Below, in pieces: positions 1-64,000 of a stretch of 64,000 bases of DNA. How positions within the stretch are numbered: the stretch's first letter is position 1; every line of letters begins with the position of its first letter. The stretch is from Actinomycetota bacterium (GTDB lineage: Bacteria; Actinomycetota; Acidimicrobiia; Acidimicrobiales; JAMCPD01). A program made the translations under genes and the position numbers. The stretch spans positions 1-64,000 of the forward strand of contig JAMCPD010000021.1 of the NCBI GenBank assembly GCA_023379935.1, given 5' to 3'. The notes below the pieces were generated by a model, which did no database searches, was not told the DNA's origin, and saw only the letters and a list, made by a program, of their open reading frames with translations.

Positions 1-81
1 GGAAAATTATCGGATCAACCAAACGAAGCTCTTATCCGCAAGGATATTGATCAGCCAACGGACTCAATAATCCCATCATGA
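1..81 (+). CDS. Possible 3' end of a truncated gene (window edge)
   Basis: Frame 1 is open from the first base for 26 codons and ends at TGA 79-81. The residues (ending DSIIPS) are unremarkable and I do not recognise them. If real, this gene runs convergent to the acyl-CoA carboxylase operon. Other frames are also briefly open, so the call is weak. Confidence 0.25.
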   Translation, partial: GKLSDQPNEALIRKDIDQPTDSIIPS

Positions 82-240
82 CCAGGGGTTACAGGCACTT
101 TTTTGCAAAATGGGTGTCAAAGTCAAGATATATATCATACTATGATTTACTTTGCACGTCTAGTAGGAATACCGGATTTTATTAGCAGTGGATCTTGTTG
201 TAAATTGTTATGAAAGTCGCTGGCTTTTCATCTGGGGCTT
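82..240. other. Intergenic stretch at the 3' side of the carboxylase operon
   Basis: No convincing gene is seen. The stretch holds a weak ATGAAAG...CTTTTCAT inverted repeat near 210-231 and, just after it, an imperfect direct repeat of a TTTCATCTGGG unit that runs into the carboxylase stop codon (about 227-250). The hairpin lacks a U-run, so it is not called as a terminator. Confidence 0.3.
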
Positions 241-2361
241 TCATCTGGGACTAGAGTTTGAAAGCTGTTCTATAAGGTCCACTACTGTTGCCACTATGTC
301 ACCCGCAGAAACCTGTTGGTTAACCTCTACATAAATGTCGGTTACCTTTCCCGGAGCGGGGGCTTGTATGGCATGTTCCATTTTCATTGCTTCCATAATT
401 ACCAGCGGTTGTCCTGTTTCTACGGTTTCTCCTTGTTCCACGGCGACTTTGATAATCACACCTGGCATAGGGGCGATTAAAGAGCCTGGAGGAATATGAC
501 GTTTTGGCGGGGGGAAACGAGGCAGTTCGCTGAGCTCCACTGCGCCGAGGACGCTGTCTACGTAGGTGGTGCTGTCTACCTGGTGGATGTCAAAACTCCG
601 TCTTACTCCCAAGTACTCAAAGGCCACCTCTGTTGCTGTGCAGCTTATTAAATCCACCGCTTTTTGTTCGTATAAGTTTGGTGTCGGAGCATCCTCACTT
701 TTTGAAGCGTCCTGTTTTGCCAGATATATTGTCCATCGGTTTCTTTCAAAACGGTATTTTATATCTATTCTGCCTTGGTCGGTTTCATAACTTATTTGTT
801 GAAATTCTGAGGGATTGTTGCGCCATCCCGAAGAAAGATGGGACAACACTTTTGAATTTACTCTGTTACGCGCCTGGGATGCCAGTGCGGCGGCGATAGC
901 TGAAAGCTGTGTTGCCTCTTCGGCTAAGGGGTTTACCGACAGCTCTTCAGGTGAGTGTCGTTCTAAAAATCCTGTATCAGTTTTGCCGTCCAAAAAGTCT
1001 TGACATCTTAGTATATTAATCAGAAGTTCCCTATTTGTAGCCAGCCCGTGTATGTGAGCTTTCCCAAGTGCATTCTCAAGTACACGGGCAGCCTCAATAC
1101 GAGTCGGAGCGTAGGCTATTACCTTTGCCAGCATGGAGTCATAATACGGACTTACAACAGATCCATCTTCTACTCCCGAATCAACTCGTAAGAGTATGCT
1201 TTGATCATTGGTTTTATCAGGTTTGAACTGGAACCGGTGTAGTGTTCCCATGGATCCCATCCAGTTCTTTGTCGGGTTTTCAGCATAAAGACGCGTTTCT
1301 ATAGCGTGTCCGGTTATTGAAGCATCAAATACCTCTTTTGAAAGCGGCATCCCTTGGGCTACGAGTAACTGTATTTTTACCAGATCAAGACCGGTTATCA
1401 ACTCTGTTACAGGGTGTTCCACCTGCAATCGGGTGTTCATCTCCAAGAAGAAAAACTCATCATTTGAGGAGTCATTTGAAGCCAGCATGAACTCTACTGT
1501 TCCTGCACCTACGTAGCCGACCGTCATCCCGGCTGTAACGGCAGCTTTCCCCATAACCTCTCTCAGCTCGGGACTCACTGCCGTAGAAGGAGATTCTTCT
1601 ACTATTTTTTGGTGATGACGTTGAATAGAACACTCTCTTTCAAAAAGGTGCACTATATTGCCGTATAAATCCCCGAATATTTGAATTTCTATATGTCTGG
1701 CAGATTCTAAATAACGCTCTAAAAATACGGAAGGATTCCCAAAGGCCGATTGTGCCTCCCGCTGTGCAGATTCAACTGCAACAGCCAGTTCTTCGTAGTT
1801 ATGTACTATTCTCATTCCCCTGCCCCCTCCGCCGTAAGTAGCCTTGATCAGAATTGGCAAGCCGATTTCGTTGACAGCTTCTTTGAGTTGCTGTTCGTTT
1901 AGGTTGCTGACATCTTTGCCCAAAAGCACCGGAACACCGTTTGAGGCCATTAGCTGTTTGGCTTCAAGCTTGGATCCCATGGACTGAATTGCTTCAGGCG
2001 GAGGTCCCACGAAAATTAAACCCGCATCTATACAAGCCTTTGCAAAAGCGGCATTTTCGGACAAAAATCCGTATCCGGGGTGTACTGCATCCGCATTTGT
2101 CTGTTTTGCGGCTTGTACTATCAGATCGCTTTTCAGATAGGTTTCACCAGCGGTTTCACCAAAAAGATGAACAGCTTCATCTGCCTCTTTTACAAACGGC
2201 ATATTTGCATCCGGGTTTGAAAAAACTGCTACACATGTAATACCCATCTGATGGGCGCTGCGCATGATCCGGCATGCTATCTCACCCCTATTAGCTATAA
2301 GCAGTTTCTGTATGGGTCGGGTTGAGCGTTGCTGTTTTGTCATCTGTTGGTTTGACTCCAA
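241..2361 (-). CDS. Acyl-CoA carboxylase alpha chain (biotin carboxylase + BCCP)
   Basis: The 706-aa protein has the biotin-dependent acyl-CoA carboxylase alpha layout. An N-terminal biotin carboxylase (KLLIANRGEIACRI near residue 18, a glycine-rich ATP-grasp loop GGGGRGM near 176, the substrate region EMNTRLQVEHPVTE) is followed by a C-terminal biotinyl domain with the attachment motif EAMKMEH near residue 660. It should carboxylate its own biotin using ATP and bicarbonate, then pass the carboxyl group to the beta subunit encoded immediately upstream. The pair is one minus-strand operon with a 6-bp gap. The listed start is TTG at 2361; ATG at 2343 is an equally plausible start. The acyl substrate (acetyl, propionyl or methylcrotonyl-CoA) cannot be fixed from this subunit. 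Confidence 0.93.
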   Translation of the reverse strand: MESNQQMTKQQRSTRPIQKLLIANRGEIACRIMRSAHQMGITCVAVFSNPDANMPFVKEADEAVHLFGETAGETYLKSDLIVQAAKQTNADAVHPGYGFLSENAAFAKACIDAGLIFVGPPPEAIQSMGSKLEAKQLMASNGVPVLLGKDVSNLNEQQLKEAVNEIGLPILIKATYGGGGRGMRIVHNYEELAVAVESAQREAQSAFGNPSVFLERYLESARHIEIQIFGDLYGNIVHLFERECSIQRHHQKIVEESPSTAVSPELREVMGKAAVTAGMTVGYVGAGTVEFMLASNDSSNDEFFFLEMNTRLQVEHPVTELITGLDLVKIQLLVAQGMPLSKEVFDASITGHAIETRLYAENPTKNWMGSMGTLHRFQFKPDKTNDQSILLRVDSGVEDGSVVSPYYDSMLAKVIAYAPTRIEAARVLENALGKAHIHGLATNRELLINILRCQDFLDGKTDTGFLERHSPEELSVNPLAEEATQLSAIAAALASQARNRVNSKVLSHLSSGWRNNPSEFQQISYETDQGRIDIKYRFERNRWTIYLAKQDASKSEDAPTPNLYEQKAVDLISCTATEVAFEYLGVRRSFDIHQVDSTTYVDSVLGAVELSELPRFPPPKRHIPPGSLIAPMPGVIIKVAVEQGETVETGQPLVIMEAMKMEHAIQAPAPGKVTDIYVEVNQQVSAGDIVATVVDLIEQLSNSSPR

Positions 2362-2367
2362 TCTATG

Positions 2368-3966
2368 TCACATCCTAAATACGCCGTATCCTCGACGTCC
2401 TTTAATCTTATTGTTGTGTATTACAGACAAACACATCCCCATCACTGTACGGGTATCACGCGGATCTATGATTCCATCATCGTAGAGTTTTCCGGTTAAA
2501 AACATGGCTTCTGATTCAGAGTCAATCTGGTGTTCAATCGCGGCACGTCTTTTGGCATCGGCTTCCTCATCAAAAGGTTCACCCCTAGATTCAGCGGCTT
2601 GCCTGGCTACTATTGAAAGAACACCGGCCAGTTGAACAGGGCCCATTACAGATGAACGGGCATTTGGCCATGTGAACAAGAAACGCGGATTGTATGCCCG
2701 CCCACACATTCCATAGTTGCCCGCACCATATGAAGCCCCAATTATGACGGTTATATGTGGTACCAGAGAGTTTGAAACGGCATTAATCATTTTTGCACCG
2801 TCTTTTATGATGCCTTTCTGTTCATACTCTTTCCCAACCATATAACCTGTGGTATTCTGGAGGAAAAGAAGGGGTACGTCTATCTGGTTTGAAAGCTCAA
2901 TAAACTGAGTGGCTTTTTCGGATTCTTCACTAAATAGTACACCCCTGTAATTAGCGAGTATACCGATTGGGTATCCGTATATTGATGCCCATCCAGTGAT
3001 TAAATTAGGTCCGTACAGTGATTTGAATTCATCAAAGTAAGAGCCGTCAACTATTCTTGCTATTATGTCATGAGGGTCAACAGGCTGTTTGAAGTCTGCA
3101 GGTGCCAGTCCAAGAAGTTCGTCGAGATCATAAAGAGGTTCTGAGGAAGACATAGAAGGGCCGGGTCCTTTTTTACGCCAATTCAGTCTGGAAACGATCT
3201 GCCTGCCCAACCGTATAGCGTCTGTCTCATCTATGGCCATATAGTCGGCCAACCCACTTTTTATAGCGTGCATTTCCGCTCCCCCAAGTTCTTCATCGGT
3301 TGATTCTTCGCCTGTGGCCATCTTTACCAATGGAGGTCCTCCCAAGAAAACCTTGGCGCGTTGTTTTACCATCACTACATAGTCGCACATACCTGGTATA
3401 TAAGCTCCACCGGCAGTGGAGTTTCCGAATACCAGCGCAATTGTGGGGATTGCCGCAGCTGAATTCTGAGTAAGGTCCCTAAACTGCCTCCCCCCAGGTA
3501 TGAATATCTCCGATTGGGTAGGCAAATCCGCTCCTCCTGATTCAACAAGAGCAATCCAAGGCAGACGATTTTCGCGAGATATATCAGCCGCGCGGGAGTA
3601 CTTCCGGAATGTATAGGGGTTGGAGGCACCGCCCTTCACGGTTGGATCGTTTGCAACGATTAAGCATTCTACGCCTTCCACTACCCCGATCCCGGTTACT
3701 ATACTTGCGCCAACGGCATACTCAGTTCCCCATGCGGCTAAAGTAGACAACTCCAAAAATGGGGTGTCCGGGTCTAACAGCAGTTCTATTCTTTCTCTTG
3801 CAGTCATCTTCCCCCGTTCGCGGTGACGCTTTAGATAACGTTCACCGCCACCTTGTAGACCAAGTTGTTGTTGGGTCTCAAGCTCTTCGAGCATTTCTTG
3901 TAACGCTTGGCGATTTTTGAGGTAGTCTTGTGAGGTGACATCTATATTGCTTGTGAGAATTGGCAT
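2368..3966 (-). CDS. Acyl-CoA carboxylase beta chain (carboxyltransferase), methylcrotonyl-CoA carboxylase-like
   Basis: The 532-aa protein is a full-length carboxyltransferase of the crotonase-fold AccD/PccB/MccB family. Both halves of the domain are visible: the N half with VESGGADLP and GNSTAGGAYIPGM, and the C half with GASYGAGNYGMCGRAY. The stretch FLGGPPLVKMATGEE followed by LGGAEMH resembles methylcrotonyl-CoA carboxylase beta chains more than PccB, so leucine degradation or a related branched acyl-CoA substrate is a reasonable inference. It transfers CO2 from the biotin of the alpha chain encoded downstream. ATG start at 3966; the -10 element lies only 11 nt upstream, so the transcript may be nearly leaderless. 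Confidence 0.92.
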   Translation of the reverse strand: MPILTSNIDVTSQDYLKNRQALQEMLEELETQQQLGLQGGGERYLKRHRERGKMTARERIELLLDPDTPFLELSTLAAWGTEYAVGASIVTGIGVVEGVECLIVANDPTVKGGASNPYTFRKYSRAADISRENRLPWIALVESGGADLPTQSEIFIPGGRQFRDLTQNSAAAIPTIALVFGNSTAGGAYIPGMCDYVVMVKQRAKVFLGGPPLVKMATGEESTDEELGGAEMHAIKSGLADYMAIDETDAIRLGRQIVSRLNWRKKGPGPSMSSSEPLYDLDELLGLAPADFKQPVDPHDIIARIVDGSYFDEFKSLYGPNLITGWASIYGYPIGILANYRGVLFSEESEKATQFIELSNQIDVPLLFLQNTTGYMVGKEYEQKGIIKDGAKMINAVSNSLVPHITVIIGASYGAGNYGMCGRAYNPRFLFTWPNARSSVMGPVQLAGVLSIVARQAAESRGEPFDEEADAKRRAAIEHQIDSESEAMFLTGKLYDDGIIDPRDTRTVMGMCLSVIHNNKIKGRRGYGVFRM

Positions 3967-3976
3967 TAGAACCTAA

Positions 3977-4005
3977 TAGTATACTAGCTTGATCTTAGAG
4001 TTCAA
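3977..4005 (-). promoter_or_regulatory. Promoter of the carboxylase operon, centred on a TATACT palindrome
   Basis: On the minus strand TTGAAC (4005-4000) is followed after 16 nt by TATACT (3983-3978). The -10 lies inside a 10-bp perfect palindrome TAGTATACTA (3977-3986), so the same bases also give a plus-strand TATACT (3980-3985) that could serve prs. The two divergent promoters would then share one -10 region. Confidence 0.55.
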
Positions 4006-4008
4006 GAT

Positions 4009-4017
4009 AAGGAGGTG
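4009..4017 (+). promoter_or_regulatory. Strong Shine-Dalgarno site of prs with long spacing
   Basis: AAGGAGGTG is an almost perfect anti-16S match but sits about 13-15 nt before the prs ATG. A TGA at 4016-4018 blocks any earlier in-frame start, so the spacing is really long. Confidence 0.6.
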
Positions 4018-4030
4018 AGTTTTTGCAGTT

Positions 4031-5032
4031 ATGGAGTTAGTATCAAAAAGACGGTTTGAGCTGTTCGCCGGGAGAGCACACCCCAAACTGGCTCAAGAAA
4101 TAGCTGATAATTTAGGAGTTAAGTTGGGAGAATCCAACTTGAAAGAGTTTGCCGACGGGCAACTGCATTGTCGATTTGCCTCTTCCATAAGGGGCAAGGA
4201 TGTATTTATTCTTCAAACTCATGTTGGTGATACGCAAGTCGGAAGTGTCAATGATGCGATTATGGAGCAGTTGATCATGCTTGATGCGGCTAAGCGCGCT
4301 TCAGCCAAACATATTACCGCAGTATGTCCCTATTATGGTTACTCCCGCCAAGATCGTAAGGCTACCGGCAGGGAGCCTATCACTGCCAAGTTGATTGCCG
4401 ATATGCTTATTGTTGCCGGTGCTGACAGAGTGGTTAGTGTGGATTTGCATTCTGGACAGATTCAAGGTTTTTTTGATGTTCCCTTTGATCATTTAACAGC
4501 AATGCCTGTTTTGGTTGACTATTTGAACCAAGTTAATGCACACGAATCGCCTGCCACCAAGATGGTTATAGTGTCGCCTGATGCCGGTAGGGTGAAAGTT
4601 GCAGAACGTTTTGCTCAACAGTTGAACTGTGATCTTGCTTTGGTTCACAAAAGGCATCCCACCGGAACAATCAATGAGGTAGAGGCTTTGAGCGTGGTTG
4701 GTGATGTAAAAGGGCGAAGGTGTGTTTTGGTAGATGATATGATAGATACTGCCGGAACAATTTGTGCGGCAGCTGAGTTGCTTAAATCAAGAGGAGCAAC
4801 CCAAGTTTGGGCAATGGCTACACATCCGATACTGTCAGATATGGCTGTAGACAGGTTGAAAAACTCGGTTTTGACAAAGGTAATAGTGACCAATACTTTA
4901 CCGGTGCCGGAGCACAAACGTATAGATAAGATGGTAGTATTGTCAGTGGCGGAACTGGTAGCCGAAGCTATAAGAGCAGTTTTTAAAGATACATCGGTAT
5001 CGGAAATATTTGGTGGTGCCAACTTGGCCTAA
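4031..5032 (+). CDS. prs: Ribose-phosphate pyrophosphokinase (PRPP synthetase)
   Basis: The 333-aa protein makes PRPP from ribose 5-phosphate and ATP for purine, pyrimidine, histidine and NAD synthesis. The class I PRPP synthetase hallmarks are present: the N-terminal FAGRAHPKLAQEIA, the flexible-loop region YYGYSRQDRK, the metal-binding VDLHSGQIQGFF (near residue 137) and the PRPP-binding loop VLVDDMIDTAGTI (near 236). The length fits the family. It is divergent from the acyl-CoA carboxylase operon and is followed after 56 nt by rplY, an arrangement common in Gram-positive bacteria (prs–rplY/ctc–pth–mfd). Confidence 0.97.
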   Translation: MELVSKRRFELFAGRAHPKLAQEIADNLGVKLGESNLKEFADGQLHCRFASSIRGKDVFILQTHVGDTQVGSVNDAIMEQLIMLDAAKRASAKHITAVCPYYGYSRQDRKATGREPITAKLIADMLIVAGADRVVSVDLHSGQIQGFFDVPFDHLTAMPVLVDYLNQVNAHESPATKMVIVSPDAGRVKVAERFAQQLNCDLALVHKRHPTGTINEVEALSVVGDVKGRRCVLVDDMIDTAGTICAAAELLKSRGATQVWAMATHPILSDMAVDRLKNSVLTKVIVTNTLPVPEHKRIDKMVVLSVAELVAEAIRAVFKDTSVSEIFGGANLA

Positions 5033-5088
5033 CTTATGGCAAAGCCTGTTGCAAGTTCAACCCGGTATAGCTGTTTTAAGGAGAAATA

Positions 5089-5772
5089 ATGGATGAGACA
5101 CGTTTAGAAATTGAGCCAAGGCCAAGTGAGTACCTTGGCACCAATCACAGTAAAAGGATGCGAACTGCAGACAAGATTCCCGGAGTCGTCTATGGCCACG
5201 GCATAGCGCCTATAGCGGTTGCAGTTTCAGGTAAAGAATTGAGGACGATTTTTACCCATAAGGGACAAAATGTACTGCTTAGCATTGAAGTTGACGGCAA
5301 GCCCCACCTTGTTATGGCCAGAGAAGTACAGACTCATCCGGTCAAACAGACCTTTTTACATGTTGATTTTCAAATAGTTCGTCAAGATGAGCTGATAGCG
5401 GTGGAAGTTCCCCTTATAACTGTTGGGGAAGCCGATGATGTAACTAAGCAGGAAGGGAGAGTGGAGCAGCAGCTGTTTACCCTTTTGATAAAAGCAAGAC
5501 CAACCGATATTCCTCCTTCAATTGAGGTGGACATTACCGACTTGACAATAGGCAAGTCGGTACGGATAGCCGATCTTGTACTCCCGAAAGGAGTTGTAAC
5601 CGATACTGATCCCGATATTGCAGTAGTAACCGGACAGCCCAAGCGCGGTGAAGGTATTGGCGAAGGTGAAGGTATTGGCGAGGTTGGCGGGGAAGGTGCC
5701 GGTCTCGGACAAGAGGGTGAGGTAAGTTCAAAATCAACTGATACTGATACCTCAGGTGCTGGGCAAGATTGA
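5089..5772 (+). CDS. rplY: 50S ribosomal protein bL25 / general stress protein Ctc
   Basis: The 227-aa protein is the long TL5/Ctc form of L25, which binds 5S rRNA. An N-terminal beta-barrel RNA-binding domain (residues 1-95, with IPGVVYGHG) is followed by a C-terminal beta domain (to about 185) and a low-complexity Gly/Glu-rich acidic tail. The tail contains a near-repeat of an 18-bp unit (about 5648-5683) encoding GIGEGE-like motifs. A good Shine-Dalgarno AAGGAG lies at 5078-5083. Its last 17 nt overlap the start of pth, so translation of the two is probably coupled. Confidence 0.95.
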   Translation: MDETRLEIEPRPSEYLGTNHSKRMRTADKIPGVVYGHGIAPIAVAVSGKELRTIFTHKGQNVLLSIEVDGKPHLVMAREVQTHPVKQTFLHVDFQIVRQDELIAVEVPLITVGEADDVTKQEGRVEQQLFTLLIKARPTDIPPSIEVDITDLTIGKSVRIADLVLPKGVVTDTDPDIAVVTGQPKRGEGIGEGEGIGEVGGEGAGLGQEGEVSSKSTDTDTSGAGQD

Positions 5773-6346
5773 TATTGACTTTTTAGTAGTGGGGCTTGGC
5801 AACCCCGGACTCCAATATGAAAGAACAAGGCATAATCTCGGAGCGATTGTAGTCAACAACTTTTCTAAGCAACATGAAGTCAGATTGCGCCTTAACCGTT
5901 CCTTGAAGGCGCGCTTGGGGGTATTGCGGTTTTCAAAACAGCATACAGCACTGGCTATCCCACAAACATGGATGAACGATTCCGGTGTGGCTGTAAAAAA
6001 GTTGGTTGACAGATTTCATTTACGAGATGATCTGCATCGCTTAGTGGTTATTCATGATGATCTTGATTTGGATCTTGGGCAACTCAAGATCAAAGCGGGA
6101 GGTGGATTGGCCGGACATAACGGTTTAAGTTCTATAAGTGATTGGCTGGATTCCCGGGATTTCCTGAGGATCAGAGTAGGTATAGGCAGACCGCAGGGTG
6201 CGGTGGTGCAATATGTTCTTTCCCCTCCCACAAAGGCTGAGTTATCATTATTTGAAGCAGGCGTAGCCCAAGCCACCCAAGCCACGGAAACACTTTTATC
6301 CGAAGGACTGATTGCGGCTATGAACCGTTATAATTCTAAATCGTGA
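5756..6346 (+). CDS. pth: Peptidyl-tRNA hydrolase
   Basis: The 196-aa enzyme releases tRNA from peptidyl-tRNA that has dropped off ribosomes. The family motifs are intact: GLGNPG with the substrate Asn, TRHNLG with the catalytic His, and HDDLDLDLGQLKIKAGGGLAGHNGL with the conserved Asp and the second Asn. The start is GTG at 5756 inside the rplY tail; a CTG follows directly and no later start would keep the first beta strand. There is no clear separate Shine-Dalgarno, consistent with coupling. The stop overlaps the first codon of mfd (GTGA). Confidence 0.95.
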   Translation: MLGKIDIDFLVVGLGNPGLQYERTRHNLGAIVVNNFSKQHEVRLRLNRSLKARLGVLRFSKQHTALAIPQTWMNDSGVAVKKLVDRFHLRDDLHRLVVIHDDLDLDLGQLKIKAGGGLAGHNGLSSISDWLDSRDFLRIRVGIGRPQGAVVQYVLSPPTKAELSLFEAGVAQATQATETLLSEGLIAAMNRYNSKS

Positions 6347-9300
6347 ACTTATCGAATATCATGAACAAACAGTTTATTTCAATACTGTCACACCTTTCCA
6401 ATGAGCCGACACTACTCAACCTGATATATAAGCATACCGAAACCGTAGTTGTGCCCGAAGCCGCTGCCGCATTTTTTGTATCTGCAATACTTCAAGTTAC
6501 AGACAAGAAACCTCTTGTTGTCGTTACCCCAACCCAGAGCCTCGCCAATCAAATATTTCATGATACTGCTGCTTTTTTGGGGCAAGAATCGGTTGAGCTG
6601 TTTCCCGCATGGGAAACATTGCCTTTTGAAAGGGTAAGCCCAGACTTTGCAACTATGGGGCAACGGTTGAAAGTTTTGCACCGTTTATCTGTCGCTTCCC
6701 CGCTTTCGCTGTCTTTTAATGCAGTATCATCCCGTGATGGGTTTTCTGGAGATGCGCCTTTTCTGATAGTGACATCCATAAAAGCATTGTTACAACAACT
6801 TGGCCCCGAAGAGGCATTCGCTGAGTCACTGTTTTTATCCCGCGGACAGGTTATTGACACGGATTTTTTGTATGCGAAACTGATTAACTGGGGCTACAGG
6901 CGTGAATACCAAGTAGAGCATAGAGGGGAACTGGCGGTTCGCGGTGGAATTGTTGATATATTTCCTTCCACTTTTGATGTTCCAATACGCGTTGATTTGA
7001 TTGGAGATGAGATAGACCGGTTGTGTGAATTTTCTGTTGATGATCAGCGTTCCACTAAAGATATTGAATCGGCAGAGATATTTGCTTGTCGAGAGTTGTT
7101 ATGTACTCCCGAAGTAAAAGAACGAGCACGCCATCTGAGCGAGAATTTCAGTTGGGGAATCAGCCAGTGGGAGAAGTTGAGGGAAGGGGTGTTTTTTGAT
7201 GGAATGGAATCATGGCTTAGTTGGGTGGTGCCGGAAGGTAAGTTGATGAGTGACCTTCTTCCTCCTTCAGCGCAGTTGATTTTCCTTGATCCGCTCGGGA
7301 TACAGGCAAGAGCAACTGAGCTTTGTCGTCAAGAAGCTGATTTGTGTGCAGCACTTGCCCCAACTTGGGACGCTGCTGTGGATGTCAGCAAAGGAGACAC
7401 AGCCCAAGTTTGCGACAGTGGCGCTCAAGGAGCACTTTCCTATCCGCCTCTTCACAAGTACTTTGACGAAGCATTCAAGGATATTAAGGTCGGTATCTGC
7501 TCCCTTATGCCGACGAGCCTTTATGAGGGTACTCCAACCCTTGAAGCAAAAACGCTCTTGCCCCTTGATACTCCCGGGACATTGCCCCGTTTCTTGGCTA
7601 ACGCAAAAGATTGGTTGTCACAAGGCTACAGAGTCGTTGTGTGTGCATTGGATGAATCAAGTGCTGAGCATATGCGGGATAGTTTTGAACAGGTTGGATT
7701 GGCGGCTGTAGAAGTGGTGAACCAACCGTTGATGAAAGGCTTTGTTTCACCTGCCCTCAAATTGGCCATAGCGTGCCAATCAGATATACAAAACAGGTAT
7801 GTACAAGCCAAACAAAATATCGCCCGCTCGAAGCTGTCTTTAAAATTCTTTGATGATCTAGAAGAAGGTGATTATGTAGTTCATCGCAGGCATGGCATAG
7901 CTGTTTATTCCGGGATGACTACCAGCTTAATGAACGGAGTTGAACGGGACTATCTGGTGTTAGAGTATGCATTCCGAGATAAACTTTATGTGCCTGCCGA
8001 CCAGATTGCCTCGATTGCTCCTTATGCGGGTGGCGATAGTCCCGTTGTCAATCGTTTGAGAGGAACTGAATGGAGCCGTGCCAAGTCAAAGGCTAAAGAG
8101 GCTGCAAGACGCATTGCCAAAGAACTTGTTGTACTTTACTCAAATCGAATTTCGTCTCCGGGGCATGCGTTCAGCATAGAAAGTGAGTGGGAGAAGGAGG
8201 TGGCGGAGTCCTTTGGTTATCAAGAGACGCCGGACCAGGCCCAAGCCATTAGAGACGTACTTGATGATATGTCACAGCCAACTCCGATGGATCGCCTGAT
8301 CTGCGGTGATGTGGGTTTCGGCAAGACAGAAGTGGCCATAAGAGCTGCTTTTCGTGCTGTGTTGGACGATAAACAGGTTGTTGTTTTGGTTCCTACTACC
8401 TTATTGGCTGCTCAGCATTTTGTTACCTTTCGGGAACGCTTGTCACATGAATACATCAAGATAGCCATGCTTTCACGATTCGTAAGTGAGGCTCACTCCA
8501 AAGCAGTTCTAAAGGGAATCAAAGATGGAACAGTAAATGTAGTGATAGCTACCCATAAACTGCTTAATGAGAAGGTGCAGTTCAAGGACCTCGGATTGTT
8601 GATTATAGATGAGGAGCAACGTTTTGGGGTATCACATAAAGAAGCGATTAAAATGATCCATCCCGGTGTTGATGTGCTGGTAATGACAGCCAATCCTATT
8701 CCGAGGACATTGGAGATGAGCTTAAGCGGTATAAGAGACCTTAGCATCATAAACACCCCTCCTTTGAATCGACAACCTATACTTACTTATGTCGGTCCCT
8801 ACGATGAACCGGCGGTGGCGGAAGCCATCCGAAGAGAGTTACTGAGAGAGGGACAGGTCCTTTTTGTTCACAACAAGGTTGCCGATATTGCACAAACGGC
8901 TGAGTCATTGAAAGAGTTGGTATCTCATGCCCGTATAGCATATGCGCATGGCCAGATGAATGAGAAAACTTTAGAAAGAATAGTTCTTGATTTTCGCCAA
9001 CAACGATATGATGTTTTGGTGTCTACCACCATAGTAGAGTCTGGTATTGATATACCATCAGTCAACTGTTTGATTGTGGATGAAGCACACAACTTGGGAC
9101 TTGGTCAACTGCACCAACTCAGGGGGAGAGTCGGAAGACGGGGACAACGATCTTACGCTTATATGTTTTATCCGCCGGGAGTTACCTTAAAAGAAAAGGC
9201 TTATGAACGCCTCAAAACTATTGGTGAGTGTACCGAACTTGGATCAGGATTTAGAATAGCCATGAGAGATTTGGCGCTACGGGGTGCCGGTACTATATTG

Positions 9301-9942
9301 GGTTTTGACCAGTCCGGTAGCATAGCAGCTGTAGGGTATGATCTATATGTACAGATGATGACCCAAGCCATTTCTGAACTCAAAGGTGAAAAAACTGTAA
9401 ATGGCAGAGGAGGTCGAAAGAGCAGTGAGATTAAACTGGACATTCCCGTTAATGCTTATTTGCCTAAGAGTTACATTGAGGAAGAAGACTCACGTTTGGA
9501 GGCTTATCAACGCCTTGTCGGTGTCCAAACTCTGAGTGAGGTAGCCGATGTTGAACAGGAGTGGAGAGATCGCTATGGCCCCCTGCCCCCAAATGCCGCT
9601 ACTTTAATAGATATAGCAAAGATAAGAACTTACTGCATAAGGCTGGAAATTTCTGAAATTGTCATCACACCCGAAAGAAAATTTACAGCGTCTCCACTGT
9701 CTAAGGCGGCAAAAGCTCAAGTTAAAATATTACCCATTCGCCTTTCCGCCCCTATTCTTTTGCGCATAAAAGGTTTGTATCCGGGTTCAGAATACATAAA
9801 GGGTGCACATAAGTTGTTATTGAAGATCACTTGGAACTCCAAAAGCCTTATAAGCTTGGCAGATCTGTTCGAGACTATTTTGGCTTCACAAACTGTCAAC
9901 ACCGCCTCTCTCATCAACACCGCCGGTTGCAGGGGCACTTGA
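6343..9942 (+). CDS. mfd: Transcription-repair coupling factor Mfd
   Basis: The 1199-aa ATPase removes RNA polymerase stalled at DNA lesions and recruits UvrA. Seen in order: UvrB-homology N-terminal modules, the RNA-polymerase-interacting domain (YVVHRRHGIAVYSGM near residue 507), the superfamily 2 motor with GDVGFGKTEVA (motif I), DEEQRFGV (motif II), TANPIPRTLEM and the RecG-like TRG region with QLRGRVGR (motif VI), then the C-terminal UvrA-occluding domain. The length is normal. GTG at 6343 overlaps the pth stop; ATG at 6361 is an alternative start. Confidence 0.96.
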   Translation: MNLSNIMNKQFISILSHLSNEPTLLNLIYKHTETVVVPEAAAAFFVSAILQVTDKKPLVVVTPTQSLANQIFHDTAAFLGQESVELFPAWETLPFERVSPDFATMGQRLKVLHRLSVASPLSLSFNAVSSRDGFSGDAPFLIVTSIKALLQQLGPEEAFAESLFLSRGQVIDTDFLYAKLINWGYRREYQVEHRGELAVRGGIVDIFPSTFDVPIRVDLIGDEIDRLCEFSVDDQRSTKDIESAEIFACRELLCTPEVKERARHLSENFSWGISQWEKLREGVFFDGMESWLSWVVPEGKLMSDLLPPSAQLIFLDPLGIQARATELCRQEADLCAALAPTWDAAVDVSKGDTAQVCDSGAQGALSYPPLHKYFDEAFKDIKVGICSLMPTSLYEGTPTLEAKTLLPLDTPGTLPRFLANAKDWLSQGYRVVVCALDESSAEHMRDSFEQVGLAAVEVVNQPLMKGFVSPALKLAIACQSDIQNRYVQAKQNIARSKLSLKFFDDLEEGDYVVHRRHGIAVYSGMTTSLMNGVERDYLVLEYAFRDKLYVPADQIASIAPYAGGDSPVVNRLRGTEWSRAKSKAKEAARRIAKELVVLYSNRISSPGHAFSIESEWEKEVAESFGYQETPDQAQAIRDVLDDMSQPTPMDRLICGDVGFGKTEVAIRAAFRAVLDDKQVVVLVPTTLLAAQHFVTFRERLSHEYIKIAMLSRFVSEAHSKAVLKGIKDGTVNVVIATHKLLNEKVQFKDLGLLIIDEEQRFGVSHKEAIKMIHPGVDVLVMTANPIPRTLEMSLSGIRDLSIINTPPLNRQPILTYVGPYDEPAVAEAIRRELLREGQVLFVHNKVADIAQTAESLKELVSHARIAYAHGQMNEKTLERIVLDFRQQRYDVLVSTTIVESGIDIPSVNCLIVDEAHNLGLGQLHQLRGRVGRRGQRSYAYMFYPPGVTLKEKAYERLKTIGECTELGSGFRIAMRDLALRGAGTILGFDQSGSIAAVGYDLYVQMMTQAISELKGEKTVNGRGGRKSSEIKLDIPVNAYLPKSYIEEEDSRLEAYQRLVGVQTLSEVADVEQEWRDRYGPLPPNAATLIDIAKIRTYCIRLEISEIVITPERKFTASPLSKAAKAQVKILPIRLSAPILLRIKGLYPGSEYIKGAHKLLLKITWNSKSLISLADLFETILASQTVNTASLINTAGCRGT

Positions 9943-9949
9943 GCTGTCC

Positions 9950-9978
9950 TTGTTACGCTGTAAATAATGAGCTAGTAT
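9950..9978 (+). promoter_or_regulatory. Promoter of the foldase gene, probably leaderless
   Basis: TTGTTA (9950-9955), 17-nt spacer, TAGTAT (9973-9978). The ATG of the foldase gene starts 9 nt after the -10, so transcription is expected to begin at or next to the start codon. No Shine-Dalgarno lies between. Confidence 0.5.
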
Positions 9979-9987
9979 CTTACTGAT

Positions 9988-11052
9988 ATGAATAGCTGTT
10001 ACAAGGTTGGAAGTTTGATAATATCGATGATGACGATAGCAGTTTTGCTTTCTGCTTGCGAGGTGGTGCCTTGGGCAGCCAAGGTGGATGGTGCTACGAT
10101 AACTCAAAGCCAACTCAATACTTATGTTTCTGATGTTGTACACAACTCTAAATACTTATGTGAGCTTTCCTTGAGCAGTGGCGGAAAGTTGAATCCAAAA
10201 GGACCGTCTGGCGGAAGTTACACTTCAACCTTTGTGGATACCGAGTTGTCAGAGTTGATAATAGCTAAACTGGTAAGCAATGAAGTCAAACTCCGCCGCT
10301 TGACAATAAACAATACGGATATCTCGCTGGCCCGTACCGACCTTGTTGCTTCTTTGGGCGCCCAAACTCCCCAATGTCCTTATAGCGGAAGTGAAGTCTT
10401 CTCATCCTTTCCCATTTCTTATCAAATTTCTCAAATAAAATATTTGGCACAAGAAGAGGAGCTTGCCGCCAACCTTGGGGGGATAAGCATAGGACACAAA
10501 GCCATAGCCGCTTACTATAGTTCCCATACACAACAGTTTACCGATTCATGTATAAAAATAATTGAAGTTGGTTCCAAGGCTCAAGCAGATGGAACGCGGG
10601 CAACCATTGAAGGCGGAGTAAGTTTTTCAACTATGGCAAGCAAGGTTTCACTTGATCAAACAACCGCTGCGCAAGGGGGAGTTGTGGGTTGTGTTGCTCC
10701 CGGTCCGCCCCCTTTTTCCCCATTGCAGCAGGCCGTAATGGCTTTGCCGGTAGGGCAGATAAGCCAGCCAATAGCCTTTCAGTCGAATTGGATTATATTT
10801 AAAGTATACAAACGCTACCTCGAACCTGAAGGGACGGTTACCACTCAAATAAGACAGGATTTGATTGGCGGGCAAGCCGCCGCATTTAACACTTTGATAA
10901 AACAACTGGCTTTCAAGTCACATATTGTAGTGAATTCGATGTATGGTGAGTGGAAAGGCCTAAATGCCGTTTCTGGGCCCATAACTTCCCCCCCTCCTCC
11001 TCCCGCCCGTTTTATGTTACCTACGGATGTCACTACAACCCCGTTTCCATAA
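9988..11052 (+). CDS. Parvulin-type peptidyl-prolyl isomerase lipoprotein (SurA/PrsA-like)
   Basis: The 354-aa protein starts with a lipoprotein signal (about 20 hydrophobic residues, then LLSAC with the lipobox Cys near residue 24), so it should be anchored outside the membrane. The N-terminal part resembles SurA/PrsA chaperone segments (AAKVDGATITQSQLNTYVSDV). A rotamase domain follows near residues 180-275, recognisable from the GVSFSTMASKVSLD...GGVVGCVAPG pattern and the ending LPVGQISQPIAFQSNWIIFKV. The C-terminus is Pro-rich. It likely helps fold secreted proteins. Position after mfd matches the SurA-like lipoprotein seen there in other actinobacteria. Confidence 0.8.
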   Translation: MNSCYKVGSLIISMMTIAVLLSACEVVPWAAKVDGATITQSQLNTYVSDVVHNSKYLCELSLSSGGKLNPKGPSGGSYTSTFVDTELSELIIAKLVSNEVKLRRLTINNTDISLARTDLVASLGAQTPQCPYSGSEVFSSFPISYQISQIKYLAQEEELAANLGGISIGHKAIAAYYSSHTQQFTDSCIKIIEVGSKAQADGTRATIEGGVSFSTMASKVSLDQTTAAQGGVVGCVAPGPPPFSPLQQAVMALPVGQISQPIAFQSNWIIFKVYKRYLEPEGTVTTQIRQDLIGGQAAAFNTLIKQLAFKSHIVVNSMYGEWKGLNAVSGPITSPPPPPARFMLPTDVTTTPFP

Positions 11053-11088
11053 ATAGTCCGCTCGCCTGAAACACTCCGGTTGTACTGC

Positions 11089-12675
11089 TTAGAAACAGTT
11101 AAGTTGTTGATGGTAAGGGAGCCCAGCGGCGTTGTTGGAAAAGTAGTAAGGGGTTCCATTGTTGCAGTCAATCCACGTACCGGCTCTCCCATCTTCAGTA
11201 CTGAGCTTGGTGGCGTTCCACCATACAATTCTAAAATTGGAAAATGGGTCGAAATGGCCAGGCGAGAATTCCCACCTGCCGTAGTTGCCATTAGGGATTG
11301 AAGGAGGTAATGAGTCAAAACCCTTTTGAAAGGTTTTGGGAGTTAAATCAGGGCCGGCTGCTTGCAGTGCGTCAAAGAAGGCTATTGCCGCTTCATATAT
11401 ATAATAGTCGCCCACTATGTAATGCCCTTTAGGGTCCTCTAATTTGAAAGCTTTGTAGGCTTCTAATTCTCTACTGCCGGATTGGTTGTTACTGGGTGTG
11501 AACTGTGTAGTAATTCCCAATGCGTGGGACCATTGGTCTTTTTTAATTAGTTGGGAGTAACCGTCAAGAAAGACACCCGTGAACCATTCCGGGTGGTAGT
11601 TTTGCATGTCTGCCTCAATTGCCCACAGAATTGGGCTGGCAAAATCACAAAGGGGACACAGTACTGTTGTTACCCCGGCAGACTTCATTTTTGTTATTAC
11701 AGCAACTACCTCGTTGGCCAAAACCGCGACATTTGCGGTGTAAGAGAGTACTTCAGCCGGGGTTATGCCATATGACTTCAACTGGTTCACTAATGTGTTG
11801 GTACAGCTCTGCCATTCAGGCAAATCGGGGGAGATGATGCCAAATACCCTGGTTTTAGTATGATATGTAGGGTCCCCGGCAAAGATTGCAGGCAGTCCCG
11901 CCATGGACCTATCTACAACTGCAGCTACACCCCTGACTATTTTTCCGCAGAGATCATTTAACGCATATGCATACGGGGCTTCGCTTTCATAGGTGGCCCG
12001 GTTGCCGCCATAGAAGGTAAAAGATATGATACCTTGATCTGACAGGTATTTTTGGTACATTGGGCTAACGCTGAGCAGTGACATGTCAGCAAAAGCCCCT
12101 AAGCTCTTGGCGGTAATAGCATCTTGTTGAGCCGCGCTATTCCCAAGTCCGGCAAGTTCCTGGACAAGATCACCTTTGCCGGTAAAGGGTTTTACGACTA
12201 CATGGCGTCCATAAAGCTCGTAGTCCTTGTTGAACAGTTTTACATAGGCCATTAACCCTTGCAGCATATTAGCATTTGTTCCCATTACTGATTTTGGGAC
12301 AAAAGTATAAAAAGCCTGCAACTCTAAAGATGCGAAGTTGCGGTAGCTAACTGTTATGGTTTTGGCAGTTACTCCAGGTGAGGTGGCCCCACCGTTGTTG
12401 CCATGCCAAGCCGGTTCACATATAGGAGCATAGTGCGACCATGGTACTTGACGTACTCCAGGTCCGCATTTTATTCCGCTTGACGTTATACCGGCAGAAC
12501 CGGGCTTGGGCATTGGTGTAATGTTCCCGGAAGATATTATACTGCTGTTATAAGGGTTGGAGTGGTAGTATGGCGGTATCAGCAACAAAACGACTACTAA
12601 TGTCGCTAAAACAACGATAAAAGCAGCAAGATGAGTTTTAGAATGATGGCTGTTTAAAATATTTGTAGTCATCAT
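11089..12675 (-). CDS. Membrane-anchored type 1 solute-binding protein (paralogue 1)
   Basis: The 528-aa protein has an N-terminal membrane anchor (about residues 16-35: FIVVLATLVVVLLLIPP) in place of a lipobox, a Ser/Pro-rich stalk, a Cys-containing segment (KCGPGVRQVPWSHYAPICEPAW) and then a periplasmic-binding-protein type 1 domain of the branched-chain amino acid/amide family (GVTAKTITVSY... FNKDYELYGRHVV...). Its C-terminus QQLNCF is shared with the neighbour. No permease or ATPase gene lies nearby, so it may serve a distant transporter or act as a sensor. It is last in a minus-strand group with its paralogue and a GH18 protein. The ligand is unknown. Confidence 0.75.
   Translation of the reverse strand: MMTTNILNSHHSKTHLAAFIVVLATLVVVLLLIPPYYHSNPYNSSIISSGNITPMPKPGSAGITSSGIKCGPGVRQVPWSHYAPICEPAWHGNNGGATSPGVTAKTITVSYRNFASLELQAFYTFVPKSVMGTNANMLQGLMAYVKLFNKDYELYGRHVVVKPFTGKGDLVQELAGLGNSAAQQDAITAKSLGAFADMSLLSVSPMYQKYLSDQGIISFTFYGGNRATYESEAPYAYALNDLCGKIVRGVAAVVDRSMAGLPAIFAGDPTYHTKTRVFGIISPDLPEWQSCTNTLVNQLKSYGITPAEVLSYTANVAVLANEVVAVITKMKSAGVTTVLCPLCDFASPILWAIEADMQNYHPEWFTGVFLDGYSQLIKKDQWSHALGITTQFTPSNNQSGSRELEAYKAFKLEDPKGHYIVGDYYIYEAAIAFFDALQAAGPDLTPKTFQKGFDSLPPSIPNGNYGRWEFSPGHFDPFSNFRIVWWNATKLSTEDGRAGTWIDCNNGTPYYFSNNAAGLPYHQQLNCF
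12353..12483. repeat. 131-bp near-identical block shared by the two binding-protein genes (copy 1)
   Basis: This stretch matches 13943-14073 with a single mismatch (T at 12457 versus C), while flanking parts of the two genes differ clearly. It encodes the Cys-containing segment before the ligand-binding domain. Confidence 0.85.
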
Positions 12676-12687
12676 TCCCCATAATTT

Positions 12688-14262
12688 TTAAAAACAGTTC
12701 AACTGTTGATGATCGGGAAGATTAGCGGCGTCGTTGGAATAGTAGTAAGGGGTTCCGTTGTTGCAGTTGATCCATGTACCGGGTTTTCCGTCTTCCGGGC
12801 TGGTCTTGGATCTATCCCACCATACAATTCGGAAATTAGAGAATGGACTGAAGTGTCCGGGACCGAAAGCCCATCCTCCATAGCTTCCTCCAGGTATTGA
12901 GGGAGGTAATGATTCAGAGTTTGCAAATCCGGCTTTAAAAGTTGCGGGAGTCAAATCAGGTCCGGCTGCTTGAAGGGTATCAAAGAAAAGTAGCAGTTCT
13001 TCATATATATAGTAATCACTTATCATATAGTGTCCATGCGGGTCTGCTATTTTGAATGCCTTGTAAGCCTCCTGTTGTGTGTTTGGTTGGTACTCAGCTC
13101 CGAGTCCAAATGCATGTGCCCACTCACGCTGTTTTATCATTTGCGTGTAGGCATCTTGGTATACCGCAATATACCATTCCGGATAGTAGTTCTGTGTTTC
13201 TGCGCCGTTTGACCATAGTATCGGAGTAAAAAAGTCACAAGTCGGGCACACTATTGTTGTAACGCCAGCAGACTTCATTTGAGCCATCAAACTGGTTGTT
13301 TGACCTAATATAGTGGAAGCATTCGGGCTGTATGGAAGCACTATTGCAGGCGTTGTTCCGTATGCTTTCAACTGGCTTTCAAATGTGTTCATACAGTTCT
13401 GCCATTCAGGGAGGTTGGGGTACATTAAACCGAATACTCTTGTTTTAGTATGGTATGCCGGATCACCGGCAAAGATTGCAGGCAGTCCTGCCAGGGATTT
13501 TCCTATTACAGCAGCATCGGCTTTCATGGCTGATCCACACATTTTATTGACGGAATATTCGTATGGTGAATACTGTTGAAAGACGGAACGGGTGCCCCCA
13601 TATAAGGAGTAAGATATAATGCCTTGGAGAGATAGGTATTTCTGGTAGATAGGGGTATCTCCAATGGTTGATATATCAGCAAAACTGCCTAAATTCTTGG
13701 CAGTAAGGGCATCTTGTTGAGCTTGGGCAGTTCCCGCCCCGTCCAGTTCTTGGACAAAGTTACCTTTGGGGATAAACGTTTTTAAGACTACATGACGTCC
13801 ATAAAGCTCGTAGTCCTTGTTGAACAGTTTTATATAAACGTTCATCGCCTGTATTACTTTAGAGTTTGTGCCGATTACTGACGCTGGCAGGAAGGCATAA
13901 AAAGCCTGTAATGCTGTTGATGCAATTTGACGATAGTCAATAGTTATGGTTTTGGCAGTTACTCCAGGTGAGGTGGCCCCACCGTTGTTGCCATGCCAAG
14001 CCGGTTCACATATAGGAGCATAGTGCGACCATGGTACTTGACGTACCCCAGGTCCGCATTTTATTCCGCTTGATGTTCTACCGGGCGAACCGGGCTTGGG
14101 CATAGGTGTAATGTTCCCAGACGGCACTGTGGCAGAGGTGTAGGATTGGGGTTGGTGATAGGGCGGTATCAGCAATAAAACAACTACTAATGCCGCTAAA
14201 ACAATGATAAAGCCGCTAAAACGTAGTTTAGAGTGTCTGTTGTTTAGTATGTTAGCAGCCAT
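12688..14262 (-). CDS. Membrane-anchored type 1 solute-binding protein (paralogue 2)
   Basis: The 524-aa protein is a tandem paralogue of the downstream gene: the same membrane anchor (IIVLAALVVVLLLIPP), stalk, Cys segment, type 1 periplasmic-binding domain and QQLNCF ending. The start is placed at ATG 14262 because MAANILNNRHS then lines up with MTTNILNSHHS of paralogue 1; the frame stays open to an earlier ATG at 14277. From 14262 it overlaps the end of the GH18 gene by 19 nt, so the three genes look cotranscribed. The most variable parts lie in the binding domain, so the two probably differ in ligand. Function beyond substrate binding is not known. Confidence 0.75.
   Translation of the reverse strand: MAANILNNRHSKLRFSGFIIVLAALVVVLLLIPPYHQPQSYTSATVPSGNITPMPKPGSPGRTSSGIKCGPGVRQVPWSHYAPICEPAWHGNNGGATSPGVTAKTITIDYRQIASTALQAFYAFLPASVIGTNSKVIQAMNVYIKLFNKDYELYGRHVVLKTFIPKGNFVQELDGAGTAQAQQDALTAKNLGSFADISTIGDTPIYQKYLSLQGIISYSLYGGTRSVFQQYSPYEYSVNKMCGSAMKADAAVIGKSLAGLPAIFAGDPAYHTKTRVFGLMYPNLPEWQNCMNTFESQLKAYGTTPAIVLPYSPNASTILGQTTSLMAQMKSAGVTTIVCPTCDFFTPILWSNGAETQNYYPEWYIAVYQDAYTQMIKQREWAHAFGLGAEYQPNTQQEAYKAFKIADPHGHYMISDYYIYEELLLFFDTLQAAGPDLTPATFKAGFANSESLPPSIPGGSYGGWAFGPGHFSPFSNFRIVWWDRSKTSPEDGKPGTWINCNNGTPYYYSNDAANLPDHQQLNCF
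13943..14073. repeat. 131-bp near-identical block shared by the two binding-protein genes (copy 2)
   Basis: Partner of 12353-12483, in direct orientation, 1590 bp away; 130 of 131 bases agree. Confidence 0.85.
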
Positions 14263-16580
14263 GTTCCCGATGTACATTCGTTGTTTTGCGACTGAACAGT
14301 TGAATTAGCATATACGACTCCTTGAACTATATATATTCCCGGTATGTGTGAATCTTCCCATACTTTTAAACCTACTGCTGATTTTAGACAAATGTATGCG
14401 GGATTGTTGGTAATGAACTGTGTTAATAAACCGGCATAACTGGACTGTTGCATTAGTGTATCCACTGATGACGATTGTGTCAACAATGTCAATGTGGCTT
14501 TTTGCGAGTTGAAGACACCCTTGTACCACCATGACTGTGTTGTGGCGGTAGTAGTCGTGGCGACGGTAGTGGTTGTGGTGGAGGTAGTGGTTGTGGGACT
14601 GGTAGTGGTGGTAGGACCGATGGTGGTGGTAGGACCGATGGTGGTGGTGGGACCTGTGGTGATGGGAGGAGTACTGGCATACTGATACTTGAGTGGAGGA
14701 GCGTTTCCATCCAACGCAGATATCATACCGGAACCGCCTGGTGCCATTCCAAGCGCCCATATTCCCATACCCCTAAGCTTTAATGATCCGGCCATTTGTG
14801 CTTTCAAGGCTAGAGATGTGGGGTTGTCAAACCATATTTGATACCATTGGCCTGAACTGTCGTATGAAACAAAAGGGGTAGAAGTTGTAGGATCCCAATA
14901 AACTGGTAAACCGGAAATTTGGGTTTGAATTTGACCGTAGCTCATTGGTTGCGGATTCCCTGTTGTGGGTGTTTTGGTACCGCCAATGCCGCTATTTATC
15001 GACCACTCATAACCGTAAAATGGTACTCCCAATATAATTTTTGAACCGGGGACAACACGCAAATACGAGCGCATGCTTTCTGTATCATTTGGACCGGGTC
15101 CACCAAGCGGTGCGGTGGCTGATGGGGTGTTCCAGCTGTTCATGTCATAAGCCATCACAAAAAAGGCGTTTACAAAAGGCGCGAGCAGTTTTATGTTATA
15201 GAAACTTCCCGGGTCGACAGCGGCACTTGCATAGGTGTCAATGGTAACTTGCCAATGTGGATTTATGAAATGGAGGGTGGTTGAAACTACTGAAACCAGG
15301 TGTACAAGTTCTTTGGCGTAGGTATTGCCGGCACCTTCTAAGTCTATGTTGACTCCATCAAGGTTCTTGGCCATAATGGCTTTCACTATGGCTGTTGCCA
15401 GACGCTTTGGAGCCGAAGGGTTGGACAACAGTTGATCCAAAGTGGTTTGGTTGAAGCACTTAACGGTCAATACTACACGGTCATCTGAGTTATGAGCCCG
15501 AGTTATCAGGTCAGAGAGGTATTGGCTTTGATACCCGTTCCAGCCTTGTCCGCTTTGTGACAAAGAGCCATTTGAGGTCACATTCAAGCCGAAATAAGCG
15601 ATAGTCGTAAGCTGGTTAAGATTAAATGAGGCGGATATCGGCAGCGTCCAGTATGGAGCAAATGCAAACATCTCATGTGGCGCCAACGGTGCCGAATTAG
15701 CCAGTATGGGGGGTGCAGGCTGGGGGGGTGTGGTTGCGATGGGAAGTGTTATCGTGCTGTTTGCCTGGTCTGCCTCCAACGCTGAAGTAACTTCAGCCAA
15801 TGATGTGGCAATATTACTCCTTTGTTTGGCGGAAGTACTCTGTATGGTGCTGTTTACGACATTGTCTGGTTGCCTGGCCTGGCTAGCACCAAATATTACA
15901 TTGGCGAAAATCAAGATCATAACAAGCGAAGCAACTCTTTTCCCAAGTCCCAAGCCATGTTTGTGGCTGGTACGGTTGCCTGTACTGCTATGTATGTTGT
16001 CCTTTAGATGTTTGTAGCCGTATTCATAGACACCATTTCTGTACGATCTACGGTGATGCGATTTGTGGCTTGACAATCCCAAAAATTGTGATGGGATAAG
16101 CAGTGAGAATATAAGCTTTCTAACGCCGCTTTCATCGACCAAGAAACGGTTTATCTTGTCAGTTCTTTGTATGGTGCATAACCACTTATATCGGGAAGTA
16201 AGGGCGGACTGCCGGGCGGCTTGAGAAGGATACCCCGTTTTAGTATGTGACAGGGTTTTAGTATGTGACAGGTATGTTATGCTAATAGCCTCTATATCTT
16301 CCCAAGCCAGTTGAGCTATTTCCTGGGGTTTTTTTGTCATGGCGATTATGCTTGAGGTCCACCGGTGAGCGGGTGGGCGCAGGATAGTAAGTCCGTCATG
16401 GTGAACTTTTATGTTGAATCCGTCTACGACTATCTCTTTATCATGCGTCTCGGTCAGCAAACAGATATTTTCGACCAAGAACGATGTTTTAGCGCTGGAC
16501 ATCGTTTTGTTCTTACTTTTTTTCGTTCCTTTATCGTATGTTTGGTGGTCAAAGATCACAACCCTACTATTTTTACGCAT
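14244..16580 (-). CDS. Membrane-anchored GH18-family glycoside hydrolase with N-terminal cytoplasmic domain
   Basis: The 778-aa protein has four parts. Residues 1-210 are hydrophilic, basic toward the end, and unrecognised; the pattern HHDGLTILRP...AWEDIEAISI hints at a small PH-like fold. A membrane segment lies near 213-232 (VASLVMILIFANVIFGAS). A GH18 barrel occupies about 300-620, with DGVNIDLE carrying the catalytic Glu415 and FFVMAYDMN and GVPFYGYEW motifs as in YaaH-like and chitinase-like enzymes. A Thr/Pro-rich linker (about 640-685) then leads to a short C-terminal domain. It may cleave peptidoglycan or another GlcNAc polymer outside the cell. An in-frame 18-bp duplication gives a repeated SHTKTL. 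A short Shine-Dalgarno (GGTG) precedes the ATG. Confidence 0.78.
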   Translation of the reverse strand: MRKNSRVVIFDHQTYDKGTKKSKNKTMSSAKTSFLVENICLLTETHDKEIVVDGFNIKVHHDGLTILRPPAHRWTSSIIAMTKKPQEIAQLAWEDIEAISITYLSHTKTLSHTKTGYPSQAARQSALTSRYKWLCTIQRTDKINRFLVDESGVRKLIFSLLIPSQFLGLSSHKSHHRRSYRNGVYEYGYKHLKDNIHSSTGNRTSHKHGLGLGKRVASLVMILIFANVIFGASQARQPDNVVNSTIQSTSAKQRSNIATSLAEVTSALEADQANSTITLPIATTPPQPAPPILANSAPLAPHEMFAFAPYWTLPISASFNLNQLTTIAYFGLNVTSNGSLSQSGQGWNGYQSQYLSDLITRAHNSDDRVVLTVKCFNQTTLDQLLSNPSAPKRLATAIVKAIMAKNLDGVNIDLEGAGNTYAKELVHLVSVVSTTLHFINPHWQVTIDTYASAAVDPGSFYNIKLLAPFVNAFFVMAYDMNSWNTPSATAPLGGPGPNDTESMRSYLRVVPGSKIILGVPFYGYEWSINSGIGGTKTPTTGNPQPMSYGQIQTQISGLPVYWDPTTSTPFVSYDSSGQWYQIWFDNPTSLALKAQMAGSLKLRGMGIWALGMAPGGSGMISALDGNAPPLKYQYASTPPITTGPTTTIGPTTTIGPTTTTSPTTTTSTTTTTVATTTTATTQSWWYKGVFNSQKATLTLLTQSSSVDTLMQQSSYAGLLTQFITNNPAYICLKSAVGLKVWEDSHIPGIYIVQGVVYANSTVQSQNNECTSGTWLLTY
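16237..16272. repeat. 18-bp tandem duplication inside the GH18 gene
   Basis: The unit GTTTTAGTATGTGACAGG occurs twice back to back (16237-16254 and 16255-16272). It keeps the frame and duplicates six residues in the cytoplasmic part. Confidence 0.9.
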
Positions 16581-16617
16581 AATTCACCAAAAAGCTAGAG
16601 CGGGGTGGTAAATTTAT

Positions 16618-16989
16618 CTATTTTAATTTAGATTGCAATACTTGACGCAGCACCGCAGCAGCGCTTATATCAACTTCTCGAGTTGCTGTTAATAAGGTGA
16701 TAGTACCTGTATTCGTACTGTTTGCAAACTTTTTCAAGATGTATTCCAATGCTGTTTTGGCAGGTGGTTGCTGTAGTTCTTGACGATATCTATTTGCGAA
16801 TTCAGGGAATAAATTCCTATTGTGCCCGTACCACTTACGTAGTTGGCTACTCGGTGCTATATCTTTTACCCACTCATCAAATAAGTCATTGCTTTTAGTA
16901 ATACCGCGCGGCCAAAGACGATCTATAAAAAGACGAATGTTGTCTTTTGGTGAAGCCGGTTCATAAATACGTTTAATTTCTACATCCAT
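16618..16989 (-). CDS. DUF488 family protein (YeaO-like)
   Basis: The 123-aa protein matches the YeaO branch of DUF488: IKRIYEPASP near the start, then RLFIDRLWPRGI and EWVKDIAPSSQLRKWYGH, and an end with TLLTATREVDISAA. The biochemical function of this family is not established. It lies 37 bp upstream of the GH18 gene on the same strand and is divergent from dinG. AGAGG two bases before the ATG may act as a close ribosome-binding site. Confidence 0.85.
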   Translation of the reverse strand: MDVEIKRIYEPASPKDNIRLFIDRLWPRGITKSNDLFDEWVKDIAPSSQLRKWYGHNRNLFPEFANRYRQELQQPPAKTALEYILKKFANSTNTGTITLLTATREVDISAAAVLRQVLQSKLK

Positions 16990-17061
16990 AACCTCTATTC
17001 TGTCATACCGCAGTAGTATAAATGAAGTGATGCGTCACAAAACAGATTTGCAAACAGTTTT

Positions 17062-19311
17062 ATGAAGAATCAAACTACCGGCAGTCAAACGGTCAATATC
17101 AATAGTCTAACTGCCCGACTACTTGAGTCACTGGTAGCGCTTCATCCAAATGGTGAAAAAAGAGAAGGACAGTATCGAATGGCTTTAGCGGTTGAGGAAG
17201 CCTTTGCAGATGGGCATCACTTATTGGTTCAGGCCGGCACCGGAACAGGCAAGAGTTTGGCTTATCTCTCTGCTGTTGTCGGGTCTGACAAAAAAGTGGT
17301 TATAGCAACCGCGACAAAGGCACTGCAAGATCAGCTTGCCAAAAAAGATATTCCTTTTGTGCAAGCTCATATGAACGAGGTCATGGCAGGGGGGGATTCG
17401 AAGAAGAAAAGTATCAAGGTTGCGGTTGTAAAAGGTCGTTCCAACTACTTGTGTAAAGCCAGAATAGCGGCTTTCAACCAGGATTTTTCAACAGTTGCAG
17501 GCAATCGTGAGAATAGTCATGCCGATGCCCGAGACGGTCATCAAGATCAGCTTTTTTTCTATGATGATTTGAAAGACCACGCAGATGCCATAAGGGATAT
17601 TATTTCGTGGTCGCGTACTTCCCAAACGGGAGATATAGATTCTTACCCAACTAAAGTTGATATGAGTGCCTGGCGGGAGCTCAGTGTCGGCTCGCAAGAG
17701 TGTCCGGGACGCAAATCTTGTGACTACGGTTATCGCTGTTTTGCTGAGATGGCCTGGGATAATGCACGTATAAGTGATATTGTGATTGCCAACATGCATC
17801 TGTTGGTGTTGGATATACACAGCACCTCTGATGGCACATCCAACAGGGACACATCCAACAGGGACACATCCAACAGGGACACATCCGGCGAAGATGATGA
17901 CGCTTATGAGGCCTACAGTGATGATAGAGGGGGTAACGGTGTATTTTCTCGTCTCTTAGAGGATTGTGATGGGATTGTCATAGATGAAGCTCATATGCTT
18001 GCACAGATAGCAGGTGATGTTTTAGGGGTTTCATTATCTTTTGCCCGCTTGGAAGCGCTGGCTCGAAGTTTACGAAAGGTATTCACCAGTAGAAGCGATA
18101 GTGGTGAGGGAGGTGTAGACGACCAAGGCAGCGGGGACGGCCGTAATGCGGATCATATAGGCAATGTCATGAGTCTGGCCAACTCGCTGGTCAAGGTTTT
18201 AGATTCATACAGGGGGGACAGAATCAATCTTGACGATGTGGAAGTAGATAACTGGTTTAGCGCAGCAGAAACTGTTCTAGCCGGCATATCAGCCAATTTA
18301 AGCTCTTTGAGAAATACAGTCCCACAAAGACTTCAATGTTTTGTGGAGTCGGCATCCAGTTTTGTTGATGTAATACGTGGCCATATAGCACAGTTTAGGA
18401 ACTTGGATTCCAACTGGGTAGCATGGGTTGAAGAAGAAAAAAATATTTCTGGAGCTTCACCAATGCTTGTTCTGCGCCTAACTCCTCTATTAGTAGGCGA
18501 GCTTTTATCAAAGGAGTTATTTGCCAAGGCTCCGGTAGTAGCAACATCGGCGACATTATCGCTAGGAGGCGATTTTCAAAATACTGCCGACTTATTTGGT
18601 CTTATGAGGGATGAATGGGTAGGACTTGATGTAGGGACACCTTTCGACCTCGCAAACCAGGCTTTGTTGTACTGTGCCTCGGATCTGCCCGATCCGCGCC
18701 ATGCCGAATTCGGCGATCTGGCCAGGGGCGAGCTGCTTGATTTGATAAAAGCAGCCGGAGGTCGCACACTTGCGCTTTTTACTTCGCGTGCGAGCATGCA
18801 AGAAGCCATAGATGTATTATCGCCCAAGTTGGCCGAGAAGGGAATTAATCTTTTAGGTCAAGACGACATGTCCAAGGATGCTTTGATACGTGTGTTTAGC
18901 GAAGATGAAACATCTTGCTTGTTTGCTACTATGAGTTTTTGGCAGGGAGTGGACGTACCGGGGCCTGCTTGTTCTTTAGTGGTTATTGACAAGCTCCCCT
19001 TTAAACCCCCCGACAACCCGGTTAGCCAAGCCAGACGGGAGTTGGCGCTTTCACAGGGGCTTAATCCTTTTATCACGATTGATCTACCTCATTGTGCCAT
19101 TTTGCTTGCTCAGGGCATGGGCAGATTGCTTCGTTCCAAACAAGACAGAGGGGTTGTGGCAGTTTTGGATCGTCGGTTAGTAGAATCTTCCTACTCTAAA
19201 CCCCTGCTTTCCAGCCTACCCCCCTTACCGTTGACTTGTGATAAGGCTGGGGTTATCGCCTTCTTGAATGATGTGTGCGCGGGTTATTCTCCGGTTAACA
19301 ACAGAAAATGA
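17062..19311 (+). CDS. dinG: DinG-family ATP-dependent DNA helicase
   Basis: The 749-aa protein is an XPD/DinG-type superfamily 2 helicase. Motif I QAGTGTGKSLAYL lies near residue 57, the DEAH box IDEAHML near 310 and motif VI ILLAQGMGRLLRSKQDRG near the end. Cysteines in NYLCKAR, ECPGRKSC and YRC give the four-Cys pattern of the 4Fe-4S cluster. It should unwind damaged or structured DNA 5' to 3'. An acidic, Ser/Asp-rich insert before the DEAH box contains three copies of a 15-bp repeat (SNRDT). No clear Shine-Dalgarno precedes the ATG at 17062. The 3' end overlaps a doubtful ORF by four bases. Confidence 0.9.
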   Translation: MKNQTTGSQTVNINSLTARLLESLVALHPNGEKREGQYRMALAVEEAFADGHHLLVQAGTGTGKSLAYLSAVVGSDKKVVIATATKALQDQLAKKDIPFVQAHMNEVMAGGDSKKKSIKVAVVKGRSNYLCKARIAAFNQDFSTVAGNRENSHADARDGHQDQLFFYDDLKDHADAIRDIISWSRTSQTGDIDSYPTKVDMSAWRELSVGSQECPGRKSCDYGYRCFAEMAWDNARISDIVIANMHLLVLDIHSTSDGTSNRDTSNRDTSNRDTSGEDDDAYEAYSDDRGGNGVFSRLLEDCDGIVIDEAHMLAQIAGDVLGVSLSFARLEALARSLRKVFTSRSDSGEGGVDDQGSGDGRNADHIGNVMSLANSLVKVLDSYRGDRINLDDVEVDNWFSAAETVLAGISANLSSLRNTVPQRLQCFVESASSFVDVIRGHIAQFRNLDSNWVAWVEEEKNISGASPMLVLRLTPLLVGELLSKELFAKAPVVATSATLSLGGDFQNTADLFGLMRDEWVGLDVGTPFDLANQALLYCASDLPDPRHAEFGDLARGELLDLIKAAGGRTLALFTSRASMQEAIDVLSPKLAEKGINLLGQDDMSKDALIRVFSEDETSCLFATMSFWQGVDVPGPACSLVVIDKLPFKPPDNPVSQARRELALSQGLNPFITIDLPHCAILLAQGMGRLLRSKQDRGVVAVLDRRLVESSYSKPLLSSLPPLPLTCDKAGVIAFLNDVCAGYSPVNNRK
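17836..17880. repeat. Three 15-bp tandem repeats inside dinG
   Basis: ACATCCAACAGGGAC occurs three times without a break, followed by a partial ACATCC. The frame is kept, coding (TSNRD)n in a disordered loop. Confidence 0.95.
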
Positions 19312-19626
19312 AGCACAGAACTGACACAAAGATTAATAGTTACACAGCTGCGGCCATAGGTTCTTTGTGCTCAGTGAGCAACGATGCGAGTGACGCGCAT
19401 AATCTTCGCTCGTCACGGCGTGTCCGTTACGCAGGGAACTCGGGTTGTTGGCAAGGCAAAGTAGCAGGTATGCCACCGGTCAGTCCTTTCAGGCGGCAAC
19501 CAAGTGGTATGAGTATATTAAAGAAACGTAAAATTTTCTCCAAAACAATAAAGAACTTGTTAAAAAATCGTCCAATAAGGGAGCAATTATTGCATATCGG
19601 GTTAATCAGGTATTAACTGGTTAGGT
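19312..19626 (+). other. Structured leader region before kdpA
   Basis: This 315-bp stretch between dinG and kdpA has a GC-rich core (about 19345-19512) followed by an AT-rich tail. On the plus strand the core can form GATGCG/CGCAT (19383-19400), GTGACG/CGTCAC (about 19390-19416), GGTTGTTG/CGGCAACC (19443-19501) and ATGCCAC/GTGGTAT (19469-19510). The first two are mutually exclusive, as are the last two in part. A 102-codon ORF crosses it but is basic, low-complexity and unrecognised. I suspect a cis-regulatory RNA controlling kdp, but it does not match the c-di-AMP riboswitch core (GGGTGAAT, CAGCTAAC) well enough to name. Confidence 0.4.
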
Positions 19627-21363
19627 ATGACTGTACAAGGAGTGTTACAGATAGTTGTTTTGCTCGGTGTGGTTGCTGTTGTCGGCATTTTTATGGGCCG
19701 CTACATGTTTGGCGTCTTCGAGAAGAACAAGACTTTTTTGGATCCCGTCTTGCTTCCAGTCGAGCGATCAGTATACAAGGTATGCGGGATAGATCCTACT
19801 CAAGAGATGCGTTGGACCACCTACGCACTTTGTTTGTTGGCGGTCAATGTGGTTGGGTTCGTTGTTCTGTTTATACTGCTTGGTTTGCAAAGCGTATTAC
19901 CTTTAAACCCGGCTCATCAGGCGCATGTGCCTTTTTGGACATCATGGAATACTGCAATCAGTTTTGTTACCAATACCAACTGGCAGAACTATGGCGGTGA
20001 GACAACTCTAAGTTACTTATCCCAAATGTGGCTCACTGTACAGCAGTTCCTGTCACCTGTTAGCGGAATATGTATACTTTTAGTTGTGGTGAGGGGATTT
20101 TCCCGCTCCCAGTCTAATACGGTAGGCAACTTCTGGAAAGATTTTATACGCTGTCTTTTATGGGTGGCGGTGCCTTTTGCGATACTCGGGACGATCATTC
20201 TCGTAGCTTTAGGGAGTCCTCAGAACCTACACGGGTACATACAGGTCAGTACCTTGGGTGGCGGACACCAGAAAATAGCCCAAGGCCCTGTAGCTTCTAT
20301 GACTTCTATTATGCAATGGGGTGATAACGGTGGCGGCTTTTTTGCCACCAATGCGGCGCATCCCTATGAAGCTCCCAATGTCGCCTCGTTGCTTGTTCAG
20401 CTCATAATGGGTTTTGCTGTTTCAGCCGGTTGTATATGGCTGTTTGGCAGGATGATCAAAGATGTTCGTCAGAGTAGAGCAGTGTTTGTTGCTATGGCGA
20501 TTATGTTTAGCGTTGGCGCTTTGGTTATGTATCACTACGAGTTGGTTGGCAACCCGATAGTTAATTCAGCCGTTGTTTCTGCGAAAGCCAAGACTGCAAA
20601 TCATACGGCCACCTATCGCTCCAATTGGGAAGGGAAAGAGACCCGCTTTGGTATAGGGACAACAACACTTTTTGAAAATTCAACTACGGCGGTTTCTTGG
20701 GGGTCCACTGCCGCTTCAAACGATAGTTTAACTCCGATTGGGGGGATGATGACACTTTTTAACATGACAACCGGTGAAGTTATATTCGGGTCTTGGGGGG
20801 TTGGCATGGTTGGGATGATTGCTTTTGCTATTCTTGCCATCTTTTTGGCCGGGTTGATGGTTGGCCGTACTCCTGAATATTTAGGTAAAAAGATTGAGTC
20901 TTATGAAGTCAAAATGGCGGTGTTGGCTATGATCGTAACCAGCTTCGCCATCTTGGTTTTGGCTGCTTTATCGCTGGCGGTTAAGCCCGGAATATCCGGG
21001 ATATATAACCCCGGCCCTCATGGCTTGACAGAGGTCCTTTATGCCTTCAGTTCCGGCGTTGGCAACAACGGTTCAGCTTTTGGCGGGTTAAATGCGGCTT
21101 CACCTTGGTATTCACTAACAGTAGGTATTGCAATGTTGCTTGGTCGTTATGCTATGTATATACCGCTTTTGGCTGTTGGCGGATCTATGGCTCTCAAACA
21201 GCGTGTTCCGGTCGGGGCAGGCACTTTCCCGACTCATGGTCCTTTGTTCATAGGTTTGTTGATTGGAACGGTTATTATAGTCGGTGCTTTGATATTTTTC
21301 CCCGCTCTGGCTCTCGGTCCTTTAGCTGAACACTTTTCCATGCAAGCGGGGAGGTTGTTCTGA
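19627..21363 (+). CDS. kdpA: Potassium-transporting ATPase, potassium-binding subunit KdpA
   Basis: The 578-aa protein is a multi-pass membrane subunit forming the K+-selective pore of the Kdp P-type ATPase. Typical KdpA segments are present: [42 protein letters not shown] (first pore loop), [19 protein letters not shown] (GGGFF motif) and [15 protein letters not shown] (a third selectivity loop). The length is normal. It is followed directly by kdpB (TGATG overlap). GG-rich bases just before the ATG provide at best a weak Shine-Dalgarno. Confidence 0.97.
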
Positions 21364-23540
21364 TGCAAGCGGTAAACACAAGCAGCAATATTGCTAGAGA
21401 CAGTGGCATCACTGAAGCGGGCAACAAACACAAAAAACAGAGCTTTTGGAGCTTTGAAGCTGTAAAGACAGCCGTAAAACAGTCTTTTGTCAAGCTCAAT
21501 CCACATTCATTGATGCATAATCCTGTTATGTTCGTGGTTGAAGTAGGCAGCATGCTTACTACCTTAGATGCCCTCCGTTATCTTTTTGTTGGCCCTATCG
21601 CTGAGTTTTCTTTTGTCGGACAAATATCCCTGTGGTTATGGCTTACTGTGTTGTTTGCGAACTTTGCTGAAGCGATGGCGGAAGGCAGGGGTCAAGCTCA
21701 TGCTGACACTTTGAAGCGCACCAGGACAGACACGGAAGCAAAGCGGATAGTTGGCACTGTGCTGGAGGTTGTATCTGCTTCCAGGTTAGTAAAAGGCGAT
21801 ACTGTTTTGGTGGAAGCCGGTGATATCATTCCGGGGGATGGTGAGGTAATAGAGGGTGTAGCGGCAGTTGACGAGTCGGCTATAACCGGAGAGTCTGCTC
21901 CTGTCATTAGAGAATCAGGTGGTGACCGTTCTGCCGTTACCGGAGGAACCCGCGTTATCTCAGATCAGCTTAAAGTACGTATAACTGCCGAAAAGGGAGA
22001 GTCTTTCTTGGATAAGATGATCTCTTTGATAGAAGCTGCCAAGCGTTACAAAACACCGAATGAAATTGCTTTGGCACTGCTGTTAGCGGGACTTACGCTT
22101 ATATTTTTAGTAGTTGTACTCACTTTGGGTCCTTTCTCCATTTATTCGCATGTTCCCGTATCTGTAACGATTTTTATAGCATTGTTGGTGGCGCTAGCCC
22201 CTACGACTATCGGCGGGCTGTTGTCTGCCATAGGTATATCAGGGATGAACCGGCTTTTTGAGCGTAATGTTCTGGCATTGTCAGGGCGGGCTGTTGAAGC
22301 GGCGGGAGATGCCAACATAATAATGTTGGATAAAACCGGTACTTTAACCCTTGGTAACCGATATGCTACCGAGTTTATTCCAAACACCGGTGTGGATGCT
22401 ATGGAGTTGGCCGGGGCCGCTCAGCTTTCCTCCTTAGCAGATGAAACTCCTGAGGGCCGTTCAATAGTTGTTCTGGCCAAAGAACGCTACGGGTTGAGGG
22501 AGCAGTCGTTTTCAGAAAAAGAGGTGGTTTTTGTGCCCTTTAGCGCTCAAACCCGAATGAGCGGTGTAGATGTAAATAGCATGGATACAACTGCAGATAC
22601 AAATATTCGCCAAATTCGCAAGGGCGCTGTTGAAGCGGTTTGCTATTGGGTGGAATCAGATCTTTCCCCGCACATGAAACAGATCGTAGAGGACATATCG
22701 AATTCAGGTGGTACACCTTTGTTAGTAGGGGAAAGGCTGGTATCAAAAAAAGGAAAAAACGGTGAAAAGGGACAGTTGCTTGGGATAATTCATCTGAAGG
22801 ATGTTATCAAAGAAGGGATTGCAGAGCGTTTGGAGGCATTGCGCAAAGCGGGAATTAAAACTGTAATGATAACGGGCGATAATCCCCTTACTGCATCTGC
22901 AATTGCGCAGGAAGCAGGTGTGGATGATTTCTTGGCCGAAGCAACTCCTGAACGTAAGATGGAGTACGTGAAGACGATGAAAAGCAAAGGTTATATGGTG
23001 GCAATGGTTGGAGACGGTACGAATGATGCCCCCGCCCTGGCTAATGCGGATGTGGCTGTAGCTATGAACAGTGGGACTATGGCAGCAAGAGAAGCCGGCA
23101 ACATGATAGACCTAGACTCTGACCCTACCAAGCTAATTGAGATTGTTGAAGTGGGAAAGCAGATTCTTATTACCAGGGGTGCACTCACAACGTTTTCAGT
23201 TACAAATGATGTGGCCAAGTACTTTGCAATCATTCCGGCAATGTTCGCTGTTGGGTATCCGGGGTTGGAAAAGTTGAATATAATGCATTTGACATCACCT
23301 CAGTCCGCAATCTTGTCTGCAATTATTTTCAACGCCATTATTATTCCCCTTCTTGTTCCCATTGCCTTGAAAGGTGTGCGTTATAAGCCTGCTGCGGCTT
23401 CTGTGGTACTTAGAAAAAACCTGCTTTTATATGGACTTGGAGGGTTAATTGTTCCTTTTGTAGGCATAAAGCTGATTGACATGATAGTTACAGCATTGCA
23501 TCTGGTTGCAGCAGTTCATCCGGTTATAGGAGTTCATTGA
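21363..23540 (+). CDS. kdpB: Potassium-transporting ATPase, ATP-binding subunit KdpB
   Basis: The 725-aa protein is the catalytic P-type ATPase subunit. The actuator TGESAPV, the phosphorylation site DKTGTLT (near residue 324), the TGD motif [14 protein letters not shown] and the hinge [19 protein letters not shown] are all intact, as is the KdpB-type C-terminal membrane region. The N-terminal extension is hydrophilic. It works with KdpA, KdpC and KdpF to pump K+ when external K+ is scarce. Its first ATG overlaps the kdpA stop by one base. Confidence 0.97.
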
Positions 23541-23590
23541 TATGGGAGGCAGCTTGTTGTGATCTGTGGTTTTAAAGGGAAGTTAAAATA

Positions 23591-24187
23591 ATGAGCTATA
23601 GAGTCTTGTGGAGTTCACTCAGATTGGTTTTGTTGGCAACGGTTGTCTTGGGATTGGGTTATAACTTGTTGATGACAGGAATTGCAGAATTGGCATTTCC
23701 CCATCAAGCCAATGGTAGCCTGGTCAAGTACAATGGGAGAGTTGTGGGGTCGTCATTGATAGGCCAACAGTTTACAGCTGCCAAGTTCTTCCACGGACGT
23801 CCTTCCGCTACCACCCCACCTTATAATGCGTCTGCCTCTTCCTCCAGTAATCTGGGACCAACCAATCCTATACTGGTAAAACAGGTTGAACATAGCCTGA
23901 GCAAGATATTGGAATCTAACCCGGGAGTTACCCGAAACCAGGTTCCGAATAGTTTAATTGAAAGTTCTGCTTCAGGATTGGACCCTGACATAACTCCCAC
24001 AGGAGCGCTTCTTCAAGTACAACGGGTTGCAAAAGCAAATCATTTATCTGTGAACCTGGTTCGCCAACTAGTGCTGAGCCATGTCCAAGCTAGATTTTTG
24101 TGGGTGTATGGTCATTCTTATGTGAATGTTTTGCGGCTGAACTTGGCATTGGAAAAGTTGGTTGGGAGAAAAGGTATTGGCGGATGA
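23591..24187 (+). CDS. kdpC: Potassium-transporting ATPase subunit KdpC
   Basis: The 198-aa protein has one N-terminal membrane helix (LVLLATVVLGLGYNLLMTGI) and a large outer domain with KdpC motifs: GQQFTAAKFFHGRPSATTPPYNASASSSSNLGPTNP and SASGLDPDITPTGA. KdpC stabilises the KdpAB complex. AAGGGA upstream (about 23576) serves as Shine-Dalgarno. The stop codon overlaps the ATG of a 27-codon ORF. Confidence 0.96.
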   Translation: MSYRVLWSSLRLVLLATVVLGLGYNLLMTGIAELAFPHQANGSLVKYNGRVVGSSLIGQQFTAAKFFHGRPSATTPPYNASASSSSNLGPTNPILVKQVEHSLSKILESNPGVTRNQVPNSLIESSASGLDPDITPTGALLQVQRVAKANHLSVNLVRQLVLSHVQARFLWVYGHSYVNVLRLNLALEKLVGRKGIGG

Positions 24188-24267
24188 ATTACATATTTGG
24201 AGTCATTGGAGTTATAGTGGCTTTCTGGCTTTTTGCCTTATACGCAAAAGCATGCGAGAAGCTGTAG
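24184..24267 (+). CDS. 27-aa single-helix membrane miniprotein in the kdp operon
   Basis: ATG 24184 overlaps the kdpC stop (ATGA), and the frame runs 27 codons to TAG. The peptide is one hydrophobic helix (YIFGVIGVIVAFWLFALYA) with a short charged end (KACEKL). Stop-start overlap, position and composition suggest a real operon member. It could be a second KdpF-like accessory helix or an unrelated small subunit; its sequence does not match KdpF as well as the next ORF does. Confidence 0.6.
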   Translation: MNYIFGVIGVIVAFWLFALYAKACEKL

Positions 24268-24296
24268 GCCTTGTGCAATAGTTCGATTGGAGTGCT

Positions 24297-24386
24297 ATGA
24301 GTGCGGCTGAAATTGTTGGATTGATAGTTGGTGTAGGACTTATAGTTTTCCTGCTTTATGCCATGCTTTATCCGGATAAACTTTAG
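24297..24386 (+). CDS. kdpF: KdpF-like small subunit of the potassium ATPase
   Basis: This 29-aa peptide (MSAAEIVGLIVGVGLIVFL then LYAMLYPDKL) has the size, single helix and C-terminal YAxLxPexL-type ending of KdpF, the lipid-like stabiliser of the Kdp complex. GGAG at 24289-24292 lies 4 nt before the ATG. KdpF is normally encoded first, ahead of kdpA; here it is last, after kdpC and another mini-ORF. No KdpF-like ORF was seen before kdpA. Confidence 0.8.
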   Translation: MSAAEIVGLIVGVGLIVFLLYAMLYPDKL

Positions 24387-24596
24387 ATTGGCTATATATC
24401 CTGCCGTCTGATAAGTCCATAACCGCTATTATTTTTCGCGTTATCCAAGCGATACCTAAAGACAGATATTTTTTGGCCATCCGACCAAGATCTAATATCC
24501 TAAGTGTATGCGGTGAATGATTCGAGTGGCAACAGTATAAGCCGAGTGAGACTGCCCGCTTATTCCTTACAGAACTGAACTGATTTGTGGACTAAT
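24387..24596. other. Non-coding stretch between the kdp operon and the secreted repeat protein
   Basis: No gene is seen. An ATAAGC...GCTTAT inverted repeat (about 24538-24565) with a 16-nt loop is the only notable structure; it lacks a T-run. Confidence 0.4.
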
Positions 24597-24626
24597 TTGA
24601 CATTATTTGCTTAGTTATCATAACAT
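24597..24626 (+). promoter_or_regulatory. Promoter of the secreted repeat protein gene, leaderless
   Basis: TTGACA (24597-24602), 18-nt spacer, TAACAT (24621-24626). The ATG at 24633 is 6 nt after the -10, which would put the transcript start on the A of the start codon. This supports the long N-terminus of the gene. Confidence 0.65.
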
Positions 24627-24632
24627 GTAATC

Positions 24633-27065
24633 ATGACTCTATTATCCGCCGGACTAAACCACACCAACTTTGACTCTCAACCACAGCATGGATTTCGATT
24701 GATTCTTCGCATGGCCCACATGCTTTTCCGACGACGGTTTATGACCGTTCTTGGGGTTCTGCTCAGCGTTCTTGGGCTCGTGGGATCTGTGACGGCACTG
24801 CCATCAAGGAGCGCTTTGGCATCCCAACCTCAAACGCGAGCAGGCAGTTCGCCATCTTCGGTCCCGCTTGTCACGCCTTTGAACACCTTTGCCGCCGGGG
24901 CGGGTAACCAAGCTTACGTAGGCGTCACGCCTTTTCGCATCGCTGATACCCGCGCTAAATCCGGTTGCGGAAACGTTTCTCCGGGAGGCAGCCTCGGACC
25001 GGGTGCAAACGTTATACTGACAGTAGTAGGGGCAACTGCGTGTGCGGGAACCTCTGGATCTGTGCCTTCCAACGCGACGGCTGTAGTGTTGAACGTAACT
25101 GTTACTCGCACGACAGCACCGGGCTTTCTAACGATCTGGCCGGCAGGATCTACGATGCCGACTTCTTCGAACGTCAACTGGGGCACCGGGAATACTGTTC
25201 CTAACCTCACTACTGTGCAACTTGGCAGCTCCCCCGCCGGTGCACTCGGTGTTCACAACGGTTCAATGGGCGCTACTGCCCTGGTTGCTGACGTTGAGGG
25301 CTACTACGTGCCCGCCTCATCATCCTCGGGGCAAGGACACTACTATCCGCTTCAAAATCCGACTCGGATTTGTGACACAAGAGCTTCTCAGCCGAAGAAT
25401 CCCTGCACGGCCAAGACGCTTGGTGCAGCTGCAACCCTTGACGTTCCCGTAGCGGGACAGGGAGGTATTCCAGTCGTGGGAGTCGAAGCCGTGGTGGCAA
25501 ACATCACGGTAACGAACACCACCGCCAGCAGCTATGCCACGGTATGGCCAACCGGCAGTTCTGTTCCAACAACATCTAATCTGAACTGGGTAGCCACTCA
25601 GACAGTGGCCAACCGTGTAATTGTAGCACTCGGTACGAACGGTGATATTTCGATCTTCAATTTCGCCGGTGATACCGATGTGGTAGTGGATTTGAGTGGC
25701 TATTACCTCAATTCATCGGGTTCTGCCACGCAGGGGAGCCTCTTTATGCCAATCCCGCCTGCACGTATTTGTGATACCAGACCGGCCAGCATCTCAGGAG
25801 CACCCGATCAATGCACATCCAAGACACTTGGCTCGGGATTAGCCAATGCGAAAAGCGCAACGCTTCAGGTACAGGCGGCCGGTGAGGGTGGTGTTCCTGC
25901 ATCAACCTCAAACACACCACCGACGGTTGTGCTGCTTGACGTTGCGGTGACCGATACAACGGCCGACAGCTACTTGACTGTGTATCCGGGGGGATCCCGG
26001 CCGACAGCCTCTGATCTGAACTGGACAGCCGGTGAAACGCGGGCCAACCTGGTTATCGCGACTCTTGCACCCGGGGGAAGTGTAGAGGTCTACAACTATA
26101 ACGGCTCAGCAGATGTCGTCATAGATGTTCTCGGCTATTTTACGGCTGCGGCTGATACATGGACCGAAGCCGTTGCATCCGGAGCTGGGAACCCGTCGCC
26201 TCGATGCGATGCGGCAATGGCTTACGACCAGGCAACAGGCAATATTGTCATGTTTGGGGGAGCCCCGGTGTGTAACGTTGCCCCGACATCCGATACCACC
26301 TGGCTCTGGAACGGCTCTGACTGGTCGGCAGCCTTTTCCTCGTCCTCTCCGGCCCCGTCCGCAACACTGAGCATGGCTTATGACGCGGCCAATCAGACGG
26401 TTGTGCTCTTAGCGGGTTATTCGGGCACCAACGGTGAGTTTCTCCAGACCTGGACATGGAACGGTACCGCTTGGACCGAGCAGTTTCCGACCGCGAGTCC
26501 GTCATCGAATGATGCCTGTTGCTTAGCGGTGGACGAGATGACCTACGATGCCGCCTCAAATGTTGTCCTCCTCCTCACTCCCGCGGGAAATACCTGGACC
26601 TGGGACGGCACGAATTGGACCAAAGTGGCTTCGTCGGGGCCGCCGAACAGCGGATCGTTGGCTTACGACGCGCAAACCAGCCAGGTCATTTACTTCGGCG
26701 GACTTATCTCGTCGAATTCTAATACCGGTACGACCACAGACTCTAACGAGACCTGGGCATGGAGCGGAACCGCGTGGGCGAAACTGAGCCCCACCACTTC
26801 TCCCTCGCCTCGGATTCAGCCAACCATGGCTTACGACCCACTTAACCAGTCCATAGTGGTTTTCGGTGGAATCGGCCCCTGTAGCGGATTTGGCCAGTGC
26901 CCGTCTCTCGATGATACATGGGCGTGGAACGGCTCCACCTGGATTGCAGAGAGCCCCGTGTCAAGCCCGCCGCCGAGTGTAGCGGGTAACGGCATGGCTT
27001 TCGATGGCTCAATGATCATGGGCTTAGACGGTTCCGGTAATACCTGGCACTATCCAACTCAGTAG
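24633..27065 (+). CDS. Secreted protein with three beta-repeat modules and a kelch-like propeller
   Basis: The 810-aa protein has a long export signal (basic FRRRF near residue 33, then a hydrophobic stretch to about 62). About residues 85-515 contain three copies of a ~140-aa module beginning P(F/T/A)RI.DTR, with central VxNxTVTxTTAxSYxTVWP..S..PTxSNLNW and ending DVVVDxxGYY. About residues 515-805 are kelch-like repeats (MAYDxxxxxVVxFGG.....TWxWNGxxW) expected to form a propeller. The likely place is the cell surface; function is unknown. Codons are visibly GC-richer than those of its neighbours, suggesting a different origin. It separates the kdp structural genes from kdpDE. Confidence 0.8.
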   Translation: MTLLSAGLNHTNFDSQPQHGFRLILRMAHMLFRRRFMTVLGVLLSVLGLVGSVTALPSRSALASQPQTRAGSSPSSVPLVTPLNTFAAGAGNQAYVGVTPFRIADTRAKSGCGNVSPGGSLGPGANVILTVVGATACAGTSGSVPSNATAVVLNVTVTRTTAPGFLTIWPAGSTMPTSSNVNWGTGNTVPNLTTVQLGSSPAGALGVHNGSMGATALVADVEGYYVPASSSSGQGHYYPLQNPTRICDTRASQPKNPCTAKTLGAAATLDVPVAGQGGIPVVGVEAVVANITVTNTTASSYATVWPTGSSVPTTSNLNWVATQTVANRVIVALGTNGDISIFNFAGDTDVVVDLSGYYLNSSGSATQGSLFMPIPPARICDTRPASISGAPDQCTSKTLGSGLANAKSATLQVQAAGEGGVPASTSNTPPTVVLLDVAVTDTTADSYLTVYPGGSRPTASDLNWTAGETRANLVIATLAPGGSVEVYNYNGSADVVIDVLGYFTAAADTWTEAVASGAGNPSPRCDAAMAYDQATGNIVMFGGAPVCNVAPTSDTTWLWNGSDWSAAFSSSSPAPSATLSMAYDAANQTVVLLAGYSGTNGEFLQTWTWNGTAWTEQFPTASPSSNDACCLAVDEMTYDAASNVVLLLTPAGNTWTWDGTNWTKVASSGPPNSGSLAYDAQTSQVIYFGGLISSNSNTGTTTDSNETWAWSGTAWAKLSPTTSPSPRIQPTMAYDPLNQSIVVFGGIGPCSGFGQCPSLDDTWAWNGSTWIAESPVSSPPPSVAGNGMAFDGSMIMGLDGSGNTWHYPTQ

Positions 27066-27156
27066 GAAGAATCGGCCAACTCAGTAGGAAGAATCGGCCA
27101 ACTCAGTAGGAAGAATCGGCCAACTCAGTAGGAAGAATCGGCCAACTCAGTAGGAA
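27054..27156. repeat. 22-bp tandem repeats beginning at a stop codon
   Basis: CCAACTCAGTAGGAAGAATCGG occurs four times in perfect tandem (27054, 27076, 27098, 27120), then a 15-bp partial copy. The first copy contains the last codons and TAG of the repeat-protein gene. There are no spacers, so this is not a CRISPR array. Confidence 0.97.
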
Positions 27157-27192
27157 CGGTCGGAATCTGTGCAATCGGGCCCCATGCAACTG

Positions 27193-28929
27193 TTACTTAG
27201 CTGTTTTTTCAACCAGATAGGACTCTAAGAACAAAGCATCCATTGCACTGTTCAAGAAGTCATCTATCGCTTCGGCTGGCCTGTGCACCATGGGTTCACC
27301 TCTTAAATTAAAGCTTGTGTTTAAAACCACGGGAATGGTTGTCAGCTGTTCAAACTCCTTAATCAACTGCCAGAATACAGGGTTGGTACGCTTGTTTACG
27401 CTTTGAAGGCGCCCGGTTCCGTCTACATGGGTAACAGCCGGTATTTCTTTACGTTTTGACATTTTGATATCCATAACCAATAACATAAAGGGGTTTGGAT
27501 AGTATCCTTCAAAGTAATCAGGTCCTCTTTCATCTAAGATACTGGGCGCAAAAGGCCTGAACCATTCTCGACGTTTAACTTTGGCATTAACGATATCGCG
27601 CATCTCTTGACGGCGAGGGTCTGCCAGTATGGAACGTGCTCCCAGTGCTCTTGGTCCCATTTCCGCCCTACCGGAAAACCATCCTACAATTTTTGATTCT
27701 GCCAGAAGTTGTGCCGCTTTTTGTGTTGGGTTTGAGATGCGGTGAAACTGTAGTCCTTTATCCTTTAGAGTACGTTCGATATCTGCATCAGAAAACTTCA
27801 CTCCCCAGAATGGATGTTCTAACGTTGAAGTTGACAGGTCCTCGCGGGGGTGTCCCAGCAGCTTATGCCATACCCACAAAGCTGCACCTAAGGCATTGCC
27901 CGCATCGGAGGCGGCCGGTGGAATAAAAATATGATCGAACCCCGCTTCACGCAGCAGCCTGGTGTTGGCAACGGAGTTTAAGGCTATCCCCCCCGACAGG
28001 CACAGTTTATCCGATCCGACAACTTCTCTAAGCCGTTTTGCTACGTGTAAAGCTGATTCCTCAAGTAGGTTCTGTATCCCAAATGCCAAGTCTTTATGTA
28101 AATCGCTTATTTCAGACTCGGGAATTCTGCGAGGGCCATAACGGTTAAAAAACTTGCTTGAAACAGCCTTTGCTTCTCTTTGGTAGCCAAACCAATCGAA
28201 GTTCACTTTAAATAAACCGTTGGGTTCAAGATGAATAAAATCCTTCATCTCATCCACCAAGGATTTTCCTCCATAAGGGGCAAGTCCCATTACCTTGCCT
28301 TCATCTATGTTGGGAATAAAGCCCAGGTACCAAGTCAAAGCTGAATATACTTCACCAAGGGAATGGGGGTTTTTAACTAAGAAGGGCAGTTCCAAGCGAT
28401 TGCCCTCACCATATCCTAAAGTAGTTGACAAGAAATCTCCACCGCGATCAAGTGTCAGAACCGCCGCTTGCTCAAATGGACTTGGATAAAAAGCACCTGC
28501 TGCATGAGCTTCATGATGTCCAACATTGACTATTTCCCCTTTGTATCCCCAATGCTGGCGGAACTTTCGTTGCCGAGCTAACAGCCTGGTATCAATATAA
28601 AACTGTGCAGCCATTCTCTTTGGAGCCAATCGTAGCATAGCGTCTCTTGCACCTCTGGCTAAATCAGTCCAAGGTTTGTGAGCAAACCCCACCACATCCA
28701 CATCACTTATTTTCAGCCCGGCTGTGTCAAGGCAGAATTGGATTGCCTGATTCGGGAACTCCTTGGTGTGCGTTTGGCGATTGAATCGTTCCTCTTCTCC
28801 AAAAGCAATCAGGCGCCCATTTATCAAGATACATGCCGCGCTATCGTGACTAAAGCAGTTGACTCCCAGAATAACACTGGTTTTGATCGCTGTTCGGTTA
28901 GTAGCAGTTGCGGTGCTGAATGTAATCAT
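27193..28929 (-). CDS. Carbamoyltransferase (NodU/CmcH family)
   Basis: The 578-aa protein is a two-domain carbamoyltransferase. The N-terminal Kae1-like domain has LGVNCFSHDSAACILINGRLIAFGEEERFNR, the metal-binding region NVGHHEAHAAGAFYPSPF and TLDRGGD; the YrdC-like C-terminal part has GWFSGRAEMGPRALGARSILADPR and NTSFNLRGEPMVHRPAEA. It should use carbamoyl phosphate and ATP to carbamoylate a sugar or antibiotic-like acceptor. The frame is open to 29181, but that would overlap kdpD; ATG 28929, 17 residues before the conserved core, is chosen. No biosynthetic partners are nearby, so the acceptor is unknown. Confidence 0.88.
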   Translation of the reverse strand: MITFSTATATNRTAIKTSVILGVNCFSHDSAACILINGRLIAFGEEERFNRQTHTKEFPNQAIQFCLDTAGLKISDVDVVGFAHKPWTDLARGARDAMLRLAPKRMAAQFYIDTRLLARQRKFRQHWGYKGEIVNVGHHEAHAAGAFYPSPFEQAAVLTLDRGGDFLSTTLGYGEGNRLELPFLVKNPHSLGEVYSALTWYLGFIPNIDEGKVMGLAPYGGKSLVDEMKDFIHLEPNGLFKVNFDWFGYQREAKAVSSKFFNRYGPRRIPESEISDLHKDLAFGIQNLLEESALHVAKRLREVVGSDKLCLSGGIALNSVANTRLLREAGFDHIFIPPAASDAGNALGAALWVWHKLLGHPREDLSTSTLEHPFWGVKFSDADIERTLKDKGLQFHRISNPTQKAAQLLAESKIVGWFSGRAEMGPRALGARSILADPRRQEMRDIVNAKVKRREWFRPFAPSILDERGPDYFEGYYPNPFMLLVMDIKMSKRKEIPAVTHVDGTGRLQSVNKRTNPVFWQLIKEFEQLTTIPVVLNTSFNLRGEPMVHRPAEAIDDFLNSAMDALFLESYLVEKTAK

Positions 28930-28992
28930 ATCTTTATTTATAATAAGGCATCGGCTCTCAGAGTTTACGGTTATTTGATAAAATAAATAATT

Positions 28993-31680
28993 ATGCCAAG
29001 AGGAAAACTGCGCATTTATCTGGGAGCAGCACCAGGGGTAGGGAAAACCTATGCTATGTTGAATGAGGGTTGGAGGAGAAAGCAACGCGGCGTTGACGTT
29101 GTAGTGGGTTTTTTGGAAACTCATGGTAGGCCTAATACGGCAGATCAACTCCGCGAGTTGGAGGTTATACCTCGCCAGCATATAACTTACAGGGGTAAAC
29201 AGTTCCAGGAGATGGATTTAAATGCTATTTTAGCTCGGAAACCCGAGCAAGCTCTTGTAGATGAACTGGCCCATACCAATGTGGGCGGTTCAACAAACCC
29301 CAAACGGTGGATGGATGTCCAGAAACTGCTTGATGCCGGTATAGATGTTATAAGTACACTGAATATTCAGCATTTAGAGTCTTTAAATGATGTTGTAAGG
29401 CAGATAACAGGCATAGCCCAGCATGAGACCATTCCGGACACCGTTGTACGCCAAGCAGATCAGATAGAACTGGTTGATATGACTCCCGAAGCACTTAGGC
29501 GCCGTATGGCACACGGGAATATTTACCCGGCAGAAAAGCTGGATACCGCTTTGAGCAACTATTTCAGAGTCGGCAATCTGGCGGCATTGAGGGAACTGGC
29601 ATTGTTGTGGGTAGCCGATAGGGTCGAAGAAGCACTTAGTTCTTACATGTCTGACCATGGGATTAAAGAAACGTGGGAAACTCGTGAGAGGGTGGTAGTG
29701 GCATTAACCGGTGCCGCCAGCGGTGAACAGTTAATTCGGCGCGGAGCGCGTATGGCCGCTAGGACCAAGGGTGATTTATTGGGGGTCCATATAAAAGAGG
29801 GTGATGGGCTGCAAAGGCAACCTTTGCAATATTTAGAACGTCAGCGTCAACTTTTGAATGAACTGGGTGGTACTTACCACGAGATTTTAAGTGTTGATCC
29901 CGCTGAAGCGTTGGTGGAGTTTTGTGAGAACAACAAAGCAACTCGACTGGTATTAGGTTCGTCACACCGTTCACGTTTAAATGAGTTGATGCATGGTTCC
30001 ATTATTAATAAAGTAATACGAAACGCACCTGACGTCGACATACATATCATTTCTGTGGAAAAAGGTTCTTCACAGTCTGGTGCACCTTCACGACTTTGGG
30101 GTAGCTATAGGGTTGTTTTTTCAAAAAGACGCTTGTTGATAGGATGGATCTTAGTCCTCCCCTCCTTGTTATTCTTGGCCCTTATCATGCTTGGGTTTGC
30201 CAGAGATCAAGGGTTGGCACCTTATTTATTGATCTACCTGCTTGCTGTAGTACTTATTTCCGCCATAGGAGGTGCTTTACCGGGGCTTACCAGTGTAGCC
30301 GGAAGTTGTGTATTGGTTAGCGTATTGATAACCGGGCATTTTATAGCAAGGCATTCGTTGCTGGACATGGATATGGCGACAGTTGCAAGTTTTGCGCTTA
30401 TCTCTGTTGTCTTAGTATTTTTTGTTCATTTAGCTGCTAAAACAGCAGAAAGCGGTATTCGTTCTTCGAACGAAGCCGAAGCTTTATCGCGAATGACTAC
30501 GCAGATGTTACGCCAAGACAACCCCCTTGCTAAACTGTTGGAGGAGTTGAAGGAAAGGTTTGCGCTGGATTCTATATCCATCTTTGATACTTCCGAGAAA
30601 GGCAGGTATAATTTAATCGCATCCTTTGGTGACTCTCCGCCGCTTACTCCCGGCGATGCTAAAGGTGTTATCAAACTTCCAAGTAATACAGTTGTGGCAT
30701 TCAACTCGGCAAAAGGTTTAGAAGCAGATGACCAAAGATTAATGCAAGCTTTTTGCTCTCATCTTTGTTTAGCGGTGGATACGCTTCATCTTAAAGAAGA
30801 AAAAGCACAGGCAGAAGCATCGCTTGCAAGCGATGCTCTACGCACTGCTTTACTGGCAGCAGTATCGCATGATCTACGCACTCCTTTGGCTACCATTAAA
30901 ACATCCGCAGACGGCTTATTGCAACCTGATTCTAAGTTGACGAAAGAAGAAGTCAAAGAGTTATTGATGACTATAGATAGAGAAGCTGATCGGCTGAACA
31001 GCTTAGTGGCTAATCTCTTGGATGCGAGCCGTTTGCAAACCGGAGTATTAAATGTGACGTTACAAGAGGTTGGTCTGGATGAGATTGTACCGGCAGCACT
31101 GGCTGGGATACAGGAAAGGGGCAGGCGCCTATTGGTAAAAGTTCCGGAAGACTTGCCTAGGATTAAAACTGATCCCGTGTTATTGGAAAGAGCAGTTGTC
31201 AACATTGTGGATAATGCAATTGCATACTCAAATGTAGGAGCTTCGGTTCGCATAGAGGCCGGTGTCGTAGAGACCTTAGAAGGCGGTTTTGCGGAGGCTT
31301 CGCGGGTAGATTATGCCAGATCTGCTTGGACTGCCCCTATGAGTGTAAAAACCAGTGTTGATTTGAGGATTATTGATACCGGCCCGGGCATACAACGCTT
31401 AGACCAAGATAGAGTTTTTTCACCGTTTGAACGTCTTGGAAATGTTCCCATGGGAAATGGCTTGGGCGAGGATGGACAAACCGGTGGTGGCTTGGGTCTG
31501 GGCCTTGCCGTGGCTAAAGGTTTTGTAGAAGCAGTTGGTGCCAAGTTAAGTTTAGAAGATACGCCAGGGGGTGGTTGTGTGATGATAATAAGCCTTCCGA
31601 TTGCCAAGGACAATACTCCGGTTACACCGGGAAATACTGCGGATCCAATTACCGAGGGACACCACTCCAGCGGTAGATAA
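28993..31680 (+). CDS. kdpD: Osmosensitive K+ channel / Kdp sensor histidine kinase KdpD
   Basis: The 895-aa protein has the complete KdpD layout: the N-terminal KdpD domain with a Walker-like GAAPGVGKTYAML, VDELAHTNVGGS and STLNIQHLESLND; a universal-stress-like domain (about 230-355) that in E. coli relatives binds c-di-AMP in some species; four membrane helices (about 380-495); a GAF-like region; HisKA with SHDLRTPL (His626); and the ATPase domain with DTGPGI and GGGLGLGLAVAKGFVEA. It phosphorylates KdpE to switch on kdp. No Shine-Dalgarno precedes the ATG; the AT-rich upstream (TAAAAT 8 nt before) may make the message leaderless. The stop overlaps the kdpE ATG. Confidence 0.96.
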   Translation: MPRGKLRIYLGAAPGVGKTYAMLNEGWRRKQRGVDVVVGFLETHGRPNTADQLRELEVIPRQHITYRGKQFQEMDLNAILARKPEQALVDELAHTNVGGSTNPKRWMDVQKLLDAGIDVISTLNIQHLESLNDVVRQITGIAQHETIPDTVVRQADQIELVDMTPEALRRRMAHGNIYPAEKLDTALSNYFRVGNLAALRELALLWVADRVEEALSSYMSDHGIKETWETRERVVVALTGAASGEQLIRRGARMAARTKGDLLGVHIKEGDGLQRQPLQYLERQRQLLNELGGTYHEILSVDPAEALVEFCENNKATRLVLGSSHRSRLNELMHGSIINKVIRNAPDVDIHIISVEKGSSQSGAPSRLWGSYRVVFSKRRLLIGWILVLPSLLFLALIMLGFARDQGLAPYLLIYLLAVVLISAIGGALPGLTSVAGSCVLVSVLITGHFIARHSLLDMDMATVASFALISVVLVFFVHLAAKTAESGIRSSNEAEALSRMTTQMLRQDNPLAKLLEELKERFALDSISIFDTSEKGRYNLIASFGDSPPLTPGDAKGVIKLPSNTVVAFNSAKGLEADDQRLMQAFCSHLCLAVDTLHLKEEKAQAEASLASDALRTALLAAVSHDLRTPLATIKTSADGLLQPDSKLTKEEVKELLMTIDREADRLNSLVANLLDASRLQTGVLNVTLQEVGLDEIVPAALAGIQERGRRLLVKVPEDLPRIKTDPVLLERAVVNIVDNAIAYSNVGASVRIEAGVVETLEGGFAEASRVDYARSAWTAPMSVKTSVDLRIIDTGPGIQRLDQDRVFSPFERLGNVPMGNGLGEDGQTGGGLGLGLAVAKGFVEAVGAKLSLEDTPGGGCVMIISLPIAKDNTPVTPGNTADPITEGHHSSGR
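30817..30836. repeat. 20-bp perfect palindrome within kdpD
   Basis: GCATCGCTTG followed by CAAGCGATGC is perfectly self-complementary. It lies in the coding sequence just before the HisKA domain (residues around 609-615). Confidence 0.9.
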
Positions 31681-32384
31681 TGCCCAGTATTTTGTTGATA
31701 GACGATGAGATTCCCTTTCTCAGAGCCCTTACCATTACTTTACGGGCAAGAGGATATGAGGTTGAACCTGTTTCAACAGGGGAAGAAGGATTGAAGATTG
31801 CGACCAGGCACAGTCCTGATCTTGTGATATTAGATCTTGGGTTACCCGGTATGGATGGCACCGAAGTCGTTAAGATTTTAAGGGATACGACTCAAATACC
31901 GGTAATTGTCCTTTCAGCAAGGGGGGGTGAGAATGATAAAGTATTGGCTTTGGACTGCGGTGCTGATGACTATGTAACAAAGCCGTTTCAAATGGGTGAG
32001 TTGCTCGCCAGAGTGCGTGCAGCCATTCGCAGGACAGCTGTTAGCCAGGAAGCGGCAGTTGTGAGCACGGCTCATTTTTCAGTTGATCTGGCTCGAAAAC
32101 ATGTGAATATATCCGGCAACGATGTGCGTCTAACACCTACTCAATGGAGGCTGGTTGAGATACTTGTAAAGAATCAGGACCATATAGTATCTCAGCATCA
32201 ACTTTTAAAAACCGTATGGGGGTCTGAATACAGCCATGAAACAAACTATTTACGTGTCTTCATGGCACAGATTAGGCGCATCTTGGAGCCGGATCCTTCA
32301 CAGCCCCGCTATTTCCTGACAGAACCGGGCATGGGATATAGGTTCACGGCTGGATCAGATGCCCGCCAACCTCAGCTTGATTGA
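31680..32384 (+). CDS. kdpE: Kdp response regulator KdpE (OmpR family)
   Basis: The 234-aa protein has a receiver domain (IDDEIPFLRAL, phospho-acceptor in VILDLGLPGMDG near residue 52, KPF near 102) and a winged-helix DNA-binding domain ending YLRVFMAQIRRILEPDPSQPRYFLTEPGMGYRF, typical of KdpE. Its ATG uses the last base of the kdpD stop (TAATG). It is expected to activate the kdp promoter about 12 kb upstream. Confidence 0.96.
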   Translation: MPSILLIDDEIPFLRALTITLRARGYEVEPVSTGEEGLKIATRHSPDLVILDLGLPGMDGTEVVKILRDTTQIPVIVLSARGGENDKVLALDCGADDYVTKPFQMGELLARVRAAIRRTAVSQEAAVVSTAHFSVDLARKHVNISGNDVRLTPTQWRLVEILVKNQDHIVSQHQLLKTVWGSEYSHETNYLRVFMAQIRRILEPDPSQPRYFLTEPGMGYRFTAGSDARQPQLD

Positions 32385-32414
32385 TCAGTACCGGTATATT
32401 TCGCCTAACCATCC

Positions 32415-32444
32415 TTGTAAGTTCCTTTATAGTAATGGTATTAT
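32415..32444 (+). promoter_or_regulatory. Promoter of eno, leaderless
   Basis: TTGTAA (32415-32420), 18-nt spacer, TATTAT (32439-32444); the eno ATG follows after 9 nt. No Shine-Dalgarno is present. Confidence 0.55.
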
Positions 32445-32447
32445 TAA

Positions 32448-33842
<1,395 letters not shown>

Positions 33843-33843
33843 G

Positions 33844-34425
33844 GTGTCAGGTCTTTCGGCGGGGCAGGTAAAAAGATTGCGACGTAACAGGTTTCTATTG
33901 GCCATGTCACTTGTTATGGCTATAGTGGTGGTGTCAGCCAGCTTTCCTTTTGGCCAACTTATAAGTCAGTATAACGATACTTCAAATGTAACTGCTCAAT
34001 TGGCAACCGCTCAATCGATATCTAAACAGTTCAAGGGAGAGATTAAACAGCTTAACTCTCCAGAAGTGGTTACTTATCTGGCTCATAAATTCTATGGCTT
34101 TATACCTGCCGGGTCACAAGCCTATACGATATTACAGGGTAACTCCACCGGAACCGCCAATACCGGGGTTGGCAATACCGGGGTTGGCAATACCGGGGTT
34201 GGCAATACCGGGGTTGGCGGGTCGTCCTTGTCCAAACCTTTACCCGATCAGTTTTCAGGTATGCGCTTTCCGGACTTGAGCGGAATTATGGGATCTCAGA
34301 CTTCACGCAGTTCATATCTTGCTGGTGGGTCCAACGCCAAAGGGTTCGCGCACTCTGATGTATTTTCCGCCATAAAGAGATTTTTTGACAGAGTGCTTAG
34401 CAACTTAGAGTTTTGGAAACAGTAA
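33844..34425 (+). CDS. Septum formation initiator (DivIC/FtsB-like) protein
   Basis: The frame is open upstream into eno, but GTG at 33844, directly after the eno stop and behind GGTGG, is the sensible start, giving 193 aa. A basic N-terminus (KRLRRNRF), a membrane helix (LLAMSLVMAIVVVSASFPF) and a short coiled-coil-like stretch (TAQLATAQSISKQFKGEIKQLNSPEVVTYLAHKFYGFIPAG) match DivIC/FtsB proteins of cell division. Position after eno and before DUF501 is the usual actinobacterial one. The C-terminal half is unusual: four copies of NTGVG from a 15-bp repeat, then a Ser/Gly-rich tail. Confidence 0.8.
   Translation: MSGLSAGQVKRLRRNRFLLAMSLVMAIVVVSASFPFGQLISQYNDTSNVTAQLATAQSISKQFKGEIKQLNSPEVVTYLAHKFYGFIPAGSQAYTILQGNSTGTANTGVGNTGVGNTGVGNTGVGGSSLSKPLPDQFSGMRFPDLSGIMGSQTSRSSYLAGGSNAKGFAHSDVFSAIKRFFDRVLSNLEFWKQ
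34159..34218. repeat. Four 15-bp tandem repeats in the divIC-like gene
   Basis: AATACCGGGGTTGGC occurs four times (34159, 34174, 34189, 34204), keeping frame. Confidence 0.95.
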
Positions 34426-34441
34426 AACCGTTGTTTGGGCA

Positions 34442-34906
34442 ATGCCGAACGAACAAGATGTATTCAATGTAACCAAAACCCTTGGACGTTCTCCGCGAGG
34501 AGATTTTCTTGTCGCAGTTCGTACCTTTGATGGATTGCCCGTTGTTATACGAAATCCTGTGGTGTTGGATGACGGAACTTTGATGCCAACAATATGGTGG
34601 TTGGTTGGACAAGCCGAGTGTTTGGCCACGAGCCGTTTAGAATCTACCGGTGGGGTAAAACAGGCGGAAATGGCTGTTGATCCCGTTTTGCTTCAAAAAG
34701 CTCACCATGTCTATGCAGCCAAACGTGAGGCTATGTTCCCATTTGATTATAAAGGGCCTAGGCCGCGAGGCGGGGTTGGCGGCACTCGTAAAGGGGTGAA
34801 GTGTCTTCATGCCCACCTGGCTTGGTTCTTGGCCGGTGGTGATGATCCGGTGGGGAGATGGACTTTTGATAAACTGGGACTAGATGGAACAAGTTATCAA
34901 AGATAG
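34442..34906 (+). CDS. DUF501 family protein
   Basis: The 154-aa protein matches the actinobacterial DUF501 family: LGRSPRGDFLVAVRT, GTLMPTIWWLVGQAECLATSRLES and a conserved GPRPRGGVGGTRKGVKCLHAHLAWFLAGGDDPVG region with His and Cys residues that could bind metal. Its function is not known. Its place between the divIC-like gene and ppx is conserved in actinobacteria. The end overlaps ppx by 23 nt. Confidence 0.88.
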   Translation: MPNEQDVFNVTKTLGRSPRGDFLVAVRTFDGLPVVIRNPVVLDDGTLMPTIWWLVGQAECLATSRLESTGGVKQAEMAVDPVLLQKAHHVYAAKREAMFPFDYKGPRPRGGVGGTRKGVKCLHAHLAWFLAGGDDPVGRWTFDKLGLDGTSYQR

Positions 34907-35828
34907 CGGCTGCTTGGCGGGGATAGACTGTGGGACCAACTCAACACGCTTGTTGATAACCGATTCAAACGGAAATGCCACTCAACGTAGTGCAGTTATA
35001 ACTCGTCTCGGACAAGGTGTTGATTCTACGCGCCGTATTGATGAGTCCGCGCTTTTGAGGACCTTAGAGGTGCTAAAACGGTATCGTCAATTAATGGATG
35101 ATTTCCATGTCGGAAAAGCACGCCTTGTGGCTACCTCTGCGGTTAGGGATGCACTCAACGGTCAGGCTTTTTTGGATGCCGTTATGGAGATATGCGGCAT
35201 AAAAGCCGAAATACTGAGCGGGGAAGAGGAAGGTTTGCTTACTTTTAATGGTGCCATATCAGGGTATGAGAATCTCAGTTCCACCCCTTTTTTAGTCGTA
35301 GATGTTGGCGGCGGGTCAACTGAACTCATAGCGGGGACCAATGAAGGGGATGTCAAAGCGGTTACCTCTTTGGATATGGGTTGTGTACGCATAACTGAAC
35401 GTTTTTTAAAACATGATCCGCCTCATGAAAAAGAGATTTCCCAAGCTATCGACTACTGTGAAGAACTTTTGATGCATGCCAGTGCTGAAGTTTTGGAACT
35501 TGGTGTGCTAGACAGCGGGACAATCCTCATCGGGGTGGCCGGGACCGTTTCCACTCTGGCACAGATCATACAGAAGTTAAGTGTTTATGAACGGGAACGT
35601 ATACACCATTTTGTCCTGGACTATTCTGTGCTGACAGAACTTGAGCGTGAGTTGGCCACCAAGAACGTGGAAGACAAACAGCAGATCATAGGCTTAGAAC
35701 CGGCTAGAGCTGATGTTATACTGGGTGGGTTGATAGTACTCATACAGGTAATGAAGCATTTTCATTTTGAAAGATGTTTAGCATCAGAGTCGGATATATT
35801 AGATGGCTTGATTGCGAGTTTGCGTTGA
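34884..35828 (+). CDS. ppx: Exopolyphosphatase / guanosine pentaphosphatase (Ppx/GppA)
   Basis: The 314-aa protein has the ASKHA fold of the short Ppx/GppA type: GIDCGTNSTRLLI (phosphate 1), EILSGEEEGLLTFNGA, VVDVGGGSTELIAG (phosphate 2), and VAGTVSTLAQI. It degrades polyphosphate or pppGpp. At 314 aa it lacks the C-terminal HD-like domain of E. coli Ppx, as is usual in actinobacteria. It overlaps the DUF501 gene and ends just before the groES regulatory region. Confidence 0.92.
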   Translation: MEQVIKDSGCLAGIDCGTNSTRLLITDSNGNATQRSAVITRLGQGVDSTRRIDESALLRTLEVLKRYRQLMDDFHVGKARLVATSAVRDALNGQAFLDAVMEICGIKAEILSGEEEGLLTFNGAISGYENLSSTPFLVVDVGGGSTELIAGTNEGDVKAVTSLDMGCVRITERFLKHDPPHEKEISQAIDYCEELLMHASAEVLELGVLDSGTILIGVAGTVSTLAQIIQKLSVYERERIHHFVLDYSVLTELERELATKNVEDKQQIIGLEPARADVILGGLIVLIQVMKHFHFERCLASESDILDGLIASLR

Positions 35829-35830
35829 CA
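35825..35830 (+). promoter_or_regulatory. -35-like TTGACA upstream of groES
   Basis: A consensus -35 hexamer right after the ppx stop. The matching -10 is unclear because the expected spacing falls on the left arm of CIRCE; TAAAAT at 35843 is too close (12 nt). Confidence 0.4.
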
Positions 35831-35847
35831 GTTCACTCGTTGTAAAA

Positions 35848-35874
35848 TTAGCACTCGTAAACATTGAGTGCTAA
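35848..35874 (+). promoter_or_regulatory. CIRCE operator (HrcA binding site)
   Basis: TTAGCACTC, a 9-nt loop, GAGTGCTAA: a perfect match to the CIRCE inverted repeat, 78 bp before groES. It predicts repression of groESL by HrcA, encoded elsewhere, with release on heat stress. Confidence 0.98.
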
Positions 35875-35952
35875 ATTATACTATTGCAATTAAGCAATAA
35901 GTAAAAGTTCAAAATAAACTAAGGTAAAATAAAAAGGAGAAATAGTTATAAA

Positions 35953-36246
35953 ATGAAACTACAACCATTAGATGATCGAATAGTGGTCAGGCCGTCAGAA
36001 GCTGAGGAAATGACAGCTTCAGGTCTTGTAATCCCAGATACAGCTAAAGAAAAGCCCCAACAAGGTGAAGTATTGGCTGTTGGCCCGGGACGTCGTTCAG
36101 ACAACACCGCAGAGTTGATTCCCCTGGATATCAAGGTTGGTGATACAGTTGTTTATTCAAAATATGGAGGTACTGAGATCACCTCAGACGGAGAGGATTT
36201 ACTGATTCTTTCGTCCAGAGATATCCTGGCCAAAGTGGCTAACTAA
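35953..36246 (+). CDS. groES: Co-chaperonin GroES
   Basis: The 97-aa protein is a normal GroES ([19 protein letters not shown], mobile loop [32 protein letters not shown]). It caps GroEL during protein folding. AAGGAG at 35934-35939 lies 13 nt before the ATG. It is followed by groEL after 34 nt. Confidence 0.98.
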
Positions 36247-36271
36247 ACCGTTCGGTCGCGAACTGTTTTAG

Positions 36272-37900
<1,629 letters not shown>

Positions 37901-37916
37901 ACGACAGGTAAGCAAA

Positions 37917-38483
37917 GTGTTGCTGGGAGAGGTAATATCCAAACTGTCCTCTCCCAGTGGTTTTTTACCATCATCTGCTGCTTGGCCGGTTGCAGTCGCG
38001 GCGGTACTGGTTCTTTTATTCGAAGAAGATTCAGATACCAGGATCATACTAACCCGCCGCTCCACTTCCTTGCGTACTCATCCCGGCGAGGTGGCATTTC
38101 CCGGAGGTATGGTTGAAGTTGGCGAAGAGCTTTTAACTGCTGCTCTCAGAGAGACCAAAGAGGAGATAGCTTTGGAGCCTGATGAGATAAAAGTTATAGG
38201 CAAACTTGAGCCTGTCAGTACATTTTCCTCCTCTCTCACTGTTCAGCCCTTTGTTGGTGTTTTAGCCAAACGTCCGGTTTTGGTTCCGAGCCCTGTCGAG
38301 GTTGCGCGAATTTTTGATGTAAGCTTGGTTGAACTGGCCAATTCTTATAATGTGTCGATTGGAAGGTATATCCACCCCTTACAGGTTTTTCGTGTACAAG
38401 GTGAGATTATTTGGGGTGTAACAGCACGAATTGTGTTAAATTTGCTACTAAGTATAGGAGGTTTGTTGTCGGAAGTACGCTAA
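37917..38483 (+). CDS. Nudix hydrolase, CoA-pyrophosphatase type
   Basis: The 188-aa protein has the Nudix box GGMVEVGEELLTAALRETKEEIAL (near residues 65-88; the usual Gly after EE-x is Ala) preceded by RTHPGEVAFPGG, the signature of the NudL/YeaB CoA-pyrophosphatase group. It may hydrolyse CoA or a related nucleotide. The only usable starts are GTG 37917 or TTG 37920, which put the first codons inside the groEL terminator hairpin. The end overlaps the next gene. Confidence 0.85.
   Translation: MLLGEVISKLSSPSGFLPSSAAWPVAVAAVLVLLFEEDSDTRIILTRRSTSLRTHPGEVAFPGGMVEVGEELLTAALRETKEEIALEPDEIKVIGKLEPVSTFSSSLTVQPFVGVLAKRPVLVPSPVEVARIFDVSLVELANSYNVSIGRYIHPLQVFRVQGEIIWGVTARIVLNLLLSIGGLLSEVR
37923..37966 (+). 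terminator. Intrinsic terminator after groEL, inside the Nudix gene start
   Basis: CTGGGAGAGG (37923-37932) and CCTCTCCCAG (37948-37957) form a perfect 10-bp stem with a 15-nt loop, then TGG and TTTTTT (37961-37966). It lies 22 nt after the groEL stop. Confidence 0.85.
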
Positions 38484-39328
38484 TCATACTGGCTGCACTG
38501 GGTGCTGCTGTATGTTATGGAGTTGCAGACCCGCTACAACGTCGTGAGGTACTGTCGATTGATGCACGTGAATGGCAGGGGACCGCGGCTGTTCGTGCCG
38601 TGTTCAAGAATAAAATATGGTTGATTGCTACGACAGCTGAGATATTGGGGACAGGCCTGGAGCTGTTGGCACTGCGGAGAGGTAATTTGATTGTAGTATC
38701 TTTCTTACTTGCAACCAGCCTTATTATGGCGTTAATCCTTGATATGTTTTTTACACGGGCTATAATTTCTTTTCTCGGATGGATCATGGTATTTTGTGTT
38801 GTCGGTGGGACCACAGTATTGGTGATAACTATGGGCAACGCTCCGGGTGGGAGTCCAAACAACATTCCCCTTGGAATTGCCACCGTTGTAGTGGTTTTAT
38901 TTGTTGCAGTTCTAAATTTTAGAGTAAAAAAATCAACTCCTGTTCTGTTGGCCATAGGAGCTGCATTCGCATTGGGTATGGCGGTACCATTAGCAAAAGC
39001 AACGGTTCAAGTACCGATGACCCATTTTTCTGTTTTTCACATACTGCTTCTGGTTTTTGAGAGATGGGAGTTTTATTTTGCGGTGGGACTTTCACTGGCA
39101 GGGCTTTGGCTTATGCAACATGCCTATCGCTTAGGACCACTGGCTGCTTCATTGCCCATCGTGACAATAGGCCAACCGCTTGTCTCCATCGCCATAGGCG
39201 TTACCTGTTTTGGGGAACAGTTACCATCCAGTTCATTAAAGTTAGCTGTCATAGTCGCATCATTGACGGTTATCGTGTTTGGACTGGTGATACTCAGCGC
39301 TGTGATAGAACCTGATGTAATACGCTGA
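38411..39328 (+). CDS. DMT-superfamily (EamA-like) membrane transporter
   Basis: The 305-aa hydrophobic protein has about nine to ten membrane helices in two halves, starting TLIILAALGAAVCYGVADPLQRREV and ending LPIVTIGQPLVSIAIGVTCFGEQLPSS..., a layout typical of drug/metabolite transporters. Substrate unknown. The start is uncertain: TTG 38411 overlaps the Nudix gene by 73 nt. A strong AGGAGG at 38456-38461 lies before the first helix, but no standard in-frame start follows it. Confidence 0.7.
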   Translation: MGCNSTNCVKFATKYRRFVVGSTLIILAALGAAVCYGVADPLQRREVLSIDAREWQGTAAVRAVFKNKIWLIATTAEILGTGLELLALRRGNLIVVSFLLATSLIMALILDMFFTRAIISFLGWIMVFCVVGGTTVLVITMGNAPGGSPNNIPLGIATVVVVLFVAVLNFRVKKSTPVLLAIGAAFALGMAVPLAKATVQVPMTHFSVFHILLLVFERWEFYFAVGLSLAGLWLMQHAYRLGPLAASLPIVTIGQPLVSIAIGVTCFGEQLPSSSLKLAVIVASLTVIVFGLVILSAVIEPDVIR

Positions 39329-39451
39329 TGTTACTCTGATCCAAACACTGCTGCTTTAGTACGTAGGACAAAAATTGAAAACGTTTGTACAGATTGGCAA
39401 AGTGGTAGTATATACTTGAATAAGGTCGGTTTTAGTTAGTTAGGATGATCA
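39329..39451 (+). promoter_or_regulatory. Upstream region of guaB3 with a likely promoter
   Basis: TTGTAC (about 39384) is followed after about 18 nt by TATATACT, a good -10-type region. AGGATG 6-7 nt before the ATG acts as Shine-Dalgarno. No gene is seen in this gap. Confidence 0.45.
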
Positions 39452-40615
39452 ATGGCAGAGGTTGAAATAGGAATTTTCAAGTCAGGCCGTAGGGCCTACG
39501 GGTTTGACGATATAGGTATAGTTCCCTCAAGACGTACACGAGACCCTGAAGATACGGATATTTCTTGGGAAATTGATGCTTTTGACTTCAAACTACCATT
39601 GATGGCAGCTGCGATGGACGGTGTAACAAGCCCGGCTACTGCCGTTGAAATAGGAAAGCTTGGCGGAGTTGCGGTTTTAAACTTGGAAGGTCTGTGGACC
39701 CGTTATGACAATCCAGAGCCGTTGTTCGAAGAGATAGCATCTTTAGATACTGATAAGGTGACAGCCAGGTTGCAACAGATGTATTTGGAGCCGATCAAAT
39801 CGGAGTTGGTGACACAACGTATAAGGGAGATCAAGCAAGCCGGCGTGGTTTCAGCGGCATCCCTTACACCACAACAGACTCTTAGGTTTGCACCGGCTGT
39901 ATTGGAAGCTGAACTGGATTTATTTGTTATTCAAGGAACTGTAGTTTCTGCAGAACATGTCTCTAAAACCAGTGAGCCTTTGAACCTGAAGCGATTTATA
40001 CGTCAGTTCGAGATCCCTGTTATCGTGGGCGGGTGTGCTTCTTATCATACCGCTTTGCACTTAATGCGTACCGGTGCAGTTGGGGTATTGGTGGGAGTAG
40101 GTCCGGGCAATGCTTGCACTACGCGAGGTGTACTTGGTATAGGGGTACCTCAAGCTACCGCCATAGCCGATGCCGCGGGAGCCAGAATGCGGCATTTGGA
40201 TGAAACTGGTGTTTATGTTCATGTAATAGCGGATGGCGGCATGTCCAGGGGCGGTGACATAGCAAAGGCTATAGCTTGTGGTGCTGATGCAGTCATGCTT
40301 GGATCCCCTTTGACTGCTGCTCATGAAGCACCCGCTAAAGGCTATCACTGGGGCATGGCTACTTTTCATCCGACTTTACCTAGGGGGACAAGGGTTCACA
40401 CAGGTATTCGGGGTACGCTTAAAGACATCCTTTTAGGTCCGGCACATGACACAGACGGGAGAACCAATCTTTTCGGTGCTTTGCGTACTGCAATGGCAAC
40501 TTGTGGTTATCAAAATGTCAAGGAGTTCCAAAAAGCAGAGGTCATAGTAGCACCGTCGCTCCAGACTGAGGGCAAGGTTTTGCAAAAAAGCCAAGGTGTC
40601 GGCATGGGCCATTGA
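39452..40615 (+). CDS. guaB3: GuaB3-type IMP dehydrogenase family protein
   Basis: The 387-aa protein has the IMP dehydrogenase barrel without a CBS pair, the length and opening ([25 protein letters not shown]) of the actinobacterial GuaB3 group. The catalytic-loop Cys is in [20 protein letters not shown] and the phosphate site in [27 protein letters not shown]. GuaB3 enzymes are annotated as IMP dehydrogenases, though some are now reported as GMP reductases. It sits directly before guaA, which supports a role in guanine nucleotide balance. Confidence 0.93.
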
Positions 40616-42297
40616 AACCGGAGTCCGATACCTACAAGTCTCTTGCCGCAAAGTTTCACATGACAAACGATACCACAAGTTCGGGTAGTGTAGATGATAC
40701 GGATAAAAAATTTGACTCTATAGCGGTTGTCGACTTTGGTGCTCAGTATGCACAGCTCATAGCGCGAAGAGTACGAGAAGCGTATGTTTATTCCCTAATA
40801 GTTCCTTGGCAGATATCAGCTGAACAGATCGCAAAGTACAATCCAAAGGGCATAATCCTTTCAGGCGGGCCCAAGTCAGTCTGGGCTGATCCGGCCCCCC
40901 TGCTGGACAAGGATATTTATGAGCTTGGAATACCCATACTGGGTATTTGTTATGGCGCTCAGCTTATAGCAACCCAACTGGGTGGTATAGTTGCCCGCAC
41001 GGATTCCGGTGAGTATGGGCGCACTTCGGTCGAGTTTGATAGTGATTCCACATTCTTCACTCCAATTTCAACAGACATTCCCTCTCCGGCTCCACTTGGG
41101 AAAAGATATATCTTAAAAGTATGGATGAGCCATTCTGATGCCATTGTTATTTCTCCTCCCGGATTTGACGTTACCGCCTCTACGCCTAAGGCTCCTGTAG
41201 TCGCGATGGAAGACGTTAAACGTTCCATTTATGGAGTGCAGTTTCATCCGGAGGTTTACCACACGGACCACGGACAGCAACTGTTGGAAGGTTTCCTGTT
41301 TGATATATGCAAATGCTCTCCAAGCTGGACTCCCGCCGCCTTGGTGGATACCTTGGTCCATTCTATCCGGGATCAAGTTGGCGACCAAACTGCCATATGT
41401 GCTTTGTCCGGCGGCGTGGATTCGGCGGTAGCGGCAGTGTTGACTCATAGGGCTATAGGAGATCGCCTCAAGTGTGTATTTGTAGACACGGGGTTGATGA
41501 GAGAACAAGAGCCAATACAGGTGGAAAAAGTTTTTGAAGAACTACTTAACATACCACTGATAAAAGTGGATGCAAAGGATCGTTTTTTTGATGCCTTATC
41601 TTTGTGTGAGGATCCCGAAGCCAAACGGAAAGTGATAGGCGAATGTTTTATAAGAGTGTTTGAGGAGGTTGCCAAGGAGTTGCAAAATGCGGATAAGGCG
41701 GGGAAAGACGAGATCGGGTTCTTGGTGCAAGGGACCTTATATCCCGATGTCATAGAGTCCGGCACCGATACCGCTTCTACGATCAAGTCGCATCACAATG
41801 TGGGAGGTTTGCCGGAAGATATGGGTTTTTCCCTGGTGGAACCGTTGCGGGATTTGTTCAAAGATGAGGTACGGGGAGTTGGCGCCCAACTTGGGATACC
41901 TGAAGCGATTATATGGCGTCAACCGTTTCCGGGGCCGGGTTTGGCGGTTCGTATAGTGGGAGAGGTCACACCTTCGCGGGTGGAGATGGTACGTCGTGCC
42001 GACGCGATTTTAGAACAAGAGATAAAGGCTGCGGGGTTGTATGAAAAGCTTTGGCAGAGCTTTGCGATTTTATTGTGTCTCAAAAGTGTAGGGATTATGG
42101 GCGATGAACGGACATATGAGTATCCGGTAGTCATAAGGGCAGTTACTTCTGAAGATGCCATGACAGCCGATTGGGCCAGATTGCCATTCAAACTCTTGGA
42201 AAGGGTATCGACTCGTATAGTAAACGAGGTTCTAGGTGTCAACAGGGTGGTGTTGGATATAACCAGTAAGCCACCCGCTACTATTGAGTGGGAATGA
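40612..42297 (+). CDS. guaA: GMP synthase (glutamine-hydrolysing)
   Basis: The 561-aa enzyme turns XMP into GMP. The N-terminal glutamine amidotransferase has the nucleophile in GICYGAQ, with His-x-Glu in VQFHPEV; the ATP pyrophosphatase has [10 protein letters not shown]; the C-terminal dimerisation domain is present ([27 protein letters not shown], the canonical ending). A TTG at 40612 overlaps the guaB3 stop; ATG 40660 is the alternative, losing 16 poorly conserved residues. No Shine-Dalgarno favours either. Confidence 0.96.
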
Positions 42298-44245
42298 ACT
42301 TACTCGGATGCAACTAAGGACTGACTTTGATTTAAACCCCGCACAACTTCAAGCTGTGGAATACTTAAATGGCCCTTTGTTGATAGTGGCAGGTGCGGGT
42401 TCAGGAAAGACAAGAGTGCTTACTTATCGCATAGCCAACCTGATCTCTTCGGGAGGGATTGAACCTTGGCAGATCTTGGCTATCACTTTCACCAATAAAG
42501 CTGCTGATGAAATGCGTAACAGGATTATTTCACAAGTTGGTGAGCTTGCTAAACAGATGTGGGTTTCCACCTTCCACTCGACCTGTGTACGCATTTTACG
42601 AGTTCATGCAGACAAACTTGGCTTTACACGCTCCTTTAGCATCTATGATGATCTGGACTCCCGTCGCTTGATGGGACAGGTTTTGGAGGAGCTGAAGGTT
42701 GATACAAAACGGATTACGCCTAAAAGCGTACTGGAGTTAATCGGAAAAGCGAAATGTGAGCTTATTGATGAGCGAGATTATGCCGATATCCATGGGGGTG
42801 ATGGTTCTGGTATGCTCGAAGATGCATACCGCCTTTATTCCAACCGACTTCAACAGTTAAATGCCATGGACTTTGATGATTTGTTGACGATGGTTGTTCG
42901 TCTTTTTAGACGTTTCCCTGATGTGTCAGAGCAGTATTCAAACCGGTTTGTTCATGTTCTCGTTGATGAATATCAAGATACCAATCACGTACAGGGTGAG
43001 CTGGTCAAGCTTTTTGGACAAAAACATAAAAATGTTTGTGTTGTCGGAGATACCGATCAAAGTATTTATGGTTTTAGGGGTGCTGACATATCAAATATCA
43101 TTCAGTTTGAAAAAGCTTTCGGTAACGCCAAAATAGTGCTCCTTGAACAGAACTACCGTTCTACACAGAACATCTTAGACTCCGCTAATGCTGTTATAGC
43201 AAACAACAGTACCCGTATTGCTAAGAGGCTATGGACCGAAAATGCTACAGGTGAGCCTGTTTATCTCAAAGAGTGCTGTGATGAACGCGAGGAATCCGAG
43301 TGGGTCGGGGTGAAAATAGAGGAGTTGTATGCGAATTCAAGCCTCAGGTGGGACGATATGGCGGTAATGTATCGCACTCAGGCTCAAAGCCGGTCGATAG
43401 AGGACGAGTTCTTACGTCGCGCTATTCCCTATCAGGTGGTCGGTGGCACCCGATTTTATGATCGCAAAGAGATCAAAGACATACTGGCTTATTTGAGAGT
43501 AGTCTATAATCCAAAAGATGAGATATCACTTCGGCGTATTATCAACGAACCGAAAAGAGGCATAGGTTTATCCAGTATAGCTAAGTTGGCCGATATGGCG
43601 GAAAACAGAGGCGTCGGTTTATATGAGATGGTGATGTCAGCCGGCGGTTCGTTACCGGCTAAGGCTGCAAAGGGAATAAGGGAGTTTGCCCTTATTCTAA
43701 AGGACATCAAGAACACTGTTGATACCGCCGCGGTTGTATCAGAGGTTATAAGCTATGTAGTTGAACGTAGCGGTTATGCTGATTACCTTATGGCGGAGGC
43801 TACCGCTGAATCCCAGGCCAGGTACGAAAACTTGGCTGAGTTGGTATCTGTAGCTGCAGATTTTGACACCTTGGAGGATTTCCTCCAAGCTTCCGCATTA
43901 CAAAGTATGGTTGACGAAATGGTTTCTGACAAGGGGCTTGTATCGCTGATGACACTGCATGTTGCCAAAGGCCTGGAGTTCGATACGGTGTTCATGGTGG
44001 GTATGGAGGAAGGTCTGTTCCCTCACTCCCGTTCTTTGGAAGATCCAAAAGAGTTGGAGGAAGAGAGACGGCTTTGCTATGTTGGAATGACCCGTGCAAA
44101 GCAACGCTTATATTTGAGCCACGCTTGGGAAAGGCGTATGTGGGGGAGTATTGTAGCATCACCCAGAAGTCGCTTTTTAGATGAAATACCGGAAGATTTA
44201 GTCTCCTATGAGGCCGCTTATGAGGAATCTTACGAAGATATTTAA
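42284..44245 (+). CDS. pcrA: UvrD/PcrA-type DNA helicase
   Basis: The 653-aa superfamily 1A helicase shows all motifs: [11 protein letters not shown] (I), [11 protein letters not shown] (Ia), DEYQDTN (II), [15 protein letters not shown] (III), LEQNYRST (IV), [25 protein letters not shown] (V) and [15 protein letters not shown] (VI). It unwinds DNA in repair and clears recombinase. It is about 80-100 residues shorter than typical PcrA, lacking the C-terminal RNA-polymerase-binding Tudor region. The start is TTG 42284 inside the guaA end, or ATG 42308. Confidence 0.94.
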
Positions 44246-44666
44246 CTCAAGTGTTGTATACGCAGGTGCAGCTGTTTTGTGGTCTGGTTGGGCAAGTGGG
44301 CTTCATACTTTTACGATTGGCGCTGCTATAGCTACAGGGATACCGGGGGTTGTTATCATCGGGTATGCATTGTTCCAACGGATTTTCGCCCATTCAAGGC
44401 AAGCTAGTTTGGCCTCACCCCCGCCTAAACGTGAATTGGGTTATATGTACAAACCAAGCATCGTTGTCTGGAGTTTGTTATTGTCGGCTACTGTTACATG
44501 GGAGTTAATAGAGCTGTTCTCCGGTCCGCGCATCAACCATCCAACAGTCAGTTCCTTGATTGTTGGTGCCTTTGACGCTTCCAGATTTATACGGTGGGCG
44601 GCTTTTTTTACTTGGGTTATATTCGGTTGGTGGCTTTCCCGACTTTATCCGGCTGACTGGAGATAA
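44208..44666 (+). CDS. Small integral membrane protein, function unknown
   Basis: The 152-aa protein has about four hydrophobic segments (AGAAVLWSGWASG; TIGAAIATGIPGVVIIGYALF; SIVVWSLLLSATVTWELIELF; RWAAFFTWVIFGWWLSRLYP). It overlaps the pcrA end by 38 nt; ATG 44220, behind GAGG, may be the true start. It ends with TGG AGA TAA, the first copy of a 15-bp tandem repeat. I do not recognise the family; its last helix resembles the small protein encoded after typA. Confidence 0.65.
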   Translation: MRPLMRNLTKIFNSSVVYAGAAVLWSGWASGLHTFTIGAAIATGIPGVVIIGYALFQRIFAHSRQASLASPPPKRELGYMYKPSIVVWSLLLSATVTWELIELFSGPRINHPTVSSLIVGAFDASRFIRWAAFFTWVIFGWWLSRLYPADWR

Positions 44667-44717
44667 TTTTTGTGGAGATAATTTTTGTGGAGATAATTTT
44701 TGTGGAGATAATTTTTT
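44658..44717. repeat. Four 15-bp tandem repeats starting at a stop codon, before typA
   Basis: TGGAGATAATTTTTG occurs four times (44658, 44673, 44688, 44703; the last has one extra T). The first copy holds the stop codon of the preceding gene; each copy contains GATAAT and a GGAG. Confidence 0.97.
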
Positions 44718-44735
44718 GATAGTTTTGACTAACCT

Positions 44736-46580
44736 ATGAGTACACGTGAGGATCTTCGCAATGTAGCCATTATTGCCCATGTTGACCATGGCAAAACAAC
44801 ACTTGTAGATGCTATGTTACGCCAAACAGGAGCATTTAAAGGCGTATCCGGTATCGACAAAGAGATGGTAGAACGGGTTATGGATTCAGGTGATCTTGAA
44901 CGTGAAAAAGGGATTACCATTCTTTCTAAACATACGGCAGTGCATTACAAAGGGATAACGATAACGATTGTTGATACTCCCGGGCATGCCGACTTTGGCG
45001 GTGAAGTCGAACGGGCTTTGGCAATGGTTGACGGGGTACTTTTGCTGGTTGATGCTGCTGAAGGACCGCTGCCTCAGACGCGCTTTGTGTTGCGCAAAGC
45101 TTTGCAAGCTCGTTTGCCGGTAGTCGTAGTGCTCAACAAGGTGGATCGTTCAGATGCCCGTATTGATGAGGTGGTTTATGACGTAGAAGAACTATTCTTG
45201 GATCTTGATGCCGATGAGGACCAGATAAACTTTCCAATCTTATATGCCAACGCACGTGCCGGATCTGCATCTGTTGATCCCAAGACGGCGGGTGTGGATT
45301 TAGCGCCGCTGTTTGAAACTATTATACAGTCCATACCCGCTCCTGTTTTTGAAGCCGGTCATTTGTTGCAAGCCTTGGTGACCAACTTGGATGCTTCGCC
45401 TTATCTCGGTCGTCTGGCGGTATGCAGAGTGCACAATGGGGTGTTACGCCGCGGCGAAGTTGTTGCGTGGTGCCGTCTTGACGGCACAGTGGAACAAGCC
45501 AAGCTAAGCCAAGTCTTTGGCACCGATGGTCTCGATCGGATTGCAATTGACGAAGCCGGTCCGGGAGAGATTGCCATAGTTGCCGGTCTGATGGACGTTG
45601 CCATTGGTGAGACTTTAGCAGACTTGGATGATCCGCGTCCGCTTCCGGCCATTACTGTTGATGAACCCAGTTTGTCTATGACCATTGGTGTAAACACGTC
45701 ACCGTTATCAGGTCGAAGTGGCACCAAGCTGACAGCGCGGTTGGTAAAAAGACGTTTGGATGATGAACTTATAGGCAATGTATCCCTCAAGGTTTTCCCT
45801 ACTGACAGAAGTGATGCATGGGAAGTGCAGGGAAGAGGTGAGTTACAACTTGCCATTCTCGTCGAGACTATGCGTAGAGAAGGATTTGAGCTCGAAGTCG
45901 GCAAACCACAAGTTGTAACCCGTATGCTGGACGGGAAACTACACGAACCTATGGAGCGGTTGACTATTGATATACCCGAAGATTATGTAGGCGTTGTCGG
46001 GCAACTATTGGCACTTCGCAAGGGAAAGCTGGTCGAGATGGTGAATCACGGGACTGGATGGCTGCGCTTGGAATATTCCGTTCCCGCCCGGGGGTTGATC
46101 GGATTTCGTAGTGAATTTCTGACTGAAACAAGGGGAACCGGTATGTTGCATCATATTTTTGACGGATGGCAACCTTGGTGTGGTGAGTTGCGCACGCGGC
46201 GTAACGGTTCTATGGTTGCCGACCGCCAAGGCATTGCCACAGCCCATGCTCTTGTGTCGTTGAGCGAGCGGGGAACTATGTTTATAGGACCCGGTACGGA
46301 GGTTTATGAAGGCATGATTGTCGGTGAGAACGCTCGTGAGCAAGAGATGGATGTGAACCCGACTAAGGAGAAAAAACAGACCAATATGCGATCTGCTAAT
46401 GCTGATGTATTTGAACGGTTGACACCGCATGTGCAGTTTTCCTTGGAGCAAGCACTTGAGTTCATTGCCATGGATGAATGTGTGGAGGTAACACCGGGAA
46501 ATATACGGCTTCGTAAGCTTGTGTTGGCCCAAGCACAAAGAGGACGTGAGCGGGGGCGGGTAGCGAAGGGGCAAGCCTGA
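44736..46580 (+). CDS. typA: GTP-binding translational regulator TypA/BipA
   Basis: The 614-aa ribosome-associated GTPase has the EF-G-like G domain ([50 protein letters not shown]), domain II, and the BipA-specific C-terminus ([38 protein letters not shown]). It aids 50S assembly and stress or cold adaptation. No Shine-Dalgarno is close to the ATG. Confidence 0.97.
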
Positions 46581-46581
46581 T

Positions 46582-46770
46582 ATGGGATCAACCCTAATAT
46601 GGATCGGCTTGGGAGCAGTCTTTATTCTATGCCTGTCATTGGGTAGTTTATCCTGGCAAGATTTTCTCGGCCCTAAACAAATATTCGGCTTTATTATGAA
46701 GCGGTGGGTTGGGTGGTGGTTTGTGATGTTAGGGTGGATGTGGCTCGGATGGCATTTTTTTGTTCGATAA
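46582..46770 (+). CDS. Small membrane protein (DUF6186-like)
   Basis: The 62-aa protein starts 1 nt after the typA stop, so coupling is likely. It has two hydrophobic segments and ends GWWFVMLGWMWLGWHFFVR, an ending I associate with actinobacterial DUF6186 membrane proteins, though the family call is from memory. Function unknown. Confidence 0.6.
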   Translation: MGSTLIWIGLGAVFILCLSLGSLSWQDFLGPKQIFGFIMKRWVGWWFVMLGWMWLGWHFFVR

Positions 46771-46899
46771 AGTTACCGTTGTTTGTGTGAGCTAAAAAAC
46801 ATTCATAAAAGCAACCGAACTTACGTCTGACAAACTCCTCTGATTTGATACTGTTGCAACTTGGTGAAGTTGGCCACTGTCAGATACGGCCAAAACCGG
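46771..46899. other. Convergent intergenic region without clear features
   Basis: Lies between the small membrane protein gene and the 3' end of the cation exporter. No T-tailed hairpin could be supported. Confidence 0.3.
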
Positions 46900-47838
46900 T
46901 TATATCGAACAAGGCTGTACCTGATCGTCCACGCAGCGTTCACACTCGGTTTCAATAGTGCAATGGTTTATACCAAACTTGTCTAAAATAACTTTTTTAA
47001 CGGAGTCCGATATCTTTTGGGCTTCTTCTAATGTGGGGTGCTGTTTCAATACTATATGTCCGGCCATGATCGGCAGTTCAGTCGTCAAACTCCAGACATG
47101 CACATCATGTACGTCTTGCACTCCCTGGACATTAGCTATAGTTTTTTCCAATACAGCCAGATCCAGGCCTTGAGGAGTGGATTCAAGCAGTATTTGCGTA
47201 CTTGAGCGCAACAGGATCCATGCTTGTATACCTATGATGACAGCTATTGCCATGGATACGGCTGGATCCACAAAATACCACCCTCCTTTGAGCCATATAA
47301 TCCCACCTGCAATGATGACGCCCAAAGAGGAGGCGGCATCACCGGCCATATGTAAAGTGGCTGTTCTCATGTTGAGGTCGTATTTTTTATGATTTAGATA
47401 CTTTTGTTCTTGGCCGGCTTGTTGTGCTTTTCGGGTATTATAGGATTTTTCCCATAACATGACGGTTGACACCGTGTTGATAGCCAGCGCGCCGGCTCCT
47501 ACTATTATCATGATTTTTGGATCAATACTTGATGGATGCAAGATACGCAGTATTGCTTCGTAAACGATCCATGTTCCAACTACTAAGATTAAAGCCGCGT
47601 TAGCCAAAGCTGCCAAGATTGTACTGCGGTGCAAACCGAAGGAGTGAGTTTTGGTAGGTGGTTTGAGTGTAAGTCTTACCGCTATCAAAGACACTATCAG
47701 TCCAGCGGCATCGGTTAAATTATGCCCGGCATCTGCAAACAAAGCCAGAGAATGGGCAATCAGCCCTGCGCTGGCTTCACCACCAAGCAGTATTATATTT
47801 AAGACAATAGCAGTGCCAAGTCGCTGTGAACGGTTCAT
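46900..47838 (-). CDS. Cation diffusion facilitator (zinc/cobalt/cadmium exporter type)
   Basis: The 312-aa protein is a CDF transporter of the ZitB/CzcD type. Helix II carries the metal site HSLALFADAGHNLTDAAGL, helix V the partner HMAGDAASSLGVI, and the C-terminal cytoplasmic domain has DVHDVHVWSLTTELPIMAGHIVL. A Cys-rich tail (TECERCVDDQVQPC) could add metal binding. It should export divalent metal by proton antiport. Its start lies 34 bp from the left inverted repeat of the adjacent P-type ATPase segment. Confidence 0.92.
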   Translation of the reverse strand: MNRSQRLGTAIVLNIILLGGEASAGLIAHSLALFADAGHNLTDAAGLIVSLIAVRLTLKPPTKTHSFGLHRSTILAALANAALILVVGTWIVYEAILRILHPSSIDPKIMIIVGAGALAINTVSTVMLWEKSYNTRKAQQAGQEQKYLNHKKYDLNMRTATLHMAGDAASSLGVIIAGGIIWLKGGWYFVDPAVSMAIAVIIGIQAWILLRSSTQILLESTPQGLDLAVLEKTIANVQGVQDVHDVHVWSLTTELPIMAGHIVLKQHPTLEEAQKISDSVKKVILDKFGINHCTIETECERCVDDQVQPCSI

Positions 47839-47871
47839 CTAATTAACTAGATTACTATTTATGAGGTCCTT

Positions 47872-47889
47872 TGTGTCAGGAAAGATGTC
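47872..47889. repeat. Left inverted repeat of a 5.2-kb segment
   Basis: TGTGTCAGGAAAGATGTC is the reverse complement, with one mismatch, of 53080-53097. The first 13 bases match exactly. Confidence 0.75.
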
Positions 47890-47932
47890 GCATTGAAATG
47901 TTGCCCAGAGCGGGTTGTGAAAAGGATAAATT

Positions 47933-48100
47933 GAAAATGACAGTTATCTAAACAAAGGACCCGACTTTATTTCAATTGACCCGGAAGACCTAAGAAAAGC
48001 AACCGAGAAAATCAACCACAGGTCAAGAAAGATACTAGGCTGGAAATCTCCTCATGAAGTGTACAATGGCATCAATATGAACTACACTCAATTAAAATAA
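47933..48100 (+). pseudogene. IS30-family transposase, C-terminal remnant
   Basis: A 55-codon frame, open after a TAA and without a start, reads YLNKGPDFISIDPEDLRKA, then INHRSRKILGWKSPHEVYNG. This matches the end of IS30-type transposases (KGTDF..., NxRPRKxLGWxTPxEVF). The conserved Pro of RPRK has become Ser (RSRK). The rest of the gene, including most of the DDE domain, is missing. Confidence 0.8.
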
Positions 48101-48184
48101 ATCGGATTAAAATGAATCGGATTGTACTTCGAAGTAGAATGCAAGTTAGGAAGAATTTCATGCGAATTTATTTGGGAGAAAATT

Positions 48185-48472
48185 ATGACACCTCAAACAA
48201 AACAAAGTCCAACTAAACAAAGTCCGGCTTCAAGAAGTTTAAATGAAAACTTCAGCTCATCAAACAGATCGGATAGTGATAGATATGTCCTACCCATAGT
48301 TGGAATTTCAGTTCCGGCAAAAATAGTTGAAAAGGGATTCCTCGCTGCACTTATTGGATCAGTGGCATTCGGAACTGTAGATCCGCCACTTGGTTTGCTT
48401 ATAGGTTCATCAGTACTGATAGCACGGCACAGAAAAATTCCAAATCTAATTAATATTTTCGGATCTGATTAA
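48185..48472 (+). CDS. Small membrane protein upstream of the CtpI-like ATPase
   Basis: The 95-aa protein begins at ATG 48185 behind GGGAG (48174-48178); the frame is open to 48122 but without support. The N-terminal 40 residues are Ser/Gln/Asn-rich with a repeated KQSP. Then come two hydrophobic segments (EKGFLAALIGSVAFG and PPLGLLIGSSVLIA). It lies 52 nt before the ATPase gene on the same strand and may be an accessory subunit. I do not recognise the family. Confidence 0.6.
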   Translation: MTPQTKQSPTKQSPASRSLNENFSSSNRSDSDRYVLPIVGISVPAKIVEKGFLAALIGSVAFGTVDPPLGLLIGSSVLIARHRKIPNLINIFGSD

Positions 48473-48524
48473 TATCTACAAACAGATTAAATTTATTAAG
48501 ACAAATTGCGGGAAGGATTAAAAT

Positions 48525-51500
48525 TTGGAGTTTAACCTCGTAAAAAATATACCTTCCCGCCTTTTTTCGGTTAATAGTGCGCTTAATCCGATAAAGCAGA
48601 TCAGTAATACCGTAACATCTTTTGGCACATCTATCGGTGCTGCCATCGGCGCTTCTGCAGGTGTCGGTCGTAAACACAGAAGAATTTGGAAAGGTAACGG
48701 CAGAGCTCATATCGAAGTCAAGGCGGTTCACAAAGAAGGAACCGAACACATTGCAAGAGATATTGAGACTTCTCTAAAAAAACTCAAAGGAGTTGATTGG
48801 GTCGAAGTTAACTCGGTATTGGGCAGAGTGGTTGTCGCATTTTCGGAGGGCAGCGATGTCGACATGGAAGATCTCGTAGATGCAGTAGAAGAGATCGAAG
48901 AAGCCCACGATATTCACAGGGAACGCTTCCCTCATGAACGTCCTGAACACCCCGGAGACATTGAACCGTTCAACCGAAACTTGTTCTCATTGTCAGCGGA
49001 CTTAGTTGGGATATCGGCAGGAATCCTCGGTCAAACTTTAAGAATAACGCCGATTCCGACCGAATTGGCCTCCGTAGTATCACTTATTCAAAATGAACCC
49101 CGACTCAGAAGGTTTGTTGAAAACAGATTTGGCATAGGATTTACTGACGTAACTCTTGGAATCTTGGATTCAATCGGTCAGGGTCTGTCGCAGGGTCCAT
49201 TGGGTTTGTTTGCAGACTCTACTCACAGAATAAGCAACCTGACTGAAATAAAGTCCAGACAAAATGTCTGGAAACAAAAAGAGCCAATCCTTGCAGGCAA
49301 AAAAGGCAGATTTTCCACAGAACCCTTGGCGCACCTGCCGCGTAAAAAACCTTTAAGAAGTGGCGCTATTGAAAAATATGCGGACATTGCGACGGTCGGA
49401 TCAATCGGGGCATTCGGAGCAGCCGCATTGATTACAAAAAATCCACGAAAATCTGCAAATTTAATAGTGGCCATGCTTCCAAAAGCTGCCCGATTCGGCA
49501 GGGAATCTTACGCAAGCCATTTAGACAGGCTCATCTCAAACAGAGGTGCGATAGTAATGGACGCTTCTACCTTGCGCAGGCTTGACAGGCTGGACAAGAT
49601 CCTAATCGACTCGGATGTTTTGTTAACAAACAGATGGCAGCTCAAATCGGTTCAAGCTATAGGCGGGTCTAACGAAGTTCAGATAACCAAGCAGGCAATA
49701 CATCTGTTCAATCCAAATTTTCCGAACAAAATAAAAATTTCCAGAAAATGGAAGATAGGCCCCCCCGAAAAAATATGTAACAGTTTGTCAAAACAGACCA
49801 AACAAATCATCAAACAAGAGTCATCGGGGCCCAATATCTGCTTGGGATTAAGCTTTGCAAATGAGCTTTGCGGGATTGTAACGATTGTTCCGGAATTAAA
49901 TCCCCTTGCTTCTGCACTGCTTGAGGCTGCAAAAGACGCAAAATTGGAAATTTATATCAGCGGGAAAAGAAACAAAGTTGCTCAGCTGCTGGAAATTCAG
50001 AATACGGTTTTGGGAGGTTCCAGGCTTTCGACTTCCGTAAGGCAACTGCAGGAAGATTCTAGCGGCGTTATGTTTGTAGGCAAAGGCGAACACAAAGCCG
50101 GACTCCGAACCGCAGACTGCGGAATCGGAATAATTGAAGGTGACGGCGACAAAGACAGTCCGATTCCGTGGGGTGCTGACATTATCATAAGCAATGACTT
50201 GGAACTGGTATACATATTGATAGAAGCTGTCAGGTATGCCAAAACGGTCAGCAAAACTTCCGTTACGCTTGCAGCTTTAGGTTCTTCGATAGGTGGTACT
50301 TGGGCGATGATCGGACCGGCAAGCGGAGCGGGCCGGCGGGCTATGCTGCCTGTTAACTTGGCGGCTTTGGCTTCGCAGGGATATGGATTCTTACAGGCTT
50401 TCAGTCTTAATAAAGCACACGTGCCGAAACCTCCTTCCAATGTAATGTGGCACTCTATGGAGATTGACGATGTCATTAAAGCTACCGGCAGTTCTAAATC
50501 CGGTCTTAATGAGTCCAAAGCCTCTCACCGACTTAACAAATCCGACTTTAAAGAGCCTGCATTAGCAAACAGATTTTTAAATGCTGTCGGAACCGAATTT
50601 GCCAACCCTATGACCCCGCTACTTGCAGCAGGAGCCGGTCTGTCAGCTGCAGTTGGATCGCTAAGCGATGCGGCTTTGGTAGTGGGAGTTACTGCCGCAA
50701 ACGCCTTAATCGGCAGCATTCAGCGTCTCAAAACAGATGCCTCGCTGAAACAGCTTATGTCAGCTACGGAATCAAAAGTTAACGTATTGAGAAACAATGC
50801 TTTAACTCTTGAACAGACAGCCAAAATTGTAGTCGGAGATATAATTGAGCTCGCCGATGGCGATGTGGTGCCGGCTGACTGCCGTATTATTGCCTGCGAA
50901 AATTGCGAAGTTGACGAATCAACTATCACGGGGGAAGCTTTGCCAGTAATTAAAAGCAGCGAACCGTCTGCGGGTTTGGAACTTGCGGATCGAACTTCCA
51001 TGCTCTATGAAGGCACCACGGTAGTCGGCGGAAAAGTTCAGGCTGTGGTAGTTGCTGCCGGCTCAGATACGGAAATCGGCAGACTCTTTTACGGTATCGA
51101 CTCTCCCGAAAGCGGAGTTGAAACCAGGTTAATCTCTCTGACTAAAGCTATACTTCCAATTACGATCTTAAGCGGTGTGGCAGTGACTTCCCTTGGTCTC
51201 ATTTGGAGAAGACCGATGAACGAAGCCGTAACATCCGGAGTTTCACTCACGGTAGCTGCCGTTCCCGAAGGACTTCCGATGTTGGCAACCATCGCTCAGC
51301 TCTCTTCAGCGCAGCGCCTTTCAAAACACAAAGCTCTGATACGCCATCCGAGAACAATTGAAGCTTTGGGAAGGGTAAATATCTTATGTTTTGACAAAAC
51401 CGGAACACTTACCGCTGGAAAAATCGAACTGCAGTCAGTGGCTGACGGCAAAACGGAGCTTTCCGTAAACAGTCTAAGATCCAAAAGCCACATCAATGTT

Positions 51501-53042
51501 CTGGTGTCTGCCCTTCGGGCAAGCCCCGATCAGGAAAACGATGACGAACTTCCTCACGCTACTGACAAAGCAATAATTAATACTGCTCAAAAAATAAACA
51601 TCTCAACTGATACTCGGATTGATCCGAAGACCCCAAACAGTTGGAAAACTATAGGTTCGCTTGGATTCGAACCTTCCAGGGGATTCTATGCTGTGGTCGG
51701 AAGGTGCAACAAAAATAAAACAAAGATTGTAGTTAAAGGCGCCCCCGAAATCATAATTCAAAGATGCAATTACTGGAAGAGTCCGAACGGAACCGTCAAA
51801 CTGAATAGGACGCTCAGACAGCGGCTAAATAAAGTCAGCGACGCTATGGCCACAAAAGGCCTAAGAGTATTGGCAGTTGCCGAAAGAGAATCTTCGGACA
51901 ACACTGTTATCGAAGATGAAAGAGTCTCAAATATGACTCTGCTTGGTTTTATAGGTTTGGCGGATTCGGTTAGACCGACTGCATTTGATGCAGTTGCTCA
52001 ACTTACAAAAGCCGGAGTCAAAGTAGCGATGATCACGGGAGACCATCCCTCTACCGCAAAAGCCATCGCAGAAGAGTTAAATATTTTCAGCGAGGGAAAA
52101 ATTTTAACAGGTTCTGAGATAGATTCGCTTAACGACGATGAACTCGACAGCGTAATCGAAGCCACAACTATCTTTGCCAGAGTTTCTCCGTCCCATAAAG
52201 TCAGAATCGTTAGCTCTCTTCAAAGAATAGGATTAACTGTGGCGATGACCGGAGACGGAGCAAACGACGCTGCGCCAATCAGGCTTTCAAGCGTCGGAAT
52301 TGCGTTGGGCAAGCACGGCTCTAAAGCAGCCTGCGATGCTGCAGATATTGTAATTACCGATGACAGACTTGAAACTATCGTAAATACAATTATCGAAGGA
52401 CGTGCGATGTGGTCGTCAGTTAGAGACGCAATAGCAATATTAATCGGGGGCAATGTCGGCGAGGTCGCATTTACGGTTGCCTCGACTGCAATAAGCGGAC
52501 AGTCTGCTTTGAATACCAGACAGTTCCTTTTGGTCAATTTAATGACCGACTTGCTTCCCGCTCTTAGCATTGCCTTAAAGCCACCTACGAAAAAAACTCC
52601 GGAAGAGCTTCTAAATGAAGGACCCGAAGCATCCCTCGGCTGGCCTTTGGCCCAGCAAATAATATTAAGAGCAGCTACAACTTCTACAGCAACGACGGCT
52701 GCCTGGCTGATCGGAAGAGGTACCGGAACTAAAAAGAGGGCAAATTCTATGGCACTTGCCACCTTAGTAAATACTCAGCTGGCCCAAACTGCCGTTTTAG
52801 GGGGCAAGTCTCCGATGGTACTTATATCTACTGTTGCATCTGCGGCAATTTTAGTTACAGTGATACAAACTCCCGTTTTGAGCCAATACTTTGGCTGCAC
52901 ACCCCTTGATCCGCTAGCCTGGTTTGTAGTTAACAGCTCGGCGGTTGTAGCAACCGGAACCTCGATTGTTGCCCCGAAAATAGTTTCATACTTGCTGAAA
53001 AACAGAACCGGTAAATCTGAGGAACTACAAACTCAAGATTAG
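48525..53042 (+). CDS. ctpI: CtpI-like double P-type ATPase (degenerate half fused to active half)
   Basis: The 1505-aa protein starts at TTG behind GGAAGGA. Residues 60-128 form an HMA-like fold without the CxxC metal site. Residues about 150-630 look like a decayed P-type ATPase: ILIDSDVLLT (361-368) replaces DKTGTLT, YISGKRNK replaces TGD, and FVGKGEHKAGLRTADCGIGI replaces GDGxNDAPAL...DVGIA. Residues about 680-1500 are an intact ATPase with TGEALPV (~803), AVPEGLP (~914), FDKTGTLT (~956), ITGD and TGDGANDAAPIRLSSVGIALG. It resembles mycobacterial CtpI in length and plan. The transported ion is unknown. It lies within an inverted-repeat-bounded segment. Confidence 0.85.
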   Translation: MEFNLVKNIPSRLFSVNSALNPIKQISNTVTSFGTSIGAAIGASAGVGRKHRRIWKGNGRAHIEVKAVHKEGTEHIARDIETSLKKLKGVDWVEVNSVLGRVVVAFSEGSDVDMEDLVDAVEEIEEAHDIHRERFPHERPEHPGDIEPFNRNLFSLSADLVGISAGILGQTLRITPIPTELASVVSLIQNEPRLRRFVENRFGIGFTDVTLGILDSIGQGLSQGPLGLFADSTHRISNLTEIKSRQNVWKQKEPILAGKKGRFSTEPLAHLPRKKPLRSGAIEKYADIATVGSIGAFGAAALITKNPRKSANLIVAMLPKAARFGRESYASHLDRLISNRGAIVMDASTLRRLDRLDKILIDSDVLLTNRWQLKSVQAIGGSNEVQITKQAIHLFNPNFPNKIKISRKWKIGPPEKICNSLSKQTKQIIKQESSGPNICLGLSFANELCGIVTIVPELNPLASALLEAAKDAKLEIYISGKRNKVAQLLEIQNTVLGGSRLSTSVRQLQEDSSGVMFVGKGEHKAGLRTADCGIGIIEGDGDKDSPIPWGADIIISNDLELVYILIEAVRYAKTVSKTSVTLAALGSSIGGTWAMIGPASGAGRRAMLPVNLAALASQGYGFLQAFSLNKAHVPKPPSNVMWHSMEIDDVIKATGSSKSGLNESKASHRLNKSDFKEPALANRFLNAVGTEFANPMTPLLAAGAGLSAAVGSLSDAALVVGVTAANALIGSIQRLKTDASLKQLMSATESKVNVLRNNALTLEQTAKIVVGDIIELADGDVVPADCRIIACENCEVDESTITGEALPVIKSSEPSAGLELADRTSMLYEGTTVVGGKVQAVVVAAGSDTEIGRLFYGIDSPESGVETRLISLTKAILPITILSGVAVTSLGLIWRRPMNEAVTSGVSLTVAAVPEGLPMLATIAQLSSAQRLSKHKALIRHPRTIEALGRVNILCFDKTGTLTAGKIELQSVADGKTELSVNSLRSKSHINVLVSALRASPDQENDDELPHATDKAIINTAQKINISTDTRIDPKTPNSWKTIGSLGFEPSRGFYAVVGRCNKNKTKIVVKGAPEIIIQRCNYWKSPNGTVKLNRTLRQRLNKVSDAMATKGLRVLAVAERESSDNTVIEDERVSNMTLLGFIGLADSVRPTAFDAVAQLTKAGVKVAMITGDHPSTAKAIAEELNIFSEGKILTGSEIDSLNDDELDSVIEATTIFARVSPSHKVRIVSSLQRIGLTVAMTGDGANDAAPIRLSSVGIALGKHGSKAACDAADIVITDDRLETIVNTIIEGRAMWSSVRDAIAILIGGNVGEVAFTVASTAISGQSALNTRQFLLVNLMTDLLPALSIALKPPTKKTPEELLNEGPEASLGWPLAQQIILRAATTSTATTAAWLIGRGTGTKKRANSMALATLVNTQLAQTAVLGGKSPMVLISTVASAAILVTVIQTPVLSQYFGCTPLDPLAWFVVNSSAVVATGTSIVAPKIVSYLLKNRTGKSEELQTQD

Positions 53043-53079
53043 TATAACTTTAAAATATTTTTTAGCTATGAAATTACCG

Positions 53080-53097
53080 GACAACTTTCCTGACACA
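53080..53097. repeat. Right inverted repeat of the 5.2-kb segment
   Basis: GACAACTTTCCTGACACA, partner of 47872-47889. The region 53043-53259 around it otherwise holds only short, unconvincing frames. Confidence 0.75.
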
Positions 53098-53259
53098 GGA
53101 GAAGAGAAAGGAGGTATACGAGCAAGAGCAGACCTGCAAATCTAAGACATTGGTCAAGGAATAAAATCAAATCATTTGCTCCGACAACACAACTAAAAGT
53201 TGGAGCCAAAACAAAAAAGACACTTGACCAATTGCCTAAGGCAAGTTAGAGTAGTTTAT

Positions 53260-54393
53260 GTGACAACGAGCTTGACAATTACCGAGTCGAACTGTCACAA
53301 AAAACCGGATATTCAAAAACTTACCCAAGTTGTTGAGCATTTTAACGTTCCGTCTAAGTTACTTGAGGCAAGACAGTTCGGCAATGGCCACTTGCACGAT
53401 ACCTATGCACTTTTATGTGCTCCATCGACTGGAAAACCACAGTGGTATGTTTTTCAACGCTTGCATCCGGTATTTAAAGATCCGGATGCCTTGATGGACA
53501 ACATAACAAGAGTTACATCTCATCAGCGGAATAAACACACCCGGTTGGAGGCGGTGGAGGTAGTACTTACCAAAGAAGCCAAAGCATATTTTGAAGATGA
53601 TGAAGGTAGGTACTGGCGCGGCTATGTAATGATCCTTGATGCAACTTCTTATGAAACTGTCACCGGGCCTATGCTTGCAAAGCAGGCAGGAATCGGGTTT
53701 GGCCGGTTTTTGTCTGATCTCAGTGACTTCCCCGATCCACCCCTGAAACAGACAATTGCTGGGTTTCGTGATTTGAAAGGTTACTTTGACAAGTTCACCA
53801 CTGTAGTTTTGGAAGATCCCTGTAACAGAACAACCCCGGCCCGTTCGGAGATTGATGCGATAGTAGATCTTGCCTCGCTAGTCGATAAAGCCGATATATC
53901 CAACAGAAAAAGTGGCCTTAAAAGACGCGTTGTGCATTATGATGCCAAACTGAACAATGTCCTTATAGATAACAGTACAGGAGTCGCCAGAGCAATAGTG
54001 GATTTAGACACAGTTAATAACGGGCTGTGTATTTATGATTTTGGAGATCTGGTGCGTACCGCAGCCTGTTATACACCTGAGGACCAAGAAGATGTAAGCC
54101 AAGCATCCTTAGACATTAATCTTTTTGAAGCTCTTTGTTCGGGTTGGCTGGAATATACCGCAGAACTTTTAATGCCGCCTGAACTGGAACTGCTTTGTTT
54201 CGGAGCACAAGCCATGACATACGAGGCCGCACTTCGTTTTTTAACTGATTATTTGCAAGGGGACATTTATTATAAGATCCAAAATCCGCAGCACAACCTG
54301 ATACGTTGTAGATCGCAGTTAGCTCTTTGTAACTGTTTGATCTCCAACCAAACGGCTATGGAAGACGTCATCCTGGCATGCCGCCCCAAGTAG
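53260..54393 (+). CDS. APH-fold kinase, N-acetylhexosamine 1-kinase-like
   Basis: The 377-aa protein (GTG 53260; the frame is open to 53200) is an aminoglycoside-phosphotransferase-fold small-molecule kinase. The Brenner-type motif is VVHYDAKLNNVLID (catalytic Asp and Asn), and the metal site is in AIVDLDTVNNGLCIYDFGDLVR. These and the N-terminal GNGHLHDTYALL loop resemble NahK-type N-acetylhexosamine 1-kinases. The adjacent convergent genes encode a beta-hexosaminidase and a sugar nucleotidyltransferase, which supports a GlcNAc/GalNAc kinase role (inference). The 3' ends of this gene and the GH20 gene overlap by 26 nt. Confidence 0.75.
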   Translation: MTTSLTITESNCHKKPDIQKLTQVVEHFNVPSKLLEARQFGNGHLHDTYALLCAPSTGKPQWYVFQRLHPVFKDPDALMDNITRVTSHQRNKHTRLEAVEVVLTKEAKAYFEDDEGRYWRGYVMILDATSYETVTGPMLAKQAGIGFGRFLSDLSDFPDPPLKQTIAGFRDLKGYFDKFTTVVLEDPCNRTTPARSEIDAIVDLASLVDKADISNRKSGLKRRVVHYDAKLNNVLIDNSTGVARAIVDLDTVNNGLCIYDFGDLVRTAACYTPEDQEDVSQASLDINLFEALCSGWLEYTAELLMPPELELLCFGAQAMTYEAALRFLTDYLQGDIYYKIQNPQHNLIRCRSQLALCNCLISNQTAMEDVILACRPK

Positions 54394-56293
54394 GTTCGCA
54401 TTCACCAGTTTGATAAGCTTCCTTCAGGTTTTGAAGCCATTTTAAGCTGTCCGCCAACCCAGCCTCATTGTTTCGTGCTAACCAATGTCGTTTATAGTCG
54501 GATATTATACGATCAAGTCGGATTGCAAACCTTTGGCGTATCTCTTCTGAGACTCTGCTTAAGCTGCCGTCGGGATTTTCTGCCGTCCCAGTTTCTCCTA
54601 AACGCGCTAAAGCGTCGTCACATAACAGCTCTACCAGGTTGATTGCGTTTTCCAGTTCTTCTTTCAGCAACTGTTTGTCGTTTCGCTGTGGGTTGGCTTG
54701 TCGGAGGATCTGTTTTGCTCTTACTATGGATTCCTTGGCTGTTCTGTAGTGATCTGAATTTGCACCCTGAGTAAAACCCGTTCCGATTTTTGTCTGAGGG
54801 AAATAAAGATGTATGACCAAGGTCGCCATATTTGGGAACTGGATTGGTAAAGCTTGGTAGGCTTGCCCAAGACATATGAGTGCTTCTCCTATACCATAGT
54901 GGGAGGCAAAGGTGTCAGGAGTAGTATTATCGGCACACCCAAGGTGAGGTGTTTCACAATTGGCGGAGGATGATTGACGTGCGATATGCGAAGAAGGATT
55001 ATCAAAAAATGCATGCAGGTTCAGCAGCCGAGCAAGCTTGGTTTGATCCATTGGTGAGTTTGATTCATGGCACCATGAAAAAGCCGCTCCCAATGCAAAT
55101 CCCGGCTCACTTATCACTGGATACTGTAAGTGCCCCATATCCCCCCAGTCAGTTATCAGATATCCACTCCCACCATGTTTTAAGCCTGCAATAGCGGCTT
55201 GTTCGGTATTTACCATTGCATTTTGGATGCGGCCGAGTATCGACAGCCAACTTGAAGTTCCCGGGCATACCCAGAAGTTTCTGCCCGCTTTTTCCAAGAC
55301 AGCTGTTGTTGCGTCAAAAGGGTAGGTGGCTTCGTAACCCCACTCGCATACCGTTATGTTTTTCGGTAAGTTTTCTATCAGGTTGGGCTTCATTCTAAGC
55401 GCATCTCCCCATATCAAAACCTCACGATTTTTCAACTGGTCAAGCTGGCTTAACTTATTGATCCATTCAATATAGTCATCCAGCCTGTCAGGAGTTAGTT
55501 CAAACGGTTCATCTAGCCCTATGTGTACTCTGTTGCTGGAAAAGCAGTTGCTTTCAAGCAGTTGTGACAGTATGTCTTTCACCAATTCAGCAGAACCCGG
55601 GTTGGACGGATCCAAAGTCATTGGCGGCTCAGACAGCCCTATCGCATTTACGAATCCTTCCGGTTTTGCGGCAAGATGCCTGTAGCGGTCATGCTTCAAC
55701 CAACGCTCCATATGACCCAGGCAGTTTTGGTTTGGTGTGAGCTCAACAAAGCGTGCGGAACACCATTTATTCAACTCCTCTATCTCTTCAGCACTGAATG
55801 CTCCCGAGGTCTCCCAGACCTCGCGATGAGCTCGGTAACGGAATGTGTGTTCCATGTATAGTTGTATCTGGTTTATTTTCCAGGATGCCAAACGGTCTAT
55901 CAACTCTTTCAATGTATCCAATGTGGGGAGTTTGTCTCTCGAAATATCCAACATCACCCCGCGTATTGGAAAGTCGGGCCAATCACGAACTGTACAGGCA
56001 CCAAGGAGGTCTGGAGGTTGAGACAATCGGGACAACTGTGACAGGGTTGCTTTGGCATAAAAGACGCCGGCTTCGTCGCCTGCTTTTATACTGATTGGTG
56101 CAGCCCCGCCGGGTCGTATTGCAAGTTCGTATCCTTGCGGTGAGATAGTGGGGTCAATTTCCACAAGAGGGGTTGTTATCCCTTGGTCGTATGGGACAAA
56201 GCCTTCCTGATAAGTAATGAAACGGGGCTGAGGTAGCAGATAAGGGGTGGATGGCCAAGACAATATTTGCTGAGGGCTGTCCATGGTAAACAA
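54368..56293 (-). CDS. GH20 beta-N-acetylhexosaminidase
   Basis: The 641-aa protein has an N-terminal GH20b-like alpha/beta domain (about 20-110) and a GH20 barrel (RGVMLDISRDKLPTLDTLKELIDRLASWKINQIQLYMEHTF...). The catalytic Asp-Glu pair is in VHIGLDEPFEL (near residue 255), and WGDALRM and ITDWGDMGHLQYP are the later conserved stretches. No signal peptide is seen, so it probably acts in the cytoplasm on imported disaccharides or glycoconjugate pieces. It directly follows the nucleotidyltransferase gene with no gap, so the two form one operon. Confidence 0.88.
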   Translation of the reverse strand: MFTMDSPQQILSWPSTPYLLPQPRFITYQEGFVPYDQGITTPLVEIDPTISPQGYELAIRPGGAAPISIKAGDEAGVFYAKATLSQLSRLSQPPDLLGACTVRDWPDFPIRGVMLDISRDKLPTLDTLKELIDRLASWKINQIQLYMEHTFRYRAHREVWETSGAFSAEEIEELNKWCSARFVELTPNQNCLGHMERWLKHDRYRHLAAKPEGFVNAIGLSEPPMTLDPSNPGSAELVKDILSQLLESNCFSSNRVHIGLDEPFELTPDRLDDYIEWINKLSQLDQLKNREVLIWGDALRMKPNLIENLPKNITVCEWGYEATYPFDATTAVLEKAGRNFWVCPGTSSWLSILGRIQNAMVNTEQAAIAGLKHGGSGYLITDWGDMGHLQYPVISEPGFALGAAFSWCHESNSPMDQTKLARLLNLHAFFDNPSSHIARQSSSANCETPHLGCADNTTPDTFASHYGIGEALICLGQAYQALPIQFPNMATLVIHLYFPQTKIGTGFTQGANSDHYRTAKESIVRAKQILRQANPQRNDKQLLKEELENAINLVELLCDDALARLGETGTAENPDGSLSRVSEEIRQRFAIRLDRIISDYKRHWLARNNEAGLADSLKWLQNLKEAYQTGECEPTWGGMPG

Positions 56294-57283
56294 CTATCCG
56301 AACAACTTGGATGGATAAATACCTTGTCCAACCAGTTTGTCAACTTCCAAAGAGGCCAACTTCAAATCTTGGCGATGCGTTATTCCTATGCACTTGTCTG
56401 TTGTGGGTATGACCTTGACGGTTTGGTTGACGGGAGGGTTTATCATTACATCTACAATATCGGGAAGCAGTAGTTCCGGGGTACCGCTTGATCCCAGACG
56501 TATTTTGAAGGTCTTTGCGGCTTCATGCGGTTGGTTAGTTTCCAGCGACCAAGAGGTTAAATATGTGTCAAACTCATCAATGGCAGTTTCCAACACTTCT
56601 AATATTTGAGGTCGAAATCCCCACATATTTACTGATACATAGGTATTTGGGGGGAGTGATTCTTGCAAAGTCGTATCTTCAAGGCTTAGGGTAGCTGTGA
56701 AGTTGCCCTGCTTGTCTTGTTGTACTTTTCGTTCATTTAAGTGTTTCAAGAATCCATCCGGTGTTACTTCACAGGTTGCACGCGTGAGAGGCTTTTCACT
56801 AAATACGGTATTGGCCAGTTCGAATGCAACCATCGCGTGTGAAGTACGCTGGGCTGGTGAGCTGTCAGCCAGATGTTGATAAAGCAGTTTATAGGCTTGG
56901 CTTCCATACATGTCATCCCCATTTACTACGCCAAAACTGTCCATAGAGCCTTCGCGGACGGCTTTTATTGCCACAGCCACTGCATGTGCAGTTCCTTTTG
57001 GGGCTTGTTGGGAGTTAGTGCTGCCAGATGGTGCGGTCTCCTCGGCTTGATCTTGGATTATGAATTCCACGGGTAACGATCGCGGCCAACACTTTTCAAC
57101 ATGGTATCTAATTGCACCCTCAATCTCGCTTCTTACCACCATGATCACAGAGTCAAAGCCGGCTTTTATGCAGTCGTATGCGGCAAAGTCAATGATTGCT
57201 TCTCCGCCCGGACCAATGGGCGCTAAAGGTTTTAGCCCACCAAAACGCTTTGCCATTCCTGCTGCAAGGATTATCAGTTTCAT
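56294..57283 (-). CDS. Sugar nucleotidyltransferase
   Basis: The 329-aa protein begins at ATG 57283 (MKLIILAAGMAKRFGG-LKPL, the G-x-G-x-x-x-R-x nucleotide-binding loop). GVVNGDDMYGSQAY carries the metal-binding Asp. The core is a GT-A type pyrophosphorylase and the C-terminal part differs from GlmU or RfbA. With the neighbouring GH20 and kinase it probably converts an amino-sugar 1-phosphate to a UDP-sugar. The frame is open to 57328 but the conserved core starts at 57283. Confidence 0.8.
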   Translation of the reverse strand: MKLIILAAGMAKRFGGLKPLAPIGPGGEAIIDFAAYDCIKAGFDSVIMVVRSEIEGAIRYHVEKCWPRSLPVEFIIQDQAEETAPSGSTNSQQAPKGTAHAVAVAIKAVREGSMDSFGVVNGDDMYGSQAYKLLYQHLADSSPAQRTSHAMVAFELANTVFSEKPLTRATCEVTPDGFLKHLNERKVQQDKQGNFTATLSLEDTTLQESLPPNTYVSVNMWGFRPQILEVLETAIDEFDTYLTSWSLETNQPHEAAKTFKIRLGSSGTPELLLPDIVDVMINPPVNQTVKVIPTTDKCIGITHRQDLKLASLEVDKLVGQGIYPSKLFG

Positions 57284-57296
57284 TTGATAAATTGTA
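57284..57296 (-). promoter_or_regulatory. Likely leaderless promoter of the nucleotidyltransferase operon
   Basis: On the minus strand TACAAT lies 7 nt before the ATG at 57283 and no Shine-Dalgarno is present; the -35 (around TGTTAT) is weak. Confidence 0.35.
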
Positions 57297-57342
57297 TCTT
57301 GATATTCCATTTCATAACATAACAGCATAGACTTAAAGTAGT

Positions 57343-57633
57343 ATGGAAGATGTAAATATGGTAGATGTAAATATTGGAACCAAAGCTTTGACTGAACAAC
57401 AGCGTACCGAGCGTTTGAAGCAGCTGGAAGATGTTATGGCATTAATGAAACCGGCAGTAGCCGCCGACGGCGGTGATTTAAATCTGGTAAGTGCTGATGT
57501 TGAAACCGGTGTAGTACAAGTAGAACTTAGTGGTGCTTGTAGTTCGTGTGCTTTGAACTCTGTAACGTTGGTTGACGGGGTATCAAGAATTTTAACCCAG
57601 CGGCTTGATTGGGTGACTAAGGTTACAACATAG
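57343..57633 (+). CDS. NifU C-terminal-type Fe-S scaffold protein
   Basis: The 96-aa protein is a NifU-like C-terminal domain (LEDVMALMKPAVAADGGDLNLVSAD...VVQVELSGACSSCALNSVTL) with the two cluster-binding Cys in CSSC. It should carry and pass on Fe-S clusters. It heads a plus-strand Fe-S group with an A-type carrier and a cysteine desulfurase, and is divergent from the nucleotidyltransferase operon. Confidence 0.92.
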   Translation: MEDVNMVDVNIGTKALTEQQRTERLKQLEDVMALMKPAVAADGGDLNLVSADVETGVVQVELSGACSSCALNSVTLVDGVSRILTQRLDWVTKVTT

Positions 57634-57708
57634 TTCAATAATAATCTAACAATCTATAATTCCATATAAGGGTTGTATTTTAGTTTCAAATTTGTTATGA
57701 TAAATGTG

Positions 57709-57742
57709 GGCAAGTCTTTTTATAAGGCAAGTCTTTTTATAA
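57709..57742. repeat. 17-bp tandem duplication in the leader of the A-type carrier gene
   Basis: GGCAAGTCTTTTTATAA occurs twice back to back (57709-57725 and 57726-57742). The second copy runs straight into the Shine-Dalgarno AAGGAG (57741-57746). Confidence 0.9.
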
Positions 57743-57754
57743 GGAGTTTGAAAG

Positions 57755-58249
57755 ATGGATATAACAACCGTAACAACCAATCCTGTACAGCAAGGCAGGT
57801 TAGATATTACAACCGCAGTAGTGCCAATAGGGAGACGTACTACCGTCATTGCGTTACGCCCTGGATCAATCGACCTAAAACCAATTAATGTGGAGCTCCG
57901 GCTCAGTTCTGCCGCGCTGAGATCCGCTCCTGTTGTGTTGAGTGATGCCGCCCTCAACAGGATAGCATACCTGATTGAAAAAGAACTCAAGAAGAACCTG
58001 TTTTTGAGAGTGGGGGTGAACCCGGGCGGTTGTGCGGGATACCTTTATGAACTGCTCTTTGACACTGAAGTGGCTGATGACGACATAGTGAATAGGTTTG
58101 GTTCGATAAAAGTGGTAGTTGATCCGGTCAGTGCTGAGCTTATAAGAGGCTCTACTATTGATTACGCAGAAAGGCCACAAGGTAAAGGTTTTTATTTTAT
58201 TAATCCAAACGCTACCCGGGGTTGTGTTTGTGGCTCTTCTTTCGCTTAA
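57755..58249 (+). CDS. A-type Fe-S carrier (IscA/HesB family) with N-terminal extension
   Basis: The 164-aa protein has the A-type carrier core from residue 60 on (VVLSDAALNRIAYLIEKE..., VGVNPGGCAGYLYELLFD, NATRGCVCGSSFA). All three cluster-binding Cys are present (GGCAG and CVCG). About 58 residues at the N-terminus, Thr/Val-rich, are not part of the family; the start at 57755 is supported by a good Shine-Dalgarno. It likely hands clusters to target proteins together with the flanking NifU-like protein and desulfurase. Confidence 0.88.
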   Translation: MDITTVTTNPVQQGRLDITTAVVPIGRRTTVIALRPGSIDLKPINVELRLSSAALRSAPVVLSDAALNRIAYLIEKELKKNLFLRVGVNPGGCAGYLYELLFDTEVADDDIVNRFGSIKVVVDPVSAELIRGSTIDYAERPQGKGFYFINPNATRGCVCGSSFA

Positions 58250-58334
58250 GCTTCTTTTCAGCTTCAACCCGGGATCGCATAAACACGGGTTTTGCACGCA
58301 TAAATACGCCGGTAGCGTTTAGAATAGTTAGGTA

Positions 58335-59489
58335 ATGACCGAAAATTTCAAAAATCGCATTGTTTACCTTGATCATTCCGCAACTACTCCTTTGAGGCAA
58401 GAGGCTTTCAAAGCCATGCTGCCTTTTTATAAGGATAAGTTTGGCAACCCGTCAGGGTCACACTCAATCGCTCGCCAAGCAAAGGTTGCATTGGAACAAG
58501 CCAGAGAGGTAGTGGCTTTTCACCTTGGCGCGGAACCGTCTGAGGTTGTATTTACGGCTTCTGGAACGGAAGCGGATAACATGGCAGTTTTTGGTGCGAA
58601 TGGTATGAGGGAAAACCGAGGCGGCGTGATGTTGTGTACGGCTTTTGAACATCATGCTGTTTTACGTCCCGCACAGGCAGTGGGTGCTGTTATGATACCT
58701 GTCAATACAGATGGGATTGTAGATATGGATGCCTTGGCTGAACTGCTCAGCAAAGACGTCTCTTTTGTATCTGTGATGCTGGTCAACAATGAGGTTGGCA
58801 CTGTCCAACCTTTGGATGAGGTAAGCAAGCTTGTCCGGTGTCTTGCCCCCACGGCTTTGCTGCATACAGATGCGGTGCAAGCTATTCCATGGCTTGATGT
58901 GTCGAAGGAGACGGCCTCCGTCGACATGTTGTCTGTTAGTGCACATAAGTTTGGCGGCCCGAAGGGTGTCGGTGCATTAGTGATAAAAAACGATGTTAAG
59001 ATAAAGCCTATGCTGCTTGGAGGATCCCAGGAGCATGGACTTAGAAGCGGAACTCACAATGTTGCATCCATAGTGGGCATGGCTGCCGCTATGGATGTTA
59101 CCGCTAAGCAGCGACAGGCAACTGTTGCAAGGATACAAGTACTAAGAGACAAACTTGTTGATACCATAATTGAACGGGTGGATGGAGTGAATGAAACAGT
59201 TCCAAGGAAGTTTAAAGTTGCGGGTAACTGCCATTTATACTTCGAAGGAGTAGAGAACGAAGAGTTATTGTGGTTGTTGGACCAAGCTTTTATATGTGCA
59301 AGCGCAGGTTCTTCATGTGCAAGCGGCGCTATGGAACCAAGTCATGTTTTAACTGCAATGGGTATAGATATAGCCCAGGCTAACTCTTCTATAAGGATAT
59401 CCTTGGGTTACACCACGACAGATGAGGACATAGCCCTGGCCATAGAGGGGATATGTGATGCCGTCTCCAAGTTGCGGGCTGGCAAGTAA
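58335..59489 (+). CDS. Cysteine desulfurase (NifS/IscS family)
   Basis: The 384-aa PLP enzyme removes sulfur from cysteine for Fe-S clusters and tRNA thiolation. Family motifs: YLDHSATTPLRQEAF, GTEADNMAVFG, CTAFEHHAVL, HTDAVQAIPW, SVSAHKFGGPKGVGAL (PLP Lys) and the active-site loop SAGSSCASGAMEPSHVL (catalytic Cys). The loop length fits group I (NifS/IscS). It is followed after 3 nt by mnmA, so it probably supplies sulfur to it. Confidence 0.95.
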   Translation: MTENFKNRIVYLDHSATTPLRQEAFKAMLPFYKDKFGNPSGSHSIARQAKVALEQAREVVAFHLGAEPSEVVFTASGTEADNMAVFGANGMRENRGGVMLCTAFEHHAVLRPAQAVGAVMIPVNTDGIVDMDALAELLSKDVSFVSVMLVNNEVGTVQPLDEVSKLVRCLAPTALLHTDAVQAIPWLDVSKETASVDMLSVSAHKFGGPKGVGALVIKNDVKIKPMLLGGSQEHGLRSGTHNVASIVGMAAAMDVTAKQRQATVARIQVLRDKLVDTIIERVDGVNETVPRKFKVAGNCHLYFEGVENEELLWLLDQAFICASAGSSCASGAMEPSHVLTAMGIDIAQANSSIRISLGYTTTDEDIALAIEGICDAVSKLRAGK

Positions 59490-59492
59490 TCC

Positions 59493-60641
59493 ATGAAGAT
59501 TCTTGTTGCCATGTCCGGAGGTGTGGACTCCTCGGTAGCTGCAGCCTTGCTTTTGGAGCAAGGCTATGAGGTTGTCGGGGTTACACTAAAACTTTTAAAA
59601 AATTCAACCGAATCGGGGTGCTGTTCATTAAAGGATGTGGAAGATGCTGATCAAGTTGCCAACCGACTTGGCATAGACCATCATGTTTTTAACTTTACCG
59701 AGGTATTTGAAAAAGAGGTCATATTTCCTTATGTTGATTCACATGCACATGGTGTTACGCTAAATCCGTGTATAAGCTGTAATACTTATATAAAGTTTGA
59801 TCGTCTACTCGAACGTGCGATAAAACTTGGATTTGATGCTCTGGCCACAGGACACTATGCGCGAGTTGCTCATGTGGATGACCATTTTCGCTTATTGAGG
59901 GCGGCAGATACGTTAAAAGATCAGTCTTATGTCTTGTCTACCTTGAACCAACACCAGCTTGAACATTCGTTGTTTCCTGTCGGTAGTTTGAAAAAAGATG
60001 AAGTTCGCGCTTATGCAAAACGACTGAAACTGCCTACTGCGGAAAAACATGATAGCCAGGGGGTTTGCTTTTTATCGGCGGCTGGGATACAGGCACAGGA
60101 CAAACTGACGAACAAGTTTAACTTATTCTCCAATCGTATACGACTGCATCGGGGCAAGGCTATCAGCCTTGAAGACGGCAGTGAGTTGGGTGAAGTGTCC
60201 GCAATTGAACTTTTGACGATAGGCCAGCGTAAAGGTGTTGTCGTTGAAAATTCCGGGCATTTGGGAGGAAGTGGATGTGTAAATCCTATGCCAACTGTTG
60301 GTTCTGCGACGAATTCTACGGGTGTGGCTCCTATGACAAGACGTTATGTAGTGTCAATGGACCATGCCAAGAGAAAGGTTTTTATGGGCACCAGGGAACA
60401 GTTGATGGTGAAGAAAATTGAACTATCGGATTTGAGATGGATATATAAACCGATTCATTCTACCACACAAGTGATGGCTCAATCAAGCGCCCATTCCGTT
60501 CCGCGCTTGGCAACTTTTGACGGGGTGAACTTACACTTTGTCGACCCTATTTGCAAGGTTGCACCGGGTCAGATAATAGCCATGTATGAGTGTCGAAATC
60601 CGGATACAGTTATCGGTTGTGGAATAGTGGCTGGGGAGTAG
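59493..60641 (+). CDS. mnmA: tRNA-specific 2-thiouridylase MnmA
   Basis: The 382-aa enzyme makes 2-thiouridine at wobble position 34. It has the PP-loop MSGGVDSSVAAALL, the first catalytic Cys region LNPCISCNTYIKFDRL, GHYARV, DQSYVLSTL and the second Cys in SQGVCFLSA. The C-terminal beta domains are present but contain a Gly/Thr-rich insert near residue 255-280. Placement after the desulfurase gene is common. Confidence 0.95.
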   Translation: MKILVAMSGGVDSSVAAALLLEQGYEVVGVTLKLLKNSTESGCCSLKDVEDADQVANRLGIDHHVFNFTEVFEKEVIFPYVDSHAHGVTLNPCISCNTYIKFDRLLERAIKLGFDALATGHYARVAHVDDHFRLLRAADTLKDQSYVLSTLNQHQLEHSLFPVGSLKKDEVRAYAKRLKLPTAEKHDSQGVCFLSAAGIQAQDKLTNKFNLFSNRIRLHRGKAISLEDGSELGEVSAIELLTIGQRKGVVVENSGHLGGSGCVNPMPTVGSATNSTGVAPMTRRYVVSMDHAKRKVFMGTREQLMVKKIELSDLRWIYKPIHSTTQVMAQSSAHSVPRLATFDGVNLHFVDPICKVAPGQIIAMYECRNPDTVIGCGIVAGE

Positions 60642-60662
60642 CCAAGGGCCGGCTTGAGTGGA

Positions 60663-61829
60663 TTAATGCGGACCGGCCTTTGGAGGCAGTCCCATCGTTG
60701 CGGCATGCGTCATATCGAGTGAGTATGGAGGCGCCAGATCTATACCATCGGGCCCATTCAAGTATCCCGGAGCACTGCCTGCAACCCCTCTGTGACCATA
60801 CTGCCATACTATCTTGTTGGTTTTCGGGTCAACCACGATAGCCCTGTCGTTGGCATCATCCGTACAGAGTATGAATCCATTGGTGGGTATGGGTGTGCAT
60901 ATGGAGGGGTGGTTCAAAGAGTTGGAGCCGGTTGGAGCGAACTGCCACAACAGTTGACCTTGCTTGTTGAACTCTACGATCTTTCCGGGATTGGTCCAAT
61001 CAACCGTCAAAAATACACCCGGTGACACCTCGTTTGAGTCGGATGGATAGTAAACACCCGGAGGATGTGTTGACCACATTACTTTTCCATTGAGATTCAA
61101 CTCATCCACCCAATCACCGTTGATTTCTGTTATCAGATAGTCACCGTTGGTCATCGGAAATGCTCCATTTGGACTACCCCACCTGAGCGGGGGCTGATGA
61201 TAACAGTATTTATCGGTTGTACCTATTGTTTCCAAAGGAAGGTGAGAGGGGGGGTGTAGTAACAGTATGTTGCAGTTTTGTATGTCTGCTGTGATGATAT
61301 CACCGTTTGGCAGCATCATAGCATCGTCCGGGTTGGCTACTTGCCCCGGTAGAGATCCGGCAACTCCGGGAGTGCCATATCTCCATACTATCTTGTGCTG
61401 GGCAACATTTATCAAAGAGATAGTCTGGTAGTTCTCCTCAGTTGCCACTATATAATGTCCATGCGGACTGTAAAAGCCGTCGTCAGGGGAGAGGAACTTT
61501 TGTCCAGGAGTCAAGTCTCCCGGTTTTGGGAACTGCCAGATTATCTGACCTTGAGGGTTTACCTCAATCAAGCGGTTGTTTCCCTCGTCGGCAATCAACA
61601 CCGGGCCCGGAAGCACTGAAGGATTGGAGCCTGGTGCCAAATAGGAGGGGCCAAGAGACGAAGTTTTAGAAGAGGCTGAGGTAGTTGTGGTGGAATATCT
61701 CCCAAGTTGTCGCTGCGTGGCATGAGTTGGAATTTTGGATACTTTGGACTGTTTAGTTGGGTTTATAAGTATTGTTAAGGTTATGGCCAAAACTATAAAA
61801 ACTATGATTATTATGAGGCGCTTCAACAT
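60663..61829 (-). CDS. Membrane-anchored beta-propeller protein (NHL/arylsulfotransferase-like)
   Basis: The 388-aa protein (ATG 61829; the frame is open to 62120, across the ligA start, but is not supported there) starts with a membrane helix (MLKRLIIIIVFIVLAITLTILI), then a Ser/Thr-rich linker, then repeated blades of the pattern NNRLIEVNPQGQIIWQF / HKIVWRYGTPGVAGS / GDIITADIQNCNI. This suggests a six-bladed propeller facing outward. The blade pattern resembles arylsulfotransferase-like and NHL proteins, but no catalytic His can be assigned. Role unknown. It is convergent with mnmA and divergent from ligA with only 21 bp between starts. Confidence 0.72.
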   Translation of the reverse strand: MLKRLIIIIVFIVLAITLTILINPTKQSKVSKIPTHATQRQLGRYSTTTTSASSKTSSLGPSYLAPGSNPSVLPGPVLIADEGNNRLIEVNPQGQIIWQFPKPGDLTPGQKFLSPDDGFYSPHGHYIVATEENYQTISLINVAQHKIVWRYGTPGVAGSLPGQVANPDDAMMLPNGDIITADIQNCNILLLHPPSHLPLETIGTTDKYCYHQPPLRWGSPNGAFPMTNGDYLITEINGDWVDELNLNGKVMWSTHPPGVYYPSDSNEVSPGVFLTVDWTNPGKIVEFNKQGQLLWQFAPTGSNSLNHPSICTPIPTNGFILCTDDANDRAIVVDPKTNKIVWQYGHRGVAGSAPGYLNGPDGIDLAPPYSLDMTHAATMGLPPKAGPH

Positions 61830-61850
61830 AAAAGGGTAGCATAGCAGTAG

Positions 61851-63962
<2,112 letters not shown>

Positions 63963-64000
63963 ACATAAATATGTTGCATGACAGATGTCAAGCAGTTGAT

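Follow-up and report, generated by a model that had tools for sequence, protein, structure and literature searches.

In the window analysed here, a 64,000-nucleotide stretch of an actinobacterial genome, an acquired two-gene pump operon appears to sit inside the split, transposase-dead remains of an IS3-type element, where the 3′ stub of an IS30-type element and a stray IS3 tip in reverse orientation also lie. We put the probability of this reading at roughly 80%. To judge from the sequence, the bounds of the block are most likely the ends of one dead IS3-type element, at about 47868 and about 53283. The original prediction had taken an 18-bp inverted repeat at 47872 and 53097 as the bounds of the unit; the right end lies instead at 53107-53283 and had been missed.

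The inverted repeat itself is exactly where it had been placed. The sequence TGTGTCAGGAAAG at 47872-47884 (forward strand) has an exact second copy at 53085-53097 (reverse strand), and the pair extends to 47872-47889 and 53080-53097 with 17 of 18 bases matching. On its own, within 64 kb, such a pair is near chance: when comparable pairs (18 nt, at most one mismatch, at most 6 kb apart) were counted in order-1 Markov versions of the 64 kb, the mean was 0.33, and 5 of the 15 versions held at least one. The repeat gains its significance because the 18-mer recurs genome-wide and, in related genomes, corresponds to the left terminus of IS3-family elements. A pattern search of the genome to which the window belongs (1.9 Mb, 25 contigs), along the lines originally proposed for the 18-bp end, found 16 places that match TGTGTCAGGAAAG[A/T]TGTC with at most three mismatches, compared with 0 for the reversed pattern. 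These include, besides the window pair, two exact copies (C9:16080 and C9:36490) and one copy with 1 mismatch (C25:4900). The original prediction had held that a frequent 18-mer scattered at random would speak against a mobile unit; the 18-mer is indeed scattered in the genome, which goes some way against such a unit.

Outside this genome, an extended form of the motif, TGTCAGGAAAGATGTCGCATT (at most three mismatches), is present in 19 of 298 genomes of the same order, with one match for the reversed control. In G181:C274 the motif forms the left terminus of an element (L188/L099) that is intact and possesses both orfA and orfB, the latter scoring above the NCBIfam IS3 cut-off (NF033516), and G156:C217 carries a second copy of this element, with 77% DNA identity end to end. 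An intact insertion sequence with the same ends, which had been suggested as something to look for, thus exists in a related genome, but a search of the window's own genome revealed no transposase related to the IS3 element. IS3 copies are numerous in genomes of the putative source family. From these elements the left-end consensus is roughly YCCYY-N4-TCAGGAAAG[T/A]TGTCGCAT and the right-end consensus roughly CGGTRA-N3-TCAGG[A/C]TAGTTG[A/T]CGCAT. Judged by these left and right consensus sequences, both window repeats classify as left-type IS3 tips, so they are not two ends of one unit.

The left IS3-family end of the block (47868-47945, forward strand) comprises the left tip, including the repeat at 47872-47889, and the leader before orfA. 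It shows 83% identity over 75 bp to a relic in the same genome (C9:36369) and 77% over 61 bp to G150:C27, and aligns with the left ends of the complete-length elements L093 and L094 and of the intact L188. By searching the window with complete-length relatives we found the right-end piece (53107-53283, forward strand), which lies beyond the interval first described and holds the last orfB codons and the right terminal repeat. Aligned with the 3′ end of the G128:C91 element, which is of complete length, it is 74% identical over 178 bp (E 3.6e-27); the orfB C-terminus was detected by tblastn from 53097, and the right terminal tip, at about 53262-53283, is 85% identical over 46 bp to a right-end relic of the same genome (C16:41633). 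Terminal repeats, orfA leader and orfB C-terminus all have their counterparts in IS3-type elements from this order.

The two pieces are collinear and, because they share their orientation, the simplest reading is that a single IS3-type element has been split by a block of about 5.2 kb. Of that element just the first 75 and the last about 177 bp are retained; the transposase genes have been replaced by the block, with orfA and orfB missing except for the C-terminal orfB codons. By its sequence, what is left is the remnant of an element rather than a working one; the repeats are IS3-type ends that no longer look mobile. A target-site duplication of the 3-4 bp usual for IS3 elements could be made out neither at the window copy nor at the intact L188; the GAG triplet that adjoins both window tips could be chance.

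The right-hand repeat of the original prediction (53080-53097, reverse strand) is a reversed solo left-type tip, with a GTCAGGAAAG core and a C/T-rich outer flank like those of left ends. Its inner sequence, compared with IS3-family elements, has no IS3 similarity, and it sits 9 bp ahead of the aligned orfB tail. Solo left tips of about 18 bp, lacking the IS3 interior, are almost perfectly preserved at several other sites in the genome (L001, L005, L006, L007 and L008), where left tips are far more numerous than right tips; the only clear isolated right end of this IS3 group is that at C16:41633 (L228). Two further arrangements were seen. At C18:76534-76859 (L015:1501-1825) two inverted left-type tips lie 326 bp apart with C runs outside, resembling a miniature element, and at C2:49326 (L011, around 1496-1525) there is a perfect palindrome, CATCTTTCCTGgTACAGGAAAGATG, built on the left tip.

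Between the repeats, the IS30-type remnant, the small membrane ORF and the giant ATPase that had been described are all present. The first is a 47-aa C-terminal transposase fragment (47957-48097, forward strand) with the signature INHR..K.LGWKSPHEV, whose identity is 62% with the tail of a 232-aa ORF of G020:C39 and 60% with G128:C63. It gave no family HMM match, the IS30 name resting on the C-terminal signature, and an IS30 HMM search of the genome returned nothing. An IS30-type right terminus, GATTGTACTTCGAAGTAGAATGCAAG, lies at 48120-48145 (forward strand) and is unrelated to the 18-bp repeat. A terminus close to it follows the same transposase tail in relics of G096 and G206, while the window holds the sole copy in its own genome. 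Because the stub has this terminus of its own, it would belong to a different element and probably did not supply the transposase that acted on the 18-bp repeats. A plasmid search with the IS3 left end and with the IS30 fragment found nothing, as did exact-pattern scans of genome contigs and viral contigs and an Rfam search of 46.5-54.5 kb.

The small membrane protein gene (95 aa; 48185-48472, forward strand) is a conserved partner of the ATPase gene. In G156, G128, G096, G039 and G085 a homologous small ORF immediately precedes the ATPase gene, and a narrow HMM finds it in 10 of 35 loci. The ATPases of the window and of G156, a genome of another family, are 85% identical over residues 1-698 and 91% over 662-1505, as against 67% for BipA, the one gene used for the housekeeping comparison. 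With G039 and G085 the ATPase identity is 47-48% and that of BipA 74%. In the ATPase tree the window protein pairs with that of G156 (100/100), and the pair nests in the f61 group (likewise 100/100); the BipA tree unites G156 with its genus-mate G181 at 100/100, apart from the window genome. Codon usage and k-mer distance, proposed earlier as checks, were both computed: among the 31 window ORFs the ATPase gene deviates most in its synonymous codons, and the tetranucleotide distance peaks on the block, to which amino-acid bias may contribute. Trees, discordant identities and codon usage mark the block as foreign: the gene pair came by horizontal transfer out of another actinobacterial lineage or by way of one. 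DNA homology to G156 spans 48175-53044, which is just the two genes, although these bounds may merely reflect a faster divergence of intergenic DNA than of genes. No such repeats occur in the flanking sequence examined around the G156 copy.

The ATPase of the window has a GC3 of 0.428, already at host level. Since the GC3 of the G156 copy (0.32) resembles that of the BipA gene of G156 (0.345), the comparison suggests that the window genome was the recipient of the pump operon. Between the two ATPases dS is 1.3-2.0 and dN/dS 0.04; the pump is under strong purifying selection, and at such a dS G156 would be a cousin of the donor and not the direct donor. This split looks older than the IS remains. 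The genome has a single ATPase copy of this type, and a search of viral contigs with the ATPase gave nothing. The named relatives are mostly uncultured actinobacteria with the isolate names FK, DBS, TL and YP; from these names only, a mine-site (mine-drainage) origin is suggested.

The pump itself (48525-53042, forward strand) is a P-type ATPase of 1505 aa with a TTG start, recognised through Pfam and NCBIfam models, homologs, an internal duplication, and a structural model with Foldseek. A weak HMA-like segment (residues 74-124) is followed by a degenerate P-type core (about 330-634, window 49512-50426) that has lost the nucleotide-binding domain, and then by an active-looking type II core. 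The latter contains GDGANDAAP, and its best NCBIfam models are Ca2+/Mg2+ type II pumps. A heavy-metal (P1B) identity for this core was considered and rejected, as VPEGLP (PEGL) stands where P1B pumps have a CPx-type motif in TM4. The degenerate core is conserved in the homologs examined, where its phosphorylation loop reads about RRLDRVDTVVLDSxVLxTG instead of EALGRVDVLCFDKTGTLTEG. A profile-profile comparison aligned 294 collinear columns of it to a P-type core at E 3.2e-10, whereas shuffled controls gave 0.47 or worse, and its AF2 model (pLDDT 88.6) found P1B pumps as best Foldseek matches (E 2e-14).

Such an architecture, with a degenerate pump joined to one that looks active, assigns the protein on its motifs to the FUPA24 (CtpI/CtpH) kind, and the PEGL motif fits the CtpI-like assignment made at the outset. 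Chan et al. 2010 reportedly described FUPA24 members as fusions of a type I with a type II ATPase. FUPA24 members are twofold longer than typical pumps and have their motifs in the C-terminal half (PMC3573892), and CtpI/CtpH have been called uncharacterised (PMC10654040). The window pump shares with this family (TC 3.A.3.24; PMC3573892, PMC10654040) the double length, the C-terminal functional motifs and the degenerate N-terminal half, and with CtpI the PEGL motif, a likeness drawn from published descriptions. It differs in coming from an uncultured actinobacterium, in being, as it appears, horizontally acquired, and in being paired with a small membrane protein gene. The C-terminal core would probably move a cation of the alkali or alkaline-earth type, the N-terminal core being a putative non-catalytic pump relic.

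Both neighbours lie outside the block. On the left is a CDF cation exporter gene (46900-47838, reverse strand; Pfam PF01545/PF16916). The original prediction had seen the delivery of an ion pump beside a metal exporter; what is seen is adjacency only, the pump having PEGL rather than CPx and the CDF gene a host-like codon usage. On the right, an ORF for an APH-type phosphotransferase is listed at 53200-54393 (forward strand). Its true start is probably further downstream than the listed TTG (53200), since this codon falls inside the IS3 tail at 53200-53283.

How the operon came to lie in the IS3 remains may be pictured as follows. It would have entered through IS activity at this site, by nested insertions, because IS copies recombined with each other, or riding as a passenger in an IS shell; the insertion sequences would then have decayed while the pump was retained. 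The reversed tip at 53080-53097 would require one extra event. Of the original proposal of a passenger-carrying unit or its scar, the transposable-element ends, the foreign block and its enclosure by mobile-element remains are borne out, but the pair of 18-mers does not represent the left and the right end of a single unit.

The passenger route has a stronger version, in which the IS3 shell, minus its transposase genes, carried the 4.9-kb double-core pump operon between families of uncultured actinobacteria as a mobile insertion cassette, moved in trans by an active IS3 of the same or a former host. Left and right IS ends do enclose passenger genes without a transposase, as in MIC231 of Bacillus cereus as cited in PMC2266710; the ends are collinear around the cargo, which has the orientation of the transposase and was horizontally acquired, and genomes of the putative source family have many IS3 copies. 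MIC231, as far as that citation goes, is built on an IS231/IS4-type element, whereas the window unit is built on an IS3-type one, with debris of other insertion sequences and a movement that is only hypothetical. The block is a single copy in its genome, no empty site was found among the genomes compared, all of them from other families, no shell of this kind is seen around the G156 copy, an IS30 stub and a reversed tip lie inside, and the right end has diverged. No target-site duplication was recognised, though the intact L188 likewise has none. We regard a cassette as possible but rather unlikely; if true, an IS3 element would here have given rise to a mobile insertion cassette whose passenger is unusually large.

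Less probable still is a decayed composite transposon, in which two inverted IS3 copies flanked the operon and only their outer left tips, at 47872 and 53097, survive. Both tips are left-type and inverted, as expected of the outer ends of inverted copies, and closely bracket the foreign operon. Of the right copy, however, only 18 bp would be left, with its interior absent; a target-site duplication was not found, the same solo tips occur at many other places in the genome, and 53107-53283, with its orfB tail and right end, goes unexplained. As the main reading it was dropped once this collinear right end had been found and only one collinear IS3 copy was seen. That the repeats are a conserved dispersed motif, such as a regulatory site preceding genes that point outward, and the operon an ordinary native one is scarcely credible: both repeats do face outward upstream of the flanking genes, and the pair alone is near chance in the window, but intact IS3 elements elsewhere have this motif as their terminus, the operon phylogeny is discordant, and the IS3-end interior homology on both sides, including 53107-53283, contradicts this reading, which was discarded on that ground.

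The preferred reading, an acquired operon within one dead IS3 element, corrects which repeats truly bound the unit and has the IS debris marking the site of the pump. It would also be a clear case of a giant CtpI/CtpH-type pump, a kind treated mostly in work on mycobacteria, passing from one actinobacterial family to another, probably in mine-drainage settings, and staying under strong selection.
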